Assembly: GCA_000010565.1 (NCBI GenBank)
Contig: AP009389.1
Location: 2,914,001-2,978,000, forward strand
Length of the DNA stretch: 64,000 nucleotides
DNA from: Pelotomaculum thermopropionicum SI
GTDB lineage: Bacteria; Bacillota; Desulfotomaculia; Desulfotomaculales; Pelotomaculaceae
Reading direction: 5' to 3'
Position 1 is the first letter of the stretch, and each line of letters begins with the position of its first letter. The notes beneath the pieces were generated by a model. It worked only from the letters and a program-made list of their open reading frames with translations. It had not been told where the DNA came from and searched no databases. Shown one piece after another: positions 1 through 64,000 of this stretch. The position numbers and the translations under genes are program-made.

Positions 1-2
1 CG

Positions 3-815
3 CGCCAGACCTGGTGCCGCCACCTCTGCCCGCTGGGCGGCATGTTCGGGGTTTGCTCCATGGCTTCCCCTGTGGAGTTGAGGTCCAACACTGAGCTGTG
101 TTTAAGCAAGTGTACTACCCATAACTGCTACAAGGGTTCTGAGCGCGATAGCGGGTGCCCGCTGTTTCAGCACGCCCCCTTTATAGACAATAACCAGGAC
201 TGCAAGCTGTGCCTGAAATGCGTCCGCAACTGCCCCAACGGCTCGATCCAGTTGAACCTGCGCCCGCCGGCCAGGGAAATCTGGGAGGTCAGCAGGGTCA
301 GGCGAAGTATGGTTGTTTTTGTGGCTGTACTGCTGGCCATTCTTTTCCCGCTTTCCGTTTTTGACAGGCTTCGGGAATCAATGGCCCACTTGCAGTGGCT
401 GGGGCAGTTTACCTTTTTTTACTGGCTCTCGGTTCTGGCAGCAGTGGGCCTGACCTGGCTTTTCGTGGGGACTAAATTTGACGAGGAAAGATTCCTTCCC
501 AGGATACGGGCTTTTTATTCTTTTGTACCGCTGCTGGCAGGAGCCCACGCTGCTTACCAGGCCAAGTTCCTGCCAATTGTGCCGGAATTGTCATTTAAGA
601 TCATTTCCGGTACTCAAAGTGCCGAACTGATGGAAGTTTCAGTTTTAAATTTACTGGTACTGGCGTTTCTTTCAACCGGCCTGGCAATCTCCCTCTTTTG
701 TGCCTGGAGAATAACCAAAACCAGTATCACATCAAAGTTCTTTTTAATGAAACAAACGGCAGCCCTGCTAACCGGTTTTTCTCTGATCGTCTACATTTAT
801 CTCCGGAAAGGATGA
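3..815 (+). CDS. 4Fe-4S-binding membrane protein (NapH/NosR-type polyferredoxin), 5'-partial
   Basis: The reading frame is open from base 3, so the gene starts outside the window. The first visible residues (TWCRHLCPLGG) carry a CxxxCPLG motif typical of the membrane 4Fe-4S domain of NapH/NosR/CcoG-like proteins, so the internal ATG at 42 is not the start. Next come CLSKCTTHNC and a ferredoxin-like CKLCLKCVRNCP cluster, then about four or five hydrophobic segments starting at VVFVAVLLAILFPLSVF. Proteins of this type pass electrons between membrane and soluble carriers; the partner here is unknown. The gene converges on the PIN-domain toxin gene with about 30 bases between them. The family is clear, the specific role is not. 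Confidence 0.7.
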   Translation, partial: RQTWCRHLCPLGGMFGVCSMASPVELRSNTELCLSKCTTHNCYKGSERDSGCPLFQHAPFIDNNQDCKLCLKCVRNCPNGSIQLNLRPPAREIWEVSRVRRSMVVFVAVLLAILFPLSVFDRLRESMAHLQWLGQFTFFYWLSVLAAVGLTWLFVGTKFDEERFLPRIRAFYSFVPLLAGAHAAYQAKFLPIVPELSFKIISGTQSAELMEVSVLNLLVLAFLSTGLAISLFCAWRITKTSITSKFFLMKQTAALLTGFSLIVYIYLRKG

Positions 816-846
816 TTATTGGGAATTTTCAGTGTTGACTTGCAAC

Positions 847-1275
847 CTAGACAAACGGATTTTGCACTCTAACTCCCTCGTAAAGCTGACCGCTGTTGAG
901 ATCTTCGGTAAAAAGCACGGAGCAGCCCATTTTTTTGGCGCTGCAGATGATCATGGCGTCCCAGAAGGACAGGCAGTTTCGCCGTTGAATTTCAATTGCT
1001 TCCAGGACATCATCGGCATCCGGAATATGCAGCCTCCATTGCGACAAGTCAGCAATTATCGCGGCGGCCATTTCCGGCTTGATGGGCCTGGGTAATTTTT
1101 GCACCACCGTTACATAAAATTCTTGCAGCACCTGGATACTCAGGCAGCCGCGGCCGGAGTCCCACAATTCACCGACCAGGTTCTTTGCGCGGACGTGTTT
1201 GTCTTCTGCGGAGGTGTCGTGAGCATATATGAGAATATTTGTATCTACAAATTGCCATCCGTTGTTATCGCTCAT
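847..1275 (-). CDS. PIN-domain toxin ribonuclease (VapC family)
   Basis: The 142-residue product has PIN-domain landmarks: an N-terminal FVDTNILIY (Asp11), a middle VLQEF (Glu near 52), and WDAMII (Asp near 105) followed by LFTEDL. These acidic residues coordinate the metal in VapC-type ribonucleases, which cleave RNA to arrest translation. It overlaps the upstream ribbon-helix-helix gene by 11 bases, the usual antitoxin-then-toxin order with translational coupling. The target RNA cannot be predicted. Length fits single-domain VapC proteins. Confidence 0.85.
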   Translation of the reverse strand: MSDNNGWQFVDTNILIYAHDTSAEDKHVRAKNLVGELWDSGRGCLSIQVLQEFYVTVVQKLPRPIKPEMAAAIIADLSQWRLHIPDADDVLEAIEIQRRNCLSFWDAMIICSAKKMGCSVLFTEDLNSGQLYEGVRVQNPFV

Positions 1276-1507
1276 GAATATCTCCTCTGGACCAGCCTAT
1301 TTTGCCGCCCGTTCCCAGGTCGGGTGCATCGTTTAACAGCGCCATGTGGCGTTCACGCGCTTTTCTGTACGAGTCTTCCTTTTTTACTATATCCTCCAGT
1401 GTCCTGGCTAAAAGACCAGAAACCGAAGTCCTCTTTTCTACGGCAATATGCTTCACTTTTAACAGGATGTCCTTGGGCAGGGATACGGTTATGTTTTGGT
1501 ATTCCAT
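1265..1507 (-). CDS. Ribbon-helix-helix antitoxin (VapB/CopG-like)
   Basis: This 80-residue protein begins MEYQNITVSLPKDILLKVK and continues with KRTSVSGLLARTLEDIV, the beta-strand/helix/helix pattern of CopG/MetJ-type DNA-binding antitoxins. The charged C-terminal part is likely the toxin-neutralising tail. A GGAGGTGA ribosome-binding site lies ahead of the ATG, and the gene overlaps the PIN toxin gene by 11 bases. Antitoxins of this class bind the toxin and repress their own promoter; the promoter candidate lies just upstream. Confidence 0.8.
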   Translation of the reverse strand: MEYQNITVSLPKDILLKVKHIAVEKRTSVSGLLARTLEDIVKKEDSYRKARERHMALLNDAPDLGTGGKIGWSRGDIHER

Positions 1508-1533
1508 AAATTAAAATCACCTCCACGTAAATA

Positions 1534-1562
1534 AGTGTAACACATATCTAAGTGAAAAACAA
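1534..1562 (-). promoter_or_regulatory. Candidate promoter of the vapBC-like operon
   Basis: On the minus strand TTGTTT (-35, 1557-1562) and TACACT (-10, 1534-1539) are 17 bases apart, about 30 bases before the antitoxin ATG. Two AAGTG-containing direct repeats overlap this region and could be operator half sites. This is pattern matching only. Confidence 0.5.
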
Positions 1563-1591
1563 TAATAGCAGGATTGTCTCTTTATGTTGTT

Positions 1592-2551
1592 TTACATATC
1601 CGTTATTTCTGCCCCGCTGTAATAGTGGCTCAGGATGGTGCGGTAATTGTAGCCGTGCTCGGCCATGCCTTTGGCGCCGTACTGGCACATGCCGACCCCA
1701 TGGCCGTGGCCGGTGGTGGTGAAGGTTACCGAGTCCCCTTCCACCTTCCAGGTGAAGTTTGTTGAGCGCAGGCCGAGCAGGTCCCTCACCGCCACGGCGG
1801 GAAAGCGGCGGCCGCCGATTATAAGGGTTTTCGGCCTGCCGGTGGAGGTCCTCTCCACCACCTTTATATCCCGCGCCTGGTTCCCGCCGCCCGCAGCGGG
1901 TACCGCGGACAGGCTGGTGCCCAGGGCCTGGTCAACCTGCTCAAGGCTGTAAGAAGCGGCCTGGACCGGCTGGGGGTCGGCGTCGTAGGGGCAGGGCACG
2001 CTGCGCAGGTAGGGCACCTGATAGCGCCATACGTCCTCCGAGTTTTCCGTGCGCCCGCCGCAGGAGGCATGGTAGGCAGGGTCAATCAGCTCGCCCTGGT
2101 ATGTAAGCACCTGCCCTTTTGTTTCGTCCACCGCCGTTTTGACCTTGTAATAATAATTATAGTAACGTAAGGTTCCCCAGCGCTTCTTGAGCTCCTCCCT
2201 GGACAGCCAGGCCTGGCCGTGGCGGTGGTCGTCGCAAACGTCGGCGCCCGGATGCGGCGGGTTGGCAACACCGCCGGCGCCCCCCATCCGCTTGACGGCG
2301 TAGGTCCTGGCGGCAACAGCCTGGGCTTTCAAGGCCTCCAGGGGAAACTCGGCGGGCATTTCCGCCGCCACCACCCCGACCAGGTAATCTTCCAGTTGCA
2401 TGTATACAACCCTGTCCTCCTGGTGCAGATACACCCTGATTATGCTCGCGCCGGGAAAAAACCTGGCCGGAATTTGCCTGTTCATTAAAAAGGGGGCGCC
2501 TATAACCAGGGCGGCCGACAGGAGCAAAAGGCCCGTGATCAGCCTGCGCAT
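1592..2551 (-). CDS. spoIID: Stage II sporulation protein D, SpoIID lytic transglycosylase
   Basis: SpoIID cuts glycan strands in the engulfment machinery of sporulating cells. The 319-residue protein has one N-terminal membrane anchor (about residues 2-20) and the family signature AAEMPAEFPLEALKAQAVAA at about 62-81, where Glu64 matches the catalytic glutamate region. A second hallmark, GHGHGVGMCQYGAKGMA, is near the C-terminus. The ATG follows GAGGTG at normal spacing. It lies downstream of atpC and ywmB, as in B. subtilis apart from the missing murAA. Family assignment is firm; sigma-E control is expected from the family but I did not identify the promoter. Confidence 0.95.
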   Translation of the reverse strand: MRRLITGLLLLSAALVIGAPFLMNRQIPARFFPGASIIRVYLHQEDRVVYMQLEDYLVGVVAAEMPAEFPLEALKAQAVAARTYAVKRMGGAGGVANPPHPGADVCDDHRHGQAWLSREELKKRWGTLRYYNYYYKVKTAVDETKGQVLTYQGELIDPAYHASCGGRTENSEDVWRYQVPYLRSVPCPYDADPQPVQAASYSLEQVDQALGTSLSAVPAAGGGNQARDIKVVERTSTGRPKTLIIGGRRFPAVAVRDLLGLRSTNFTWKVEGDSVTFTTTGHGHGVGMCQYGAKGMAEHGYNYRTILSHYYSGAEITDM

Positions 2552-2586
2552 AATAACACCTCGAATTTCAGGTCTTCTTATATGTG

Positions 2587-3375
2587 TCAGTACTCTGTAA
2601 AAATTACCGGAGTCGCAACATATACATAAGTCACATGCTCCGCCGGGCTGCTCCGCAACGCCACGTTCAGGTTCACTTCTTTCCCGGCGTAGGTCATGCC
2701 GCCGGAAAACAGCGGGCTGAACCCGGTCAAACTGACCAGGTTGTCTTTAACCGTTTTTTCCCGGACCGGAGCGCCGGCCAGCTCCATTATCTTCTCAGCG
2801 CATGCCAGCAGTTCCTCCCTGCTCAGCCCGCTTTCAATCTTCCCCCGGTAAGTCAGGGCGACATGGCTTTGCCGGCCGAAGGCGCCCAGCGTCTTATAAA
2901 CTTTCTGCCTGTAGAAAAGGGCCTCGCCGTTGTCCATGCCGTCCAGGCTGATCATAAGGTGAGAAACCCTTTCCCCTTCCGGCTGTAGCAATGCCTGTCC
3001 CAAAACAGAAACGGTGCGGCCACCTGTTACGGCACCTTCTACTTTGGCGCCGCAGGCATACTGGTTCTGCCATTTTTCCGTTTTGTGACCGGGCAGCAAT
3101 ATGCCCAGCTGCTCTGCTGCCCTCTCCGCAAGCGCTTCCGGGTCTCCCGCGCTTTCATCCGCCCTTACCCACCCTGTAATATTTACCGACTCAAACTCCG
3201 CGCCGCTCGCTCTAACCAGCTTGAGCATCAGCGCATCCTCCCTGCAGGCCGCAACAATGCTGCGGCCCGGCGGCAAATAAAAAGCTGCGGCCAAAAACAA
3301 GATAACCGCCAGGGCAATGATCGCAGGCCGTTTTCCTCTGCTGCCGCCGCGCCGGGATTTCTCCATTTTAAGCAT
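2587..3375 (-). CDS. ywmB: YwmB-like secreted protein (TATA-box-binding-like fold)
   Basis: A predicted exported protein of about 262 residues: a basic stretch rich in Arg/Gly/Lys, one hydrophobic segment (PAIIALAVILFLAAAFYL), then a soluble domain. Position between atpC and spoIID and the overall layout match B. subtilis YwmB, whose function is not established. A longer reading starts at a TTG 15 bases upstream; the ATG at 3375 sits just after AAGGGG, and another ATG is at 3366. Assignment rests on synteny plus architecture. Confidence 0.7.
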   Translation of the reverse strand: MLKMEKSRRGGSRGKRPAIIALAVILFLAAAFYLPPGRSIVAACREDALMLKLVRASGAEFESVNITGWVRADESAGDPEALAERAAEQLGILLPGHKTEKWQNQYACGAKVEGAVTGGRTVSVLGQALLQPEGERVSHLMISLDGMDNGEALFYRQKVYKTLGAFGRQSHVALTYRGKIESGLSREELLACAEKIMELAGAPVREKTVKDNLVSLTGFSPLFSGGMTYAGKEVNLNVALRSSPAEHVTYVYVATPVIFTEY

Positions 3376-3450
3376 GCCACCCCTTTTCAAAATAAATGCT
3401 TCTATATCCTATTCTTGCCATTTTTTTCCTGTCCGATTCCCCCAAATAAA

Positions 3451-3493
3451 AAATCATTAACTCAGCGGGTCTGACCCGCTAAGTTAATGATTT
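3451..3493 (-). terminator. Intrinsic terminator of the ATP synthase operon
   Basis: A 20-base-pair stem with one mismatch (3451-3470 with 3474-3493) and a 3-base loop lies just past the atpC stop and is followed on the minus strand by a T-rich run. The stem is unusually long. It shares an 11-mer (CTCAGCGGGTC) and a 14-mer (TTTGAAATCATTAA) with the palindrome at the prfA/prmC junction, so it may derive from the same repeat family. Confidence 0.9.
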
Positions 3494-3516
3494 CAAATAT
3501 CTGGCAGGGCAATCCT

Positions 3517-3921
3517 TTACTGGCCGGCTGCCTTCAGGCGGGTGAGGGCGCGTTTTAAGGCAAGCTCGGCGCGCAGCACGTCTATGTCAGGGGTCTTCTT
3601 GGCAAGCCTTTCCTCGGCGCGCCGCCTGGCGGCCTCGGCGCGGGCAACGTCGATTTCCTCCGCCCGCTCGGCGGCGTTGGCCAGAACGGTAACCTTGTTG
3701 TCGCGCACCTCCATAAAGCCGCCGGTAACTACAACCTTGAAGGTTTTGCCTTCCTGCTGAATCCTCATGATGCCTATGTTGAGGGAGGTGATCAGCGGGG
3801 CGTGGTTGGGCAGCACGCCCAACTCGCCCTCGGTGCCCGGCGCTACCAGAAAGCTTACATCCTCGCTAAAAACCTTTCTCTGAGGAGTTACGATTTCCAG
3901 TCGCTGGGTTTTGTCCGACAT
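3517..3921 (-). CDS. atpC: F1Fo ATP synthase epsilon subunit
   Basis: The 134-residue product has the epsilon-chain layout: an N-terminal beta sandwich (LEIVTPQRKVFSEDVSFL, then GELGVLPNHAPLITSL) and a C-terminal helical hairpin rich in Ala/Arg/Glu (about 85-134). Epsilon couples the F1 rotor to the c-ring and can inhibit ATP hydrolysis. A GAGGAG ribosome-binding site precedes the ATG. It is the last gene of the operon, 19 bases after atpD and just before the strong terminator. Confidence 0.97.
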   Translation of the reverse strand: MSDKTQRLEIVTPQRKVFSEDVSFLVAPGTEGELGVLPNHAPLITSLNIGIMRIQQEGKTFKVVVTGGFMEVRDNKVTVLANAAERAEEIDVARAEAARRRAEERLAKKTPDIDVLRAELALKRALTRLKAAGQ

Positions 3922-3940
3922 AGTCTCGCACTCCTCTCTG

Positions 3941-5362
<1,422 letters not shown>

Positions 5363-5381
5363 TTACCTCCTTCGCAGCATT

Positions 5382-6236
5382 TTACTCGAGGGCCGCGGCA
5401 CCGCCGACGATCTCGGATATCTCCTTGGTGATCTGGGCCTGGCGGGCCCTGTTCATGGACAGGGTCAACCTGTCGATCATATCCGAGGCGTTCTTGGTGG
5501 CGTTGTCCATGGCGGTCATGCGGGCACTGTGCTCTCCGGCCTTGGACTCCAGCAGCCCCTGGTAAATGGCGTTCTCAATATACTTGGGCAGCAGCTCTGT
5601 CAGCACCGCAGCGGCGGAAGGCTCGAAAATGTATTCTACCTTCCTGGCCTCTCCTTCTTCCTCGGGCGGCTCCGCCGGCAGCAGTTTGACCACGACCGGC
5701 TTCTGAACCAGTATGTTCACAAACTGGCTGTAAACCAGATAGACTACGTCGTACTCCCCCGCCGAGTACTTCTCAATAACAAAGGAAGCTATCTCTTTGG
5801 CGGTGCCGTACTTTATTTCCTCGCCCAGGCCGACGTACTGCTGGGCTATGTTATAACCCCGGCGGCGGAAAAAGTCGCGGCTCTTGCGCCCGACGGTTAT
5901 CAGGCTGAGCTCCGCGCTTTGCTCCCTCATTTCCTGGGTCGCCCGCCGGATCACGTTGCTGTTGAAACCGCCGCACAGTCCCCGGTCGGCCGTTATGACG
6001 ATGTAGGCTACTTTTTTGGGCTCGCGCACGGCCAGCAGCGGATGGCTGACCCCGCCGGAGGCCACGGCCACCCGGCCCAGCACGCTCTTAAGCCGCTTTG
6101 AATAAGGGCGGGCGGACAGAACCGCTTCCTGGGCCTTGCGCATCTTGGCGGCCGAAACGGCCTTCATGGCCTTGGTGATCTGCTGGGTGCTTTTTATGCT
6201 TTTTATGCGGCGCCGGAGATCTCTCAAACTTGGCAT
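5382..6236 (-). CDS. atpG: F1Fo ATP synthase gamma subunit
   Basis: The central stalk of F1, 284 residues. The N-terminal coiled-coil helix ([20 protein letters not shown]) and the C-terminal one ([19 protein letters not shown]) frame the Rossmann-like middle with [12 protein letters not shown], all family hallmarks. AAGGTGGTG precedes the ATG. It lies between atpA and atpD, but the spacer from atpA is unusually long (140 bases; see the entry at 6237-6376). Confidence 0.98.
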
Positions 6237-6376
6237 CTTGCGTTTTCACCACCTTATAAAGTGGATGTCGATTCGGTCGTCGGACGTCAGTCGTCAGTCG
6301 TCAGACCGTTTGTTGGAATTAGCTTATGCGAATTCCTTCTTCAATCCGACTTCCAACCTCTGACTTCCGGCCTCTG
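6237..6376. repeat. 140-base spacer between atpA and atpG with tandem CGTCAGT units
   Basis: Other junctions within the F1 part of the operon are 30 bases or less. This one contains back-to-back CGTCAGT units (about 6285-6305) and, further on, related TCCGACTTCC / TCTGACTTCC stretches, with no open frame of interest. Only the bases just before atpG (AAGGTGGTG) are clearly functional. It looks like expanded low-complexity or repeat DNA inside an operon. Confidence 0.6.
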
Positions 6377-7897
<1,521 letters not shown>

Positions 7898-7919
7898 CTA
7901 CTGGTTCACCCCTATCTAG

Positions 7920-8483
7920 TTAACTTATTGCCAAAAGGCGCTCTTTCAGGGAGGCCAATCTGGTTTTTAAACTGCCGTCGATAATCTTGTCCCCCATGCG
8001 CACCACAACCCCGCCGATCAAGGACGGGTCCACGGCATAAGAGGTTTTCACTTTTTTACCGGTCAGTCTGACCAGGATCCGGTTCAGGTCGCCCTTCTCC
8101 TGGTCGTTCAACTCTACCGCCGAGGTAACCTGGGCTGTGATGATGTTCCGTCCGGCATTGGCCAGCTTGACAAACTCCGCTACAATTTCCCCGAAGAACG
8201 TCTCGCGGCGGCGGTCAACCAACAAGGCTAGAAAATTGGCCGTAACATCAGAAATTTTTCCTTTAAACAGCTTCTGTAAAAGGTCCTTCTTTTCTTCGGC
8301 GGTAATCCGGGGGTGGTAAAGAAGCTTTTGCAAGTCGGAGTTTTCCCTGATGACCTTGTCTACTGCCTTTAACTCTTCTTCAACCCTGTCTACCATGCTT
8401 TTGTATTTCGGCAAAACCTTTTCCCTGGAGGCAATTTCATACAAAGCCTCAGCGTAGCGAACCGCCACGGCCCCTCTCAGCAT
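7920..8483 (-). CDS. atpH: F1Fo ATP synthase delta subunit
   Basis: Peripheral stalk subunit joining F1 to subunit b, 187 residues. The N-terminal helical bundle ([18 protein letters not shown]) and the C-terminal block with [20 protein letters not shown] match the OSCP/delta family. It overlaps atpF by 7 bases, so the two are probably translationally coupled. Confidence 0.97.
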
Positions 8484-8965
8484 GGCAACTCCCCTGCCTC
8501 TTTAATGAAGTCGCGAACTATCTCGTGCTGGATCTCGCTGCTCATGCTCCTGTTGATAATCTTGCCGGCAACCAGAATCGACAGGGTGACAACCTGGTCG
8601 CGCAGTTCTGCCATTGCCTTTTGTTTCTCGCGCTCGATCTCGGCAAGGGCAGTTTCCTTCATCCTGACGGTTTCGTTCTTGGCGTTTTCAATAATCTGCA
8701 GGGCCTGCTCCTCGCCTGCCTTGGTGGCCTTCTGGATAATCTCCTGGGCCTGCTCCCTGGCGCGGCGCATTTCGGCCTCATAGCTTGCCCTGAGCTGTTC
8801 TGCCTGCTGTCTTTCTTTTTCGGCGGCGGCAATATTCCTTTCAATGTGCTCCGAACGTTCGGAAAGGAGTTTCATTAAAGGCTTGTATGCCACCAGGCGC
8901 AGGAAAATTAATAATATTATGAAATCAACAATCTGTGCAAGCAGAGTGGCGTTGAACTCTAACAC
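8477..8965 (-). CDS. atpF: F1Fo ATP synthase subunit b
   Basis: Subunit b of the peripheral stalk: one N-terminal membrane helix ([16 protein letters not shown]) and a long charged coiled coil rich in Glu/Lys/Ala/Gln. I place the start at the GTG at 8965 ([19 protein letters not shown]) because GGAGGGG lies six bases ahead of it; the ATG 18 bases upstream has no good site. Length is then 162 residues, usual for the family. It is followed by atpH with a 7-base overlap and separated from atpE by a structured spacer. Confidence 0.96.
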
Positions 8966-9010
8966 CGGTTCCCCTCCTTCCATCTCCCTGTTGACAAAAG
9001 GAAGGCAATA

Positions 9011-9143
9011 GCGGGCAGCCAGCAGCCAGCAGTTGGATTAAAGGAATCCGGTGAAAACCGAATTCCTTTAAAAAGAACTTTTATTTAATCGGTTTTATGA
9101 AATCATTTAAAATTCCCGGCCGCCGGCTGCTGCCCCGCTACGC
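9011..9143. repeat. Nested inverted repeats between atpE and atpF
   Basis: The 206-base atpE-atpF spacer holds a 15-base-pair hairpin (9038-9052 with 9057-9071, one mismatch, four-base GAAA loop on the plus strand). It is nested inside an outer imperfect inverted repeat: a GCGGGCAGCCAGCAG stretch near 9010-9030 faces CGGCTGCTGCCCCGC near 9123-9138. No T-run follows on the minus strand, so it is not a simple terminator; it may stabilise or process the mRNA after the highly expressed c-subunit gene, or be a small repeat element. Confidence 0.6.
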
Positions 9144-9171
9144 CTTTTTTGCCTTATCCTTGAGACCGGTC

Positions 9172-9408
9172 TTAGTGCCCGGCTTTTCCGAATAACATGA
9201 AGGCAATAACGACCGCAATAATAGGAAGAGCCTCAATCAGACCGATGGAGATAAACATTGTAGTCATAACAGAACCCCTGGCTTCCGGCTGACGGGCAAT
9301 ACCTTCAACGGCCTTAAAGCTGACCAGGGCGTCGCCGAGGGCAGCACCCAGCGCAGCAAGACCAGCTGCAAGAGCAGCACCGAGAGCAGCAGCTGCTGCT
9401 AAATCCAT
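9172..9408 (-). CDS. atpE: F1Fo ATP synthase subunit c (proteolipid)
   Basis: A 78-residue hairpin of two membrane helices joined by the polar loop [12 protein letters not shown] (32-43), which contacts F1. The ion-binding carboxylate is Glu59 in GLIEALP. The residue after Glu59 is Ala, and the helix-1 position that is Gln in sodium-type rings is Asp26 here, so I infer proton coupling. Helix 1 is very Ala-rich with fewer Gly than the classic GxGxGxG pattern. Structured spacer DNA lies downstream. Confidence 0.97.
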
Positions 9409-9505
9409 ATAATTCCCCTCCTTTCAAGATGAATTAGTTCCCGAAAATTCGGGAGTATTTTGTTGTTAAAGCTTTTTCCCCGGGCCGTTTTTAAACAAGG
9501 CCCTT

Positions 9506-10240
9506 TTAATGGTCCTCCTTCACCGCCAGAGAGAAGTAAGCTATGCTCAGCATGGTGAAAAGGAAGGCCTGGATAAAACCGACAAAGATGCTGAATGCCA
9601 GCCAAATTACGGAGGCAATAAACCCGCCGAAAACATGCGCCCATCCCCCCAGCAGCCCCAGGAGCACTGCGATCAGCACCTCGCCGCCGTAAATGTTCCC
9701 GTATAGACGGAAGGTGAGCGTGATCGGCTTAGAAAAATCCTCAAGCAGGTTTATGGGAAGGAAGAACACAAAGGGCTGGACATAATGCTTGAAATACCCG
9801 ATGCCCTTGTACTTAACGCCCATGAAATAGATAAGGAAGAATGTGCAAAGGGCCAGCCCAAGGGTCGTATTATAGTCGGCCGTCGGGGAACTCAGCGTGG
9901 GAACCAGGCCGATCAGGTTGGAAAACAGAATAAAGATAAAATAAGTAACAACTACGCAGAGAATGGTGGCGCCCTTTTGCGGGCTCATGTTCTGATTGAC
10001 CAGCGACCTGATCCCTTCAAAAATCATTTCAAGCACGTTCTGGGCTCCGCGCGGCCTTCTCATGCTCATATTCCGGGTGGCCGCAATGGCAAACAGCAAT
10101 ACCAGGATCATCACAATCCAGGTCATAATCATGGTTTTAGGGTTAAATTGCAGGGTGGTATTGCCGACAACCAGCTCCCACTTATCCTGCGGCCATCCCC
10201 AAAAATTCAGTTCCTGTTCTACTTCATGCAAGGTCTTCAT
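9506..10240 (-). CDS. atpB: F1Fo ATP synthase subunit a
   Basis: Membrane stator subunit forming the ion half-channels next to the c-ring. It has five to six hydrophobic segments and the conserved TFRLYGNIYGGEVLIAVL block containing the essential Arg, plus a C-terminal FIQAFLFTMLSIAYFSLAV segment. An in-frame GTG lies 15 bases upstream, but the ATG at 10240 (MKTLHEVEQEL) is better spaced from GGGGTG. Length of about 244 residues fits the family. Confidence 0.97.
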   Translation of the reverse strand: MKTLHEVEQELNFWGWPQDKWELVVGNTTLQFNPKTMIMTWIVMILVLLFAIAATRNMSMRRPRGAQNVLEMIFEGIRSLVNQNMSPQKGATILCVVVTYFIFILFSNLIGLVPTLSSPTADYNTTLGLALCTFFLIYFMGVKYKGIGYFKHYVQPFVFFLPINLLEDFSKPITLTFRLYGNIYGGEVLIAVLLGLLGGWAHVFGGFIASVIWLAFSIFVGFIQAFLFTMLSIAYFSLAVKEDH

Positions 10241-10275
10241 AATCTTTTTTCTCACCCCTTTCCCTCTAAAAATTT

Positions 10276-10692
10276 TTATTTATATTTCAAGGGACCGGCC
10301 TCCCTGGCCTCCCGGATTGAAATGGCCGCGGCGCCGAAAGTAAAGATGCAGGGAACAATAAAAAGCCCGGCCGCAGTTGCATAAAGGTTTGCCCAGCCTG
10401 TCCGGGCTACTAAAAACAGAACGGCAAGAACGGTAATAAAGCGCACGGCAAAGCCGCCCGCCACCCGCGCCTTGGCCTCCTCCACCGCCGCGCCCCTAAG
10501 CACGCCGGTTATGCTGCACAGCCTTTTGGCCAGAAAAAAGGCATTCCACATGCTCACGGCGGTTCCCACCGCAAAGCCCCAGATAATGGGGTCATGCGGC
10601 CTGAAAACCAGGGTGAGACAGAAGAACACCAGCAAAAATCCTGCTATTCTCAATGCTCTGACTATCTGGCCCTCGAAGTCCCAGTCCCGCAT
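10276..10692 (-). CDS. atpI: ATP synthase subunit I-like protein
   Basis: A four-helix membrane protein of about 138 residues (AGFLLVFFCLTLVF, IIWGFAVGTAVSMWNAFFLA, FAVRFITVLAVLFLVA, a C-terminal hydrophobic stretch) placed just before atpB, as AtpI proteins usually are. AtpI is thought to assist c-ring assembly or ion supply. An ATG at 10710 overlaps the atpZ stop as ATGA, but the ATG at 10692 has a GAGAGGG site at normal distance. Assignment is by position and topology. Confidence 0.85.
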   Translation of the reverse strand: MRDWDFEGQIVRALRIAGFLLVFFCLTLVFRPHDPIIWGFAVGTAVSMWNAFFLAKRLCSITGVLRGAAVEEAKARVAGGFAVRFITVLAVLFLVARTGWANLYATAAGLFIVPCIFTFGAAAISIREAREAGPLKYK

Positions 10693-10706
10693 TAACTTAA
10701 TCCCTC

Positions 10707-10961
10707 TCATTTAAAAAAACGCTGAAGTGTTTTATAGACGCCCGAAATTCCGGCTGCGAGGCCGACAAAAATCCCCGCCACCATGAGCCAGGGCCCGGTG
10801 GCAAACTTCTCGTCCAGGTAATGCCCGCCGTAATACCCCAGCACCACCGTGATGGCCAGTTCCATGCCGATGGTGGTGGCCAGGGCCAGCGCCTGGAGAA
10901 CATCGCCCGCGCCCCTATTTTCTTTTTTATCTTTCTCCTTATTTCCGGGCATCCCTTGCAA
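10707..10961 (-). CDS. atpZ: AtpZ-like F0F1 ATPase accessory membrane protein
   Basis: An 84-residue protein with a charged N-terminus (GNKEKDKKENRG) and two membrane helices: ALATTIGMELAITVVLGYYGG and WLMVAGIFVGLAAGISGVYK, joined by HYLDEKFATGPW. This is the AtpZ/AtpQ layout, often first in atp operons and proposed to act with AtpI. It overlaps the atpI frame by four bases (ATGA) if the upstream atpI start is used, suggesting coupling. Confidence 0.85.
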   Translation of the reverse strand: MQGMPGNKEKDKKENRGAGDVLQALALATTIGMELAITVVLGYYGGHYLDEKFATGPWLMVAGIFVGLAAGISGVYKTLQRFFK

Positions 10962-11157
10962 TTTCCTTGTGAACTTGTGAACTTACCTGCCAATTAACAG
11001 ACGCTTTCCAAATTTTTTTAAAGCGCAACAGCTTAAACATATTATAATTTTTTCTTCTAAATTTTATAATAGTCTGGAAATTTAAATACTATAAATTTTC
11101 CTTTTCTACACAAATAAAGTTATTCCTCCAAGAGGAAAAGAAATTTTAAAGATTTTT
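10962..11157 (-). promoter_or_regulatory. AT-rich spacer, probable atp operon promoter region
   Basis: This 196-base AT-rich stretch separates wecB from atpZ, contrasting with the GC-rich surroundings. On the minus strand it has TATAAT-like boxes near 11040 and 11067, but no convincing TTGACA at 16-18 bases. A small palindrome (TTCCTC..GAGGAA, near 11130) lies shortly after the wecB stop and could be a weak terminator. I cannot fix the exact start site. Confidence 0.4.
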
Positions 11158-12324
11158 TTAAAAGCCGGCCACGCTTTCGCAGGAAAACTCCTCCGGCCTT
11201 TCCCCGGAAAGTCCGGACCAGTACCTGATTGCCTGCACAATTCTCTTCGCAGCGCGGCCGTCGCCGTATGGATTTACCGCGTTGGCCATCTTGCGGTAAA
11301 GCTCCCCGTCGTCCAAAAGCCTCCTGGTTTCAAAGGCCACCTCTTCCCTGCCGGTTCCCACCAGCCGCACCGTGCCGGCCTCCACTGCCTCCGGGCGCTC
11401 GGTGGTATTGCGCAGCACGAGCACCGGCTTGCCCAGGGAGGGGGCTTCTTCCTGAAGACCGCCGGAATCGCTCAGCACCAGGTAGCTGCGCCCGATCAGG
11501 TTGACAAAGGGCTGGTAGTCCAGCGGTTCGATCAGATGCACCCTTTCCAGGCCGCCGAGCACTTCGCCCGCCACGCGGCGCACCGCCGGGTTCTTGTGTA
11601 CGGGAAAGACCATCTCCACATCGGGGTAGTCCTCCACCACTTCGCGCAGGGCCTGGTAAATGCCGCGTAGCGGGTCCCCCAGGTTCTCCCGGCGGTGTGT
11701 GGTAACCAGAAGGACCCTGCGGCGGCCGTAATCTATGCCGTCGAGCACGGGGTCCTGGAACCGGTAGCCAGGCTTTACCGTTGCCAGCAAAGCATCAATA
11801 ACGGTATTTCCCGTAACATAAATGGTATTTTCAGGCACCCCTTCGGCCAGCAGGTTCCGCCTGGCGTTGGCGGTGGGGGCAAAGTTCAAATCGGCCAGGA
11901 CTCCGGTCAGGTGCCGGTTCATTTCCTCCGGGAAGGGCGAAAACTTGTTGCGCGTCCTGAGGCCGGCCTCAACGTGCCCTACCGGTATCTGCAAATAAAA
12001 GGAGGACAGTGCCGCTACAAAGGTGGTGGTGGTGTCCCCGTGCACCAGCACCAGATCGGGAGCCTCTTTCTCAAGAATTTTCTGCAGCCCGTAGAGGGCC
12101 CGCCCGGTTATGTCGAAAAGGCTCTGCCCCTGCCGCATTATATCCAGGTCGTAATCGGGGTTTATTCCGAACAGGGTCAGCACCTGATCCAGCATTTCCC
12201 GGTGCTGGGCCGTTACGGCCACCTTGCACTCGATTTCTTCCCGGTGCCTTTTAAGCTCCTTAACCAGCGGCGCCATTTTTATTGCCTCGGGCCTTGTCCC
12301 GAATACTGCCATTACCTTCAGCAA
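11158..12324 (-). CDS. wecB: UDP-N-acetylglucosamine 2-epimerase (non-hydrolysing)
   Basis: Interconverts UDP-GlcNAc and UDP-ManNAc, a precursor for teichoic-acid linkage units or surface glycans. VMAVFGTRPEAIKMAPLV at the N-terminus, LVHGDTTTTFVAALSSFY, HVEAGLRT and the late LSDSGGLQEEAPSLGKPVLVLR region are diagnostic. I choose the TTG at 12324 (MLKVMAVFGTRPEAIK) because GGGAGATG lies seven bases ahead and it gives the family N-terminus; an ATG at 12366 overlapping the upstream stop as TAATG gives a 14-residue extension. B. subtilis has the homologue mnaA at the same place before the atp operon. Confidence 0.93.
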   Translation of the reverse strand: MLKVMAVFGTRPEAIKMAPLVKELKRHREEIECKVAVTAQHREMLDQVLTLFGINPDYDLDIMRQGQSLFDITGRALYGLQKILEKEAPDLVLVHGDTTTTFVAALSSFYLQIPVGHVEAGLRTRNKFSPFPEEMNRHLTGVLADLNFAPTANARRNLLAEGVPENTIYVTGNTVIDALLATVKPGYRFQDPVLDGIDYGRRRVLLVTTHRRENLGDPLRGIYQALREVVEDYPDVEMVFPVHKNPAVRRVAGEVLGGLERVHLIEPLDYQPFVNLIGRSYLVLSDSGGLQEEAPSLGKPVLVLRNTTERPEAVEAGTVRLVGTGREEVAFETRRLLDDGELYRKMANAVNPYGDGRAAKRIVQAIRYWSGLSGERPEEFSCESVAGF

Positions 12325-12365
12325 GTTTTTACATCTCCCTGCCGCCCGCCAAAAATATTTATGCA

Positions 12366-12680
12366 TTATTCCAGCTTTAAATAACCTTTTTTAACAAGCT
12401 TGCTGATGTGTTCCTGGCGCGCCCGCTCCAGGTCCACGCCGTACTGCTCCTCCAGCACGAACATCATGGACACCGCGGTTTGGGCCACGTCGAGCAGTTC
12501 GCGGGTGATAATCATCATTACCTCCTGCTCGCCGCGCTTTTCGGCCTCGCCGGAGAGGCCCCGCAGCTTGCCGATGGCCTGGGCCAGCTCGCCCGCCTCC
12601 TCCATCAGCTTGAGGGCGGTGGACTCGATGGTCGGCGAGAGGTTATTCAACTTTGGCAGAGCAACAATTTTCTTTTGCAT
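12366..12680 (-). CDS. MazG-like nucleotide pyrophosphohydrolase family protein
   Basis: A 104-residue all-helical protein. ALKLMEEAGELAQAIGKL carries the ExxE pattern of the all-alpha NTP pyrophosphohydrolase superfamily, and a second acidic helix follows (EVMMIITRELLDVAQTAVSMM, with E and D spaced for metal binding). These enzymes usually remove non-canonical nucleotides; the substrate cannot be told. The ribosome-binding site is embedded in the palindrome GGGGACCGTCCCC directly before the ATG. It follows comEB in the same direction. Confidence 0.8.
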   Translation of the reverse strand: MQKKIVALPKLNNLSPTIESTALKLMEEAGELAQAIGKLRGLSGEAEKRGEQEVMMIITRELLDVAQTAVSMMFVLEEQYGVDLERARQEHISKLVKKGYLKLE

Positions 12681-12696
12681 GGGGACGGTCCCCTTT

Positions 12697-13194
12697 TTAA
12701 AAACCCCGTTGGTAGTTGATTAGCTCCACTCCGGCCTCTTCAAACATTTCCAGGGCCATGGAGTCGGGATATTCGCCCTGAAAGACGACCTTTTTTATCC
12801 CGGCATTGATCAATATCTTGGCGCACAGGACGCAGGGCTGATGGGTGACGTAGCAGACGGCGCCCTGGATGGCGGTTCCGTAGACGGCAGCCTGGATTAA
12901 GGCGTTTTGTTCGGCGTGCAGGCCGCGGCAAAGCTCATGGCGCTCGCCCGGCGGCACTTTTTTTTGCTCCCTTAGGCAGCCCGTCTCCAGGCAGTGCTTT
13001 AAGCCGGCCGGCGCGCCGTTGTACCCGCTGGCCAGGATCCGCCTCTCCTTGACAATAACGGCCCCCACCTGCCGCCTCAGGCAGGTGGAGCGCCTGGCCA
13101 CAACCTCTGCAATATCCATAAAGTACTCATCCCAGCCCGGGCGCCGGCCTGCCGGCCGCACGGCCGCGGTCAAAGGGCGGTCATCCTGTTTCAT
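12697..13194 (-). CDS. comEB: dCMP deaminase family protein (ComEB-like)
   Basis: Zinc-dependent deaminase of 165 residues. The zinc-site motifs are [12 protein letters not shown] (His ligand, catalytic Glu) and [11 protein letters not shown] (two Cys ligands), with the N-terminal [21 protein letters not shown] helix usual for deoxycytidylate deaminases. The product dUMP feeds thymidylate synthesis. About 18 N-terminal residues ([16 protein letters not shown]) are extra and likely disordered. It lies between glyA and the MazG-like gene. Confidence 0.9.
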
Positions 13195-13314
13195 CTGCTC
13201 AACCCCGCCGCTCCAAAGCGGTTACTAAGAAGGCGGCCTGCCTTGAAGCATTGCCCGGCGTTCAGGCCGTCTTCCTGTCTCCCGCATCCTGTTTAAATTT
13301 ATTTAAAATGCGGA

Positions 13315-14562
13315 TCAGTATAGCGGGTACCGGGCGCATATTTCGTCTACCTTCGCCCTGGCCTTTTCCAGCTTGCCGCGGTCGTCGCGGTGTTCGATAG
13401 CATAATCCATTATTTCGGCAATTTGCACCATGTCATCCTCATTCAGGCCCCGCGAAGTTACGGCGGGCGTGCCGATCCGGATGCCGCTGGCTATGTTGGG
13501 CGGCTGCGGGTCGAAGGGGACGGCGTTCTTGTTTACCGTGACGCCCACCGCGTCGAACAACTCCTGGGCTTCCCTGCCGGTAATTTTCTTGCTCCTTAAG
13601 TCAACCAGGATCAGGTGGTTGTCGGTACCCCCGGAAACCAGCTCAAAGCCCCGCTCCAGCAGGGCGTCCGCCAGCGCCCGGGCGTTGCTTACAATTTTGC
13701 GCTGGTACTCTTTAAAGCCGGGCTCCATTGCCTCTTTAAAGGCTACCGCCTTGGCCGCAATAACGTGCATCAGCGGCCCTCCCTGGACGCCCGGAAAGAC
13801 CGCCCTGTTTATCTTTGTGCCGTATCTTTCGGCGTCCTTGCACAGGATCAGGCCGCCCCTGGGACCGCGCAGAGTCTTATGGGTGGTGGTGGTGACCACG
13901 TCTGCGTAAGGCACCGGGCTCATGTGCAACCCGGCCGCCACCAGCCCGGCAATGTGGGCCATGTCGACCATCAGGTAGGCGCCAACTTCTGCGGCGATCT
14001 CTTTGATCTTGTAAAAGTCTATGGCGCGGGGATAGGCGCTGGCGCCGGCCACAATCATCCGCGGCTTGTGCTCAAAGGCAATGGAAAACATTTTTTCGTA
14101 GTTGATCCTGCCGGTTTCTTTTTCCACACCGTAAAACGTAAACTTGAAATACCTGCCGGAAATGTTAACCGGGCTTCCGTGGGTGAGGTGCCCGCCGTGG
14201 GCAAGATCCATACCCATTATGGTATCCCCCGGGTTTAGCAGGGCAAAATAGACGGCGGTATTGGCCTGGGCCCCTGAATGCGGCTGCACGTTTGCAAAAC
14301 CCGCCCCGAAAAGCTCCTTGGCGCGGGAAATGGCCAGATCCTCGGCAATGTCCACAAACTCGCAGCCCCCGTAATAGCGGCGCCCCGGATAGCCCTCCGC
14401 ATATTTGTTGGTCAGCACCGAGCCCTGGGCCTCCATTACGGCCCGGCTGGCTACGTTTTCTGAAGCAATCAGTTCCAAAGTATTGCGCTGTCTCTGGGTT
14501 TCCAGCTCGATGGCCCGGAAAATTTCCGGGTCGACTTCGGACAGAGGGCGCTTTAAACTCAT
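13315..14562 (-). CDS. glyA: Serine hydroxymethyltransferase
   Basis: PLP enzyme that turns serine and tetrahydrofolate into glycine and methylene-THF. The 415-residue protein from the ATG at 14562 ([15 protein letters not shown]) has the PLP lysine at Lys229 in [14 protein letters not shown], plus [20 protein letters not shown] and HSGAQAN. A GGGGGAGGA site precedes this ATG; the frame stays open 63 bases further upstream, which would run into rpiB and is unlikely. Position after rpiB matches B. subtilis synteny. Confidence 0.98.
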
Positions 14563-14590
14563 GTAAAATCCTCCCCCACTGCCGGCATCC

Positions 14591-15052
14591 TCAACTCCGG
14601 CCAAAGCTGTAATATTCCTGCTCAATGCAGCGTATTTTATCTACACGGCGGGCATGGCGCCCACCCTGAAACTCCGCCTGGAGCCAGGTTGCAACAATAT
14701 CCCTGGCCAGACCCGGCCCGATTACCCGCTGGCCCATGGTCAATATGTTGGCGTCGTTATGCTCCCTGGCGGCCCTGGCCGAGAAAGTGTCGTGGCACAG
14801 CGCCGCTCTTATACCCGGCACTTTGTTTGCGCAGATGGCCACCCCTATCCCGGTGCCGCAGCAAAGCACGCCCCTGTCGTACTCACCCTTCCGGACGGCT
14901 TCGGCCACTGCCAGGGCCATGTCCGGGTAGTCAACCGGGTCCTCTGAATATGTACCGAAATCCCTATAGGCAATGCCGAGCTCCCGAAGAAGCCCGATTA
15001 CTTCCTCTTTCAGCCTGAACCCTCCGTGATCGCTGGCTACAGCTACCTTCAC
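14591..15052 (-). CDS. rpiB: Ribose-5-phosphate isomerase B
   Basis: Interconverts ribose 5-phosphate and ribulose 5-phosphate in the pentose phosphate pathway. The 153-residue RpiB/LacAB-type protein begins [35 protein letters not shown] carries the catalytic Cys region, and [21 protein letters not shown] is the conserved second half. Ends 28 bases before glyA. About 180 bases without a recognisable gene separate it from ywlE. Confidence 0.95.
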
Positions 15053-15235
15053 CGGTTAAAACCCTCTTTAATATGAAAAATGTTTTGCGGCTGCCATGCC
15101 GCCATCCGGCTCCCATATCCCGGTTTACGGCGGTATACCAGGGCGGCCGTAAAAAAGTTTTTTCGACAAGGTGCATTACCAGTAGTTCTACGGCAGCACT
15201 GTTTTTCCCTTTAAATCCTTAAAAAAATCCGGGAA

Positions 15236-15688
15236 TTAATTCCCGAGCTTGTCGAGCACCTTTTCAATCAAACTTTCCAAAACCCGGGCGCAGTTGCGGT
15301 AGGCCTCCAGAGGCTGCCCGAAAGGGTCGGGCACGTCCCCGCCGGACCCGGCGTATTCAGCAAGGGTAAAAACCTTTCCTGACGCTTCGGGAACAAGTTT
15401 TACGACGTAATCGCGGTGCTCCCCGGTCATGGTCAAAATCAGGTCCGCTTCCCGGGCCGCTTCAGGCGTCAGCCGGGCGGCCCGGTGCCCGCCCAGGTCC
15501 ACCCCCATTTCGGCCAGGGCTTCCACCGCTTCACGCGTGGCCCGGTCTCCCGGCCAGGCCGCCACGCCGGCGGAAGACACTTCTATATTACCATTCTTTT
15601 CCGGGCGATCCTCCAAAACCTTCCGCGCAATGGCTTCGGCCATGCTGCTGCGGCAGGTATTGCCGGTACACACAAAAAGGATCTTCAC
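15236..15688 (-). CDS. ywlE: Low-molecular-weight protein-tyrosine/arginine phosphatase (YwlE-like)
   Basis: The P-loop CTGNTCRS is at residues 7-14, and the catalytic acid region VPDPFG is near the C-terminus. B. subtilis YwlE dephosphorylates protein arginine; a Thr inside the P-loop, as here (CTGNT), is linked to arginine-phosphate preference, but specificity remains an inference. The 150-residue length is normal. Position between mntP and rpiB is as in B. subtilis. Confidence 0.9.
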   Translation of the reverse strand: MKILFVCTGNTCRSSMAEAIARKVLEDRPEKNGNIEVSSAGVAAWPGDRATREAVEALAEMGVDLGGHRAARLTPEAAREADLILTMTGEHRDYVVKLVPEASGKVFTLAEYAGSGGDVPDPFGQPLEAYRNCARVLESLIEKVLDKLGN

Positions 15689-15706
15689 GAAGAGGTTTCA
15701 CCTCAC

Positions 15707-16249
15707 TCAAAAAAACAGTTTTATTCCGATGCCGACCAGAATCAGGCCGCCCAGCAACTGCGCCCTTTCTCCCACCCTGCTGCCCAGGAAGCGGCCAAAT
15801 ACCAGCCCCCCGGCCGTCATGGCCCCGGCCACCAGCCCGATTACGCCTGCCGCCAGCAAAAGGTTTACCTGGCGGGTGCCCAGGGTAAAGCCGGCGCTTA
15901 AGGCATCCATGCTGACACTTGCCCCCAGCAGTAAAAGCCCCCAGAAGTTAAACCTGACAAGGCTTGGTTCGGTCTCCCCGCCGTTACGCCAGGCCGCCCA
16001 GATCATCTTGACGCCCAGGCCCACCAAAAGCAGCGAGCCTATAACGGCGGCCGCCCGGCCGATTAAACTGCCTGTAAACTCGCCCACCAGCCAGCCGGTC
16101 AGGGGCATGAAAATATGAAAAAGCAGCACCGTGGCGCTTATTTGCAGTATGCGCCGCCGCGAGATCCCGGTCAGCCCGATCCCTACGGACAGGGACAGGG
16201 CGTCTGTACCTAGCGCCACTGCCAAAGCCATCAGGGTAAAAAAACTCAT
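15707..16249 (-). CDS. mntP: Manganese efflux pump MntP
   Basis: A 180-residue membrane protein with six predicted helices in two related halves. Each half begins with an Asp-containing motif: ALGTDALSLSVGIGL near 13-27 and GASVSMDALSAGFTLG near 108-123, the DUF204/MntP signature for metal transport. It exports Mn(II) to prevent overload. It lies 25 bases downstream of ywlC. No yybP-ykoY riboswitch precedes it, so it is likely co-transcribed with ywlC. Confidence 0.92.
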   Translation of the reverse strand: MSFFTLMALAVALGTDALSLSVGIGLTGISRRRILQISATVLLFHIFMPLTGWLVGEFTGSLIGRAAAVIGSLLLVGLGVKMIWAAWRNGGETEPSLVRFNFWGLLLLGASVSMDALSAGFTLGTRQVNLLLAAGVIGLVAGAMTAGGLVFGRFLGSRVGERAQLLGGLILVGIGIKLFF

Positions 16250-16274
16250 GACACCCTTCCCAATCGTAAAATAT

Positions 16275-17357
16275 TCAGCCCTGTTCCGTAACGCGCAGAA
16301 TCCGGCCGCCGGCCGCCTTCCTCAGCCGGTTCATCACCGCCAATCCTACGCCGCCCTCCTCCACCCCTTCGGCCAGGATCAGGTCCACCCCGAGCTCGTC
16401 AAAGCGGCGCAGGGCGGCGTACAGTCCGGCGGCAACCGTCTCGGGCTTTCCCCTCTGCCCGGCCAGTACGACCACCCCGGCAGAAGAAAAATCTCCGCTG
16501 TCGGCATAGGTCAGGATGCCCACCCGCCTGCCTGCGGCCTGCTGCTCGCCGGCAAGCTCCCTGATTTTCGCCGCTACTGCATCCGGCCTGCCCTCTATCA
16601 GCACCAGCGGGGCCCGCGGGGCGTAATGAATATACTTCATGCCCGGCGAGCGGTACCTGCCGGCCGCTTTGCCTAAACCGGCAGCGGCCGATGGATCGAC
16701 CTCCACGGTGCCCAGAACTTCCCTCAGTTCTTCCGGCGTTACTCCTCCCGGCCTTAAAATTAACGGGACCGGAACGGTTACGTCCAGCACGGTCGACTCC
16801 ACCCCCAGCCCGGCCGGGCCTCCGTCCAGGATTGCCTCAATCCGCCCGTTCAGGTCCTGCAGGACGTGCTCTGCCGTGGTCGGGCTGGGCCGGCCGGAAA
16901 TATTCGCGCTGGGTGCCGCTACCGGCACGCCGGCGGCCCTGATCAGGGCCGCGGCCACGGGGTGATCGGGCATGCGCACGGCCACCGTATCCAGCCCCGC
17001 GGTCACCCCGGCCGGAACGGCCTTTCCCGCCGGCAGCACCAGGGTAAGCGGACCCGGCCAGAAAATTTCCATCAGCAGCCTGGCCCGGTCGGAAATGCCC
17101 CGCACCAGGGCACCAACCTCCTCCGCCGCGGCCACGTGAACAATCAGAGGGTTGTCCGAGGGCCGGCCCTTGGCTTCAAATATCCTGGCCACGGCCTTCC
17201 CGTCCAGCGCATTGGCCCCCAGGCCGTATACCGTTTCGGTCGGGAAAGCCACCAGCCCGCCCCCGCGCAGGATCAGGCCGGCTTCTCTTACCGCCTCAGC
17301 TTCAGGATGCGCCGGGTTAACTTTAATATACCTGGTGTCAATTTTCTTATCTGGCAT
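16275..17357 (-). CDS. ywlC: Threonylcarbamoyl-AMP synthase (Sua5/YwlC family)
   Basis: Makes threonylcarbamoyl-AMP from threonine, bicarbonate and ATP for t6A37 modification of tRNAs reading ANN codons. The YrdC domain is at about 20-210 (GLVAFPTETVYGLGANALD, SDNPLIVHV, APSANISGRPSPT), followed by the Sua5 C-terminal domain (SPGMKYIHYAPRAPLVLI onward). I choose the ATG at 17357 (MPDKKIDTRYIKVN) behind AAGGTGGC; the open frame runs 63 codons further up but is not family-like. About 360 residues, the two-domain Sua5 size. Confidence 0.95.
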   Translation of the reverse strand: MPDKKIDTRYIKVNPAHPEAEAVREAGLILRGGGLVAFPTETVYGLGANALDGKAVARIFEAKGRPSDNPLIVHVAAAEEVGALVRGISDRARLLMEIFWPGPLTLVLPAGKAVPAGVTAGLDTVAVRMPDHPVAAALIRAAGVPVAAPSANISGRPSPTTAEHVLQDLNGRIEAILDGGPAGLGVESTVLDVTVPVPLILRPGGVTPEELREVLGTVEVDPSAAAGLGKAAGRYRSPGMKYIHYAPRAPLVLIEGRPDAVAAKIRELAGEQQAAGRRVGILTYADSGDFSSAGVVVLAGQRGKPETVAAGLYAALRRFDELGVDLILAEGVEEGGVGLAVMNRLRKAAGGRILRVTEQG

Positions 17358-17428
17358 ATCCTGCCACCTTCTAAGACCGGTCAGGCCCCTTTGCACTTTT
17401 TCAATTATAATGCCAATCATGCCGGTAT

Positions 17429-18331
17429 TCAATAACCGGCCTCCCCTCCAAACCTGGCCAGTACCAGCCTGTCCAGGCCGGCCAGATCTTTCAAGAGGGA
17501 AGCTTCCCACTGCGGCGGCTGCAGCAGGCCGGCCATTTCCGCCCACTGGCCCGGACTGATTTCCATCAGCATTATCCCGCCCTGCTTTAAAAAGCCGGCC
17601 GCTGCCGGAATCAGCCGGCGGTACAGGGCCAGGCCGCCCGGCCCGCCGTCCAGGGCTACCGGCGGCTCAAACAGACGAACCTCCCGCGGCAGGCCGGGGA
17701 GGTCTTCTGTGGCAATATAAGGCAGGTTGGCAGCAATGAGATCCAGGCTGCCGGGCATTACACGGCCGGTCAGAGGCTCCAGCAGGTCGCCCGGGCAAAA
17801 GTGCACCCTCCCCTCAACGCCGTGCCTGGCCGCATTGAGCCGGGCCACGGCCAGCGCCTCCCGGGAAATGTCGGTGGCATAAACCACGGCCTCCTTAACA
17901 AAAAACGCCAGGCTGACCGCAACGGCGCCGCTGCCGGTGCCCACGTCGGCAATCACCGGCGCCCCGGGCAAAAATTTAAGCGCCGTCTCCACCATAAGCT
18001 CCGTTTCGGGCCTGGGAATCAGCACGGAGCGGTTTACCACGAAGTCCAGGCCCATAAACTCCTTGTGCCCGGTAAGGTAGGCAACCGGCTCGCCCGCCAG
18101 CCTCCGCTCAACCAGGTCGATAAAACGCGCCTCTTCTTCCTCAGTCAGAACGAGCTCCTTTTTTCTGTACAGCCCGGCCCGGCTGAGGCCGGTTACGTAG
18201 GCAAGCAGCACCTCCGCATCCAGTTCCGGCGTGTCAATACCCCCCTCCCTCAGCCTCTCCCTGCCCCACCTCAGCGGGTCAGGCTTATCGATTCTTAAAA
18301 TTTCCTTTTTTTTGAAATCATTAAGAATCAT
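17429..18331 (-). CDS. prmC: Peptide chain release factor glutamine methyltransferase
   Basis: Methylates the Gln of the GGQ motif in release factors, including the prfA product encoded just upstream. The 300-residue protein has an N-terminal helical domain (RWGRERLREGGIDTPELDAEVLL), an AdoMet-binding DVGTGSGAVAVSLAF, and the active-site motif as ANLPYI rather than the usual NPPY. The ATG shares a base with the prfA stop (TAATG). The first 20 or so residues (ILNDFKKKEILRIDKPDP) are encoded by a REP-like palindrome and are probably not ancestral. Confidence 0.95.
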   Translation of the reverse strand: MILNDFKKKEILRIDKPDPLRWGRERLREGGIDTPELDAEVLLAYVTGLSRAGLYRKKELVLTEEEEARFIDLVERRLAGEPVAYLTGHKEFMGLDFVVNRSVLIPRPETELMVETALKFLPGAPVIADVGTGSGAVAVSLAFFVKEAVVYATDISREALAVARLNAARHGVEGRVHFCPGDLLEPLTGRVMPGSLDLIAANLPYIATEDLPGLPREVRLFEPPVALDGGPGGLALYRRLIPAAAGFLKQGGIMLMEISPGQWAEMAGLLQPPQWEASLLKDLAGLDRLVLARFGGEAGY

Positions 18332-18343
18332 TAAGCCTGACCC
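18276..18343. repeat. REP-like palindrome spanning the prfA stop and prmC start
   Basis: Two arms of 23 bases (18276-18298 and 18321-18343) are complementary at 21 positions, and an inner AATTTC/GAAAT match extends the stem towards the loop. The outer sequence GGGTCAGGCTTA resembles palindromes I associate with REP-type tyrosine transposases. The right arm supplies the last codons and stop of prfA and the ATG of prmC; the rest encodes the prmC N-terminus. Confidence 0.85.
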
Positions 18344-19380
18344 CCTTTGAGGATGAGGGTGTCGATGATTTCGTCCAGGTCGCCGTCCAAAACGCTGTCC
18401 AGGCGGTGCAGGGTGAGGCCGACGCGGTGGTCGGTAACCCGGTTCTGGGGAAAGTTGTAGGTGCGGATCCGTTCGCTGCGGTCGCCCGTGCCCACCATGG
18501 ACTTCCGCGTGCTGGCGATTTTCTGCTGGTGCTCCTGCTGAACGCGGTCCAAAAGGCGGGCACGCAGCACCTTCATGGCCTTTTCTTTGTTTTTATGCTG
18601 CGATTTCTCGTCCTGCATGGAAACTACTATGCCGGTGGGTATGTGGGTAATCCGCACCGCCGACTGGGTTGTGTTCACCGACTGGCCGCCGTGGCCGGAG
18701 GAACAAAACACGTCTATGCGCAGGTCGTCCGGGTCGATCTGCACATCCACTTCCTCGGCTTCCGGCAGCACCGCCACCGTGGCGGCGGAAGTATGAATGC
18801 GCCCGCCGGATTCGGTGGTGGGAATGCGCTGCACCCGGTGCACGCCGCTCTCAAACTTCATGCGGCTGTACACGCCCTTTCCCTCAATGAGCGAGATCAC
18901 TTCTTTAAAGCCGCCTATGTCGGTGTAGTTGGCATCCAGTATTTCGGTCCTCCAGCCTTGACGCTCGGCATAGCGGGAGTACATCCGGAACAGATCGGCG
19001 GCAAAAAGCGCCGCCTCCTCCCCGCCGGTGCCGGCCCGGATTTCCAGGATTACGTTCTTTTCGTCGTTCGGATCTTTAGGCAAAAGCAGCATCTTCAGGC
19101 GGTTCTCCAGGTTGTCTTTTTTTTCCGTCAGCTCATCCAGCTCGGCCTGGGCCATTTCCCGCAGGTCCTCGTCCGGCTCTTCCTTCATGAGGGCTATGGT
19201 ATCCTGTATTTCCTTAACCACCTTTTTGTAGTCGCGGTAAACGGCAACTATGTCAGCCAGTTCAGCATGGGCCTTGACGTACTCCTGCCAGCGGGCGATA
19301 TCTGCAATTATTTCCGGATTGCCGATCAGGTTTTCCAGTTCTTCATATTTCTTTTCAATGCTGTCCAGCTTCTCAATCAC
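18331..19380 (-). CDS. prfA: Peptide chain release factor 1
   Basis: Releases nascent chains at UAA and UAG codons. The GGQ motif occurs in [22 protein letters not shown] near residue 230, and the stop-codon recognition region is upstream of it ([12 protein letters not shown]). The N-terminal helical domain ([19 protein letters not shown]) is standard. The 349-residue protein ends LILKGGQA, whose last residues and stop are encoded by the palindrome at 18276-18343. It overlaps yqhQ by four bases (ATGA) upstream and prmC by one base downstream. Confidence 0.98.
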
Positions 19381-20249
19381 TGCGCCTCACCCTCCTTCAA
19401 AACTGCCCCGAATGCTGCAATGGCCACCTCAACCTGCCCGTCGTCCGGTTGAGAGGTGGTCATTTTCTGAAGCCACAGTCCCGGTGCAATCAGAACGCGG
19501 CACAAGGGAACGGCAGCGTATCTGCCCGACAACTTAACCAGTTCATAACCAATCCCGGCCACCACCGGCAAAAGGAGGACCCTGGAGAGGATTCGCCACC
19601 ACAGCACCTGTTTGCCCAGCAGGGAAAAGAGCAGAATGCTGACGACCAGGACGATTAACAGAAAGCTGGTGCCGCAGCGGGGGTGAAGGGTGGAATGGCG
19701 CTGCACCCTTTCCACCGTAAGTTCCTCTCCCGCTTCGTAGGCGTTAATTACCTTGTGTTCGGCGCCGTGGTACTGGAACACCCTGCGGATATCGTCCAAC
19801 CGCCCAATGGCAGCCACATAGGCCAAAAATATGGCGATGCGGAAGAGCCCCTCGAGCAGATTCTGGGCAAGGCTGCCCGGGGCCACCCTGTTCAGCAGGT
19901 GCGCAGCAGCGGTGGGAAGCACGGCAAAAAGCAGGACGGCCAGCCCCAAGGCAATTCCTGCGGTAACGAATATCTCCTTTGCGGTGAGTTCCTCTTCTTC
20001 CCCGACGGCCTGGCCGGCCGAGAAAGTCAAGGCCTCTATCCCCAGCACCAGGGACTCGATCAGCACCACCACCCCGCGTACCAGGGGCCACTTTAAAACC
20101 GGCACCCGGCGGGTTAAAGAGCCCACCGGCTTTTCGTCCACCACAATGCTCTGATCGGGGCGGCGCACCGCAATGGCGCGGGTATCCGGGCCCCGCATCA
20201 TCACCCCTTCGATTACCGCCTGCCCCCCGTACTGAAATCCGGCGTTCAT
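19377..20249 (-). CDS. yqhQ: YqhQ-like DUF1385 membrane protein
   Basis: A 290-residue protein beginning [21 protein letters not shown], the DUF1385 signature. Several membrane segments follow ([54 protein letters not shown]), with conserved [15 protein letters not shown] and LHPRCGTSF between them. These His/Cys-containing loops could bind metal. The molecular function is not established. Its overlap with prfA suggests translational coupling, and the rpmE-yqhQ-prfA order recurs in this group. Confidence 0.88.
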
Positions 20250-20303
20250 TTCAACACATCCTCTTTATAGTAAAATAGCAGAGCGCCTGCTCTGCTACCT
20301 GCC

Positions 20304-20507
20304 CTACTTCGCCAAGCCGTACTTTTTGCGGAAGCGTTCGGCTCTTCCGCCCGTTTCAATCATCCGCTGCGATCCGGTATAAAAAGGATGGCACTTGGAA
20401 CAAATCTCCACGCGCAGCTCTTTTTTGGTGGAGCCGGTTTCAAAGGTTTCGCCGCATACGCAGGAAACTCTGGCTTTGCCGTAATTCGGGTGGATGTTCT
20501 TTTTCAC
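20304..20507 (-). CDS. rpmE: 50S ribosomal protein L31 (zinc-binding C+ type)
   Basis: The 67-residue L31 protein keeps all four zinc ligands: Cys16 and Cys18 (CVC) and Cys36 and Cys39 (CSKC), in the family block [23 protein letters not shown]. The Cys-containing form is the zinc-replete paralogue in bacteria that have both types. It is placed between rho and prfA as in B. subtilis, behind its own promoter. Confidence 0.98.
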
Positions 20508-20553
20508 CGGGATTCACCTCTCTTCTCTAAATACACAAAGGACACACTTTCAT

Positions 20554-20582
20554 ATTATAGCATACGGGGCAGCGCCCTGCAA
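20554..20582 (-). promoter_or_regulatory. Sigma-A-type promoter of rpmE
   Basis: On the minus strand TTGCAG (-35, 20577-20582) and TATAAT (-10, 20554-20559) are 17 bases apart, giving a start about 35-40 bases ahead of the rpmE ATG. It probably also drives yqhQ, prfA and genes beyond, since no terminator is seen after rpmE. Confidence 0.75.
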
Positions 20583-20704
20583 GAAAGAGAAATTTTTGTT
20601 GTGCCGGACCGTGACAGGGGTCATGTTGTATGTGGCTGAGAAAATGTCATGCTGCAAATTTACCGGCTTATAAGGGGGTATGAGAATACCGGTGTGATGA
20701 AATT

Positions 20705-21991
20705 TCACCGTACAGGGCGGCTGAAGCTTCCCACGGCCAGCCCCGGCACCTCCTGCAGGGCTTCTATCAGGGCCGGTATGCCAATGGTCCTGCTGCCGCT
20801 GCGGGGCAGTTGCGGAAAAAGAAAATCGGGGTCTATATTCAGGTTGCGCAACTGAACCAGATTTATTCCGGTGTCATTAATCAGCTCCAGCAGGGCTTCT
20901 ATTTCCTCCTCCCGGTCGGTAAGCCCCGGGAAAACCAGCAGATTTATCGAAGTATAAACGCCCTGCGCCACCGCCGCCCTGAGCGAGCGGCGGACGTCGG
21001 CCAGGCTAAAGCCGTAAGGCCGGCAGTATGCTCTGTAAGTGTCCTCCCGGGCGCTGATCAGGCTGATGCGGATGGCATCCAGGCCGGCCCGGCAAATAAC
21101 GGCCACGCCGGCGGTATGGCCGCCGTTGCTGTTCATGTTGATGGTGCCCGAGGCGGTGGCCGCCCTTATCTGTCCGATTGCCTCAACTATGGTTTCTGCG
21201 GCCAGGGCCGGCTCGCCCTCGCAGCCCTGCCCGAAGCTTACAATGGCGCCGTCCCCGCTTTCCAGGTGGGGTACGGCTATTTCGGCTATTTCCCGCGGGG
21301 CAGGCTTAAACCCGATCCTCTCCTGGGGGGAGGGGCAGCACTCGGCCGGCTGCAGCGAGATGCAGCCCAGGCAGCGGGAATTGCAGACAGGGGAAACGGG
21401 AATGCCGCCCTCCCAGCGGCCGTAAAAAATATTCTGGGCGGTAAAACAGCCGTAATCCAGTGAACAGCGGGCAAGCTGCCGCAAAATCCGGTTTTCCGGG
21501 TGCTGCTTCAGCTTTTCTTCGATTCGCGCCGGCAAGTCCTGCGTATTGTAATGCGCCGGGTCCCACCGGCCGGGGTCCTCGGTGCGCCGGGCGGCCACGT
21601 ACAGCTCCCCCGCCCGGCAGGCTACGGCCGCATAACCCAGCAGGGGAAGCGGTTTTTCTCTTTTGACCTTCTTATAAGCCGGCAGCAGGGTGCGGGTATA
21701 GCCCTGGGGCAAAAGCGCCCCCACCGCCCAGGCCCGCCCCCCGGCCCAGGGATTATGCTCAAGGACGGAAAAACGCCCGGCCCGGCTGATTCCCACCGCC
21801 AGGCCGCCTGGCACCAGCACCAGGGAAGCGCCTTCCGGCATTTTTACCACGTCCTCCTCCATCAGTTCGACCAGCCGGTCTCCGGTGCGCCCGGTGGCTC
21901 CCAGGGTACGGTGGTCGTACAACCGACCGTCATCGCCGGCAAAAACCAGGCGGTACAGCCGGCCCACCTCCTTTACGGCGTTACCAGGCAC
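20705..21991 (-). CDS. Radical SAM protein of unknown function
   Basis: A 428-residue protein whose second half is a radical SAM domain: CNSRCLGC (CxxxCxxC) holds the 4Fe-4S cluster, followed by IVSFGQGCEGEPALAAETIV and NMNSNGG, typical strand motifs of the fold. The first ~190 residues (RLYRLVFAGDDGRLYDHRTLGATGRTG...) form an extra domain I do not recognise. The start is probably the GTG at 21991, although AAGGAGGTGG occurs inside the frame shortly after. Substrate unknown; neighbours (LysM/M23, rpmE) give no clear hint. Confidence 0.75.
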   Translation of the reverse strand: MPGNAVKEVGRLYRLVFAGDDGRLYDHRTLGATGRTGDRLVELMEEDVVKMPEGASLVLVPGGLAVGISRAGRFSVLEHNPWAGGRAWAVGALLPQGYTRTLLPAYKKVKREKPLPLLGYAAVACRAGELYVAARRTEDPGRWDPAHYNTQDLPARIEEKLKQHPENRILRQLARCSLDYGCFTAQNIFYGRWEGGIPVSPVCNSRCLGCISLQPAECCPSPQERIGFKPAPREIAEIAVPHLESGDGAIVSFGQGCEGEPALAAETIVEAIGQIRAATASGTINMNSNGGHTAGVAVICRAGLDAIRISLISAREDTYRAYCRPYGFSLADVRRSLRAAVAQGVYTSINLLVFPGLTDREEEIEALLELINDTGINLVQLRNLNIDPDFLFPQLPRSGSRTIGIPALIEALQEVPGLAVGSFSRPVR

Positions 21992-22115
21992 GGCCTTAAC
22001 CGGCCCGGCAACTCAACTCCTTTTCACATCTATAAGAAAGTATAATATAAATCCCGGCCTGAAGGCAGCGGCATAAGGCCGCCCCGCAAAAAAATTTTTG
22101 CCGTTCCGAAAGGCA

Positions 22116-22141
22116 AAAGGCCGCTCTTAAAGAACGGCCGT
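22116..22141 (-). terminator. Terminator after the LysM/M23 gene
   Basis: The arms ACGGCCG and CGGCCTTT pair around a TTCTTTAAGAG loop just past the stop at 22149, with a short T-containing tail on the minus strand. Confidence 0.65.
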
Positions 22142-22148
22142 TTCCCTA

Positions 22149-23033
22149 TTAACCGTAATAGCTTTCCTGCTCCAGGAACAGCGCCGGATCCATGGGGACA
22201 CCGTTTTTCAGCACCTCCAGGTGCAGGTGCGGCCCGTTGGAGCGGCCGGTGTTGCCGGCCAGGGCTATTATCGTGCTTGTGCCCACGGAATCCCCTTCCG
22301 AAACCAGAATCCTCGAACAATGCGCGTACAGGGTGCGCGTGCCGTTACCGTGATCGATGATTACCGCCAGCCCGTAGGTACCCCTCGGCCCTGCAAACAC
22401 GACCCGGCCCGGCGCCGCCGCCCGGATCGGCGTGCCCGCCTCGGCGGCTATGTCAATCCCCTCGTGTGGCTTGCCGTCCCTCATGCCGAACGGCGAGGTT
22501 ACGGCGCCGACCAGGGGCCAGGCGAGGGGCCATGCCGCCGCCCTCCGGAAGGACATTGCAGCACCGGAAGCGTCAAGGGGGACGAAAAGCTGCTGGCCGG
22601 CGAGGATGCTGTTTGAGTCGGCAAGGCCGTTCCTGGCCGCTATGGTTCCGACGTCAACCCGGTACATCCTGGCGATGTCCCATAACGTTTCTCCCGGCCG
22701 GACGCGGTGCGTGGCGCAACCGGCAGGAAGCGCCAGCAACTGGCCGGCCTTGATCCTGTCCCGGTCCAAAAGCCCGTTGGCGGCGGCCAGGGCCTCAACG
22801 GTAAGCCCGTTTTCCCTGGCAATGCTCCACAGCGTATCGCCGGGCCTGACCTCATAGCAGCCCCGGGCTGCCGAAACGGCCGCAGAAGGCGGCGAAACGT
22901 AGGGGGCGTCTTCTATAATAAGCTCGTCCAGGCGGGCCAGGGCCGGGCCGGCCGTCCAGAGGAAGGCCGCGGCGCACAGCACTGCTGCCGCCGCCCTGAC
23001 AAAATATTTTTTTTGTTTCAAGTTTTGCACCAT
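22149..23033 (-). CDS. LysM-LysM-M23 cell-wall endopeptidase, exported
   Basis: Predicted peptidoglycan hydrolase. From the ATG at 23033 it has a signal/anchor segment (AAAAVLCAAAFLWTAGPALA), two LysM repeats (CYEVRPGDTLWSIARENGLT and THRVRPGETLWDIARMYRVD) that bind glycan, and a C-terminal M23 domain with HEGIDIAA (His and Asp zinc ligands) and the HLHLEV motif. The ATG at 23033 is eight bases after GAGGTG, and that site is inside the hairpin with the rho 3' end. It may act in sporulation or cell-wall remodelling. Confidence 0.92.
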   Translation of the reverse strand: MVQNLKQKKYFVRAAAAVLCAAAFLWTAGPALARLDELIIEDAPYVSPPSAAVSAARGCYEVRPGDTLWSIARENGLTVEALAAANGLLDRDRIKAGQLLALPAGCATHRVRPGETLWDIARMYRVDVGTIAARNGLADSNSILAGQQLFVPLDASGAAMSFRRAAAWPLAWPLVGAVTSPFGMRDGKPHEGIDIAAEAGTPIRAAAPGRVVFAGPRGTYGLAVIIDHGNGTRTLYAHCSRILVSEGDSVGTSTIIALAGNTGRSNGPHLHLEVLKNGVPMDPALFLEQESYYG

Positions 23034-23035
23034 TA

Positions 23036-23093
23036 AAAAATCACCTCTTTCAAAGCAAATCACTGTCTAGTGTTTCCAGAAGAGGTGATTTTT
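23036..23093 (-). terminator. Rho-gene terminator whose stem covers the next gene's ribosome-binding site
   Basis: Minus-strand RNA can form a 14-base-pair perfect stem (23080-23093 with 23036-23049) around a 30-base loop, followed by a run of U. The 3' arm contains GAGGUG, the ribosome-binding site of the M23 gene at 23033, and the 5' arm contains CACCUC. It can act as a terminator, or mask the site in readthrough RNA. Confidence 0.75.
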
Positions 23094-23108
23094 ATACGTG
23101 GGTTAAAT

Positions 23109-24419
23109 TCATGCGTAGGAGCCCTTGCGGCCCGGCTCGGCCCGCCCCGCCGCTGCGGCCTCGGCCCGGCGCAGGTGCTGAAAGGCCTGGAGCAGGTCGC
23201 GGTTGGTTCTGGTCCGTTTTATCTGCTCCAGCAGCATCTCCATTGCCTCCCAGGGCGTGGCCCCGCTGGTGGCCCGGCGAAACTGCCAGATCATTTCCAG
23301 CTCCTCTTTTGAGAGAAGAAGCTCTTCTTTGCGCGTTCCGGAGCGCTGCACGTCTATGGCGGGGAACAGCCTTCTCTCGGCCAGCCGCCGGTCGAGGATC
23401 AGCTCCATGTTACCCGTGCCTTTAAACTCTTCGAAGATGACATCGTCCATCCTGCTGCCGGTTTCAATCAGGGCCGTGGCCAGAATGGTCAGGCTCCCGC
23501 CCTCCTCCAGGTTGCGCGCCGCACCGAAAAACCGCTTGGGCTTGTGAAGCGCAGCCGGGTCCACGCCGCCGGACAGGGTGCGGCCGCTGGGAGGAACCAC
23601 CAGGTTGTGGGCCCTGGCCAGGCGGGTGATGCTGTCCAGCAGGATGACCACGTCGTGCTTGTGTTCCACCAGGCGCTTGGCCCGCTCCAGCACCATATCG
23701 GCTACCTTGACGTGGTTTTCGGGCGGCTCGTCAAAGGTGGAGCTGACCACCTCGCCGTTCACAGAGCGCTCAATATCGGTAACCTCTTCCGGCCGCTCGT
23801 CGATGAGCAGGACCATAAGTATCACTTCCGGATGGTTTCTGGTAATGCTGTTGGCAATTTCTTTCAGAAGGATGGTCTTGCCTGCTTTGGGCGGAGCGAC
23901 GATTAAACCGCGCTGGCCCTTGCCGATGGGGGATACCAGGTCAATAACGCGCGCCGAGAGGTTGTCCGGCTCGGTTTCTAAAATTATCCGTTCCAGGGGA
24001 TACAGGGGGGTAAGTCCGTCAAAATGCAGCCTTTCGCTGGCCTGCTCGGGGTCTACGCCGTTTACCTGCTCTACCCGCAGCAGGGCGAAATACCGCTCGG
24101 TTTCTTTGGGACGCCTTACCTGGCCTGCCACAAGGTCGCCCGTGCGCAGGTCAAAACGCCTGATTTGTGATGATGAAACATAGATGTCGTCATGGCTGGG
24201 GAGATACTGGAAGGGCCTTAAGAATCCGTAACCGTCGGGCAGGATTTCCAGAACTCCTTTGGCGTACAGAAGGCCGTGCTTTTCGGTCTGTGTCTTCAAA
24301 ATCTCGAAAATCAGCTCTTTTTTCCGGAGCTTGTAATAACCAGGCAGTTCCAGCTCTCTGGCTATCTTGTAAAGCTCCACCATGGTCTTGCTTTCCAGGT
24401 CGGCATAATTCAAAGGCAA
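23109..24419 (-). CDS. rho: Transcription termination factor Rho
   Basis: RNA-dependent ATPase helicase, 436 residues. The N-terminal helical domain ([29 protein letters not shown]), the cold-shock-like RNA-binding domain ([14 protein letters not shown]), the Walker A loop PPKAGKT at 176-182 and the Q/R-loop region (ITRLARAHN) are all present. The N-terminal insertion found in some high-GC bacteria is absent. Starts are TTG: 24419, or 24413, which is better spaced from AAAGGGGGG. Confidence 0.98.
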
Positions 24420-24471
24420 CCCCCCTTTACTTTCGGGTGTTTGATTAATTTATAACCATGCGGCCGGGGTT

Positions 24472-24939
24472 TTATACCCTCCGCCGCCGTCGCCGCCGCT
24501 CCAGGACAAAAACCAGCAGGAAATATATTGCCAGCAGCACCAGGGTGGCGTTCACCAGGCTGCCCACCAGAAAAGGGTAGCCGTGCTCGGCCAGGCTGCT
24601 GATCAAAAGGTTTAGCAGGGAATTGCCAGTATCTGCAATGTCCGGCCCGGGGATGTCCCCGATCAGGGCCCTGCCCACTATTACGTTCAGGGTAAAGAAA
24701 AACGGGACTGCCAGCTTGAAAAAAATTACCGTGGCCACCGCCGCTACGGCGTTGCAGCGAACCAGGCGGGCCACCAGGTAGGAAAGAGGAATGCTGATTA
24801 AAGGAACGGGCAGGAAATCAAAGGCCAGGCCCAGGGCCACGCCTCCTGCCACCTTGCTGGGAGAGTCGGCCAGCCCGGCCATTCTGGCGCAATAAGAGCG
24901 AACGCTCTCTGCCAAACGAAGAGACATTCTTTTTTTCAT
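24472..24939 (-). CDS. DUF2062 membrane protein
   Basis: A protein of about 155 residues with the DUF2062 pattern: DSPSKVAGGVALGLAFDFLPVP at the start, then three or four hydrophobic helices (ISIPLSYLVARLV, AVATVIFFKLAVPFFFTL, FLVGSLVNATLVLLAIYFLLVFVL) and an Arg-rich C-terminal tail of seven Arg. The function of the family is unknown. I use the ATG at 24939 (MKKRMSLRL) behind AAGGA rather than the one at 24960. Confidence 0.8.
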   Translation of the reverse strand: MKKRMSLRLAESVRSYCARMAGLADSPSKVAGGVALGLAFDFLPVPLISIPLSYLVARLVRCNAVAAVATVIFFKLAVPFFFTLNVIVGRALIGDIPGPDIADTGNSLLNLLISSLAEHGYPFLVGSLVNATLVLLAIYFLLVFVLERRRRRRRV

Positions 24940-24984
24940 AGCGGATTCCTTCGGGAGCATTATCCAACTTCTTCCTGGCAGGCT

Positions 24985-25632
24985 CTATTTGTCCTTTACC
25001 TTTTCCCAGTCCTCCAGAAACTTTTTGATTCCCGCCTCTGTGAGGGGATGCCCGATCATCTGCATCAGCACTTTGTAAGGAACGGTGGCAATGTGGGCAC
25101 CGGCCTTGGCTGCCATGGTGACGTGGACCGGGTGGCGGATGCTGGCGGCAATTACCTCGGTCCGGATGCAGTGCCGTTCGAATATTTCCATGATATCGTA
25201 AATCAGCGCCGCCCCGTCCTGGCTGACATCGTCCAGGCGGCCCACAAAGGGGCTGACGTAGGAAGCCCCGGCCCTGGCCGCCAGAAGGGCCTGGTTGGCG
25301 GAAAAAATTAAGGTCACGTTCGTCCGGATGCCCTTTTGGGCCAGTATTTTAACGGCCTTCAGGCCTTCTGCGGTCATGGGTATTTTAACCACAATGTTGG
25401 GGTGGATGGAGGAAAGCTCCTCCGCCTCGGCAATCATTCCCGCCGCGTCAGGGCTTACCGCCTCGGCGCTAATCGGGCCGTCCACAATGGCGGCTATTTC
25501 CCGCACCACCTGGGCGAAGTTGCGCCCCTCCCTGGCAATCAGGGAAGGATTGGTGGTCACGCCGCAGATTATGCCCAGCGCATAAGCTTCCCGGATTTCT
25601 TCTATGTTTGCGGTATCGATAAAAAGTTTCAC
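24985..25632 (-). CDS. fsa: Fructose-6-phosphate aldolase / small transaldolase
   Basis: A 215-residue TIM-barrel aldolase of the short transaldolase family, with the Schiff-base lysine Lys83 in [14 protein letters not shown] and the start [17 protein letters not shown]. subtilis has the related tal (ywjH) at this place between fba and rho. Short members may be either transaldolases or fructose-6-phosphate aldolases; this cannot be decided here. GTG start behind AAGGAG. Confidence 0.92.
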
Positions 25633-25677
25633 CAGAAAAGCACTCCTTTACTGCCGTGTTAAAAGCCCGGCTGCATT

Positions 25678-26532
25678 TCAGGCCTTGTTGGCGCTGCCGA
25701 AAACGCGGATTTTCTCCCTGATTACTGCGACTGCCGCCTCCCTGGCGGGGGCCAGCACCTTGCGCGGGTCGATTTCGCCGGGATCGGCCTCCAGCACCCG
25801 GCGCGCTGCGGCAACAAACGCTTCGCGGATGTTGGTATCGATGTTGACCTTGCGCACGCCCAACCGGATGGCCTCCCGGACGGCTTCGTCGGGCACGCCG
25901 GAGGAACCGTGCAGGACCAGCGGTATTTGCACGGCTGACCGGATCTTTTCCAGGCGGGGAAAGTCAAGCTTGGGCACTCCCCGGTAACGGCCGTGGGCGG
26001 TGCCTACGGCCACGGCCAGGCAATCCACGCCGGTCTCGCGCACAAAAATGCCGGCTTCCTCCGGGTCGGTCAAGACGGCTTCCCGCTCACTGACGGCAAT
26101 ATCGTCTTCGGCCCCGCCGATTTTGCCCAGTTCGGCCTCCACCGAAACGCCCACCGCCCTGGCTACCTCCACCACCCTTCTGGTCAGGGCGACATTTTCC
26201 GCCAGGGGCAGCCTGGAGCCGTCAATCATGACCGAGGTAAAACCGGCCCGGATGCACTGAACAACCTGCTCAAAACTGGTGCCGTGGTCCAGGTGGAGTG
26301 CCACCGGCACGCGGGCGCGCCCGGCTGCAAGCCTTGCCATGGCCGCGATATAGTCGATGCCGGCGTACCTGATGGCACCCTGGCTGGCCTGCATGATCAC
26401 CGGGGCGTTCTCCGCCTCGGCCGCCGCCACTATCGCCTGGACGATCTCCATATTGTTGCAGTTAAAGGCCCCCACGGCGTAACCGCCGGTCTCGGCCTCC
26501 TTCAACAACTCGCCTGCCGTTACAAGAGGCAT
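25678..26532 (-). CDS. fba: Class II fructose-1,6-bisphosphate aldolase
   Basis: Zinc-dependent aldolase of glycolysis and gluconeogenesis, 284 residues. VALHLDHGTSFEQVVQCIRAGF carries the Asp/His active-site pair, AVGTAHGRY the second metal histidine, and LVLHGSSGVPDEAVREAIRLG the third His and phosphate-binding loop; KVNIDTNIREAF completes the phosphate site. An AAGGGGGG site precedes the ATG. Adjacent to fsa, conserved with B. subtilis. Confidence 0.96.
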   Translation of the reverse strand: MPLVTAGELLKEAETGGYAVGAFNCNNMEIVQAIVAAAEAENAPVIMQASQGAIRYAGIDYIAAMARLAAGRARVPVALHLDHGTSFEQVVQCIRAGFTSVMIDGSRLPLAENVALTRRVVEVARAVGVSVEAELGKIGGAEDDIAVSEREAVLTDPEEAGIFVRETGVDCLAVAVGTAHGRYRGVPKLDFPRLEKIRSAVQIPLVLHGSSGVPDEAVREAIRLGVRKVNIDTNIREAFVAAARRVLEADPGEIDPRKVLAPAREAAVAVIREKIRVFGSANKA

Positions 26533-26593
26533 GGCGCACCCCCCTTGTAAAAGGCTATCCGAATACTCACATTATGGCCGGGCGCCGCCAAAA

Positions 26594-27277
26594 TTATGAA
26601 TTTTTCTTCTTGGGAGGGGCCTTCTTAAGCTTGCCCGTACTGGAAAGGCTGTCCAGGCATTTAAAGCCGCTCTGGGTCAGCTCAATGCTTTCCACCTGCT
26701 GGATAACCTTCAGATCTTCCTCCGTTTCGGCATAAATGATGTTGATGCTGTCGCAATTCCCGCAATGCAGCTCCAGCCGGTCCGGGAATATGTCCACCTC
26801 TATCTTGTAATTGCCGCACTGGCAGTAAAGCGCGCCCTGTCCGGATATTTTGTGAAGGCACCTCAAGACCCCGTACATGATCTCCGGATTGTGAAAATAG
26901 CCGTCACACCCGAATTCATCGATGATGGCCTCCAGTTCCCGCTCATTATTGCTCACCATTTCCCTGACCCTTCGCTCCGGCCCGATGTGCCCCAGTTCCA
27001 GGCCGGTATCCTGGCAGGCAAGCACGGTAACCTCCCCCGACCAGAGCGACTTGCCCGGAATTTCCCACTGATGCTTGGTTTCGCACACCATGCAGGGAAC
27101 CTGCAGCCAGTAAACGGCATGGTTTTTGGTGCCCGCCGTCAGCTTGGAGGCACCGCAGGAACATTTGAAGTAAACTGTCCCTCCTTTAGGAAAGGCAAAC
27201 CGGGAAAAGGCGTGGAACTCCATCTTTCCGCACTCGGTGCAGCGGATGGCCAGGACGGCACAGGTTGCAACAAGCAC
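26594..27277 (-). CDS. Cys-rich zinc-ribbon-like protein of unknown function
   Basis: I do not recognise this family with confidence. The 227-residue protein has paired cysteines suggesting zinc ribbons: IRCTECGKMEF (CxxC) with FKCSCGAS, VPCMVCETKHQW, LYCQCGNYKIEVD, and LHCGNCDSIN near the C-terminus, then a Lys-rich tail (KLKKAPPKKKNS). The central stretch NNERELEAIIDEFGCDGYFHNPE is helical. GTG start behind GGAGGTT. It sits between spo0F and fba, an operon region otherwise conserved in Firmicutes, so it may be a lineage-specific regulatory or sporulation-linked protein. Confidence 0.6.
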   Translation of the reverse strand: MLVATCAVLAIRCTECGKMEFHAFSRFAFPKGGTVYFKCSCGASKLTAGTKNHAVYWLQVPCMVCETKHQWEIPGKSLWSGEVTVLACQDTGLELGHIGPERRVREMVSNNERELEAIIDEFGCDGYFHNPEIMYGVLRCLHKISGQGALYCQCGNYKIEVDIFPDRLELHCGNCDSINIIYAETEEDLKVIQQVESIELTQSGFKCLDSLSSTGKLKKAPPKKKNS

Positions 27278-27428
27278 TGCTTAGAACCTCCTGCAAATTT
27301 AAAAAATGGGGCAATCCCCGGATTTAAATAATACTTCGCCAAAAAGAATAAAAGTCCTCTTTCCCGCCCGCGGACCCGCAGTGCTTTCCGACCGCCAGCT
27401 GTAAGAGGCCACCAAAAGTTGCACCGGA

Positions 27429-27836
27429 TTATCCAATCTCTTTAAGCATTTCCCGCTCAGCTTTTTCTTCTTCTAGCAGCCCTCTGATCAGGTAACGGGC
27501 ATCGTCCAGGTCAAACGGCTTGCTGATATAGTGCTGTACCCCCCTCTTCTTTGCCTCGGCAATAATATCGAGCTCACCGTAAGCCGTCATTATTACCACC
27601 GGCGTATCAGGGGCAATTTTCCGCAGTTCCTCCAGCGTCTCCAGCCCGTTCATGCCGGGCATTTTAATGTCGAGCAGGATAAGCGAGGGAATCCTTGTCT
27701 TTACCTTCTTGATTGCCTCAGACCCGCTGGAAGCCAGCTCCACACGGTACCCCTCACCCTTAAATGCTTCGCACAAGAGGTGCCTAACACCCGCCTGATC
27801 GTCAACAATTAGAAGGTCGTAAACTTCCCCTGCCAT
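27429..27836 (-). CDS. spo0F: Single-domain response regulator, Spo0F-like
   Basis: A 135-residue receiver domain without an output domain. Phosphoacceptor Asp56 is in LLDIKMPGMNG, with acidic partners Asp12 and Asp13, Thr84 (VIMTAYG) and Lys106 (ISKPFD). In the sporulation phosphorelay Spo0F takes phosphate from kinases and passes it to Spo0B/Spo0A. Position upstream of fba matches B. subtilis spo0F. The extended C-terminus (EEEKAEREMLKEIG) is slightly longer than usual. No partner kinase is encoded nearby. Confidence 0.85.
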   Translation of the reverse strand: MAGEVYDLLIVDDQAGVRHLLCEAFKGEGYRVELASSGSEAIKKVKTRIPSLILLDIKMPGMNGLETLEELRKIAPDTPVVIMTAYGELDIIAEAKKRGVQHYISKPFDLDDARYLIRGLLEEEKAEREMLKEIG

Positions 27837-27972
27837 TTATTTAGCCCCCCCCGTCGGGAGTATGTCGGAACCTGCAAGACCAGTGACCCCAGAAGCTTGG
27901 CAAAGACTTAACTTCTCCGAAAATTTCAAAAATCCTCCAGAATGTAATAAAAAATTGTCCCGGGGAAATATT

Positions 27973-28686
27973 TTAAAAATATCCGGGAAAAATCATTTTG
28001 GCCGGCATTGAAGCGGCTACGGCCACCGCCGCCACGACAAGCAGAACGGCAATTGCCGCCATGGCCAGGACCGGAGTGAAAACCACCAGAACCGCTCGTC
28101 CGGTGGTAAAACCGTGCACATGCCTGACTCCGATCACCAGAAGAACCATGGTCCACACCAGTACCGCCAGCCCGGCCAGCCCAACCAGCACGGTTGCGGC
28201 CAGCCTTCCCGTTCCAAACCAGTAGGCCAGTAGCTGCACCGGCAGCATAAAAATGGTCGGCAGCCCGGCCAGGCCGGCAACGGCAAAAACGCCCGCAGCC
28301 TTTCCCCGCCCGCCCAGCAACTCGGCCGCCAGGTGCAGCACGGCGCTGTAAACAAACCATTTTACATACCCCCAGACCAGGCCCAAAATTGCCCCCAGCG
28401 GAGCAAAAGCCTGCACCGCCGGCAGCATGTGCCCCATGCCCGAGGCATAAAGGCTTTGGTTCACCACCCGGGTGAAGGTTAGCAGTCCCATCACCGCGCC
28501 CAGGACGCCCAGCAGGGTGACCACCAGCGCCGACTGCCACAGCGGCGGCTTTCCGGCAACCTTTTGCATGGTCTTGCCCGGCTCAAAAAGAACTCCGTAA
28601 ACCAGTTCCAGAAACCCCGGCGGGCGCTCGCCCCCGTCAGGCGCCTTAAATTCTTCCCGAAGGTAATTTTCATTATTTAAGTCCAA
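27973..28686 (-). CDS. YIP1-family membrane protein
   Basis: A 237-residue protein with a short soluble start (NNENYLREEFKAPDGGERPPGFLELVYGVLFEPGKTM) typical of bacterial Yip1-domain proteins, then five hydrophobic helices (ALVVTLLGVLGAVMGLL; ILGLVWGYVKWFVYSAVLHL; LPTIFMLPVQLLAYWFG; LVGLAGLAVLVWTMVLLVIG; AIAVLLVVAAVAVAASM). The function in bacteria is not known. TTG start behind AAGGAGG. It lies just downstream of sppA. Confidence 0.75.
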   Translation of the reverse strand: MDLNNENYLREEFKAPDGGERPPGFLELVYGVLFEPGKTMQKVAGKPPLWQSALVVTLLGVLGAVMGLLTFTRVVNQSLYASGMGHMLPAVQAFAPLGAILGLVWGYVKWFVYSAVLHLAAELLGGRGKAAGVFAVAGLAGLPTIFMLPVQLLAYWFGTGRLAATVLVGLAGLAVLVWTMVLLVIGVRHVHGFTTGRAVLVVFTPVLAMAAIAVLLVVAAVAVAASMPAKMIFPGYF

Positions 28687-28724
28687 TCCGTCACAGCCTC
28701 CTTATCTAAAGAAAACTCACCGGG

Positions 28725-29663
28725 TTAAAACTGCCTTAAGCCAAGCGGGTAGCCGTCGCCCTCCCGGCCGGGAATTGCAAGCCAGCCCGGTTTCCGGAAA
28801 GTATTTCCGCCTGCGCCGGCAAACAATTCCTGCCAGATATTTTTGGGACCTATTTCAACGACTGCCGGCTCGCCCTTGATACCGGCCAGTTCGCCGGCCA
28901 GCAGGACGGCATCGTGAAGATCGCCAAGCCGGTCGACCAGCCCCAGTTCCTTGGCCTGGCGCCCCGTAAAGATCCTACCGTCCGCCAGCGGCCTGATTTC
29001 GGCGGGATCTTTGTGCCTGCCCCTGGCCACAACATCCACGAACTGGTTGTAGATGTCGTCAATCATCGACTGGAATATGGCGCGCTCTTCGGCCGTCGCC
29101 GGCCGGGAAGGGGAACCCATGTCCTTGTGGGGGCCGCTTTTAAAGGTCTCGGTATCCACCCCGATCTTGCTGTAAAGCTCCTCCAGGTTCAGGTACTGGA
29201 TTATAACGCCGATACTTCCCGTCAGGGTTCCCGGATTGGCCACAATCTGGTCGGCGCAGGCGGCAATCCAGTACGCCCCCGAGGCCGCAGAATCGCCCAT
29301 GGAGGCCACCACCTTTTTCCCCGAACGCTTCAGCCTTTCCACTTCGGCGCTGATTTCCTGCGCCGCCGCGGCGGTGCCGCCCGGGCTGTTCAGACGGATC
29401 ACCACTGCTTTTAAGTCAGGGTTTCTGGCCGCATTGCGCAGGGCGGAGGTAACTTGCTCCGAACTCGTATAGGTTTCAAACAGCCCCCCGCCGCCCCGGC
29501 CGCCGGTTATGGGGCCATCTATGTAAATAATCCCGACCTCCCCCTTACCCGGCCCGCCCCCTGCAACAGACCCCCCTTCCGGCTTCAGAATAACGGCCAG
29601 AACTACGGTAAGGGCAACGACTCCCAAGACTACGCCTGCAATGATCTTTTTTTTCAATGTCAT
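28725..29663 (-). CDS. sppA: Signal peptide peptidase SppA (serine protease)
   Basis: Membrane-anchored protease that degrades leftover signal peptides, 312 residues. One N-terminal helix (IIAGVVLGVVALTVVLAVIL), then the S49 domain with Ser128 in SMGDSAASGAYW and general-base Lys180 in SGPHKDMGSPS; RLNSPGGTAAAAQEI is the conserved substrate loop. A TTG six bases past the ATG, better spaced from GGAGG, is a possible start. It follows the pyrG terminator. Confidence 0.93.
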   Translation of the reverse strand: MTLKKKIIAGVVLGVVALTVVLAVILKPEGGSVAGGGPGKGEVGIIYIDGPITGGRGGGGLFETYTSSEQVTSALRNAARNPDLKAVVIRLNSPGGTAAAAQEISAEVERLKRSGKKVVASMGDSAASGAYWIAACADQIVANPGTLTGSIGVIIQYLNLEELYSKIGVDTETFKSGPHKDMGSPSRPATAEERAIFQSMIDDIYNQFVDVVARGRHKDPAEIRPLADGRIFTGRQAKELGLVDRLGDLHDAVLLAGELAGIKGEPAVVEIGPKNIWQELFAGAGGNTFRKPGWLAIPGREGDGYPLGLRQF

Positions 29664-29742
29664 CCTCCTCTCGCAAAGCTCTTTTTAGCATGCGGTGTAA
29701 AACCTGAAAACATACACCCGCCCTGCAAACTGAACCCCTAAC

Positions 29743-29768
29743 AAAAAAGCTTTGGTTTTACCAAAGCT
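29743..29768 (-). terminator. Intrinsic terminator of pyrG
   Basis: A perfect nine-base-pair stem (AGCTTTGGT with ACCAAAGCT) and a three-base loop, followed on the minus strand by TTTTTT, lies 14 bases past the pyrG stop. Confidence 0.92.
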
Positions 29769-29782
29769 GCTTAAAAATGCGG

Positions 29783-31441
<1,659 letters not shown>

Positions 31442-31447
31442 TCATCC

Positions 31448-31477
31448 ATTCTATCCGCTGCTACCTGAACGTGTCAA
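31448..31477 (-). promoter_or_regulatory. Promoter of pyrG
   Basis: TTGACA (31472-31477) and TAGAAT (31448-31453) on the minus strand are 18 bases apart, about 45 bases ahead of the pyrG ATG and directly after the argS stop. A second TTGACA near 31417 has no good -10. Confidence 0.75.
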
Positions 31478-31500
31478 TAAGAATTATTTATTGCCGGTTC

Positions 31501-33186
31501 TTACATCCTTTCGGGCGCGCTCAGCCCCAGCAGGCCCAGGGCGTTTCTTAAGGTTATGCGGGTGGCGCTCACCAGCACCAGGCGGGCCCGGGAAAGCTCC
31601 CGGTCAGAGGTAATAACCCGGTGGCTGTTGTAAAAGCTGTGCAGCAAGCCGGCCAGTTCGTGGAGGTAGCGGGCTATCCGCTGGGGTGCCAGGCCTCTGG
31701 CCGCCGAGGACACCTCCTCTGGAAAATCGGCCAGTTTTCTGGCCAGGGCCAGTTCCTGCTCCTCCTTCAGCAAGGAGTAATCAACCTGCGAAGGATCGGG
31801 CACCTCCTCGCCGCGCTCCTCCAGTTGCCTTAAAATGCTGGATATGCGGGCGTGGGCGTACTGGATGTAGTAAACCGGGTTCTCGTTGGACTCCGCCCTG
31901 GCCAGGTCCAGGTCAAAGTCCAGGTGGCTGTCAGAACTGCGCATGACGAAAAAGTAACGGGCGGCGTCCCTGCCCACCTCTTCCATCAGTTCCTCAAGGG
32001 TTACGAACTGGCCGGAGCGCTTGGACATGCGGACCAGTTCGCCCCCCTTGTAAAGGCGGACCAGTTGCATGATGACCACGTCCAGGGCCGCCGGGTCGTA
32101 CCCCAGGGCCGCTACTGCAGCCTTCATCCTGGGCACGTGCCCGTGGTGATCGGCGCCCCAGATGTTGATTACCCATTCAAAGCCCCGCTGGAACTTGTTC
32201 CGGTGGTACGCTATGTCCGAGGCAAAATAGGTCGGCACGCCGTTTGAGCGCACCACCACCTCGTCCTTGTCCGCCCCGAAGCTTGTTGCCTTAAACCACA
32301 GGGCGTTTTCATTCTCGTAGATGTAACCCATCTCCCTCAAATAGTTCAGGGTGTCCTGCACCGCGCCGGAATCGTGCAAGGACTGCTCTGAAAACCAGAC
32401 GTCGTAATGCACCCCGAACTCTTCCAGGGTTTTCTTGATTGCCCCCAGCTTATCGGCCAGGGCGAACTTCACCAGGGCGGCGCGGCGTTCCCCGGGCGGC
32501 AAGGCCAGGTGCCTGTCCCCGTTGACGGCAATAAAGTCCCGTACGGTTTTAACCAGGTCCTCGCCGTGGTACCCCCCTTCCGGAACCGGCACGTCCCTTC
32601 CCATAAGCTGCATGTAGCGGGCCTCCAGGGAAAGCCCGAAGTTTTCGATCTGGTTGCCGGCATCGTTGATGTAAAACTCCCGGGTGACGTCGTAACCGGC
32701 AAATTCTAAAATGGCCGCTATGCTGTCCCCCAGGGCCGCCCCGCGGGCGTTCCCCATGTGCAAAAGGCCCGTAGGATTGGCGCTGACAAACTCTACCTGG
32801 ACCTTCTTGCCCTTGCCCTGATTGACCCGGCCGTAATCCTCGCCCAGGCGGATGATCCTGGGCAGAGCCTGATAGACCCAGGCGGGATTGAGGTAAAAAT
32901 TAATAAAACCGGGTCCGGCTATCTCCACCCGTTCCACCCAGGTCCCGGTCTGCGAAAAGTTCTGGGCCAGGATCTCGGCCGCCCGGCGCGGCGCCATCCG
33001 GGCCGGCCTGGCCAGCAACAAGGCCAGGTTTGTGGCAAAGTCGCCGTGCTCTTTTTCCCGCGGCACCTCGACCGTAAAATCAGGCACCTCGTCAACCTTT
33101 ATGGCCCCGCTGCGGCGGGCGGCCTGCAGGGCACGGACCAGAGCGTCGGCCAGGCCGGAGCGAATTTCTTCAACTATCCCGGTCAT
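31501..33186 (-). CDS. argS: Arginyl-tRNA synthetase
   Basis: Class I synthetase. The HIGH-type motif is [15 protein letters not shown], the KMSKS-type motif is [11 protein letters not shown], and the C-terminal DALR anticodon-binding domain includes [11 protein letters not shown] and [22 protein letters not shown]. The ATG at 33186 gives 561 residues; it is 14 bases after GGGGGAGG. An in-frame TTG lies only two bases after that site, and both spacings are poor. A promoter candidate lies about 90 bases upstream; no T-box was seen here. Confidence 0.97.
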
Positions 33187-33267
33187 ATCTGAACACAATA
33201 CCTCCCCCCGGATCCCCGGCTGCCTGTGGTCAGCCTTGATCCTTCCTGTTCCAATTCATACTTAAGA

Positions 33268-33294
33268 TTAATACTTTTCGCCGGGGCCTGTCAA
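33268..33294 (-). promoter_or_regulatory. Candidate promoter of argS
   Basis: Perfect TTGACA (33289-33294) with TATTAA (33268-33273), but a short 15-base spacer. Weak evidence apart from the -35 box. Confidence 0.4.
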
Positions 33295-33424
33295 GTAAGG
33301 CCGGGCCTGGAACTGCGGCCGGGGCCCCAATTTTCGCGGACCGGCCGCGCCGGGCAACGCCGCCGGGCGCCCTTAATGCCCTTTATTTCCCGGCAAAAGG
33401 CCCCTGCAAAATTCTCACAGAAAG

Positions 33425-33451
33425 CGGGGGCCGGCCTTGCTGCGGCCCCCG
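33425..33451 (-). terminator. GC-rich hairpin after iorB
   Basis: A perfect nine-base-pair stem (33425-33433 with 33443-33451) lies about 30 bases past the iorB stop, behind a smaller AGCGGG/CCCGCT hairpin next to the stop. There is no long T-run, so termination may be partial or Rho-dependent. Confidence 0.55.
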
Positions 33452-33481
33452 GTTGGGGTATCGGTAGCGGGCTAACCCGCT

Positions 33482-34063
33482 CTACCCGTTATAACCGTAT
33501 CCGGCCCGGAAGGCCGCCCGGTTTGCCTCCAGAAACCTTGCCGGTACCCGCCCGGCCAGGGCTTCCTCCCATATTTCCCGGGCAATGGGGAGCCGGCGGG
33601 CCAACACCCCCAGCAGCACCACGTTGGCCGCCCTGGCACTGCCGCATTCCAGGGCCAGGCCCAAGGCATCGACCACCACGGCGGACGGCACCGCCCTGCG
33701 GATATAATCAACAATCCCGGCGGGGTATTCCGCCGCCCCCGCCAGCACGGGAACGGGGGGAATTTCCTGATCGTTGACGATCATCGTTCCGCCCGGCCTG
33801 AGAAAGCGCAGAAAGCGCAGGCCCTCCAGCTTTTCAAAGGCCAGGACGATGTCGGCCCCCCCTTCGGCAATCAGGGGCGAATAAACCTTTTCCCCCAGGC
33901 GCACCTGCGTTACCACGCTTCCGCCGCGCTGGGCCATGCCGTGAATTTCAGAAACTTTGATGTCATAACCGGCGCCGCAGGCGGCCTGAGCCAGCACCTT
34001 GCTTGCCAGGACGGTGCCCTGGCCGCCCACGCCCACCATTAGAATATCCACCGGCTTAATCAC
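33482..34063 (-). CDS. iorB: Indolepyruvate:ferredoxin oxidoreductase, beta (gamma-type) subunit
   Basis: The 193-residue protein starts DILMVGVGGQGTVLASKVLAQAA, the signature of the POR gamma-domain in IorB, followed by VSEIHGMAQRGGSVVTQVRLG. With IorA it oxidatively decarboxylates aryl-pyruvates (from Trp, Phe, Tyr) to aryl-acetyl-CoA with reduction of ferredoxin. It overlaps iorA by eight bases, so the pair is coupled. GTG start. Confidence 0.93.
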   Translation of the reverse strand: MIKPVDILMVGVGGQGTVLASKVLAQAACGAGYDIKVSEIHGMAQRGGSVVTQVRLGEKVYSPLIAEGGADIVLAFEKLEGLRFLRFLRPGGTMIVNDQEIPPVPVLAGAAEYPAGIVDYIRRAVPSAVVVDALGLALECGSARAANVVLLGVLARRLPIAREIWEEALAGRVPARFLEANRAAFRAGYGYNG

Positions 34064-35816
34064 AGGCTTCCACCCCTTTCAGCAGCGCCCCTTCCCTGCA
34101 CACCTGGACGCACAGCTCGCAGCCGGTACAGGCAATGGGATCCACCGCCGCCCTCCCGTCCTTCATGGAAATGGCCGGGCAGCCAAGCCGCAGGCAGACC
34201 TTGCAGCCCCTGCATTTCTCCGCCAGCACCACTGCTGCCGGCCTGGTCTCCTTCTTGAGCAGGACGCACGGCCGGCGGGAGATTATCACCGACGGCTCGC
34301 CGGCAGCAACCTCTTCCTCCACCGCCGCCCTGGTTTCGGCCAGATTCAGGGGGTCCACCACCCTTACCCGCCTCACCCCCAGCGCCCGCACCAGGGCTTC
34401 CAGGTCCACGGCCGGGGCCGGTTCGCCCATCAGGGTGCGTCCCGTGCCGGGGTGATCCTGGTGGCCGGTCATGGCCGTGGTACCGTTGTCCAGAATGATT
34501 ACGGTGCTGCTGCCCCTGTTGTAAACCACGTTTAAGAGGCCGGTAAGGCCCGAGTGCAAAAAGGTGGAATCCCCTATTACCGCCACCGTGCGCCCGGCCA
34601 GGGCCGGGTCGGCCTTCCCGGCCCCGTGGGCGGCACCGATGCTGGCACCCATGCAGATGCAGCAGTCCAGGGCCTCCAGCGGGGGCAGGCCGCCCAGGGT
34701 GTAGCAGCCGATGTCGCCGGTAACGGTCAGCTTAAGGCCGCGCAGGGCGTAGAAAAGGCCCCGGTGAGGGCAGCCCGGGCACATTACCGGAGGCCTCCCC
34801 GGCGCCGCCGGCCCTTCCGGCAGGGCGGCCGCCGGAGCAGCGGACGGCTCCAAAATGCCGGCCTCTGTGAACACCCGGGTCAGCACCCCGGGATCGAGTT
34901 CGCCCGTGTAAGGAACGATGTCCTTGCCTGACACTTTGAACCCCATTGCCCTGACCTGCTCTTCCAGGTAAGGCTCCAGTTCTTCCACCACTATCAGCTT
35001 CTCCACTTCGCCGGCAAACTTTTTGATCAGGTTTTCCGGCAGCGGGTTGGTCATTCCCAGCTTCAGCACCGAGGCGCCGGGCAGAACCTCCCGCACGTAC
35101 TGGTAGCTGACGCCGCTGGTGATCACCCCGACGGCCCTGCCTCTCCACTCGATAAAGTTTAGCGGGCTGTTTTCCGAATACTCCTTGAGCCTGGCCAGCC
35201 GCTCTTCCAGGGCCACCCGGCGCAGCCGGGCGTAGGCCGGCACCATCAGGTACTTTCTGGCATCTCTGGCATATGGCTTAAGGGACCTCGGCTTTGGCTC
35301 CCCAATCTCAACCAGCCCCTGGGAGTGGGAAACCCTGGTGGTGGTCCTGAGCATGACGGGAATGTCGAACTTCTCGCTTATGTCCAGGGCCAGCCCGACC
35401 ATCTCCTTGGCCTCCTGGCTGTCGCCGGGCTCAAGCAGGGGAATTTTGGCAAAATAAGCGTAACGGCGGTTGTCCTGCTCGTTCTGGGAGCTGTGAATGC
35501 CCGGATCGTCGGCGGAAACCAGCACAAACCCTCCGTTTACGCCCGTATAGGCAAAGGTAAGCAGCGGATCGGCGGCAACGTTCACCCCGACGTGCTTCAT
35601 TGCCACCAGGGTGCGCGCGCCGGCCAGGGAGGCCCCGATGCCAACCTCGACGGCAACTTTTTCGTTGGGCGCCCATTCGGCGTAAACGCCCGGGTAACGG
35701 GCCAGGTTCTCCAGAATCTCGGTGCTGGGCGTGCCCGGGTAGGCGGCGGCAACCGTCACGCCCGACTCGTAGGCGCCCCTGGCAATGGCCTCGTTGCCGG
35801 ATAACAGTTCCTTCAA
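34056..35816 (-). CDS. iorA: Indolepyruvate:ferredoxin oxidoreductase, alpha subunit
   Basis: The large catalytic subunit, about 586 residues. It has an N-terminal pyrimidine-type domain (GAYESGVTVAAAYPGTPSTEIL, NEKVAVEVGIGASLAG), a TPP-binding domain (MCPGCPHRGLFYALRGL, GDIGCYTLGGLPPL, GDSTFLHSGLTGL) and a C-terminal ferredoxin domain with CRGCKVCLRLGCP and CTGCELCVQVC for two 4Fe-4S clusters. I favour the TTG at 35816, six bases after GGAGGTG, over the GTG at 35825. The paaK gene downstream suits arylacetate metabolism. Confidence 0.95.
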   Translation of the reverse strand: MKELLSGNEAIARGAYESGVTVAAAYPGTPSTEILENLARYPGVYAEWAPNEKVAVEVGIGASLAGARTLVAMKHVGVNVAADPLLTFAYTGVNGGFVLVSADDPGIHSSQNEQDNRRYAYFAKIPLLEPGDSQEAKEMVGLALDISEKFDIPVMLRTTTRVSHSQGLVEIGEPKPRSLKPYARDARKYLMVPAYARLRRVALEERLARLKEYSENSPLNFIEWRGRAVGVITSGVSYQYVREVLPGASVLKLGMTNPLPENLIKKFAGEVEKLIVVEELEPYLEEQVRAMGFKVSGKDIVPYTGELDPGVLTRVFTEAGILEPSAAPAAALPEGPAAPGRPPVMCPGCPHRGLFYALRGLKLTVTGDIGCYTLGGLPPLEALDCCICMGASIGAAHGAGKADPALAGRTVAVIGDSTFLHSGLTGLLNVVYNRGSSTVIILDNGTTAMTGHQDHPGTGRTLMGEPAPAVDLEALVRALGVRRVRVVDPLNLAETRAAVEEEVAAGEPSVIISRRPCVLLKKETRPAAVVLAEKCRGCKVCLRLGCPAISMKDGRAAVDPIACTGCELCVQVCREGALLKGVEACD

Positions 35817-35995
35817 GAGTATCACCTCCGCGAAATTCCAACTTCATCCAAGCGGATAAAAAACCGCTTCTCCATATAAAAACCCGGTGCGGGCACTAAA
35901 GCACACCCGACCGGAATCTTTCATGAAGAACTGTACTTTTAGTCTAACAAAACCTTTAAAGAAAGGGCAATGAAAAATTTATGGCGCCAGGCCTC

Positions 35996-37303
35996 CTACA
36001 GGCCGTTTTTCGGCCTGTTGTCAATTATTCGCCTGGCCTTGCCGGTACTCCTCTCCAGCGACTTCGGCTCCAGCAGGCGGACCCTGGCGTTTATGGAAAG
36101 GACGCTGAAAAGCCGCCTGCGCACCTTTTCCTCCAGGGCCTCCAGGTCGCGAAACTGGCCGGTGAACTTATCCTGGGCTATCTCCACCTGCACCTCGATA
36201 TAGTCGAGGTGGCCCCTTTTCCCGACTATTATCTGGTAGTGGGGGGCAATCCCCTCTATGCTCATCAAGACGCTTTCAATCTGGGAGGGGAAAACGTTGA
36301 CCCCGGAAATGATCAGCATGTCGTCGGTGCGGCCCGTAACCTTGCGCATCCTGGCCGTGGTCCTGCCGCAGTCGCACGGCATGGGGTTTAACACCGATAT
36401 GTCGCGGGTACGGTAGCGGATTACCGGCATTGCCTCCTTGGTCAGGGTGGTAACCACCAGCTCGCCTTCCTGGCCGTAGTCCAGCGGCTCGCCCGTTTCG
36501 GGGTCGACAACCTCAAACAAGAAGTGGTCCTCGGCAATGTGCATGCCGTTTTTATACTCGCATTCGCCGGACGGCCCCGGCCCCATAATTTCGCTCAGGC
36601 CGTAGTTGTCGGTGGCCGTCATGCCCCAAGCCTGCTCCAGTTCCTGGCGCATTTTCTCGCTCCAGGCCTCCGACCCGAACAGGCCCACCCTGACCGGCAG
36701 CGCGGCCGGGTCAATGCCCATTTCGGCGGCCACCTCGGCCAGATGCAGGCAGTAGGAGGGGGTTCCAATCAAGGCCGTGGTGCCGAAATCCTTCATCAGC
36801 ATTATCTGCCTTTCCGAATTGCCTGACGAAACCGGCACGACCGTGGCGCCCACCTTTTCCAGGCCGTAGTGCAGCCCGAAAGCCCCGGTGAAAAGGCCGT
36901 AACCGAAGGTTACCTGGGCCACGTCGCTGCCGGTAACGCCGGCCAGGGTAACTATCCGGGCAACGCATTCCGCCCAGTTTTCCAGGTCTTGCCTGGTATA
37001 GCCCACCACAATGGGCTTGCCGGTGGTGCCTGAAGAGGCGTGCAGCCGCACCAGTTGCTTCAAGGGTACGGCAAACAAGCCGTAAGGGTAGTTTTCTCTC
37101 AGGTTGTCCTTCACGGTAAAAGGAAATTTGCGTATGTCTTCGAGCTTCTCCAGGTCCGCCGGCTTCACCCCGCGGGCGTCAAACAGGTTGCGGTAAAACG
37201 GGACCCGGCTGTAGGCCCGTTCCAGAGTTTCTTTAAGCCTGGCCAGTTGCAGAGCGCGCAGCTCTTCCCGGTCCATGCACTCAAAACGGGGGTTCCAAAT
37301 CAT
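35996..37303 (-). CDS. paaK: Phenylacetate-CoA ligase
   Basis: AMP-forming ligase activating phenylacetate or another aryl acid to its CoA ester. The P-loop-like [16 protein letters not shown], the [10 protein letters not shown] adenylate motif and [12 protein letters not shown] near the C-terminus are typical. From the ATG at 37303 ([15 protein letters not shown]) the length is 435 residues, as in the family; the open frame begins 33 codons earlier but that part is AT-rich and not conserved. With iorAB upstream it can interconvert aryl acids and aryl-CoA, conserving ATP if run in reverse. Confidence 0.93.
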
Positions 37304-37420
37304 CGTTTGCACTTTGTCTGCACTTCCTTGCATATTCTTGATATTACGTTTCTTTTCTTTAAATTTATTATAGTTCTTTATATAGTCGCCGGATATAGCC
37401 ACCGGCAGGCCCTATTTTTC

Positions 37421-38947
37421 TCAGTTCCCCGTGCTGTAGGCCTTGTCCTTCTCAATGAGCATCTCCCCGCGGCGGCCCTGTTCCGGACCGAAAACGCGGT
37501 TTATGTGCCTTTCGGGGAACGGCCTGGTGACAAGGCTGACCAGCGGGACCACTGCCAGCGGGACAATCATGGCGGCCGAGCCGACCAGGGGGATGATGCC
37601 GGAATCCAGGTTATAGTATAGCGACAGCACAACTGAGATGGTCATGCCGGTTATAGCCCCGGCCCAGGCGCCGGCCCTGGTAACGCCCTTCCAGAAAAGG
37701 CCCAGCACATAAGGGGCCAGGAAAGCGCCCGAAATGGTCCCCCAGGACATGGCCATCAGGCTCAGGATAATGGCCGGTTTCTCCACCGCCAGGAGCAGGG
37801 AGAGGCCGATGAACACCACACAGAGCACCCTTAAAAGCAGCACTCCCCTGCGGGCGGCCAGATCGGGCGAGAAAGCCTTGACCATGTCCAGGGCTACCGA
37901 TGAACTGGAGACCAGCACCAGCGAGGCCAGCGTGGACATGGAGGCCGACAGCACCAGCAGCATGATCAGCGCCGCTCCCGCCTCCGGCAGGGTGCTGTTG
38001 AGTATTTGGGGCATCAGCAGGTCGGGGGTGGGTTTCCCCGTGGCGGCGTCAACCGGCAGGCTCTCAAAAAAGAGCCTGCTCAGGGCGCCGGGGAAATAAG
38101 CGCCGAAAGTTATGATCAGGGCAAAGGCCGTGGAAACGATCGTGGCCGGCCTGATGGCCCTCTCGTCTTTAATGGCGTAAAACTTCTGCACCATTTGGGG
38201 CAGGCCGAAAACGCCGACGCTGGTCAGAAAAACCAGGCCGGCCATAGGCATCCAGCCGGGCGGGCCGACCGGAGAAACTAGTTTGGGGTCGATCTGCGCC
38301 AGTTTCTGGATCCCGGCCGCCAGGCCGCCCACCTGAGGCGAGCCGACGATGTAGTACAGCAGTATAAACACGCCCAAAACCATTATAATTCCCTGAATGA
38401 AGTCGGTCAGGGCAACCGCCCGGTAGCCGCCCATGACCAGGTAGACCCCGGTGAAAATGCACATAATCAGCGCCGCGTAGAGGTAAGGAATGCCCAGGGT
38501 CTGCTCAAAAAGGTAGCTCAGGCCCATGTATACCGAGGCCGAGTAGGGAACCAGAAAAATAAAAATGACCAGCGCGGCAAAAATTTTCATTCCCCGGCTA
38601 TCGTAGCGGGCCTCCAAAAATTCCGGCATTGTCATGGCACCCAGCCGGGCGGTCATTTCCCGCGTCCGCCTGGCCAGCAGCCACCAGGCAAACAGGCTGC
38701 CCACAAAGGTATTGCCAATGACTATCCACAGGTCCGAAAGCCCAAACCCCCAGCCCACCTTGCCGGCGTAGCCGATAAAGATCACCGCCGAAAAGTATGT
38801 GGTGCCGTACGCAAAGGCCGACAGCCAGGGGCCAACCGTCCTGCCGCCGAGGAAGAAGTCGCTTACCGTGCGGGTCCTGCGCATGCTCGCATAACCGCTG
38901 CAAACCATTACCAGGATAAAAAACATCAGCAGCAGCCACTTAATCAT
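37421..38947 (-). CDS. Sodium:solute symporter family permease (first copy)
   Basis: A 508-residue membrane protein of the SSS family with about 13 helices. The N-terminal VSDFFLGGRTVGPWLSAFAYGTTYFSAVIFIGYAG and LPQMVQKFYAIKDERAIRPAT are recognisable SSS blocks. Substrates in this family range from proline and acetate to sugars; the neighbouring aryl/amino acid genes suggest an amino or organic acid, which is inference only. ATG behind GGAGGACGG. Confidence 0.88.
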   Translation of the reverse strand: MIKWLLLMFFILVMVCSGYASMRRTRTVSDFFLGGRTVGPWLSAFAYGTTYFSAVIFIGYAGKVGWGFGLSDLWIVIGNTFVGSLFAWWLLARRTREMTARLGAMTMPEFLEARYDSRGMKIFAALVIFIFLVPYSASVYMGLSYLFEQTLGIPYLYAALIMCIFTGVYLVMGGYRAVALTDFIQGIIMVLGVFILLYYIVGSPQVGGLAAGIQKLAQIDPKLVSPVGPPGWMPMAGLVFLTSVGVFGLPQMVQKFYAIKDERAIRPATIVSTAFALIITFGAYFPGALSRLFFESLPVDAATGKPTPDLLMPQILNSTLPEAGAALIMLLVLSASMSTLASLVLVSSSSVALDMVKAFSPDLAARRGVLLLRVLCVVFIGLSLLLAVEKPAIILSLMAMSWGTISGAFLAPYVLGLFWKGVTRAGAWAGAITGMTISVVLSLYYNLDSGIIPLVGSAAMIVPLAVVPLVSLVTRPFPERHINRVFGPEQGRRGEMLIEKDKAYSTGN

Positions 38948-39028
38948 TATACCGTCCTCCCATCCTTCATGGAAAAATAAATTGTAATAGCCTGCCAGGC
39001 CTTAAAAGACAACCAAGCTTTTATTTTT

Positions 39029-40279
39029 CTATATGCTCTGGCAGATTCCTTCTTTTTTTTGCCCGTTTTTTCCAAAGGCAATTGTTAAAATTTTTCCCCG
39101 GTTCACCCTGCGGCCGACAAAGCTGTTCATCCGCTTAAAGGCTTCGCTCAGCTCCTCCACCGAAGCGGCATAGGAACACCGCACATACCCCTCGCCCTGT
39201 ACGCCGAAGGCGCTGCCGGGCACAACGGCAACCTTTTCCTCCTGCAAAAGCTGCCTGGCAAACTCTTCTGAAGACAGCCCCGTTACCCGGATGTCGGGAA
39301 AGGCGTAAAAGGCACCGCGGGGCTCAAAGCAGGGCAGCCCAATTTCCTGGAAGGCCTGGAGCACCAGGCGCCGGCGGCGGTTATAATGCTCCACCATCTT
39401 TTTCATGCCGGGCTTGCCGTTCTTCAGCGCCTCCACCGCCGCAACCTGGGCCGTGATAGGGGCACAGAGCATGGTATACTGGTGAATTTTCTTCATGGCC
39501 GCAATAAAGTCGCCGTTTCCGGCCGCATAGCCGACCCGCCAGCCGGTCATGGCATAGGCCTTGGAAAAGCCGTTGAGCAAAATGGTGCGGTCGCGCATGC
39601 CCGGCAGGGAAGACATGCAGGTGTGCTCGCCCACATAGGTCAGCTTGTCGTAAATTTCATCGGAAATCACGATAAGGTCGTGATATTTTACTACTTCCGC
39701 AATTTCCATCAGCAACTGCCGGTCGATGGTGGCCCCGGTCGGATTGTTGGGGTAGCACATGACCAGCGCTTTTGTTTTTGGGGTGACGGCCTTTTCCACC
39801 ATTTCCGCCGTTACCTGGAAGCCGTTTTCCACCGAGGTCGGCAGGTACACCGGCCTGGCCCCCGCCAAGGAGGCGCAGGGGGCATAGGACACATAAGAGG
39901 GGTCCGGTATCAGCACCTCGTCGCCCGGACATACCACGGTGCGCAGCGCCAGGTCCAGGCCCTCGCTTACGCCCACCGTAATTAAAATTTCGCTGCGCGG
40001 GTCGTAGATCACACCGTAGCTCTCCGCCAGGTCGCGGGCAATTTCCTCCCTCAGTTCCAGCAGGCCCTGGTTTGAAGTGTACATGGTGTATCCCTTCTCC
40101 AGGGAATACATGCAGGCCTCCCGGATGTGCCAGGGGGTGACGAAATCGGGCTCGCCCACCCCCAGGGAAATCACGCCCTTCATCTCGGCGGCAAGGTCAA
40201 AAAAGCGCCTGATCCCGGAAGACGGTATCTCCCGCACCACCGGGTTGATCCGGCTCTGCCAGTTTATCCCTGTTTTCAT
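39029..40279 (-). CDS. alaT: Class I aminotransferase, probable alanine transaminase (AlaT/YugH-like)
   Basis: A 416-residue PLP aminotransferase. The Schiff-base lysine is Lys240 in NGFSKAYAMTGWRVGY; PNNPTGATID and DEIYDKLTY complete the active site. It overlaps the upstream Lrp-type regulator by four bases (ATGA). An Lrp regulator coupled to this type of transaminase is the arrangement of B. subtilis alaR-alaT (yugG-yugH). The final 25 residues (GRRVNRGKILTIAFGKNGQKKEG..) are an unusual extension. Aspartate or aromatic aminotransferase activity cannot be excluded, and it could feed iorAB with aryl-pyruvates. Confidence 0.8.
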   Translation of the reverse strand: MKTGINWQSRINPVVREIPSSGIRRFFDLAAEMKGVISLGVGEPDFVTPWHIREACMYSLEKGYTMYTSNQGLLELREEIARDLAESYGVIYDPRSEILITVGVSEGLDLALRTVVCPGDEVLIPDPSYVSYAPCASLAGARPVYLPTSVENGFQVTAEMVEKAVTPKTKALVMCYPNNPTGATIDRQLLMEIAEVVKYHDLIVISDEIYDKLTYVGEHTCMSSLPGMRDRTILLNGFSKAYAMTGWRVGYAAGNGDFIAAMKKIHQYTMLCAPITAQVAAVEALKNGKPGMKKMVEHYNRRRRLVLQAFQEIGLPCFEPRGAFYAFPDIRVTGLSSEEFARQLLQEEKVAVVPGSAFGVQGEGYVRCSYAASVEELSEAFKRMNSFVGRRVNRGKILTIAFGKNGQKKEGICQSI

Positions 40280-40755
40280 GGCGTAACCACCAGCCTTCTG
40301 TCTTCCTCCCCGTCTTCGACAATGACACCCTGATTCTTATAGGTCTTAAGCACAAAATGGGTGGTGGTGCTCAAGACGTTATCAAGCGAGGCCAGCTTTT
40401 GCGCAACGAAGTTGGCCACTTCCTTCAGGTTCTGGCCCTCGACCATAACCGCCAGGTCGTAGGCACCCGACATCAGGCGGACGGTTTTCACCTCCGGAAA
40501 GCGGTAGATGCGCTCGGCCACGGCGTCAAACCCGACCTCGCGCTGAGGGCTGATCTTTACCTCGATCAGGGCAGAAACCTTTTCCTCCCCCGCTTTTTCC
40601 CAGTTAACCAGCGTGTAATAGCCGAGAATGACCTTTTTCTCTTCCATTTCCTTAATTATCCGGGTTACTTCCCCTTCTTCCATGCCCAGCATGGTGGCTA
40701 TCTGGCCCGGGGTAAGCCGGGCGTTGCCTTCAAGGAGCTCCAGAATCTCCTTCAA
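40276..40755 (-). CDS. alaR: Lrp/AsnC-family transcriptional regulator (AlaR/YugG-like)
   Basis: A 159-residue regulator: winged-helix domain (LLEGNARLTPGQIATMLGMEEGEVTRIIKEMEEKKVI) followed by the RAM ligand-binding domain (SALIEVKISPQREVGFDAVAERIYRFPEV... LMSGAYDLAVMVEG). TTG start, 11 bases after GGGAGG. It is the first gene after the T-box leader and overlaps the aminotransferase gene. It likely senses an amino acid and controls this operon or the neighbouring transport genes. Confidence 0.85.
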   Translation of the reverse strand: MKEILELLEGNARLTPGQIATMLGMEEGEVTRIIKEMEEKKVILGYYTLVNWEKAGEEKVSALIEVKISPQREVGFDAVAERIYRFPEVKTVRLMSGAYDLAVMVEGQNLKEVANFVAQKLASLDNVLSTTTHFVLKTYKNQGVIVEDGEEDRRLVVTP

Positions 40756-40790
40756 CAGACATCATCCTCCCTTAAAGTCGAGCCCATAAT

Positions 40791-41085
40791 AAAAAAACTC
40801 CGCGTCCGGCTAAGGGACGGGAGTAACTCTCGCGGTACCACCCTGATTGACCGCAAAGCGCGCCTGTTTGCCTGCGGCCCTCTCTGGCCCGTTAACGGGG
40901 GCTAACCGGCCAGGGCTTAGTTTCAATGAGGGCGCCGCGGAACGCGGCAAAACCTCCCCCTTGATTTCAGCCTGCGGCATCCGGGGCGGCCCAGGCGCTT
41001 TCATCGGCCGGGCTTGCACCAGACCCCGGCTCGCTGGCGATTGACGGCGCCATTCTTCCCCTTCATAGCCTTTGCCGATAAAATT
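40791..41085 (-). promoter_or_regulatory. T-box riboswitch leader of the alaR-alaT operon
   Basis: The minus strand carries the T-box hallmark AGGGTGGTACCGCG (40831-40844) in the antiterminator and, directly after it, a terminator stem ACTCCCGTCC/GGACGCGGAGT with a TTTTTTT run ending at 40791. Upstream is a GC-rich stem I region with a GGTGCAAGCC terminal motif near 41010. Uncharged tRNA binding stem I should favour readthrough. Ala codons (GCC, GCG) occur in the likely specifier side (about 40985-41003), but I cannot fix the specifier without folding. Confidence 0.92.
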
Positions 41086-41091
41086 GAAGCT

Positions 41092-41120
41092 ATTATAGCA
41101 CGGGCAATTTGTGGTGTCAA
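41092..41120 (-). promoter_or_regulatory. Consensus sigma-A promoter of the T-box operon
   Basis: Perfect TTGACA (41115-41120) and perfect TATAAT (41092-41097) on the minus strand with the ideal 17-base spacer. Start expected at about 41085, at the beginning of the T-box leader. It lies just past the stop of the second symporter gene. Confidence 0.93.
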
Positions 41121-41200
41121 CAGGCAATATTTAACAAAAGGGCTTCTGTACAGCCAAAAACGCTTTGATGGGCCGGAGACCGGAATATACCTCCTTTTGC

Positions 41201-42601
41201 CTATACCCCGCGGCCTGCGCCCAAATCCTCCCGGCCGGCACCCCGCCTGACTCCGCATATTAAAATGAACACCGACACTGCTATTCCAATATAGAGGGGA
41301 TCGGCGGCCTTCGGCAAAAGGATCGCCCAGAGCAGGGTAAAAAGGGGTGCCAGGATAATGGCCGCCATTCCGGCCGGGGGCTTAACCCGGGCCGGGGCGA
41401 AGACGGCCGCCATCATGGGGGCAAAAACGGTAACGCCGCGCAGGGCCATGGAGAGAAAGGCCCACTTTAAAATAAGGGTGTTAAGGTTAAAGAGAACAAA
41501 GATAAAGCTGAGAAGTCCGACGATAAGAACCATCACCCGCGAGGACAGAAGCATTTCCCCTTCGCCGGCGCCGGGGCGGTACCTGCCGTAAACGTCCTGG
41601 GCCAGGATGGTGCCCACGCCCAGGCAAAGCGCCGCCCCGGAGAGCACCAGGGAAATAAGCAGGGTGGCCAGCGCCACTCCTCCCAGCCAGGGGTTCAGGT
41701 ACTGGACGAGAAACAGCGGCAGGGCGCTGCCCGGGTTTATTCCCGGATGGGCGGCGCGCATGTACAGCCCGATCATCACCGCGGCCAGGCCGGCCAGAGG
41801 AATCAGCAGGCCGGCCAGGAACAGCCCCAGCCTGGCGGAGCGGGCGTCTTTCCCGGCAAATACCGGCTGGAGGTAGGTTTGCGTAGAGATAAACCCTATC
41901 ACGGCCGAAATGCCGGAGGCCAGCTCCTTCGAAAAACTGCCGGGGAAAAGAGAAAGCCAGGGAACGGCGGGAAAGGTTTCCCTGATACCCCGGTATCCTC
42001 CCAGATACTTAAAGCTTATGCAACCGGCCACAAACAGGGTGGAGTAAACCAGGATCATCTTTAACAGGCCGATCTGGCTGGCGCTCAAAAAGCCCCCGAA
42101 AACCACGTAGGAAATCAGCACGGCGGCAAAAGCCGCCGCCGCCCACTGCGGCGAGACGGGGAAAAGGCTGGTCAGGATGGGTATGGCCGCCAGGCTCTGG
42201 GCGGCAATCTGAATAAATATCCCGGCAGAGGAATACAGGGCCACCCAGGGGCGGACGGAATCTCCAAAGGCAGCCGCCAGAAACTGGGGCACCGTATCCA
42301 CCTCCTGCCTCTTTAAGGGGCCCGCCAGGAAAAGCCCCATTAAAAGGCAGGCCAGGCCGCCCCCCAGGGTGAACCATATGGCGCTCAGGCCGTACTGGTA
42401 GGCCGTCTGGGCGGTGCCCACGGTCGAGGTGCCCCCGATAAAGGAGCCGATTAGGGAGCCGCCTATCAGGGCCGGCCCGATCCGCCTGCCGCCGACGGAA
42501 AAATCGGAGGCGGTACGGACATGCCGCGCCGAATACAGACCGGCCAGGCTTACCAGTGACATTGTAAACAGGATGCTGATATAATGGACGCCGGTAATCA
42601 T
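41201..42601 (-). CDS. Sodium:solute symporter family permease (second copy)
   Basis: A 466-residue SSS-type permease with about 12-13 helices. VRTASDFSVGGRRIGPALIGGSLIGSFIGGTSTVGTAQTAYQYG is the conserved start, and GFISTQTYLQPVFAGKDARSARLGLFLAG a later family block. It is only distantly like the copy at 37421-38947, so probably not a recent duplicate. Substrate unknown. It ends about 80 bases before the promoter of the T-box operon. Confidence 0.85.
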   Translation of the reverse strand: MITGVHYISILFTMSLVSLAGLYSARHVRTASDFSVGGRRIGPALIGGSLIGSFIGGTSTVGTAQTAYQYGLSAIWFTLGGGLACLLMGLFLAGPLKRQEVDTVPQFLAAAFGDSVRPWVALYSSAGIFIQIAAQSLAAIPILTSLFPVSPQWAAAAFAAVLISYVVFGGFLSASQIGLLKMILVYSTLFVAGCISFKYLGGYRGIRETFPAVPWLSLFPGSFSKELASGISAVIGFISTQTYLQPVFAGKDARSARLGLFLAGLLIPLAGLAAVMIGLYMRAAHPGINPGSALPLFLVQYLNPWLGGVALATLLISLVLSGAALCLGVGTILAQDVYGRYRPGAGEGEMLLSSRVMVLIVGLLSFIFVLFNLNTLILKWAFLSMALRGVTVFAPMMAAVFAPARVKPPAGMAAIILAPLFTLLWAILLPKAADPLYIGIAVSVFILICGVRRGAGREDLGAGRGV

Positions 42602-42653
42602 AATCCCATTATATCAAAAGATGCTTCATGCGGCCGTAAATTTTCTTCAGCTC

Positions 42654-44012
42654 TTACATCGTCAGGGTGCCACCGGGAGTTTCAACAAGTTTGAGCACGT
42701 TTTCCTCCCTGCCGTCCAGGGCATTCACGTAAATCAGATAGGTATCCTCCCCCAGCTTGCCCTGAAATTCATATGCCAGTTTCTCATTATCCACCCCGGC
42801 CGGAATCAGCACCAGCCTGCCGCCCGAAACCTCCAGCCGCGGGTTAATTGCCGCACGGGCCTTCTCGGGTGATATGCGGGCCGCCGGCAACTGGCGCGGC
42901 CGGTGAGACATCAGGTAGCCGGTTGCCTCCACGCCGGTAACCTGGCCGTCGTCCAGGCCTACCGTAACCTTGACCAGGTCCGGGTAAACGGTCACACCGT
43001 CCTGCACGGCCGCAAAATTGAAGGTAACCGCGTTGCCGTGCTTCATAAAGTAGGTGGGGTGCATTTCGCCAAAGCCGCGGTCGCTTAAAAACTTTAATGC
43101 TTTTTGCCCGGCCTGATCCAGGTCCAGCGCCGGTTCCCCGACCGGCCTGGAATTGAGCATCCAGGCTATCCTGCCGCCCTGCCTGGTAACGTCGAGCACG
43201 GTCCTGTCGCTGCCGCCGCCGGCCGGGGCAACCTCCACCCTGTAGGCCGGAATGCGGCCGTTAGCAATACCGGTTACAACCGCCTGGTAATCCACGCCCG
43301 GCCTTCTGTCCAGAAAGGCCAGGGCGGCATTTATGGCCTCTTCCTGGCTTATTTCGGCCTGCCCGCTCAAGGCCCTGGGCTCGGCGCGCTCCAGGTGCTC
43401 CGAAAACGGCCCGTCGTAGATCAGAGCCGGGTAGCGCTGCATCTGCCTGTCCAGCGCCTGCAAATCTGCCTGCGCCGGGTTTTCCTCGGGCTTCTGCAGG
43501 TTTTTCCTGACCTGCCGCAACAGCTCGCCAAAGTAAAAGTTATTTTGGGCCACCCTGTACTGCATTCCCTGAAGTTCCCGGTTTAGCTCCGCCGATTGCT
43601 CGTAAAGGTTGTTCAGGGTCTCCCAGTGCCCGCCGTCAATTGCCCCGCCCCCGTCAAGCTGCCTGGCCAGGCTTTCCGCATAGTTTGCCACCTGGGTTAA
43701 AAACTTGGCGGTGCGGCCGGCCAGCACGTCGTTCAGGGGTAATTGCCCCAGGTTGGATTGGGCAAAGGCGGCCTGCTGACGGATTTCCATCAAGAGCGCC
43801 TTGTCAAGGTGCGGGTCGGATGCTACGAGGCTTTTGGACAGAAGCACCTCCAGGCTTTGCACCTGGCCGGTCATATCGTAAAAAGCCCGGCGGTACTTAT
43901 TGTTTAAAAAGTTTTCCAGGCTACGGTTGGCCTGGTGCTGGCCGTAGCCCCACAGGCCAACCGCCGTCAGAACCAGAAGGCCGGCGGCCACCGGTACAAT
44001 CCATTTTCTCAC
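42654..44012 (-). CDS. ypeB: Spore germination protein YpeB
   Basis: YpeB is needed for stable incorporation of the cortex-lytic enzyme SleB in spores. The protein of about 452 residues has an N-terminal membrane anchor (VPVAAGLLVLTAVGLWGYG), a long helical region (SLENFLNNKYRRAFYDMTGQVQSLEVLLSKSL split across helices), and C-terminal PepSY-like repeats (ISQEEAINAALAFLDRRPG; DQAGQKALKFLSDRGFGEM; ISPEKARAAINPRLEV). I use the GTG at 44012, seven bases after GAGGAGG. It directly follows sleB, as in bacilli. Confidence 0.95.
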   Translation of the reverse strand: MRKWIVPVAAGLLVLTAVGLWGYGQHQANRSLENFLNNKYRRAFYDMTGQVQSLEVLLSKSLVASDPHLDKALLMEIRQQAAFAQSNLGQLPLNDVLAGRTAKFLTQVANYAESLARQLDGGGAIDGGHWETLNNLYEQSAELNRELQGMQYRVAQNNFYFGELLRQVRKNLQKPEENPAQADLQALDRQMQRYPALIYDGPFSEHLERAEPRALSGQAEISQEEAINAALAFLDRRPGVDYQAVVTGIANGRIPAYRVEVAPAGGGSDRTVLDVTRQGGRIAWMLNSRPVGEPALDLDQAGQKALKFLSDRGFGEMHPTYFMKHGNAVTFNFAAVQDGVTVYPDLVKVTVGLDDGQVTGVEATGYLMSHRPRQLPAARISPEKARAAINPRLEVSGGRLVLIPAGVDNEKLAYEFQGKLGEDTYLIYVNALDGREENVLKLVETPGGTLTM

Positions 44013-44024
44013 TGTCAAACCTCC

Positions 44025-44744
44025 TCACCTGGCAAAGACGTGATTGCCGATCTGGGTAATAACGTTCCTCGACCAAATCCACGGATTCACCGGTTTTGCC
44101 GGGTTCCAGAAAAAGACCGCCCCGCCCGTCGGATCGTACCCGCTCATGGCCATTTCCGCAGCCCGCAACGATTCCTGGCTGACGGGCCGGTAAGCCTGGC
44201 CGTTGGCAATCGACTCAAAGGCATGCTCCTGGAATATCACCCCGCTGATCGTGCGCGGAAAGGAAGCGCTCCTGGTCCGGTTCAGGATTACCGCCCCCAC
44301 GGCCACCTTGCCCAGGAGCGGTTCATCGGCCGCTTCGCCTTCAATAACCTGGGCCAGCAGGGCGATATCGCCCCTGTCGGTGGCGGCCCCTCTGGAAACA
44401 GCCGGGGCGGCCTCCGGCACGCTGAGGCCGAGGGCATCCCAGGTAGCCTGGCCTACCACCCCGTCGGGAGGCAGGCCGTTGTTAATCTGGAAGTCCTGAA
44501 CCGCCCGGAAGGTTTCGTAACCGTAAAAACCGTCCAGCGGGCCGGTGTAATAGCCCCACTGGCTGAGCCTCTGCTGCACGCGGTAAACATCGTCGCCGCT
44601 AGTTCCCCAGTAAAGAACCGGGTTTTGGGCCGCCGCCTGCTTTCCGCAAAACGAACTGCCGCCCGATAAAACAGCCAGCAGGCAGGCTATGCCGAAAACA
44701 AATGCTTTTTTGAAGAGAGGACTTTTCCCGCTGATAAATTCCAC
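44025..44744 (-). CDS. sleB: Spore cortex-lytic enzyme SleB
   Basis: Lytic transglycosylase acting on muramic-lactam cortex during germination. It has a signal segment (FVFGIACLLAVLSGG), a peptidoglycan-binding domain (YRVQQRLSQWGYYTGPLDGFYGYET... AVQDFQINNGLPPDGVVGQATW) and the hydrolase_2 domain (LLAQVIEGEAADEPLLGKVAVGAVILNR, catalytic Glu region; FWNPAKPVNPW). The open frame begins at 44834 inside the preceding terminator, so I use the GTG at 44744, although its ribosome-binding site is poor. Followed by ypeB six bases after its stop if the upstream ypeB TTG is used. Confidence 0.94.
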   Translation of the reverse strand: MEFISGKSPLFKKAFVFGIACLLAVLSGGSSFCGKQAAAQNPVLYWGTSGDDVYRVQQRLSQWGYYTGPLDGFYGYETFRAVQDFQINNGLPPDGVVGQATWDALGLSVPEAAPAVSRGAATDRGDIALLAQVIEGEAADEPLLGKVAVGAVILNRTRSASFPRTISGVIFQEHAFESIANGQAYRPVSQESLRAAEMAMSGYDPTGGAVFFWNPAKPVNPWIWSRNVITQIGNHVFAR

Positions 44745-44782
44745 CCCCTGGTTTTTGTTATATTTTTTCTTAAAAACCAGGG

Positions 44783-44789
44783 TATTATG
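44783..44789 (-). promoter_or_regulatory. Possible forespore sigma (SigF/SigG-type) -10 box for sleB
   Basis: CATAATA on the minus strand fits the -10 of SigF/SigG promoters and lies between the terminator and the sleB start. The -35 match is poor. sleB is SigG-dependent in B. subtilis, which supports but does not prove this. Confidence 0.35.
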
Positions 44790-44790
44790 T

Positions 44791-44820
44791 AAAAAAAGCC
44801 GGGGTTCTTTAACCCCAGCC
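44791..44820 (-). terminator. Intrinsic terminator between ypeB-sleB and the upstream region
   Basis: GGCTGGGGTT and AACCCCGGC pair around AAAG and are followed by TTTTTTT on the minus strand. It lies after the chemoreceptor gene at 44921 and upstream of sleB. Confidence 0.92.
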
Positions 44821-44920
44821 CAGGCTGTTGACAAAGTCCCCCCGGTGGCTGAAACCGCTTGGCTCAGAATGCTCCGCGTCGGGTGAACTATGGCTCACTT
44901 CGGGCGGAAATGGGACGCCC

Positions 44921-46042
44921 TTAGTTTATTTTGAAAACCGATACGGTATTCTTAATTTTTTTAGAAAGCACAGGCAGTTCCTGGGCCACTGCCGCCGTTT
45001 CCTCGGCAGAAGCGGCGGCCTCCTCGGTGACGGCGGCAATTGCCTCGGCGCTGCCCACCAGGGCCTCGCTGGTGGCCGCCTGTTTTCTGGCCGATTCCGC
45101 CAGGTCCTGGATCAGGGAAAGGGTCTGCGCCACCAGTTCCTGAATGGAGCGGAAGGACTCCCCGGCGTTGCCGGTCAGGTTTATGCCCTGCTCCACGGCT
45201 TCCACCGCCCCCACGGTGCCCTGCTGAATGGTGGCCACCAGGCTGCCGATTTCCTGGGTGGCGCTGCCCGAGCTTTCGGCCAATTGCCGCACTTCTTCGG
45301 CCACCACGGCAAAGCCGCGCCCGTGCTCGCCCGCCCGGGCCGCCTCAATGGCTGCATTTAAGGCCAGCAGGTTGGTCTGCGCCGCTATGTCCTCGATCAC
45401 GCTTATAATCTGGCCTATCCTGGCCGAGTTTTCGCCCAGCTCGGAAATCCTTTTATTAATCGTATTCATGCCCTCCACCACTTTTTCCAGGGCCTCGCCT
45501 CCCAGCCGGGCCGCCCGGTCGGTGCTGGCTGCGAGCTGCGCGGCACCTTCTGCCTCATCGGCCGAAAGTCTGGCAGAAGCTGCGAACTCTTCCACCGACC
45601 TCAGCAACTGCTGAACCTGGCCGGCCTGTTCCTGGGTGCCCCGGCTGATCTTTTCGGTGCTTTCGGAAATCAGGCTGCCGGCCTGATCAAGGGTCTTAAT
45701 GTTTTCCAGAGAGCGGGAGAAATAGGCAATCATGCCTTTGCAAATTTTTTCCAGGTTCAGCCCGAGCGTGCTGAACTCTCCCATGGCCCTGGTATCGGCC
45801 GCCAGGGTCAGGTTGCCTTTGACAATCTCATCGGAATACTCAATAAGGCCGCTTATTGCCTTCGAGAGGGAACCGGCCAGCAGGTAAAAAAGCACCGTCC
45901 CCAGCGCCGCGCCCGCCAGGGCGCCCCCTGCCAGCACATACACGTTCCTGCCGTTTATGTAATAGCTTGCAATAACGGTTAGCGAAAGCAAAAGGCCGGC
46001 GCCAAACCCAAAGGCAGTCAGCCTTGCCTTAACTGTTGCCAT
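44921..46042 (-). CDS. Methyl-accepting chemotaxis protein without an external sensor domain
   Basis: A 373-residue chemoreceptor. Two adjacent N-terminal helices ([22 protein letters not shown] and [22 protein letters not shown]) are joined by a loop of only a few residues, so there is no extracellular ligand domain. A HAMP-like linker follows, then the signalling hairpin with the conserved tip [38 protein letters not shown]. It ends with VSVFKIN and no CheR-docking pentapeptide. It is a tandem partner of the next gene (12-base gap), with the same layout. Confidence 0.9.
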
Positions 46043-46054
46043 CCCGCTCCCCTC

Positions 46055-47197
46055 CTAGCTCAAACCAGATTGAAAGGATTTTTTGACCAGATCGGCATCC
46101 TGTTTCAGCCTGTCCGCAATGGCTGCCAGTTCCTGGGCCGAGGAGGCGGTTTCCACGGTGCTGGCCGCAGCCTCTCTGGTAACCGCCGCAATGGATTCGG
46201 CAACGTTAACCAGGGTCCCTGTTGATTCCGCCTCGTGCCTGGATTTTTTAGATATTTTCATCATTACGTCCAAGGTGTTTTGAATCAGGGCGGTTATTTC
46301 CCTAAACTGCCTGCCGGCCTCCTCCGTAAGGGCAACCCCCTGCTTAACCGCCGACGCAGCGGCGGCGGTGGACTCGCCTATGCCCGTGACCAGCGCCGTA
46401 ATCTCCTTGGTGGCCTTCCCCGAGGTTTCGGCCAGCTTGCGCACTTCATCGGCCACCACGGCAAAGCCTTTTCCGTGATCGCCGGCCCGGGCCGCTTCAA
46501 TGGCGGCATTTAAGGCCAGCAGGTTGGTCTGCCCGGCAATGCTGTCTATTACCTCCACAATCTGCCCGATCTTGGCCGAAATAAACCCCAGTTCCTCAAT
46601 CCTCTGATATATTAACTGCATGCCCCCGGAAATTTTCTCGATGGCCTCGGCCCCAGTGGTAACGGTGTCCAGGGAAGTGCGGGCCACTTCGGCCGCCCGT
46701 TCCGCCTTCTGGGCCGATTCGCCGGCGGCCGCCGCCAGCTCTTCAATGGCCTGGTGCATGTTTTGCACCTGGAGCGACTGCTCCCGGCTGCCGGAACTGA
46801 TTTGCTCGGTGCTGCTAAAAATCTTGCGCGCCGCGTCGGCTAAAACCTGAGCCTGCTTTTGTACCTCCAGGGTATACTTGCCTACCCCTTTGTTCATTTT
46901 CAAAACGTTTTCAAAGAACCTGGCCATATCCTTTTCTTTCCGCTCATGTTTAAAGTTATAATCAAACTTTCCCTCCGCCATGCCGGCCGACCACTCCAGG
47001 TACTCCTTCAGCGTCCTGCTAAATGAAACGTTAAAAAAGTAAACCGCACCCGTTACCAGTAAAACCCCTGCGGCGGTCCCCGCCGCCAGCCCGGCCAGTG
47101 AACAACCGGCGGCATACCAGCCGGCCAGCGATAAGGTTGCCGCTAAAAGCCCTGCCCCAAAAACCAGGCAGGTCAGCTTTTCTCTAACGGTTTTCAT
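46055..47197 (-). CDS. Methyl-accepting chemotaxis protein, paralogue without external sensor domain
   Basis: About 380 residues with the same plan as the downstream gene: two close N-terminal helices ([42 protein letters not shown]), a cytoplasmic linker ([23 protein letters not shown]), and the hairpin tip [38 protein letters not shown]. Sensing must be of membrane or cytoplasmic signals. I use the ATG at 47197 after GGGGGT; an upstream in-frame TTG is overlapped by that site. The two receptors are probably an old tandem duplication. Confidence 0.9.
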
Positions 47198-47285
47198 AGG
47201 GACCCCCAATGTCGTAAATATTTAAACTATTTTATATATTCGACAGATTTAAAGAAATCCTCCATTTTAAAGAAAACTTTTCCAT

Positions 47286-47309
47286 AAAAAAACCCCTCTT
47301 TCGGGGCTT
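47286..47309 (-). terminator. Terminator of dsrC
   Basis: AGCCCC and GGGGTT pair around GAAAGA, followed by TTTTTTT on the minus strand, about 20 bases past the dsrC stop. Confidence 0.88.
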
Positions 47310-47328
47310 TTCGGTTTCCAGGAAACAA

Positions 47329-47646
47329 TTACACGCATCCGCTGGGTTTCGGCAGGCCGGCCAGTTTGCAGGCGCCTTTAGCCGGACCGGTGGGGAAAAG
47401 CTCGTAAATGTACTTTAAAGTAAACCCGGTTTCCTTGCAGAGCTTGCGGATCATCGGGGCAACCTGGAACTGGAGGTAATAATCGCGCAGGTAGTTGATT
47501 ACCTTCCAGTGGTCCTGGGTCAGCTCGGAAATCCCTTCATTTGAGGCAAAAGCCCTGGCCACGTCTTCATTCCAGTCGTCAGGATTGACGATGAAACCAT
47601 CTTCGTCCAGCTCAATCTCTTTGCCGTTGACGGTGATACTGGGCAT
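47329..47646 (-). CDS. dsrC: DsrC/TusE-family sulfur carrier with both redox cysteines
   Basis: A 105-residue protein from the ATG at 47646 (MPSITVNGKEIELDEDGFIVNP) behind GGAGGTG. The C-terminal arm KGACKLAGLPKPSGCV has both conserved cysteines (Cys93 and the penultimate Cys104), which is the true DsrC pattern rather than TusE or RspA. DsrC carries the sulfur as a trisulfide between dissimilatory sulfite reductase and the membrane complex DsrMKJOP. No dsrAB or membrane complex genes lie in this window. It is monocistronic, with its own terminator. Confidence 0.93.
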   Translation of the reverse strand: MPSITVNGKEIELDEDGFIVNPDDWNEDVARAFASNEGISELTQDHWKVINYLRDYYLQFQVAPMIRKLCKETGFTLKYIYELFPTGPAKGACKLAGLPKPSGCV

Positions 47647-47785
47647 TTCAGCAGGCACCTCCAATCCATATTTAAAATTACAGAATTTTTAAAAAAAATA
47701 TTTATTCTTAATATAAATAATGCCCATGATAAAAAAAGATACCACGGCCGTATGTTTTCGTCAATCTAAAACAGCCGCAATTTTC

Positions 47786-48268
47786 CTAATAATGATACGG
47801 CTCTCCCCTGGCAATCTTGAACCAGCGGTAGAGCTGCTCCAGCAGGATCAGGCGCACCAACTGGTGGGGAAAGGTCATCCTGGAAAATGAAAGCCTCATG
47901 GCGGCCCGTTCCAGAACTTTTTCCGATAGGCCCAGGGCGCCCCCAATGGCAAAGGTGATGTCGCTCCTGCCTGACAGCGCCAGGCGGTTCAAAATTTCCG
48001 CCATTTCCTCGGATGAATGCATTTTTCCCCTGACGTCCAGGGCAATCAGGAAGGTGCCCGGACGCAGCCGGCCCAGCAGGCGCTCCCCTTCTTTTTCCTT
48101 CACCTTTTCCCCCCCGGCGGCTGCCGGGTTTTCGGGCAGGCTCCCGTCTTCTACTTCCACAACGCTTATCTTTGCATAAGCGGAGAGCCTCTTCAGGTAT
48201 TCGGCCGCCCCCTCAGTCAGGTATTTCTCCTTTAGCCGGCCCACGGCCAGAACGGTAATGTGAAACAT
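47786..48268 (-). CDS. rlmH: 23S rRNA (pseudouridine1915-N3)-methyltransferase RlmH
   Basis: SPOUT-family methyltransferase of helix 69 of 23S rRNA, about 160 residues. FHITVLAVGRLKEKYL opens it, and the AdoMet-binding trefoil knot includes FAIGGALGLSEKVL and FSRMTFPHQLVRLILLEQLYRWFKIARGEPYHY, the C-terminal signature. I use the ATG at 48268, a few bases after GGAGGGT. It follows the murA terminator. Confidence 0.96.
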   Translation of the reverse strand: MFHITVLAVGRLKEKYLTEGAAEYLKRLSAYAKISVVEVEDGSLPENPAAAGGEKVKEKEGERLLGRLRPGTFLIALDVRGKMHSSEEMAEILNRLALSGRSDITFAIGGALGLSEKVLERAAMRLSFSRMTFPHQLVRLILLEQLYRWFKIARGEPYHY

Positions 48269-48288
48269 CAAACCCTCCAGAAAAACAA

Positions 48289-48307
48289 AAGCGTGTCTGG
48301 CACGCTT
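48289..48307 (-). terminator. Terminator of murA
   Basis: AAGCGTG and CACGCTT pair around a five-base loop directly after the murA stop, followed by TTGTTTTT on the minus strand, before rlmH. Confidence 0.75.
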
Positions 48308-49563
48308 TATTTTCTCCAGATTGCCGCACCTAAAGCGGTCAGCTTTTTCTCCAGATTATGGTAGCCCCTGTCGATGTAAGCAGCGTTACAGATCTCCGTC
48401 TTCCCGGCCGCCATCAGCCCGGCCACAATCAGGGCGGCGCCGGCGCGCAGGTCGGTGGCCTTCACCTGGGCCCCCTGCAGGGCGGGCACTCCCTCAATTA
48501 CTGCCATCCGCCCCTCGACTTTTATGTTGGCACCCATCCGCTTCAGCTCGTCGGCAACCATAAAGCGGTTTTCAAAGATATTTTCCACTATTACACTTGT
48601 CCCCGGCGCGGTGGAGAGCATGGCCATTAACTGGGGCTGCATGTCGGTGGGAAAGCCGGGATAGGGCATGGTCTTGATGTCTATCGGGCGCAGGGGTTTT
48701 TCCGCCCGCACTTGAAGGGTGTCTCCCTCCTCGCGCACCTCGACGCCGGCCTCCCGCAGCTTGGCGCTCAGCGGCTCCAGGTGAATCGGGATGACGTTGT
48801 CCAGCACAACGTCGCCGCCGGTGGCCGCTGCGGCCACCATGAAGGTGCCCGCCTCAATCCGGTCGGGGATTATCGAGTAGCGTTCCCCGCCCTCCAGGTA
48901 AGGAACCCCTTCAATCTTTATCACGTCGGTGCCGGCACCCCTCACCCTGGCCCCCATGGCGTTGAGAAAATTAGCCAGGTCCACAACCTCCGGCTCTTTG
49001 GCAACGTTCTCAATAAGGGTCTGTCCCTCGGCCAGGCAGGCCGCCATCATAATGTTTTCGGTGGCTCCTACGCTTGGAAAGTCAAGGTAAATCCTGGCCC
49101 CCTTAAGCCGGCCGGGGGCACTGGCCTGCACGCAGCCGCGCTCTAAGGACAGGCTGGCACCGAGACCGGTCAGGCCTTTAAAGTGCAGGTCCATAGGCCG
49201 GACGCCGATGTTGCAGCCGCCCGGCAGCGCCACCTGGGCCTGGCCGAACCTGGCCAGCATGGGCCCCAGGAGGAGGTTTGAGGCCCTCAGCTTTTTCACC
49301 AGGTGAAACGGAGGACCGGCGCTTATCTTCTCCGCCGGCACCACCCGCAGAGTTTCCGCCCCTTCCCACGTAATAGAAGCGCCCAGGCTGTTGACTATCT
49401 CAATCATCACCCGGACGTCGCTTATGTCCGGGACGTTCTCCAACACCGTTTCTTTCCGGGAAAGGATAGTGGCGCACAAAATGGCCAGGGAGGCGTTTTT
49501 GGCGCCGCTTATCTTTATTCTGCCGCGGAGGGGCCTGCCTCCGTCAATAACAATTTTGTCCAT
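48307..49563 (-). CDS. murA: UDP-N-acetylglucosamine 1-carboxyvinyltransferase
   Basis: First committed step of peptidoglycan synthesis: transfers enolpyruvate from PEP to UDP-GlcNAc. From the ATG at 49563 (MDKIVIDGGRPLRGRIKISGAKNASL) behind GGGAGGATG it has 418 residues. The PEP-adduct cysteine, target of fosfomycin, is Cys117 in LPGGCNIGVRPMD. Two EPSP-synthase-like domains are evident. In B. subtilis a murA copy is next to ywmB/atpC; here it is far away beside rlmH. Confidence 0.98.
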   Translation of the reverse strand: MDKIVIDGGRPLRGRIKISGAKNASLAILCATILSRKETVLENVPDISDVRVMIEIVNSLGASITWEGAETLRVVPAEKISAGPPFHLVKKLRASNLLLGPMLARFGQAQVALPGGCNIGVRPMDLHFKGLTGLGASLSLERGCVQASAPGRLKGARIYLDFPSVGATENIMMAACLAEGQTLIENVAKEPEVVDLANFLNAMGARVRGAGTDVIKIEGVPYLEGGERYSIIPDRIEAGTFMVAAAATGGDVVLDNVIPIHLEPLSAKLREAGVEVREEGDTLQVRAEKPLRPIDIKTMPYPGFPTDMQPQLMAMLSTAPGTSVIVENIFENRFMVADELKRMGANIKVEGRMAVIEGVPALQGAQVKATDLRAGAALIVAGLMAAGKTEICNAAYIDRGYHNLEKKLTALGAAIWRK

Positions 49564-49664
49564 AACATCCTCCCGCATCATAAAAAAGCTAAAATCTTCA
49601 AACACGGCTTTTTTAAAAAATATTCTTCTTTAAAAAATTTATTCCTGCCCAATCCTTCTTTTAT

Positions 49665-50579
49665 TCACGCATTGTTGCGGCGGGCCCACTCCTGCCACTC
49701 AGCCTCAAACCGGCCCTCGTCCAGGTGCAGTACTTCCCTTACGGCCCGGCCGAAATCTTTGCCCGCGCCCAGTTCCCTGAGCAGGCCGGCAAGGGCGCCT
49801 TCTCCGTAGCGGTAAGCTATATAGCGCACCGCCGCCAGCGACTCGCGGTAGGCCAGGGACTGGTTGGGCAGGCTGTCGAAATTGTACGTAAGTTCGTTCA
49901 TGGAGTACAGCGGCTGTCTCAGTGAGCCGGCCGGATCGTCAAATTCGAAGCCGGTCAGTTTGTGCTCCTCGTACTGGGCCAGCCCTTCGGTAAACCAGCG
50001 CGGGTAGTTGCCTCCCGTAAGGTAGTCCACCATCAGGTGGGCAAGCTCGTGCGCCATGGGCCCGGCGGAAGCAAAAGCTTCCCTTACCCTGCCGGGTTCT
50101 GTTTCACCAATCCAGGCTGCCGGGGAAAGCACTCTTATCGCCCCCGCCCAGTAAACCCCCATGGCGCTTTCCTTGGCTTCCCAGCCGAAACTTTTGTTCA
50201 GCTCCTCCTTTGAAGAATAAAGAATGATGGGGATTCTGCGGCGGGGAACAAAGCCGAAGTCCTCCGTCACCGGCCGGTAAAAACGCTCCGCTGTTTCCAG
50301 CACCAGCCCGGCCATCTCCCGTTCCTCCGGCTTGAATTTAATAAAAAAGTGTTCCGAGGTCATCCGGTCCATGCCCCGGGCTGCAATAACGGCATGCGTT
50401 TTCAGCAGTTCCCTGGCCGCCCCGTAGGCGTAAAACTTGACGTTCGCCGGGCACTTCCAGAGCAGCGCAATTGCCAGAACGGTAAGGACTGCCGCTATCT
50501 TGGCGGTCTTAAACAGAAAAAGGGGAGCGGGCGAACCGTTCACCACATTCTGCACCGCATTTTGTACTGCCTGCTCCAT
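49665..50579 (-). CDS. Membrane-anchored peptidase MA-like metalloprotease
   Basis: A 304-residue protein with one N-terminal membrane helix (IAAVLTVLAIALLW) and an external domain containing GPMAHELAHLMVDYLTGGNYPRWFTEGLAQYEEH: HELAH is the HExxH zinc motif and the later Glu (WFTEGLAQY) the third ligand, as in gluzincin peptidases of the MA-like group. Related proteins are widespread in spore-formers with unknown targets. ATG behind GAGGCAGG. Confidence 0.82.
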   Translation of the reverse strand: MEQAVQNAVQNVVNGSPAPLFLFKTAKIAAVLTVLAIALLWKCPANVKFYAYGAARELLKTHAVIAARGMDRMTSEHFFIKFKPEEREMAGLVLETAERFYRPVTEDFGFVPRRRIPIILYSSKEELNKSFGWEAKESAMGVYWAGAIRVLSPAAWIGETEPGRVREAFASAGPMAHELAHLMVDYLTGGNYPRWFTEGLAQYEEHKLTGFEFDDPAGSLRQPLYSMNELTYNFDSLPNQSLAYRESLAAVRYIAYRYGEGALAGLLRELGAGKDFGRAVREVLHLDEGRFEAEWQEWARRNNA

Positions 50580-50665
50580 GGCCTGCCTCCGTTTCTAACT
50601 AATCAGCCAGTTTAATTATAAAACGGCGGGCAGACCCTTCCTAGCGGTAATTAATGCATAAGGAA

Positions 50666-50714
50666 GGCCGCAGGAAGGCTTTTGCCGCGCTCTGCCTTCT
50701 GCCTTCCTGCGGCC
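50666..50714. terminator. Large hairpin after the TPR gene
   Basis: A perfect 14-base-pair stem (50666-50679 with 50701-50714) with a 21-base loop, about 10 bases past the TPR gene stop. No U-run follows, so this is either a weak terminator or a palindromic repeat. Confidence 0.6.
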
Positions 50715-50723
50715 GGACTCCCC

Positions 50724-51314
50724 CTATTTCCCGGCCTGGGCAGATTTCCACTCGTTAATTGCCTGCCTGGCCTTTTCCACATCCGGCCCTTCTTTTGCCA
50801 GCGAAATAAATTTCTCCAGTTCCTGAATGGCGGTCGCGTAGTCCTTCTTGCCGATGGCCAGCACGTAGCCGTAAAGCTGATGGGCTTCCTTGTTGTCCGG
50901 ATCCCTCCTGAGCAGTTCCTGAAGCTGAGCTATGGCCAGGTCGTACTTGCTGCTGAAGTAATAAGTGACTGCTATGCCGAGGCGGGCCTGGGAGTTACCG
51001 GGATCCAGGGTCAGCACCTGCTCGTAGGTCTTAACCGCCCGATCCGGATTGCCGGTATAACGGTACAGTTCTGCCAGTTCCATCAGTAAAACCCTGTCGC
51101 CGGGGTTTTCCCGGGCCTTTGCCTCGAGATCGGCAAGCTTCTCTTCAAGCGTCTGCTGCCCGGCCGGCCCGGCGTCCTGCCCTGCCATGCCGCCCGGCTG
51201 GCTCTGAAACAGCCCCGCCAGCGGGACCACCAGGCCGATGGCAATCAGCACGGTGATGGTTATAAAAACGGCTTTCTGAAACCTGCTTTTCTTAACGCGT
51301 TTTTTAATAAACAC
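50724..51314 (-). CDS. TPR-repeat protein with N-terminal membrane anchor
   Basis: A 196-residue protein: basic N-terminus, one hydrophobic helix (VFITITVLIAIGLVVPLAGLF), a Gly/Gln-rich linker, then about three tetratricopeptide repeats (NPGDRVLLMELAELYRYTGN; PGNSQARLGIAVTYYFSSKYD; NKEAHQLYGYVLAIGKKDYA). TPR domains mediate protein contacts; the partner is unknown. GTG start behind GAGGTGG. It has its own promoter, and a hairpin follows. Confidence 0.85.
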   Translation of the reverse strand: MFIKKRVKKSRFQKAVFITITVLIAIGLVVPLAGLFQSQPGGMAGQDAGPAGQQTLEEKLADLEAKARENPGDRVLLMELAELYRYTGNPDRAVKTYEQVLTLDPGNSQARLGIAVTYYFSSKYDLAIAQLQELLRRDPDNKEAHQLYGYVLAIGKKDYATAIQELEKFISLAKEGPDVEKARQAINEWKSAQAGK

Positions 51315-51334
51315 TTTACTACCACCTCAAGTGT

Positions 51335-51362
51335 ATTATAGCATTGCCCGGCCGGTAAACAA
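51335..51362 (-). promoter_or_regulatory. Promoter of the TPR gene
   Basis: TTGTTT (51357-51362) and perfect TATAAT (51335-51340) on the minus strand, spacing 16, shortly before the GTG start. Confidence 0.65.
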
Positions 51363-51388
51363 CAATTCTTTGCTCAAAAAATAAACCG

Positions 51389-51409
51389 GCCGCCCGTTTT
51401 CCGGGCGGC
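51389..51409 (-). terminator. Terminator of the G5/LysM/M23 gene
   Basis: GCCGCCCG and CGGGCGGC form a perfect eight-base-pair stem, followed by GGTTTATTTTTT on the minus strand, about 10 bases past the stop. Confidence 0.85.
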
Positions 51410-51418
51410 AAAGCTCTT

Positions 51419-52837
51419 TTAGGGCAGGTAGTCAAGCGGATCGCGCGGCTGGCCGCTAATCAGGACTTCAAAATGCAGGTGCGGGCCGGTGGTGTTTCCG
51501 GTTGCCCCCACCAGGCCGATCAGCTCACCGCGGTCAACCCGCTGGCCGCTTCTCACTTTTATTGAAGAGAGGTGGGCATACCTGGTTACTATGCCTCCCC
51601 CGTGGTTTATTTCCACCGTGTTGCCGTATCCGCCTTCCCACCCGGCAGACGCCACAATGCCGCCTGCGGCGGCCTCAACGGCGCTGCCGTAGCCTGCCCC
51701 TATATCCACCCCTTCGTGCATCCTGCCCCACCGCATGCCGAAGGGTGATGCTACTCCGCCCGAGGCGGGCCAGTTCAGGCGGATCGAGCCGCCCCGGGCC
51801 GCCACAATGGACACCGGGCTTCTTGCCACCACTTCGGCCGAGGCCTCGCGAAGCACTTTTTGCTCAAGAATTTCCCTTCCCGTCTCCAGCCCGTTTTCCC
51901 GAACGATGCGGTATGTAACTATCCTTTCCCCGGGCTCGCCCTTACGGATTACCAGCCTTTCCCCCGGGAGGAGGCTGTCGTCGTTTTTCACCTCAACCGG
52001 ATACGGTATTTCCTCCTCCACGGTTACCTGACGGGTGGCCACCACGGTAATCAGCGGGGCTTCCCTGCTCAGGTCGAGCACCTGCCCGACGTTCAAGTTG
52101 TCGGGATCAAGGCCGGGGTTTTTCAATATGATCTGATCCATGTCATATTTAATGGCCCGGGCAATATCCCACAGGGTGTCGCCTTCCTTGACGGTGTACT
52201 GCTGGGCTTTATTGCTGCCCCACAAGACCATTTTTTTGGCCGTTTCCAGGTCGAGAATGCTCTCCACCGCAGCGTAGGCCGTGCCGATTTCCACTTTCTC
52301 CTTAAATTCCAGCTGATCGCCGTCCTGCACCGGGTACAGCGCCTTCAGCCAGTCAAGGACTTTCTCTGCATCTTCCACCTGTTTCAAAAACACCTTCGGC
52401 TCGCCGTTAATCATTATGACGGCAGCCCTGGCTTTAAAGGCTACGGTCTGGCTCAGTTTTTCTTTTAAGGCTTCCCCTTCCAGCCTCTCCCCGGGTTCGG
52501 CGCGGACACCCCGGTAGGCAACCTTTTCTCCCGCCACAACAGGTATGCCGGCCTGGGCCGATTTTAATTCGATCAGTTCACCCAGGGTTCCTCTGGCGCT
52601 TTTTTCGTCGGCGGCAACGGCCACCACCCTGCCGTCAATCACTACTGCGCAGGCATTGCTGCCAAAAACGGCGTAAGCCGTTAAAGCAACGAGCAGGTAG
52701 AGCGCTGCGCCCAGCATAATCCGCCGGTAAAGGGGCTGCCTCAGCAGCCATTGCCGGATTACAACGAAGTATGCAATAACGAGGACAAATTTTTCATGCC
52801 CCGGAAGGCGCCGCAGTCCTTCGAGTTCAGGCGGCAA
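51419..52837 (-). CDS. LysM-G5-M23 cell-wall endopeptidase, membrane-anchored
   Basis: A 472-residue protein with a membrane helix at about 39-57 (IMLGAALYLLVALTAYAVFG), a helical extracellular region, a LysM domain (QYTVKEGDTLWDIARAIKYD), a G5 domain (TVEEEIPYPVEVKNDDSLLPGE through EILEQKVL) and a C-terminal M23 domain with HEGVDIGAG and HLHFEV zinc motifs. Such proteins hydrolyse or remodel peptidoglycan cross-links, often in sporulation. TTG start nine bases after GGAG. It is related in plan to the gene at 22149-23033 but longer. Confidence 0.93.
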   Translation of the reverse strand: MPPELEGLRRLPGHEKFVLVIAYFVVIRQWLLRQPLYRRIMLGAALYLLVALTAYAVFGSNACAVVIDGRVVAVAADEKSARGTLGELIELKSAQAGIPVVAGEKVAYRGVRAEPGERLEGEALKEKLSQTVAFKARAAVIMINGEPKVFLKQVEDAEKVLDWLKALYPVQDGDQLEFKEKVEIGTAYAAVESILDLETAKKMVLWGSNKAQQYTVKEGDTLWDIARAIKYDMDQIILKNPGLDPDNLNVGQVLDLSREAPLITVVATRQVTVEEEIPYPVEVKNDDSLLPGERLVIRKGEPGERIVTYRIVRENGLETGREILEQKVLREASAEVVARSPVSIVAARGGSIRLNWPASGGVASPFGMRWGRMHEGVDIGAGYGSAVEAAAGGIVASAGWEGGYGNTVEINHGGGIVTRYAHLSSIKVRSGQRVDRGELIGLVGATGNTTGPHLHFEVLISGQPRDPLDYLP

Positions 52838-52933
52838 ATCAGCCAGCTCCTTTCTTTAAAAAATTTTTATTCGTTGTACGTTCTGTCGCAAATTGGGGTT
52901 TTTTGGGGCAAAAAGGAAGAAAAATGCTGGTTA

Positions 52934-52963
52934 ATTATATCATATTGCATGCGCAGCGGTAAA
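52934..52963 (-). promoter_or_regulatory. Candidate promoter of the LysM-G5-M23 gene
   Basis: TATAAT (52934-52939) with TTTACC (52958-52963) at 18-base spacing on the minus strand. The leader of about 90 bases before the start shows no c-di-AMP (ydaO) riboswitch motif that I can recognise. Confidence 0.5.
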
Positions 52964-53054
52964 CCGGCGTCTTTTGCAGTAAACGGCCATAAACAGGCCG
53001 CAGCGCGACAATTTGTTAAATATTTGCTTTATTTGGCAGATGAGTTTGCGCCTT

Positions 53055-54455
53055 TCAAAAGGCATTGCTCTCCGGCCGGCCTGGCGCCGGATGGCGCGCT
53101 TCTTTTTGTGAAAGGACTTCCATAAGCTTGAAGTAAATGGCGCATTCCAGCCTTTTCCGGATCAAGAGGCACTCCCGCCGGTGGGGTTTAAAGATTGAGC
53201 CGTTGAACATTTCGGCGTTGGCATGGCAGCCTCCGCTGCAGTGGAACTTGGCCCAGCAGGCGGCGCAGCCCTCCTTGCTGTAAATGTGGGCCCTGCGGAA
53301 AAGATCCGCCAGAGCGGTATCGAACCTGCCGCAGGTAACATTGCCCATTAAATATTTTTTCCTGCCTACAAACTGGTGGCAGGGGTAGAGGTCCCCGTTG
53401 GGCGCGACGGCCAGGTATTCGCTGCCCGCACCGCAGCCCGACAGGCGTTTCGGCAGGCACGGCCCGCCTTCCAGGTCGATGTTGAAGTGGAAAAAGCTTA
53501 CCGCCCTGCCTGCCTGCCTGAACCGCAGCAACTCCCCGGCCAAGCGCTCGTACTGGGCAAACAGCAGGGGGAGATCCTCGTCACGAAGGGAATAATCTGC
53601 CTCCGCCGGCGCCACCACCGGTTCCACCGAAATATGCTCGAACCCCAGACCGGCCAGGTGCAGCACGTCTTCGCAGAAGTCCAGGTTGCGGCGGGTATAG
53701 GTGCCGCGAATGTAGTAGTTTTTGCCGGCGCGGGAGTCCACAAAGCTTTTAATCCTGGCCAGGGCCAGATCGTAGGAGCCGTTCCCGCCCGGGGCCGGGC
53801 GCATGGCGTCATGTACTTCCCGCCGGCCGTCCAGGCTCAAAACCACGCTGATATTTTCCCGGTTAAGGAAGCCGGCAATTTCGCCGTCTAAAAGAAGGGC
53901 GTTGGTGGTAAGGGTGAACTTAAACTCCTTGCCCTTTTCCCGGCCCAGCCTCCGGCCGTAATCGACCAGTTCCTTTAAAACGGCGAAGTTAAGCAGGGGC
54001 TCGCCGCCGAAAAAATCCACCTCCAGGTGCTTTCGCCTGCCCGAGCGGGCAATTAAAAAATCCAGGGCGGCGCGCCCCACCTCAACCGGCATCAGCTCAT
54101 CCGCCCCGCCAAAGCGGCCCTGCCCGGCAAAGCAGTAGCGGCAGCGCAGGTTGCAGGAATGGGCCAGGTGCAGGCAAAGCGATTTAACAACGCCCTGCCC
54201 CGCAAGGCTGTCCTCCCCGCGGCAGGGGTCGGGGCTGAACAGCCGGCCCTCCCGCTCCAGTTCCCTTATTTCGTCAAGGGCTTCCAAAACATCGGCCGGC
54301 TTGTAGCGGCCCCGGAATTTTCCTATTATTTCCTCTTCCTTCTCCCTGCCGTAAACGTCCAGCAACTCCCAGGCCAGTTCGTCCACCAGGTGAACCGTGC
54401 CGCTGTGCACGTCCAGCACAATTTTCTGCCCGTCAAACTCGAATTTATGAAGCAA
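53055..54455 (-). CDS. scfB: SCIFF peptide maturase, radical SAM/SPASM
   Basis: Forms thioether cross-links in the six-cysteine peptide SCIFF encoded immediately upstream. The 466-residue protein from the TTG at 54455 (seven bases after GGGAGG) has an N-terminal RRE-like region, the radical SAM motif CNLRCRYCFAGQG, and SPASM cysteines in SGCGAGSEYLAVAPNGDLYPC, VTCGRF, CAACWAKFHCSGGC and RREC. The longer reading to 54518 would start inside scfA. Family assignment is strengthened by the adjacent precursor. Confidence 0.95.
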   Translation of the reverse strand: MLHKFEFDGQKIVLDVHSGTVHLVDELAWELLDVYGREKEEEIIGKFRGRYKPADVLEALDEIRELEREGRLFSPDPCRGEDSLAGQGVVKSLCLHLAHSCNLRCRYCFAGQGRFGGADELMPVEVGRAALDFLIARSGRRKHLEVDFFGGEPLLNFAVLKELVDYGRRLGREKGKEFKFTLTTNALLLDGEIAGFLNRENISVVLSLDGRREVHDAMRPAPGGNGSYDLALARIKSFVDSRAGKNYYIRGTYTRRNLDFCEDVLHLAGLGFEHISVEPVVAPAEADYSLRDEDLPLLFAQYERLAGELLRFRQAGRAVSFFHFNIDLEGGPCLPKRLSGCGAGSEYLAVAPNGDLYPCHQFVGRKKYLMGNVTCGRFDTALADLFRRAHIYSKEGCAACWAKFHCSGGCHANAEMFNGSIFKPHRRECLLIRKRLECAIYFKLMEVLSQKEARHPAPGRPESNAF

Positions 54456-54470
54456 GACAAATCCTCCCAA

Positions 54471-54508
54471 AAAGAGAACCTTATCCCGCCGGGGACAAGG
54501 TTCTCTTT
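54471..54508 (-). terminator. Attenuating terminator between scfA and scfB
   Basis: A perfect 12-base-pair stem (54471-54482 with 54497-54508) with a 14-base loop begins at the scfA stop and is followed by TTTTT on the minus strand, only 15 bases before the scfB start. It should give much more precursor than maturase message. Confidence 0.88.
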
Positions 54509-54660
54509 TAATTGGCATTTCCTTTAGCGCAGACCTGATTGCCCACCGTGCAGGAAGTCTTGCAGGCGGACTGGCAGGAGGCCTGGCATTCGCCGCAGCC
54601 GCGGTCTTTTGAAACAGCCGGAATCCGGGTGCTTTTCAACGTTTTGATATGTTTGCCCAA
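54508..54660 (-). CDS. scfA: SCIFF six-cysteine ranthipeptide precursor
   Basis: A 50-residue peptide beginning MGKHIKTLKSTRIPAVSKDR from a TTG at 54660, behind AAAAGGAGGGG. Its second half contains six cysteines (22, 25, 29, 33, 37, 44) within GCGECQASCQSACKTSCTVG, the invariant SCIFF core. In characterised members the maturase links Cys sulfur to the gamma or alpha carbon of an acceptor residue. Biological role in clostridia is still debated (quorum or metabolic control). The TTG start and small size make it easy to miss in annotation. Confidence 0.97.
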   Translation of the reverse strand: MGKHIKTLKSTRIPAVSKDRGCGECQASCQSACKTSCTVGNQVCAKGNAN

Positions 54661-54687
54661 GGCTTCCACCCCTCCTTTTCAAAGTTA

Positions 54688-54717
54688 ATTATAAATGATC
54701 GCAGGAGGCCGATGCAA
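54688..54717 (-). promoter_or_regulatory. Promoter of the SCIFF operon
   Basis: TTGCAT (54712-54717) and perfect TATAAT (54688-54693) on the minus strand, spacing 18, about 20 bases ahead of the ribosome-binding site of scfA. Confidence 0.75.
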
Positions 54718-54742
54718 CCGGCAGAAAAACAAAAAAAACGAA

Positions 54743-54772
54743 GGTATTTCTACTTTCCCTGGTAGAAATACC
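54743..54772. promoter_or_regulatory. Inverted repeat in the divergent SCIFF / small-protein region
   Basis: GGTATTTCTAC and GTAGAAATACC (11 bases each, perfect) around an eight-base spacer lie between the scfA promoter and the 62-residue gene on the other strand. On the minus strand a T-rich tract follows, so it could be a terminator shielding scfA; as DNA it could be an operator acting on both sides. Confidence 0.6.
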
Positions 54773-54838
54773 GTCACGTTTCTACAATATATATTGTTTT
54801 GTGGCGAAAATTGTGTTAAAATGCAGGTGGTGATAAAT

Positions 54839-55027
54839 ATGGCAATATTTAAATTTATTGAAAATATAAAGTTTTATTTTGGCTATATTGTATCGGGCTT
54901 TGCCAACGGGGGAAGCTGGAAGCTGAACAGGATTACCGAATTGTCCGCCCGCGAAACCAGGAGGATTGTGGTCAGAAACAGGTCGACCTTCGAAGAGCTG
55001 TTTTCCCCCAAGGACAGGCCCGTCTGA
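54839..55027 (+). CDS. 62-residue basic protein of unknown function, divergent from scfA
   Basis: I do not recognise this protein. The ATG at 54839 follows AGGTGGTG at normal spacing, which supports a real gene; an open frame upstream to 54695 lacks such a site. The protein has an amphipathic aromatic N-terminal half (FKFIENIKFYFGYIVSGFANGG) that could lie on a membrane, then a charged stretch with NRITELSARETRRIVVRNRS. It is one of few plus-strand genes and shares its upstream region with the SCIFF operon, which suggests linked control but proves nothing. Confidence 0.55.
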   Translation: MAIFKFIENIKFYFGYIVSGFANGGSWKLNRITELSARETRRIVVRNRSTFEELFSPKDRPV

Positions 55028-55055
55028 TGGCTAAAGTCCTTTTTTTGCGCTTATA

Positions 55056-55081
55056 AAGCCGCCGTTTTAAACCGGCGGCTT
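55056..55081. terminator. Hairpin between the convergent 62-residue gene and its neighbour
   Basis: AAGCCGCCG (55056-55064) and CGGCGGCTT (55073-55081) form a nine-base-pair stem overlapping the stop of the gene at 55080. It may serve both directions, though neither side has a long T-run. Confidence 0.6.
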
Positions 55082-55757
55082 ATGTTCTCGAGGAAATTTC
55101 CCTCCCTTTTGCCTTCAGGCCGGCGATGCCGGCGGCCACCCGCTCCACCAGCGCCGGGGCCCTGTAAAGGTACTCCAGCACGGCCTCGCAGAGGCTTTTC
55201 AGAACGGCAGCCTCCTCCTCGGCAAAGCGGCCTTCGTCAAAGCAGGCGCTACCCTTCAGCAGGGCAAGCCGGCCGGCCAGGGAAGCCAGCCTTTCCGGAA
55301 TCTTCCCTTTTTCCGCCAGGTCCTCGATTTTCTCTAAAAGCGAATTCCCCGAAGCCCCGCAGGAAGTGCAAATAAAGTCCAGGGCCCCGGCCAGCAGGCC
55401 GGCGAAGTTGCACCTGCCGGCCTCCCCGGCTTTCAAAGCGGCCAGATACAGCTCCCCCGCCCTGCCGGGCAGGTACTTCAAAATGGAGCCTTCTCGGGGA
55501 TACAAAACGGTATAGGCATAATCACCGGGCGCGCAATCTTCGTGCCAGTCTATTCTGGTAAGGGTGGGCCTTTCGCACGACAGGCAAAGCGACAGGCAGT
55601 ACCCCACCCCCCAGGGCCGCGGGCTTTCTTTTACCAGATAGCCGCAGGGGCTTTTCAGGGTTTCAACGTCCCTTTCGCTGTACTCTGCGAGAAGCCTCAT
55701 CAGGCCTTTCCTGCCGCAGTGGCCGCAGGCAAGATTTTTAAAATACCCGGCATCCAT
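55080..55757 (-). CDS. Cys-rich DUF4145-like protein of unknown function
   Basis: A protein of about 225 residues from the ATG at 55757 (MDAGYFKNLACGHCGRKG) behind GGAAGG; longer starts reach 55793. The N-terminal half has zinc-ribbon-like cysteines (CGHCG; CLSLCLSCERPT) and an immunoglobulin-free aromatic stretch, and the C-terminal helical part resembles the DUF4145 pattern (LYLAALKAGEAGRCNFAGLLAGALDFIC, then LLEKIEDLAEKGKIPERL). DUF4145 proteins occur beside restriction and defence genes as well as elsewhere; no defence neighbours are seen here. Function unknown. Confidence 0.6.
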   Translation of the reverse strand: MDAGYFKNLACGHCGRKGLMRLLAEYSERDVETLKSPCGYLVKESPRPWGVGYCLSLCLSCERPTLTRIDWHEDCAPGDYAYTVLYPREGSILKYLPGRAGELYLAALKAGEAGRCNFAGLLAGALDFICTSCGASGNSLLEKIEDLAEKGKIPERLASLAGRLALLKGSACFDEGRFAEEEAAVLKSLCEAVLEYLYRAPALVERVAAGIAGLKAKGREISSRT

Positions 55758-55820
55758 CTGTCTGCCTTCCTGCACAAAATTTTTTCTCATCAACTGCCGG
55801 AGAAGAGGTTTTTCCGCCGG

Positions 55821-57512
55821 TCACTTCTTCCCCTGCTCCGCCTTCTGAATTTTGGCCCAGGTGTCCTTCAGCGGCACGATCCGGTTGAACACCAGCGCCT
55901 CGCCGGTTGAATCGACGGGATCGGTGCAAAAATAGCCGTGCCGCAAAAACTGGTAGCGGCTTCCCGGCGCCGCGCCGGCCAGGCTGGGCTCAACCAGGCA
56001 GGAGGTAAGCCTCTCCAGCGAGTGCGGGTTCAAACAGGCCTTGAAATCCTCCTCCTCATCCGGGTTCTCTTTGGTAAAAAGGTGGTCGTACAGGCGCACC
56101 TCGGCGCGGACGGCATGGGCGGCGGAAACCCAGTGCAGAGTTCCTTTTACCTTGCGCACTTCCGGCGAGGAACCGCTGCGCGTTGCCGGGTCGTAGGTGC
56201 AGCGCAGCTCGATCACCCTGCCGGTGCGCTCGTCCTTTATCACCCGCTCGCACTTAATGATATAGGCATGCTTCAGCCGGACCTCGCGGCCGGGTGCCAG
56301 GCGGAAAAATTTCCCAGGTGGATTTTCGAGAAAGTCGTCCTGCTCGATGTAAAGCTCGCGGGAAAAAGGCACCTTGCGCGAGCCCAAGGCGGGATTTTCC
56401 TGGTTGTAAACGGCATCCAGCTCCTCCACCTGCCCCTCCGGGTAGTTCTCGATGACCACCCGCAGCGGGCGCAGCACGGCCATGACGCGCGGGGCTTTCA
56501 GGTTCAGGTCTTCCCGTATGCAGTGCTCCAAAAGCGCAATATCGACTATGCTGTTGCTTTTGGCAACGCCGATGAGATCGCAAAACCTGCGAATTGCCTC
56601 CGGGGTATAGCCGCGCCGGCGCAGGCCGCATATGGTGGGCATCCGCGGGTCGTCCCAGCCGCTTACATAGCCCTGTTCAACCAGTTCCCGCAGCTTCCGC
56701 TTGCTCATTACGGTGTAGCTCAGGTTGAGCCTGGCAAACTCGATTTGCTGCGGGTGATAAATGCCCAGCGCGTCAAGCACCCAGTCGTACAGCGGGCGGT
56801 GGTCTTCAAACTCCAGGGTGCAGATGGAGTGGGTAATCCCCTCAATGGAATCCGATATGGGATGGGCAAAATCATACATGGGATAAATGCACCATTTGTC
56901 TCCCGTCCTGTGGTGGGTTGCGTGCATAATGCGGTAGAGCACCGGGTCGCGCATGTTCAAATTGCCGGAGGCCATGTCGATCTTCGCCCTGAGCACCCGC
57001 GAACCGTCGGGGAACTCGCCCGCTTTCATCCGTTCGAACAGTTCCAGGTTCTCCTCCACCGACCGGTTGCGGTAGGGGCTTTCCCGGCCGGGCTCGGTCA
57101 AAGTGCCGCGGTACTCCCTTATTTCCTCCGCGCTCAGGTCGCAGACGTAGGCCTTGCCGGCCTTAATCAACTGGACGGCGTACTGGTACATCTTCTCAAA
57201 GTAGTCCGAGGCGTAAAAGAGCCGGCCGTCCCAATCAAACCCGAGCCATTTTACATCCTCCTTGATCGACTCCACATATTCCTCGTCTTCTTTGGCCGGG
57301 TTGGTATCGTCGAACCTCAGGTTGCACAGCCCGCCGTTCTTAGCGGCGAGGCCGAAATTGAGGCAGATCGATTTGGCATGCCCGATATGCAGGTAGCCGT
57401 TGGGTTCCGGGGGAAACCTGGTATGGACGCGGCCGCCGTATTTGTTTGTCTTCATGTCTTCGTTAATAATGTTCTGAATGAAATTGGAAGACTGCAAAGA
57501 ACCTGTACTCAT
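55821..57512 (-). CDS. glnS: Glutaminyl-tRNA synthetase
   Basis: Class I synthetase charging tRNA-Gln directly, 563 residues. HIGH is at 42-45 in [13 protein letters not shown], and the KMSKS-type motif is VMSKRKL near 270; [24 protein letters not shown] and the C-terminal beta-barrel domain ([20 protein letters not shown]) are GlnRS features rather than GluRS. Most Firmicutes lack GlnRS and use GatCAB, so this gene is likely an old acquisition in this lineage. ATG behind GAGGGG. Confidence 0.96.
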
Positions 57513-57701
57513 CTGTACCCCTCTAACTTTTTTATGTCACAAGTATTTTATTTTTCCATATGTTAACCAAAAATCCTCTTAAATAACATGACCGGCGCTT
57601 TTTTCTCCAAAGCGGCTCCCAAAAGACGGCGGGCCTAAAACCGCCCAAGGGGGCCTGCCGGATAAGGCCGGTTACGAACAGGCGCCAGCCAATATACAGG
57701 T

Positions 57702-60679
57702 TTATCCGTTAGACCGTTCGGGTTCGGCCACTTTCAACACCTTTTCCAAAAAGGCCTGCACCACTGCCGGGTCGAAATGCCTGCCCTTTTCCTCGATAAG
57801 ATAAGCAATTGCTTTTTCTCTGGGCCAGGCAGGCCGGTAGGGCCTTTCCGAGCACAGCGCGTCCCAAACGTCCACCACCGCAAAAATGCGGGCCGGGAAC
57901 GGGATTTCCGCCCCTTTCAGACCGCGGGGGTAACCGGTCCCGTCCCATTTCTCGTGATGGCAGTAAGGAATGTCCAGGGCCGGCCGCAGGTGCTCAATTT
58001 GGGACAGCATTTCCCAGGCATAAACGGGGTGGCGGCGCATAACCTCCCATTCCTCCGGATCAAGAGGGCCGGGCTTGTGCAGGATCCTGTCCGGAACGCC
58101 CAACTTGCCGATGTCGTGCAGCAGCGCCCCCCGCCGCAGGTGGTGCAAGGCCTCTCCCTCTATCCTCAGGCTGCGGGCCAGGCGACGGCCATTTCGGTTA
58201 CCCGCCGGCTGTGGCCCTCGGTTTCCTTGTCACGCAGGTCCAGGGCATACGACAGGGCCTCAATGGTGCTGTCGTAAGCAAAGATGATTTCCCGGCTGGT
58301 GCGCTGCAGTTCCAGAAACATCTGCACGCTGTCCACCGCAATGGCCGCCTGCTGGCCCAGCGAAGTGAGAAATACCTGCTGGCGCGCCGAAAAGGCTGCC
58401 GGGGAGCGGAAGAAAAGCTCCAGGGAACCCTTCAGTCGGCCTTTGGCAACCAGCGGAATGCCGGCACAAAAAGCATACCCGGCGGCAAGCAGGCTCCTTG
58501 CCTTGGGGCAGGGCAGGCCGGCAAGCTCCCCAAAGGAAATGTCCGCCCTCCCTATAGAGTCGCCCCTGGTGCAGCCTTCATTGGAGCGGATAGGTACCGC
58601 CGCCTCGGCCGGCATCTCCCCGCTCCAGAGAACGGTGTTCAGGCACCCCGTCGCCTCGTCAAAAAGCATTACCGCAGTGGCGTCGGCTCCCGCGTAATCC
58701 ACCAGGCAGGAAGTAACCTTTTTCAGAATCAGCCGGAGATCAACGGTGCCCAGCATGGCCTCGTCGATCTCCCGCAGCATTTCTAACTGGGCCAGCCGCT
58801 CGCCGGCCTGCCGGTAAAGAGCGATGTTCTCTTCGGCCATGGCGGCCTGCCGTTCGAACAGGCGCTGCCGCTCCAGGGCGCTGCCGAGAATTTCAGCCAT
58901 CACCCGCACCAGCGCAATGTCTTTCTCCAGCCACTCCTTTGCCGCTTCCACATTATCCAGGCCGACAAAGCCGGCCAGGGCCCCTTCCGCCACCACCGGC
59001 AGCACCAGCAGGGATTTTATGTCCTGCGCCTCCAGGATCTTTCTTTCCGCTGCGGCCTCAGCCGGCAGCTTTGACACGTCTGCAATGTGAATGGCCTCAC
59101 CCCGGTGCAGGCGCTCCATCCACCAGGGAAACACGCTGCAGGGCACGGACTGCAGTTCGTCCTTCATCGGGACAACGCCCGGGGCGCACCATTCGTGCGT
59201 GTTGTCAATTAATTTTCCATCCTGGCTGAACAAAAACAGATACGCCCTCCCGGCCCCGGCAAAAGAGCCGATCTCGGCCAGCGAGCCGTCGACGGCACGG
59301 TCGAAGTCCTCTTTTAAAAAGCGGGAGGAGATATTTGCCAAAATCTCTTCCAGTCCCAGGCGCCATTTCAGCTTTCGTTCCCTTTCCCGGCTTTCGCTAA
59401 TATCCACGACGGATACAAAGCACTGGCCGGCGCCGGGCAGGGCGCCTACCGTCAGGTGGACCTCCCGCCGGGCACCCGCACGGTCCCGGATTGTGGACTC
59501 GCCCCTGTACGAGGCCCGGCCCTGGGTGCTGCACCCGCAATCCTTAGCAAAATCACGGAACGGCCTGCCGGCAAAAAAATCATCCCAACTTTTCCGGCCT
59601 TCTATCTCTTCCCTGGAAAATCCCGTCAGGCGGGCAAACTCTTCGTTGGCCAGCGCAATGGTGCCGCCTTCCGCCACCACCACGGTGGCGGTTCCGGTGT
59701 TCTCAAACACGGTGCGGTACTTCTTTTCCGCCACCGCCGCGTCGTGCTCCGCCCTGCGCACCAGGTAGAAACTGCTGCCTCCCAGCGTTATGGCGGCAAG
59801 GGCCAGGACGACAGCCAGCCCCAAAGCGCCAAAGCCCTGCCGCAGCCCCGCCTGGACGGCGGCAAAAACATACGTGTCCGGGACCGAAAGACAGGCCGTC
59901 ACGCTTCCCCCGGCCGGCACGTCCAGAAGCTGCAGGTAAGCGTAGAGGCGCTTTGCTCCCCCGGCATCCTCCCGCCAGAAAACGCCGCTTTTCTCCCGAG
60001 CGGCCATCTCCTGCAGGGCGGCGTCGGCGGCCGGCAGGCCCAGTCTCTCTTCCCCGTCCGGGGTGTGGGCCAGCACCCTTCCCTGCCTGTCCACCAGTGC
60101 CACAGATGCGCCCGGCAACAAGCGGCTTTCGGCTTTCAGCAGCTCGTTAAACTGAACCAGGTCCAGGGCGGCATAAAGAACGGCTTTAACCTCGCCCTCG
60201 CCGTCCAGGACGGGCCGGGCCACGTGCAGGGAAGGCTTGCCGGTTACCCTGCCAACGGCATATTCCCCGGCTACAAATTTTTTCTCCGCAAGAACCTGGC
60301 GGAAATAATAAAAATCCGAAACGTTAACCCGTCCGGAAAAAGGTGCCCCGCTGCAGATCAAATTGCCCTCCCGGTCGGCCAGACCGATATTGGCCAGTTG
60401 GGGGGTTTTATTTAAAATATCTTTAAACAATGCAGAACAGGCGCCGGTGTCCAGGCCGTAAACGGCCGGCACCCTGGCCATCACGTCCAGAAGCTGCTCC
60501 ACCGACTTGATTTGCTCCGCCTGTTTTGCCGCCGCCAGCTCCAGATAGGCCAGAGCTTCCTTTTCAGCCGCCTTTTTCAAATACCCCTGCTGGCCGAAAA
60601 AGGTAAACCCCAGGGCCGCCAGGCCCGGCAAAATGACAAGGACAAAAACCAGCATCAGCAAATTTACCCTGCGCATCAT
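57702..60679 (-). pseudogene. Cache-PAS-GAF-GAF-HD-GYP signalling protein gene broken by a frameshift
   Basis: Two frames make one protein. The first (60679 down to 58166) encodes a membrane helix (6-27), a Cache-like external sensor (about 35-280), a second helix (283-305), a PAS domain (about 320-430), two GAF domains (about 455-610 and 650-800) and the start of an HD-GYP domain (ALSYALDLRDKETEGHSRRVTEMAVA). It then reads WPAA and stops. Adding one base near 58180-58183 restores ALARSLRIEGEALHHLRRGALLHDIGKLG, and the second frame continues with HHEKWDGTGYP to 57702. HD-GYP domains hydrolyse c-di-GMP. The break may be a real mutation or a sequencing error. Confidence 0.9.
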
Positions 60680-60992
60680 CTTCAGCCTAAGCGTCGTTTC
60701 ACCCCGCTCAACAACCCCGCCGCCGGGGACAGCTCCAACCGCTTTTATATAAACGCACCGTCAGCTTCTAAATTACTGGCATAAACGTTCAACGGAGAGT
60801 GGCAGGCTAATATTTTCTGGTTTTTCTCCCTTCTTTTATCATAATACTACAAATTACGGTCAGGAAACAATATCCAGGACAAAAAAGTAAAACTATCTGT
60901 GCCCGCTAAATTTGAAGGCCCGGTGTGATTAAACAAACCCCCGGCTCCCAGCAGGGGATTGCAAGCGCGCCGCTGCCCCTCGTACGGGCACC

Positions 60993-61030
60993 AAAAAACC
61001 CTCCGCAGGATTAAGTAGATCCCCGGAGGG
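60993..61030 (-). terminator. Terminator downstream of the Panacea/toxin operon
   Basis: CCCTCCG and CGGAGGG form a perfect seven-base-pair stem with an 18-base loop, followed on the minus strand by TTTTTT. It would end transcripts from the toxin-antitoxin pair. Confidence 0.85.
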
Positions 61031-61100
61031 CTTGATTTTTCTGGAGGCTGTAAGATTGCTGTAAAAAACGATCCCGCTAAATCACGTCTTGCAAGGGTTG

Positions 61101-61119
61101 GCGGGTTTCATTCTCGTAA
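61101..61119. repeat. Direct repeat, left copy
   Basis: GCGGGTTTCATTCTCGTAA matches 63816-63834 at 18 of 19 positions in the same orientation. The two copies bracket the toxin, repressor, excisionase and integrase-remnant genes. Confidence 0.7.
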
Positions 61120-61170
61120 AAGACAGCCTTGGGCAAATCCTTTTTGATTTGTTTCCCGTGCATAGGATAA

Positions 61171-61509
61171 TTACTGCACTATCCCATGCTTCCTTAAAAG
61201 CTTCAGGGCCTCTTTATAGGTTTCGTCCCTTCTTAAATCTACATAGAGGAACATAATTTCCGGTTCTTCAGGAGGCACATCCCAAATATCGGGTTTTTCC
61301 TCAGAAAGAACATATAGAATACGGAGTTTTCCGCTTTTAAACTTGCGAACACCGGAAAGCTCATGTTTAAGAAATCCGAAAGAAAGAGGGGCCGAAACTA
61401 TCATTTCTTCCTTCTCGGCAATCCACTGAATGACATGAGAATCAAATTCTGATCTCAGTTTTAGATAAAGCTCGTGATACCTTTTCCGCCAGGGCCTCAT
61501 CATCTTCAA
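61171..61509 (-). CDS. RelE/ParE-like toxin, partner of the Panacea antitoxin
   Basis: A 112-residue protein. LSGVRKFKSGKLRILYVLSEE resembles the core strand-turn-strand of RelE/HigB-type mRNA interferases (typical ..LRKyrvGdyRilY..), followed by PEIMFLYVDLRRDETYKEALKLLRKHG, the C-terminal helix. The frame starts at a TTG inside the antitoxin gene and overlaps it by 68 bases; no later Met gives a full domain. The upstream gene encodes a Panacea-domain antitoxin, which supports a toxin role. The target is unknown. Confidence 0.72.
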   Translation of the reverse strand: MKMMRPWRKRYHELYLKLRSEFDSHVIQWIAEKEEMIVSAPLSFGFLKHELSGVRKFKSGKLRILYVLSEEKPDIWDVPPEEPEIMFLYVDLRRDETYKEALKLLRKHGIVQ

Positions 61510-62014
61510 AACCCTCTATTATGTCAGTAAGGGCAAAGTATTCTTCTTCGCTTTCACAGGCCAGCTCAGCAACGTAAATAGGTTCATTTGGTTCTGAGTA
61601 TTTCCAGGCCGGCAGGTCATGAGAAAGCCTGGACAGTTCCGTGCCTGTTTTCCAACCATACTTTTTGCAAACTATATTAACGGTCTCCTGAACTTCTTCT
61701 GAAAGCTCAGCCTCCCTCTTTGGGGCGTAACAGTATTGAAATTTTTCCTTCCTCTCCTCGTAAATCGGTATCGGGGTTGTTTTTTTGTCCCAAAGTTCTC
61801 CTTCGCCATCTTTTAACACTTCATCAAAAAAGGCTATGACAGGCCCCATTTTCATCCTGACAAAATAAAGTCCTGTGACAGAATCTCCTGTTCTCTGAAA
61901 GTGTTCTATTTCAGCAAATAGAATTAACTTGGCAAGCTTGGTCTTGGGAACCTCTTTTGCCTTGTTTAGAAAGCCAAGGATAAGGCTTGCCAACATTTCT
62001 TTTTTGTTCCTCAT
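61442..62014 (-). CDS. Panacea-domain (DUF4065, SocA-like) antitoxin
   Basis: About 190 residues. KTKLAKLILFAEIEHFQRTGDSVTGLYFVRMKMGPVIAFFDEVL is the Panacea/DUF4065 core pattern (KLlYfad..h...tG..y.....GPv). This domain is a general antitoxin scaffold paired with many unrelated toxins; here the next gene encodes a RelE-like protein. I use the ATG at 62014, eight bases after GGGG. Lower GC content than the neighbouring housekeeping genes supports transfer. Confidence 0.82.
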   Translation of the reverse strand: MRNKKEMLASLILGFLNKAKEVPKTKLAKLILFAEIEHFQRTGDSVTGLYFVRMKMGPVIAFFDEVLKDGEGELWDKKTTPIPIYEERKEKFQYCYAPKREAELSEEVQETVNIVCKKYGWKTGTELSRLSHDLPAWKYSEPNEPIYVAELACESEEEYFALTDIIEGFEDDEALAEKVSRALSKTEIRI

Positions 62015-62033
62015 TTTTGTCACCCCCTTTTCT

Positions 62034-62900
62034 TTATATTATACCCCTTTCCTCGCGGTAGTAGCTACGCAACCTCTTGGCGTTCTCATAGCATCGGGTG
62101 GAGCAGTAATCCACGTTCGGCCTGGTTGCTATAAAAACCCCCCCGCAGGGCCGGTGCTGACAGCGGCGGTACTGCCGCAACCCGGTCAGGTCAAACCACA
62201 TGAGCAGATAGCAGTAATGTAGCAAGGACGGCGCCTGCCAGTGTGTGGTCCACTGTTCCGGTTTTGCTGTGTACCAGCTAACCGGCCTGCAACCGGCCAG
62301 GTAACGGTTCAAAATGTCCTGCGCTTCGTTTTTCCGGTCCTCTGGCTTTTTTGGTGCATAACGATAGCCTTCCGGCTTTTCGCCGTTCGCCAGAGTAACA
62401 AAGTGCTGAAACTCCTCCGCAGCCCAGACGAAAGCCTCCAGAGGTTCGCGGTAGAGGTGTAACTTATGCTCCCGGCTGTTTTTATAGACCGGGTTGGCGA
62501 AATGTTTACTAAACCATGTCTCGTGTGAAAGCTTAATCCCCCTAACACGGTACGGTTTGTATTCCTCGCCAGCGGGCCGCCATTCGCGATAGCTTTCCAC
62601 GTTCCAAAGTCCCAGCAACCCCCACCTGTTCACAAACTCTAATATTTCTTGGGAGCTTTTTGCGTTGAGCCGCGCCAGGTGAAGATGAGGCCACTCCTGC
62701 CATCCCTCGGGGCGGACGGGTTGTTTCGTGACCGGCGGGAGGTCAAGAGGCTGATACAAGGCTTTTTGTATGTCAAATGGCCTTCCGGTGGCTGCAATGT
62801 AGGTTTCGCCGTTTTCCTCGACTAACTCGTATTCAAGCCGAAACCAGACCGTTGCCTGCACCGGCAACACATGATTTCCCGCCCCTACGTCCGGGCGCAT
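62034..62900 (-). CDS. Protein with C-terminal CGNR/ABATE-like zinc finger, unknown function
   Basis: A 288-residue protein. The C-terminus CQHRPCGGVFIATRPNVDYCSTRCYENAKRLRSYY has the CxxxxC..YCSxxC..AxxxRxxY spacing of CGNR-type zinc fingers in ABATE-domain proteins. The rest is aromatic-rich and not recognised (SHETWFSKHFANPVYKNSREHKL; RPVSWYTAKPEQWTTHWQ). ATG behind GGAGG. It is divergent from the XRE repressor gene, an arrangement typical of a regulated gene on an integrative element. Confidence 0.6.
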   Translation of the reverse strand: MRPDVGAGNHVLPVQATVWFRLEYELVEENGETYIAATGRPFDIQKALYQPLDLPPVTKQPVRPEGWQEWPHLHLARLNAKSSQEILEFVNRWGLLGLWNVESYREWRPAGEEYKPYRVRGIKLSHETWFSKHFANPVYKNSREHKLHLYREPLEAFVWAAEEFQHFVTLANGEKPEGYRYAPKKPEDRKNEAQDILNRYLAGCRPVSWYTAKPEQWTTHWQAPSLLHYCYLLMWFDLTGLRQYRRCQHRPCGGVFIATRPNVDYCSTRCYENAKRLRSYYREERGII

Positions 62901-62980
62901 ATGACCGCCTCCATGTAACCGTTTTTGTATACTGGTTTAGGTCTTATGGCCATTGTACAGTAATTCCTGAGGTGGTGTCA

Positions 62981-63172
62981 ATGGACATTCGGAAATTGCG
63001 GCAACAAAAGAATATAAGCCGGGCGGAACTGTCTCGCCGGACCGGGATTGACTACGTTACCTTATACAAGTTGAAGCGCGGGTTGATGTTGCCGTTTCCC
63101 GGGTGGCGCAGACGAATTGCCCAAGCACTGGGTGTAGAGGAGAACAAGCTCCCGAGAGGTGATGGAAAATGA
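62981..63172 (+). CDS. Small XRE-family helix-turn-helix regulator
   Basis: A 63-residue Cro/C1-type protein: MDIRKLRQQKNISRAELSRRTGIDYVTLYKLKRG is a clear helix-turn-helix, followed by a basic helix and EENKLPRG. The ATG at 62981 follows GAGGTGGT by six bases; the longer open frame from 62777 overlaps the divergent gene and is not real. It probably represses the divergent promoter region 62901-62980 and the excisionase-like gene, with which it overlaps by four bases (ATGA). Confidence 0.85.
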   Translation: MDIRKLRQQKNISRAELSRRTGIDYVTLYKLKRGLMLPFPGWRRRIAQALGVEENKLPRGDGK

Positions 63173-63363
63173 ACGACTGGGAAGACCTCCCTGCAGTGCT
63201 AACTATCGAAGAAACTGCGCGTTTCTTGCGGCGCGGCTATCGGTGCGTGCTTCAGCTTTGCCACCAGCGAGGCTTCCCGGCGATGCGTCTGGGGCGTAGG
63301 TGGCTGATAAACCGCGACGGCCTCAGACGCTGGCTTGACCGGGAAACCACCGAAGAAAAATAA
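63169..63363 (+). CDS. Excisionase-family DNA-binding protein
   Basis: A 64-residue winged-helix protein: LTIEETARFLRRGYRCVLQLCHQRGFPAMRLGRRWLINRDGLRRWL is the standard MerR-like/excisionase pattern. Such proteins bend att DNA or act as small regulators of integrative elements. It overlaps the XRE gene and lies just before the integrase remnant, the usual xis-int order. Confidence 0.85.
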   Translation: MNDWEDLPAVLTIEETARFLRRGYRCVLQLCHQRGFPAMRLGRRWLINRDGLRRWLDRETTEEK

Positions 63364-63411
63364 AAACCCCCTAGTAAATGGGAGGATGGACGGCAAAGGG
63401 GCCTTTCGCCC

Positions 63412-63648
63412 AGGATAATTCACCTGATCCACCAGGTGATCAACGGCGCGTTAAAGCAGGCGGTAAGGCAAAAACTGATCACCTATAACCCGGCGGAATA
63501 CACCACACGGCCCAGCTTAAAGTACAGGGAAATGCAACCCCTGTGCAGTAAAAACCGTTTTGCAGTAAACCTCGAAACCCCGGAACCCTTGATTTTGCTG
63601 GAGCGGGTGACGGGGATCGAACCCGCAGCCCTCAGCTTGGGAATTTGA
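63412..63648 (+). pseudogene. Internally deleted tyrosine integrase running into a tRNA-Gly 3' end
   Basis: The frame RIIHLIHQVINGALKQAVRQ and LITYNPAEYTTRPSLKYREMQPL is the end of the core-binding domain of tRNA-specific tyrosine integrases. It then jumps to a C-terminal tail ending ERVTGIEPAALSLGI, which is the antisense translation of the tRNA-Gly 3' half, as often seen at the 3' ends of integrase genes. The whole catalytic domain is missing, and the true N-terminus is absent. It cannot catalyse recombination. Confidence 0.8.
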
Positions 63649-63780
63649 GGAAGCGTTCTTCCGTTAAGGTCAGTAAAGGTAAAATGCAGTAATATCAAGG
63701 CTTTGCGGAATTGGAAATGTAAGTAAAATGCCGTTTTGGTAGGGTAAATTCCATCCCATTGCAGTAATTTTGCAGTAAAA
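63545..63780. repeat. Five clustered GCAGTAA motifs around the attachment core
   Basis: GCAGTAA starts at 63545, 63562, 63686, 63761 and 63772, all on the plus strand, two left and three right of the tRNA fragment. This density in 236 bases is far above chance for a 7-mer and resembles arm-type integrase binding sites. Confidence 0.6.
63599..63643 (-). other. tRNA-Gly(CCC) 3' fragment, attachment-site core
   Basis: The minus strand reads as the 3' part of a tRNA: anticodon loop TTCCCAA, the 3' anticodon stem GCTGA, a T-arm with GGTTCGATC, the 3' acceptor strand CACCCGC and TCCA. The 5' half is not present: the sequence beyond 63643 is unrelated to a tRNA. It is therefore not a functional tRNA gene but an att core shared by an integrative element and its tRNA target. 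Confidence 0.88.
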
Positions 63781-63815
63781 CTTCACACCCGCTATCCCAG
63801 GCAGGAGAAGGCGTA

Positions 63816-63834
63816 GCGGGTTTCATTGTCGTAA
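63816..63834. repeat. Direct repeat, right copy
   Basis: Matches 61101-61119 with one difference. It lies between the GCAGTAA cluster and the HicB-like fragment. Confidence 0.7.
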
Positions 63835-63843
63835 TGTCCGAAG

Positions 63844-64000
63844 CTACCCTACCACCTGGCGGGAGGGTAATTCAACATATTCAGCTGCGGAAGTTGGAAC
63901 CGGCAAAGGCAACCCATCTTCTTTAAGCCCTGCCAGGTGTATTTCTAATGCTCTGGTTAACCTGCGCAGGGTTTCTTCTATGGTTTTGCCCGTGGCCACA
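63844..64000 (-). CDS. HicB-family antitoxin, 3' part only
   Basis: The minus-strand frame entering from the right edge reads VATGKTIEETLRRLTRALEI, then HLAGLKEDGLPLPVPTSAAE and a stop at 63844-63846. This is the conserved C-terminal half of HicB-type proteins (..GdTleEAlaniieAielyle.l.edGepiP.Ps). HicB binds and neutralises the HicA ribonuclease; the hicA partner and the start lie outside the window. Confidence 0.75.
   Translation of the reverse strand, partial: VATGKTIEETLRRLTRALEIHLAGLKEDGLPLPVPTSAAEYVELPSRQVVG

Follow-up and report, generated by a model that had tools for sequence, protein, structure and literature searches.

The SCIFF locus described here lies in a 64,000-nucleotide stretch of the Pelotomaculum thermopropionicum SI genome (the window; positions 2914001-2978000 of the complete 3,025,375-bp sequence) and consists of two genes on the minus strand, one for a 50-residue precursor and one for a radical SAM maturase, which are separated by a gap of 52 nt (Table 1). 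The precursor scores 76.6 bits against TIGR03973 (NCBI curated cut-off 50) and 78.1 bits against PF13165, the Pfam model of SCIFF (cut-off 27). Its cysteines occupy positions 22, 25, 29, 33, 37, and 44, and the translation, which was compared with 101 relatives, contains both the six cysteines within approximately 45 residues and the core GCGECQxSCQSACKTSCTVGNQ. The maturase scores 609.6 bits against TIGR03974 (cut-off 425), contains the Pfam domains Radical_SAM and SPASM with a CxxxCxxC motif at residues 101-108, and aligns over nearly its whole length with CteB, a SCIFF maturase of known structure (PDB 5wgg; E 3e-155, residues 1 to 446 aligned). The gene on the 3′ side of the maturase in the window encodes a LysM/M23 peptidase. 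Because both proteins exceed the curated cut-offs of their families and the maturase resembles CteB over nearly its whole length, the locus is, as judged from sequence, a regular SCIFF ranthipeptide locus, as the initial annotation had proposed. The same annotation described the precursor as easily missed, which is doubtful and overstated, because standard profile models place it well above the cut-off and TTG start codons are common in this genome.

Table 1. Features of the SCIFF locus, in coordinates of the window.
Feature	Position	Strand	Basis and remarks
SCIFF precursor CDS	54508..54660	-	TTG start, 50 aa, six Cys; TIGR03973, PF13165; start column conserved (ATG/TTG/GTG) in 101 relatives
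SCIFF maturase CDS (radical SAM/SPASM)	53055..54455	-	TTG start, 466 aa; TIGR03974, PDB 5wgg (CteB), CxxxCxxC
Intrinsic-terminator hairpin, proposed attenuator	54471..54508	-	17-bp stem, 4-nt loop, short U-tract; fold, covariation, positional conservation
Shine-Dalgarno AGGAGG of the precursor	54671..54676	-	sequence; 10 nt 5′ of the TTG
Shine-Dalgarno GGGAGG of the maturase	54463..54468	-	sequence; directly behind the U-tract
-35 element TTGCAT	54712..54717	-	3/6 match to TTGACA; in relatives, TTGC recurs
-10 element TATAAT	54688..54693	-	perfect; spacer 18; exact TATAAT in most relatives with their own promoter
Second terminator-like hairpin	54743..54772	-	11-bp stem followed by TTCGTTTTTT; lies 5′ of the SCIFF promoter

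The TTG that had been proposed as the start codon of the precursor is borne out by the AGGAGG ahead of it and by relatives that carry ATG in exactly the TTG column. A mechanical list of open reading frames starts the precursor at GTG 54669 instead (53 aa); this codon overlaps the Shine-Dalgarno region and is out of frame in one relative (locus L025 of G109), and it was rejected. Because of this overlap and of the ATG found at the TTG column in relatives, TTG 54660 is the better prediction of the start. The start column is identical in the 101 relatives from the order, with TTG in 44, ATG in 43, and GTG in 14 (TTG or GTG in 58/101). The maturase, too, has a TTG start codon (54455), a point that the initial annotation overlooked; a TTG start is found for 44/90 maturases in the order and for the linked maturase in 14/14 family members that have a linked enzyme. 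In the wider phylum, the precursor mostly starts at ATG (59/67), and TTG is rare. The idea that the TTG start is a special feature of SCIFF was discarded, given that 14 of 50 genes in the window start at TTG under a crude Shine-Dalgarno rule and that precursors elsewhere in the phylum seldom use this codon. We regard the TTG start as a habit of the lineage.

SCIFF was detected in 103 of the 113 genomes of the order and in 313 of 398 genomes drawn from the phylum. The cysteines of the homologues, which had been named beforehand as a point on which the assignment could fail, were compared, and most homologues retain six aligned cysteines. In some families one cysteine is replaced (KTSCTV becomes KTSLTV or KTSITV). 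The fifth core cysteine is Leu or Ile in L046, L053, L059-L061, L063, L068, L057, L067, L070, L077, L078, and L088, loci that belong to families f4, f10, f13, and f16 and whose SCIFF peptides carry only five of the six cysteines. Additionally, the linked maturase of one genome (G052; L126 / L020) appears to be split into several frames, for which a sequencing error is possible, this genome being 72% complete.

The promoter ahead of the precursor had been called nearly consensus, which holds for the perfect -10 element, whereas the -35 element matches the consensus at only three of six positions; a scan requiring 9 of 12 consensus positions did not list TTGCAT-N18-TATAAT. The form TTGC-N17/18-TATAAT recurs upstream of SCIFF in most relatives from the order that have their own promoter, where the -10 element is usually located 21-38 nt ahead of the precursor start codon. 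This promoter form is not present in f2, f8, and some other families, where the precursor closely follows an upstream open reading frame. The second terminator-like hairpin, upstream of the promoter, may act as an insulator against transcripts entering from upstream. It lies ahead of a small, divergent open reading frame (54839-55027, plus strand), which matched no Pfam or NCBIfam family.

A terminator with a stem of 12 bp had been described at the stop of the precursor. The hairpin is confirmed at this site, ahead of the maturase gene, but its stem comprises 17 bp, including one G-U pair, and the hairpin begins with the final base of the precursor stop codon. The folded stretch has a free energy of -30.5 kcal/mol (z -5.8), and 0/200 shuffled sequences are as stable. 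An intrinsic-terminator hairpin, the element that characterizes a RiPP attenuator, is therefore present between the precursor and enzyme genes. The U-tract contains only 5 U, which suggests a leaky terminator, and runs directly into the maturase Shine-Dalgarno sequence.

The comparison of the intergenic terminator across SCIFF loci, which had been recommended with the original description, reveals that it is conserved in position. When one fixed rule was applied only to gaps of 30 nt or more between precursor and maturase, with shuffled gaps for comparison, terminator-like hairpins were found in 70/84 gaps of the order (11% of shuffled gaps) and in 38/56 gaps of the phylum sample (6% of shuffled gaps), the latter being an approximate figure that covers only loci whose maturase start was located by simple alignment. 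Gaps shorter than 30 nt occur in six loci of the order and one of the phylum sample. A terminator between precursor and maturase thus appears to be a phylum-wide, general feature of SCIFF loci. Within the order, recognisably the same hairpin, CC(U/C)(U/G)(G/A)UCC...GGA(U/C)N(A/G)GG, is present in 62/101 loci from eight families, and its pairs covary (A-U/G-C, U-A/C-G, and G-C/A-U), with the three variable positions 100% paired. Outside the order, the position of the hairpin is kept while its sequence is mostly changed. The hairpin is absent from certain lineages in which the gap is very short (f13 and most of f16) and is therefore not essential to the SCIFF system.

The fourth or fifth pair of the hairpin is a wobble or a mismatch in 61 of these 62 loci, and the sole perfect hairpin belongs to a locus with a dead maturase (G094). 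Such imperfection fits a leaky terminator, and the G094 exception, as one case, is only suggestive. Among the phylum hairpins, 10/38 are perfect in the inner 9 bp, so imperfection is not general. The U-tracts at loci with an unlinked maturase are longer when pooled by genome (p 0.02), and this difference vanishes when it is counted by genus (p 0.34); a difference in U-tract length is therefore not claimed, and the idea that the terminator is tuned for leakiness is no more than suggestive.

In four genera of the family to which the window belongs (f1), the precursor and its hairpin are present with no intact maturase behind them: g4 (G091-G093), g5 (G094), g8 (G101), and g9 (G102, G104, and G105). 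The next gene at these loci encodes a LysM/M23 peptidase, as behind the maturase in the window. The hairpin is kept in 8/8 loci that have lost the linked maturase, as expected of a self-standing, terminated precursor unit. In G094 (L032), a relic of the C-terminal part of the maturase (54% identity over 57 aa) remains approximately 70-240 nt behind the SCIFF stop, and the precursor and the terminator are intact. Orphan precursors lacking any maturase can be excluded, since an unlinked TIGR03974 gene occurs in each genome concerned. This second type of SCIFF maturase lies elsewhere in each of these genomes and is approximately 47% identical to that of the window. The eleven unlinked maturases of f1, which start at ATG (L112-L119, L121, L122, and L124, from G105, G094, G101, G092, G093, G102, G100, G091, G106, G107, and G104, respectively), form one clade (SH-aLRT 100) that is nested among other clostridial maturases (98) and stands apart from the linked maturases of f1.

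Two genomes carry both maturase types, G100 (L118 with L111) and G099 (L125 with L123, the unlinked-type copy being a partial gene at a contig end), and these apparently represent an intermediate stage of the displacement. In G106 and G107 the unlinked maturase is present and SCIFF was not detected, perhaps because their assemblies are incomplete. The position of the clade in the tree suggests that the unlinked maturase was horizontally acquired, and the simplest reading is a single acquisition, after which the linked maturase was lost several times. Gene moves or repeated acquisitions are possible, because the gene contexts of the unlinked maturases differ between genera.

With these comparisons in hand, we consider it very likely that the window contains a regular SCIFF locus in which a leaky terminator acts as an attenuator, the maturase is produced by read-through, and the maturase cross-links the precursor. 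A sigma-A-type promoter just upstream would drive the precursor gene, most polymerases would halt at the hairpin behind the precursor stop and leave a short precursor mRNA of approximately 210 nt, and a minority would read through the hairpin and allow expression of the maturase. The promoter scan found no promoter-like site within the locus ahead of the maturase, nor did it find one on the minus strand within the precursor gene. The hairpin and the ribosome-binding site together occupy the 52-nt gap, which leaves no room for a separate promoter. Unless the precursor gene contains a promoter that the scan missed, the maturase would consequently have to rely on read-through. The conserved hairpin would probably yield more peptide than enzyme, and the far greater amount of precursor that the initial annotation envisaged can reasonably be inferred from the terminator.

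The same observations bear on the alternative that the hairpin terminates fully and that the maturase is transcribed from a separate promoter inside the precursor gene, which is unlikely. The stem is indeed very stable, and a homologous hairpin ends a single-gene unit in related genera; however, such a promoter would have to escape the scan, the gap is already taken up, and the U-tract of only 5 U suggests leakiness. Translation-coupled attenuation, in which a ribosome at the precursor stop would cover the 5′ arm of the hairpin and let the polymerase pass, so that the maturase would follow precursor translation, is very unlikely: the stem core does lie only 2-7 nt behind the stop codon in f1, but this spacing varies between families, f7 having 12-22 nt and f9 33-35 nt, and some rpmB terminators of the order are also located right at the stop codon, so that the closeness is ordinary. 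It is highly improbable that the hairpin represents a dedicated RNA element that has a ligand or protein partner of its own and a sequence conserved for recognition, given that, although its core CCU(U/G)(G/A)UCCC...GGGA(U/C)NAGG recurs in eight families and the motif is found once in the genome, its sequence mostly differs outside the order while its position stays, an Rfam search returned only chance matches with no family at the threshold, and rpmB terminators from matched families of the order are likewise conserved (stem identity reaches 80% or more in 57% of cross-family pairs, compared with 74% for SCIFF and 1% for the unrelated pairs of SCIFF with rpmB). Since the rpmB terminators are also conserved in sequence, the conservation of the SCIFF hairpin needs no special function, and a special element is needless.

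Read as a regular SCIFF locus with a leaky terminator, the locus resembles known systems closely. CteA/CteB of Clostridium thermocellum and Tte1186a of Caldanaerobacter subterraneus share with it the six cysteines in approximately 45 residues, the adjacent radical SAM/SPASM maturase, and the conserved Cys, along with Thr residues at positions +2 and +5 relative to the fourth cysteine; there is no essential difference, except that both genes here start at TTG and that the leader and tail sequences differ. By homology with CteA, the maturase would form a Cys-Thr thioether, the non-alpha cross-link that marks a ranthipeptide, from the fourth cysteine, Cys33, to Thr35 or Thr38, all of which are present in the precursor. 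The chemistry of SCIFF has been described, and the two published thioether assignments for CteA disagree (PMC8326336). Terminators that dampen expression behind RiPP precursor genes have been documented in general, so an attenuating terminator at this position is, as a principle, already known (PMC7113386). Such operons, for example that of bottromycin with a putative terminator between btmD and btmE, have the same arrangement of precursor gene, imperfect terminator, and downstream modifying enzyme (PMC7113386). Here, by contrast, a single enzyme gene lies behind the terminator, the position of which is broadly conserved throughout the phylum.

The locus is therefore of an ordinary, already known kind, a standard SCIFF locus with a terminator general to such loci, and represents one more member of a family that most of the searched genomes of the phylum contain. 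To our knowledge, the biological role of SCIFF peptides is still poorly known; a role in the quorum sensing of solventogenic clostridia has reportedly been observed. A literature search found no description of the intergenic SCIFF terminator or of unlinked SCIFF maturases, and the loss of the maturase with its unlinked replacement in four genera of the same family is new. The useful additions are thus comparative, namely the phylum-wide terminator and the relatives in which the enzyme has been swapped while the precursor and terminator are kept. We lean toward a reading in which the precursor is a self-standing gene, selection acts on the leak of its terminator, and enzyme and substrate can be separated, such that the linked maturase has been lost repeatedly and the horizontally acquired, unlinked clade would modify the precursor in trans. 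Of all the results, the maturase displacement seen in sister genera is the most interesting, and the swap offers a natural test both of the need for gene linkage in SCIFF modification and of the extent to which its maturases can replace one another.
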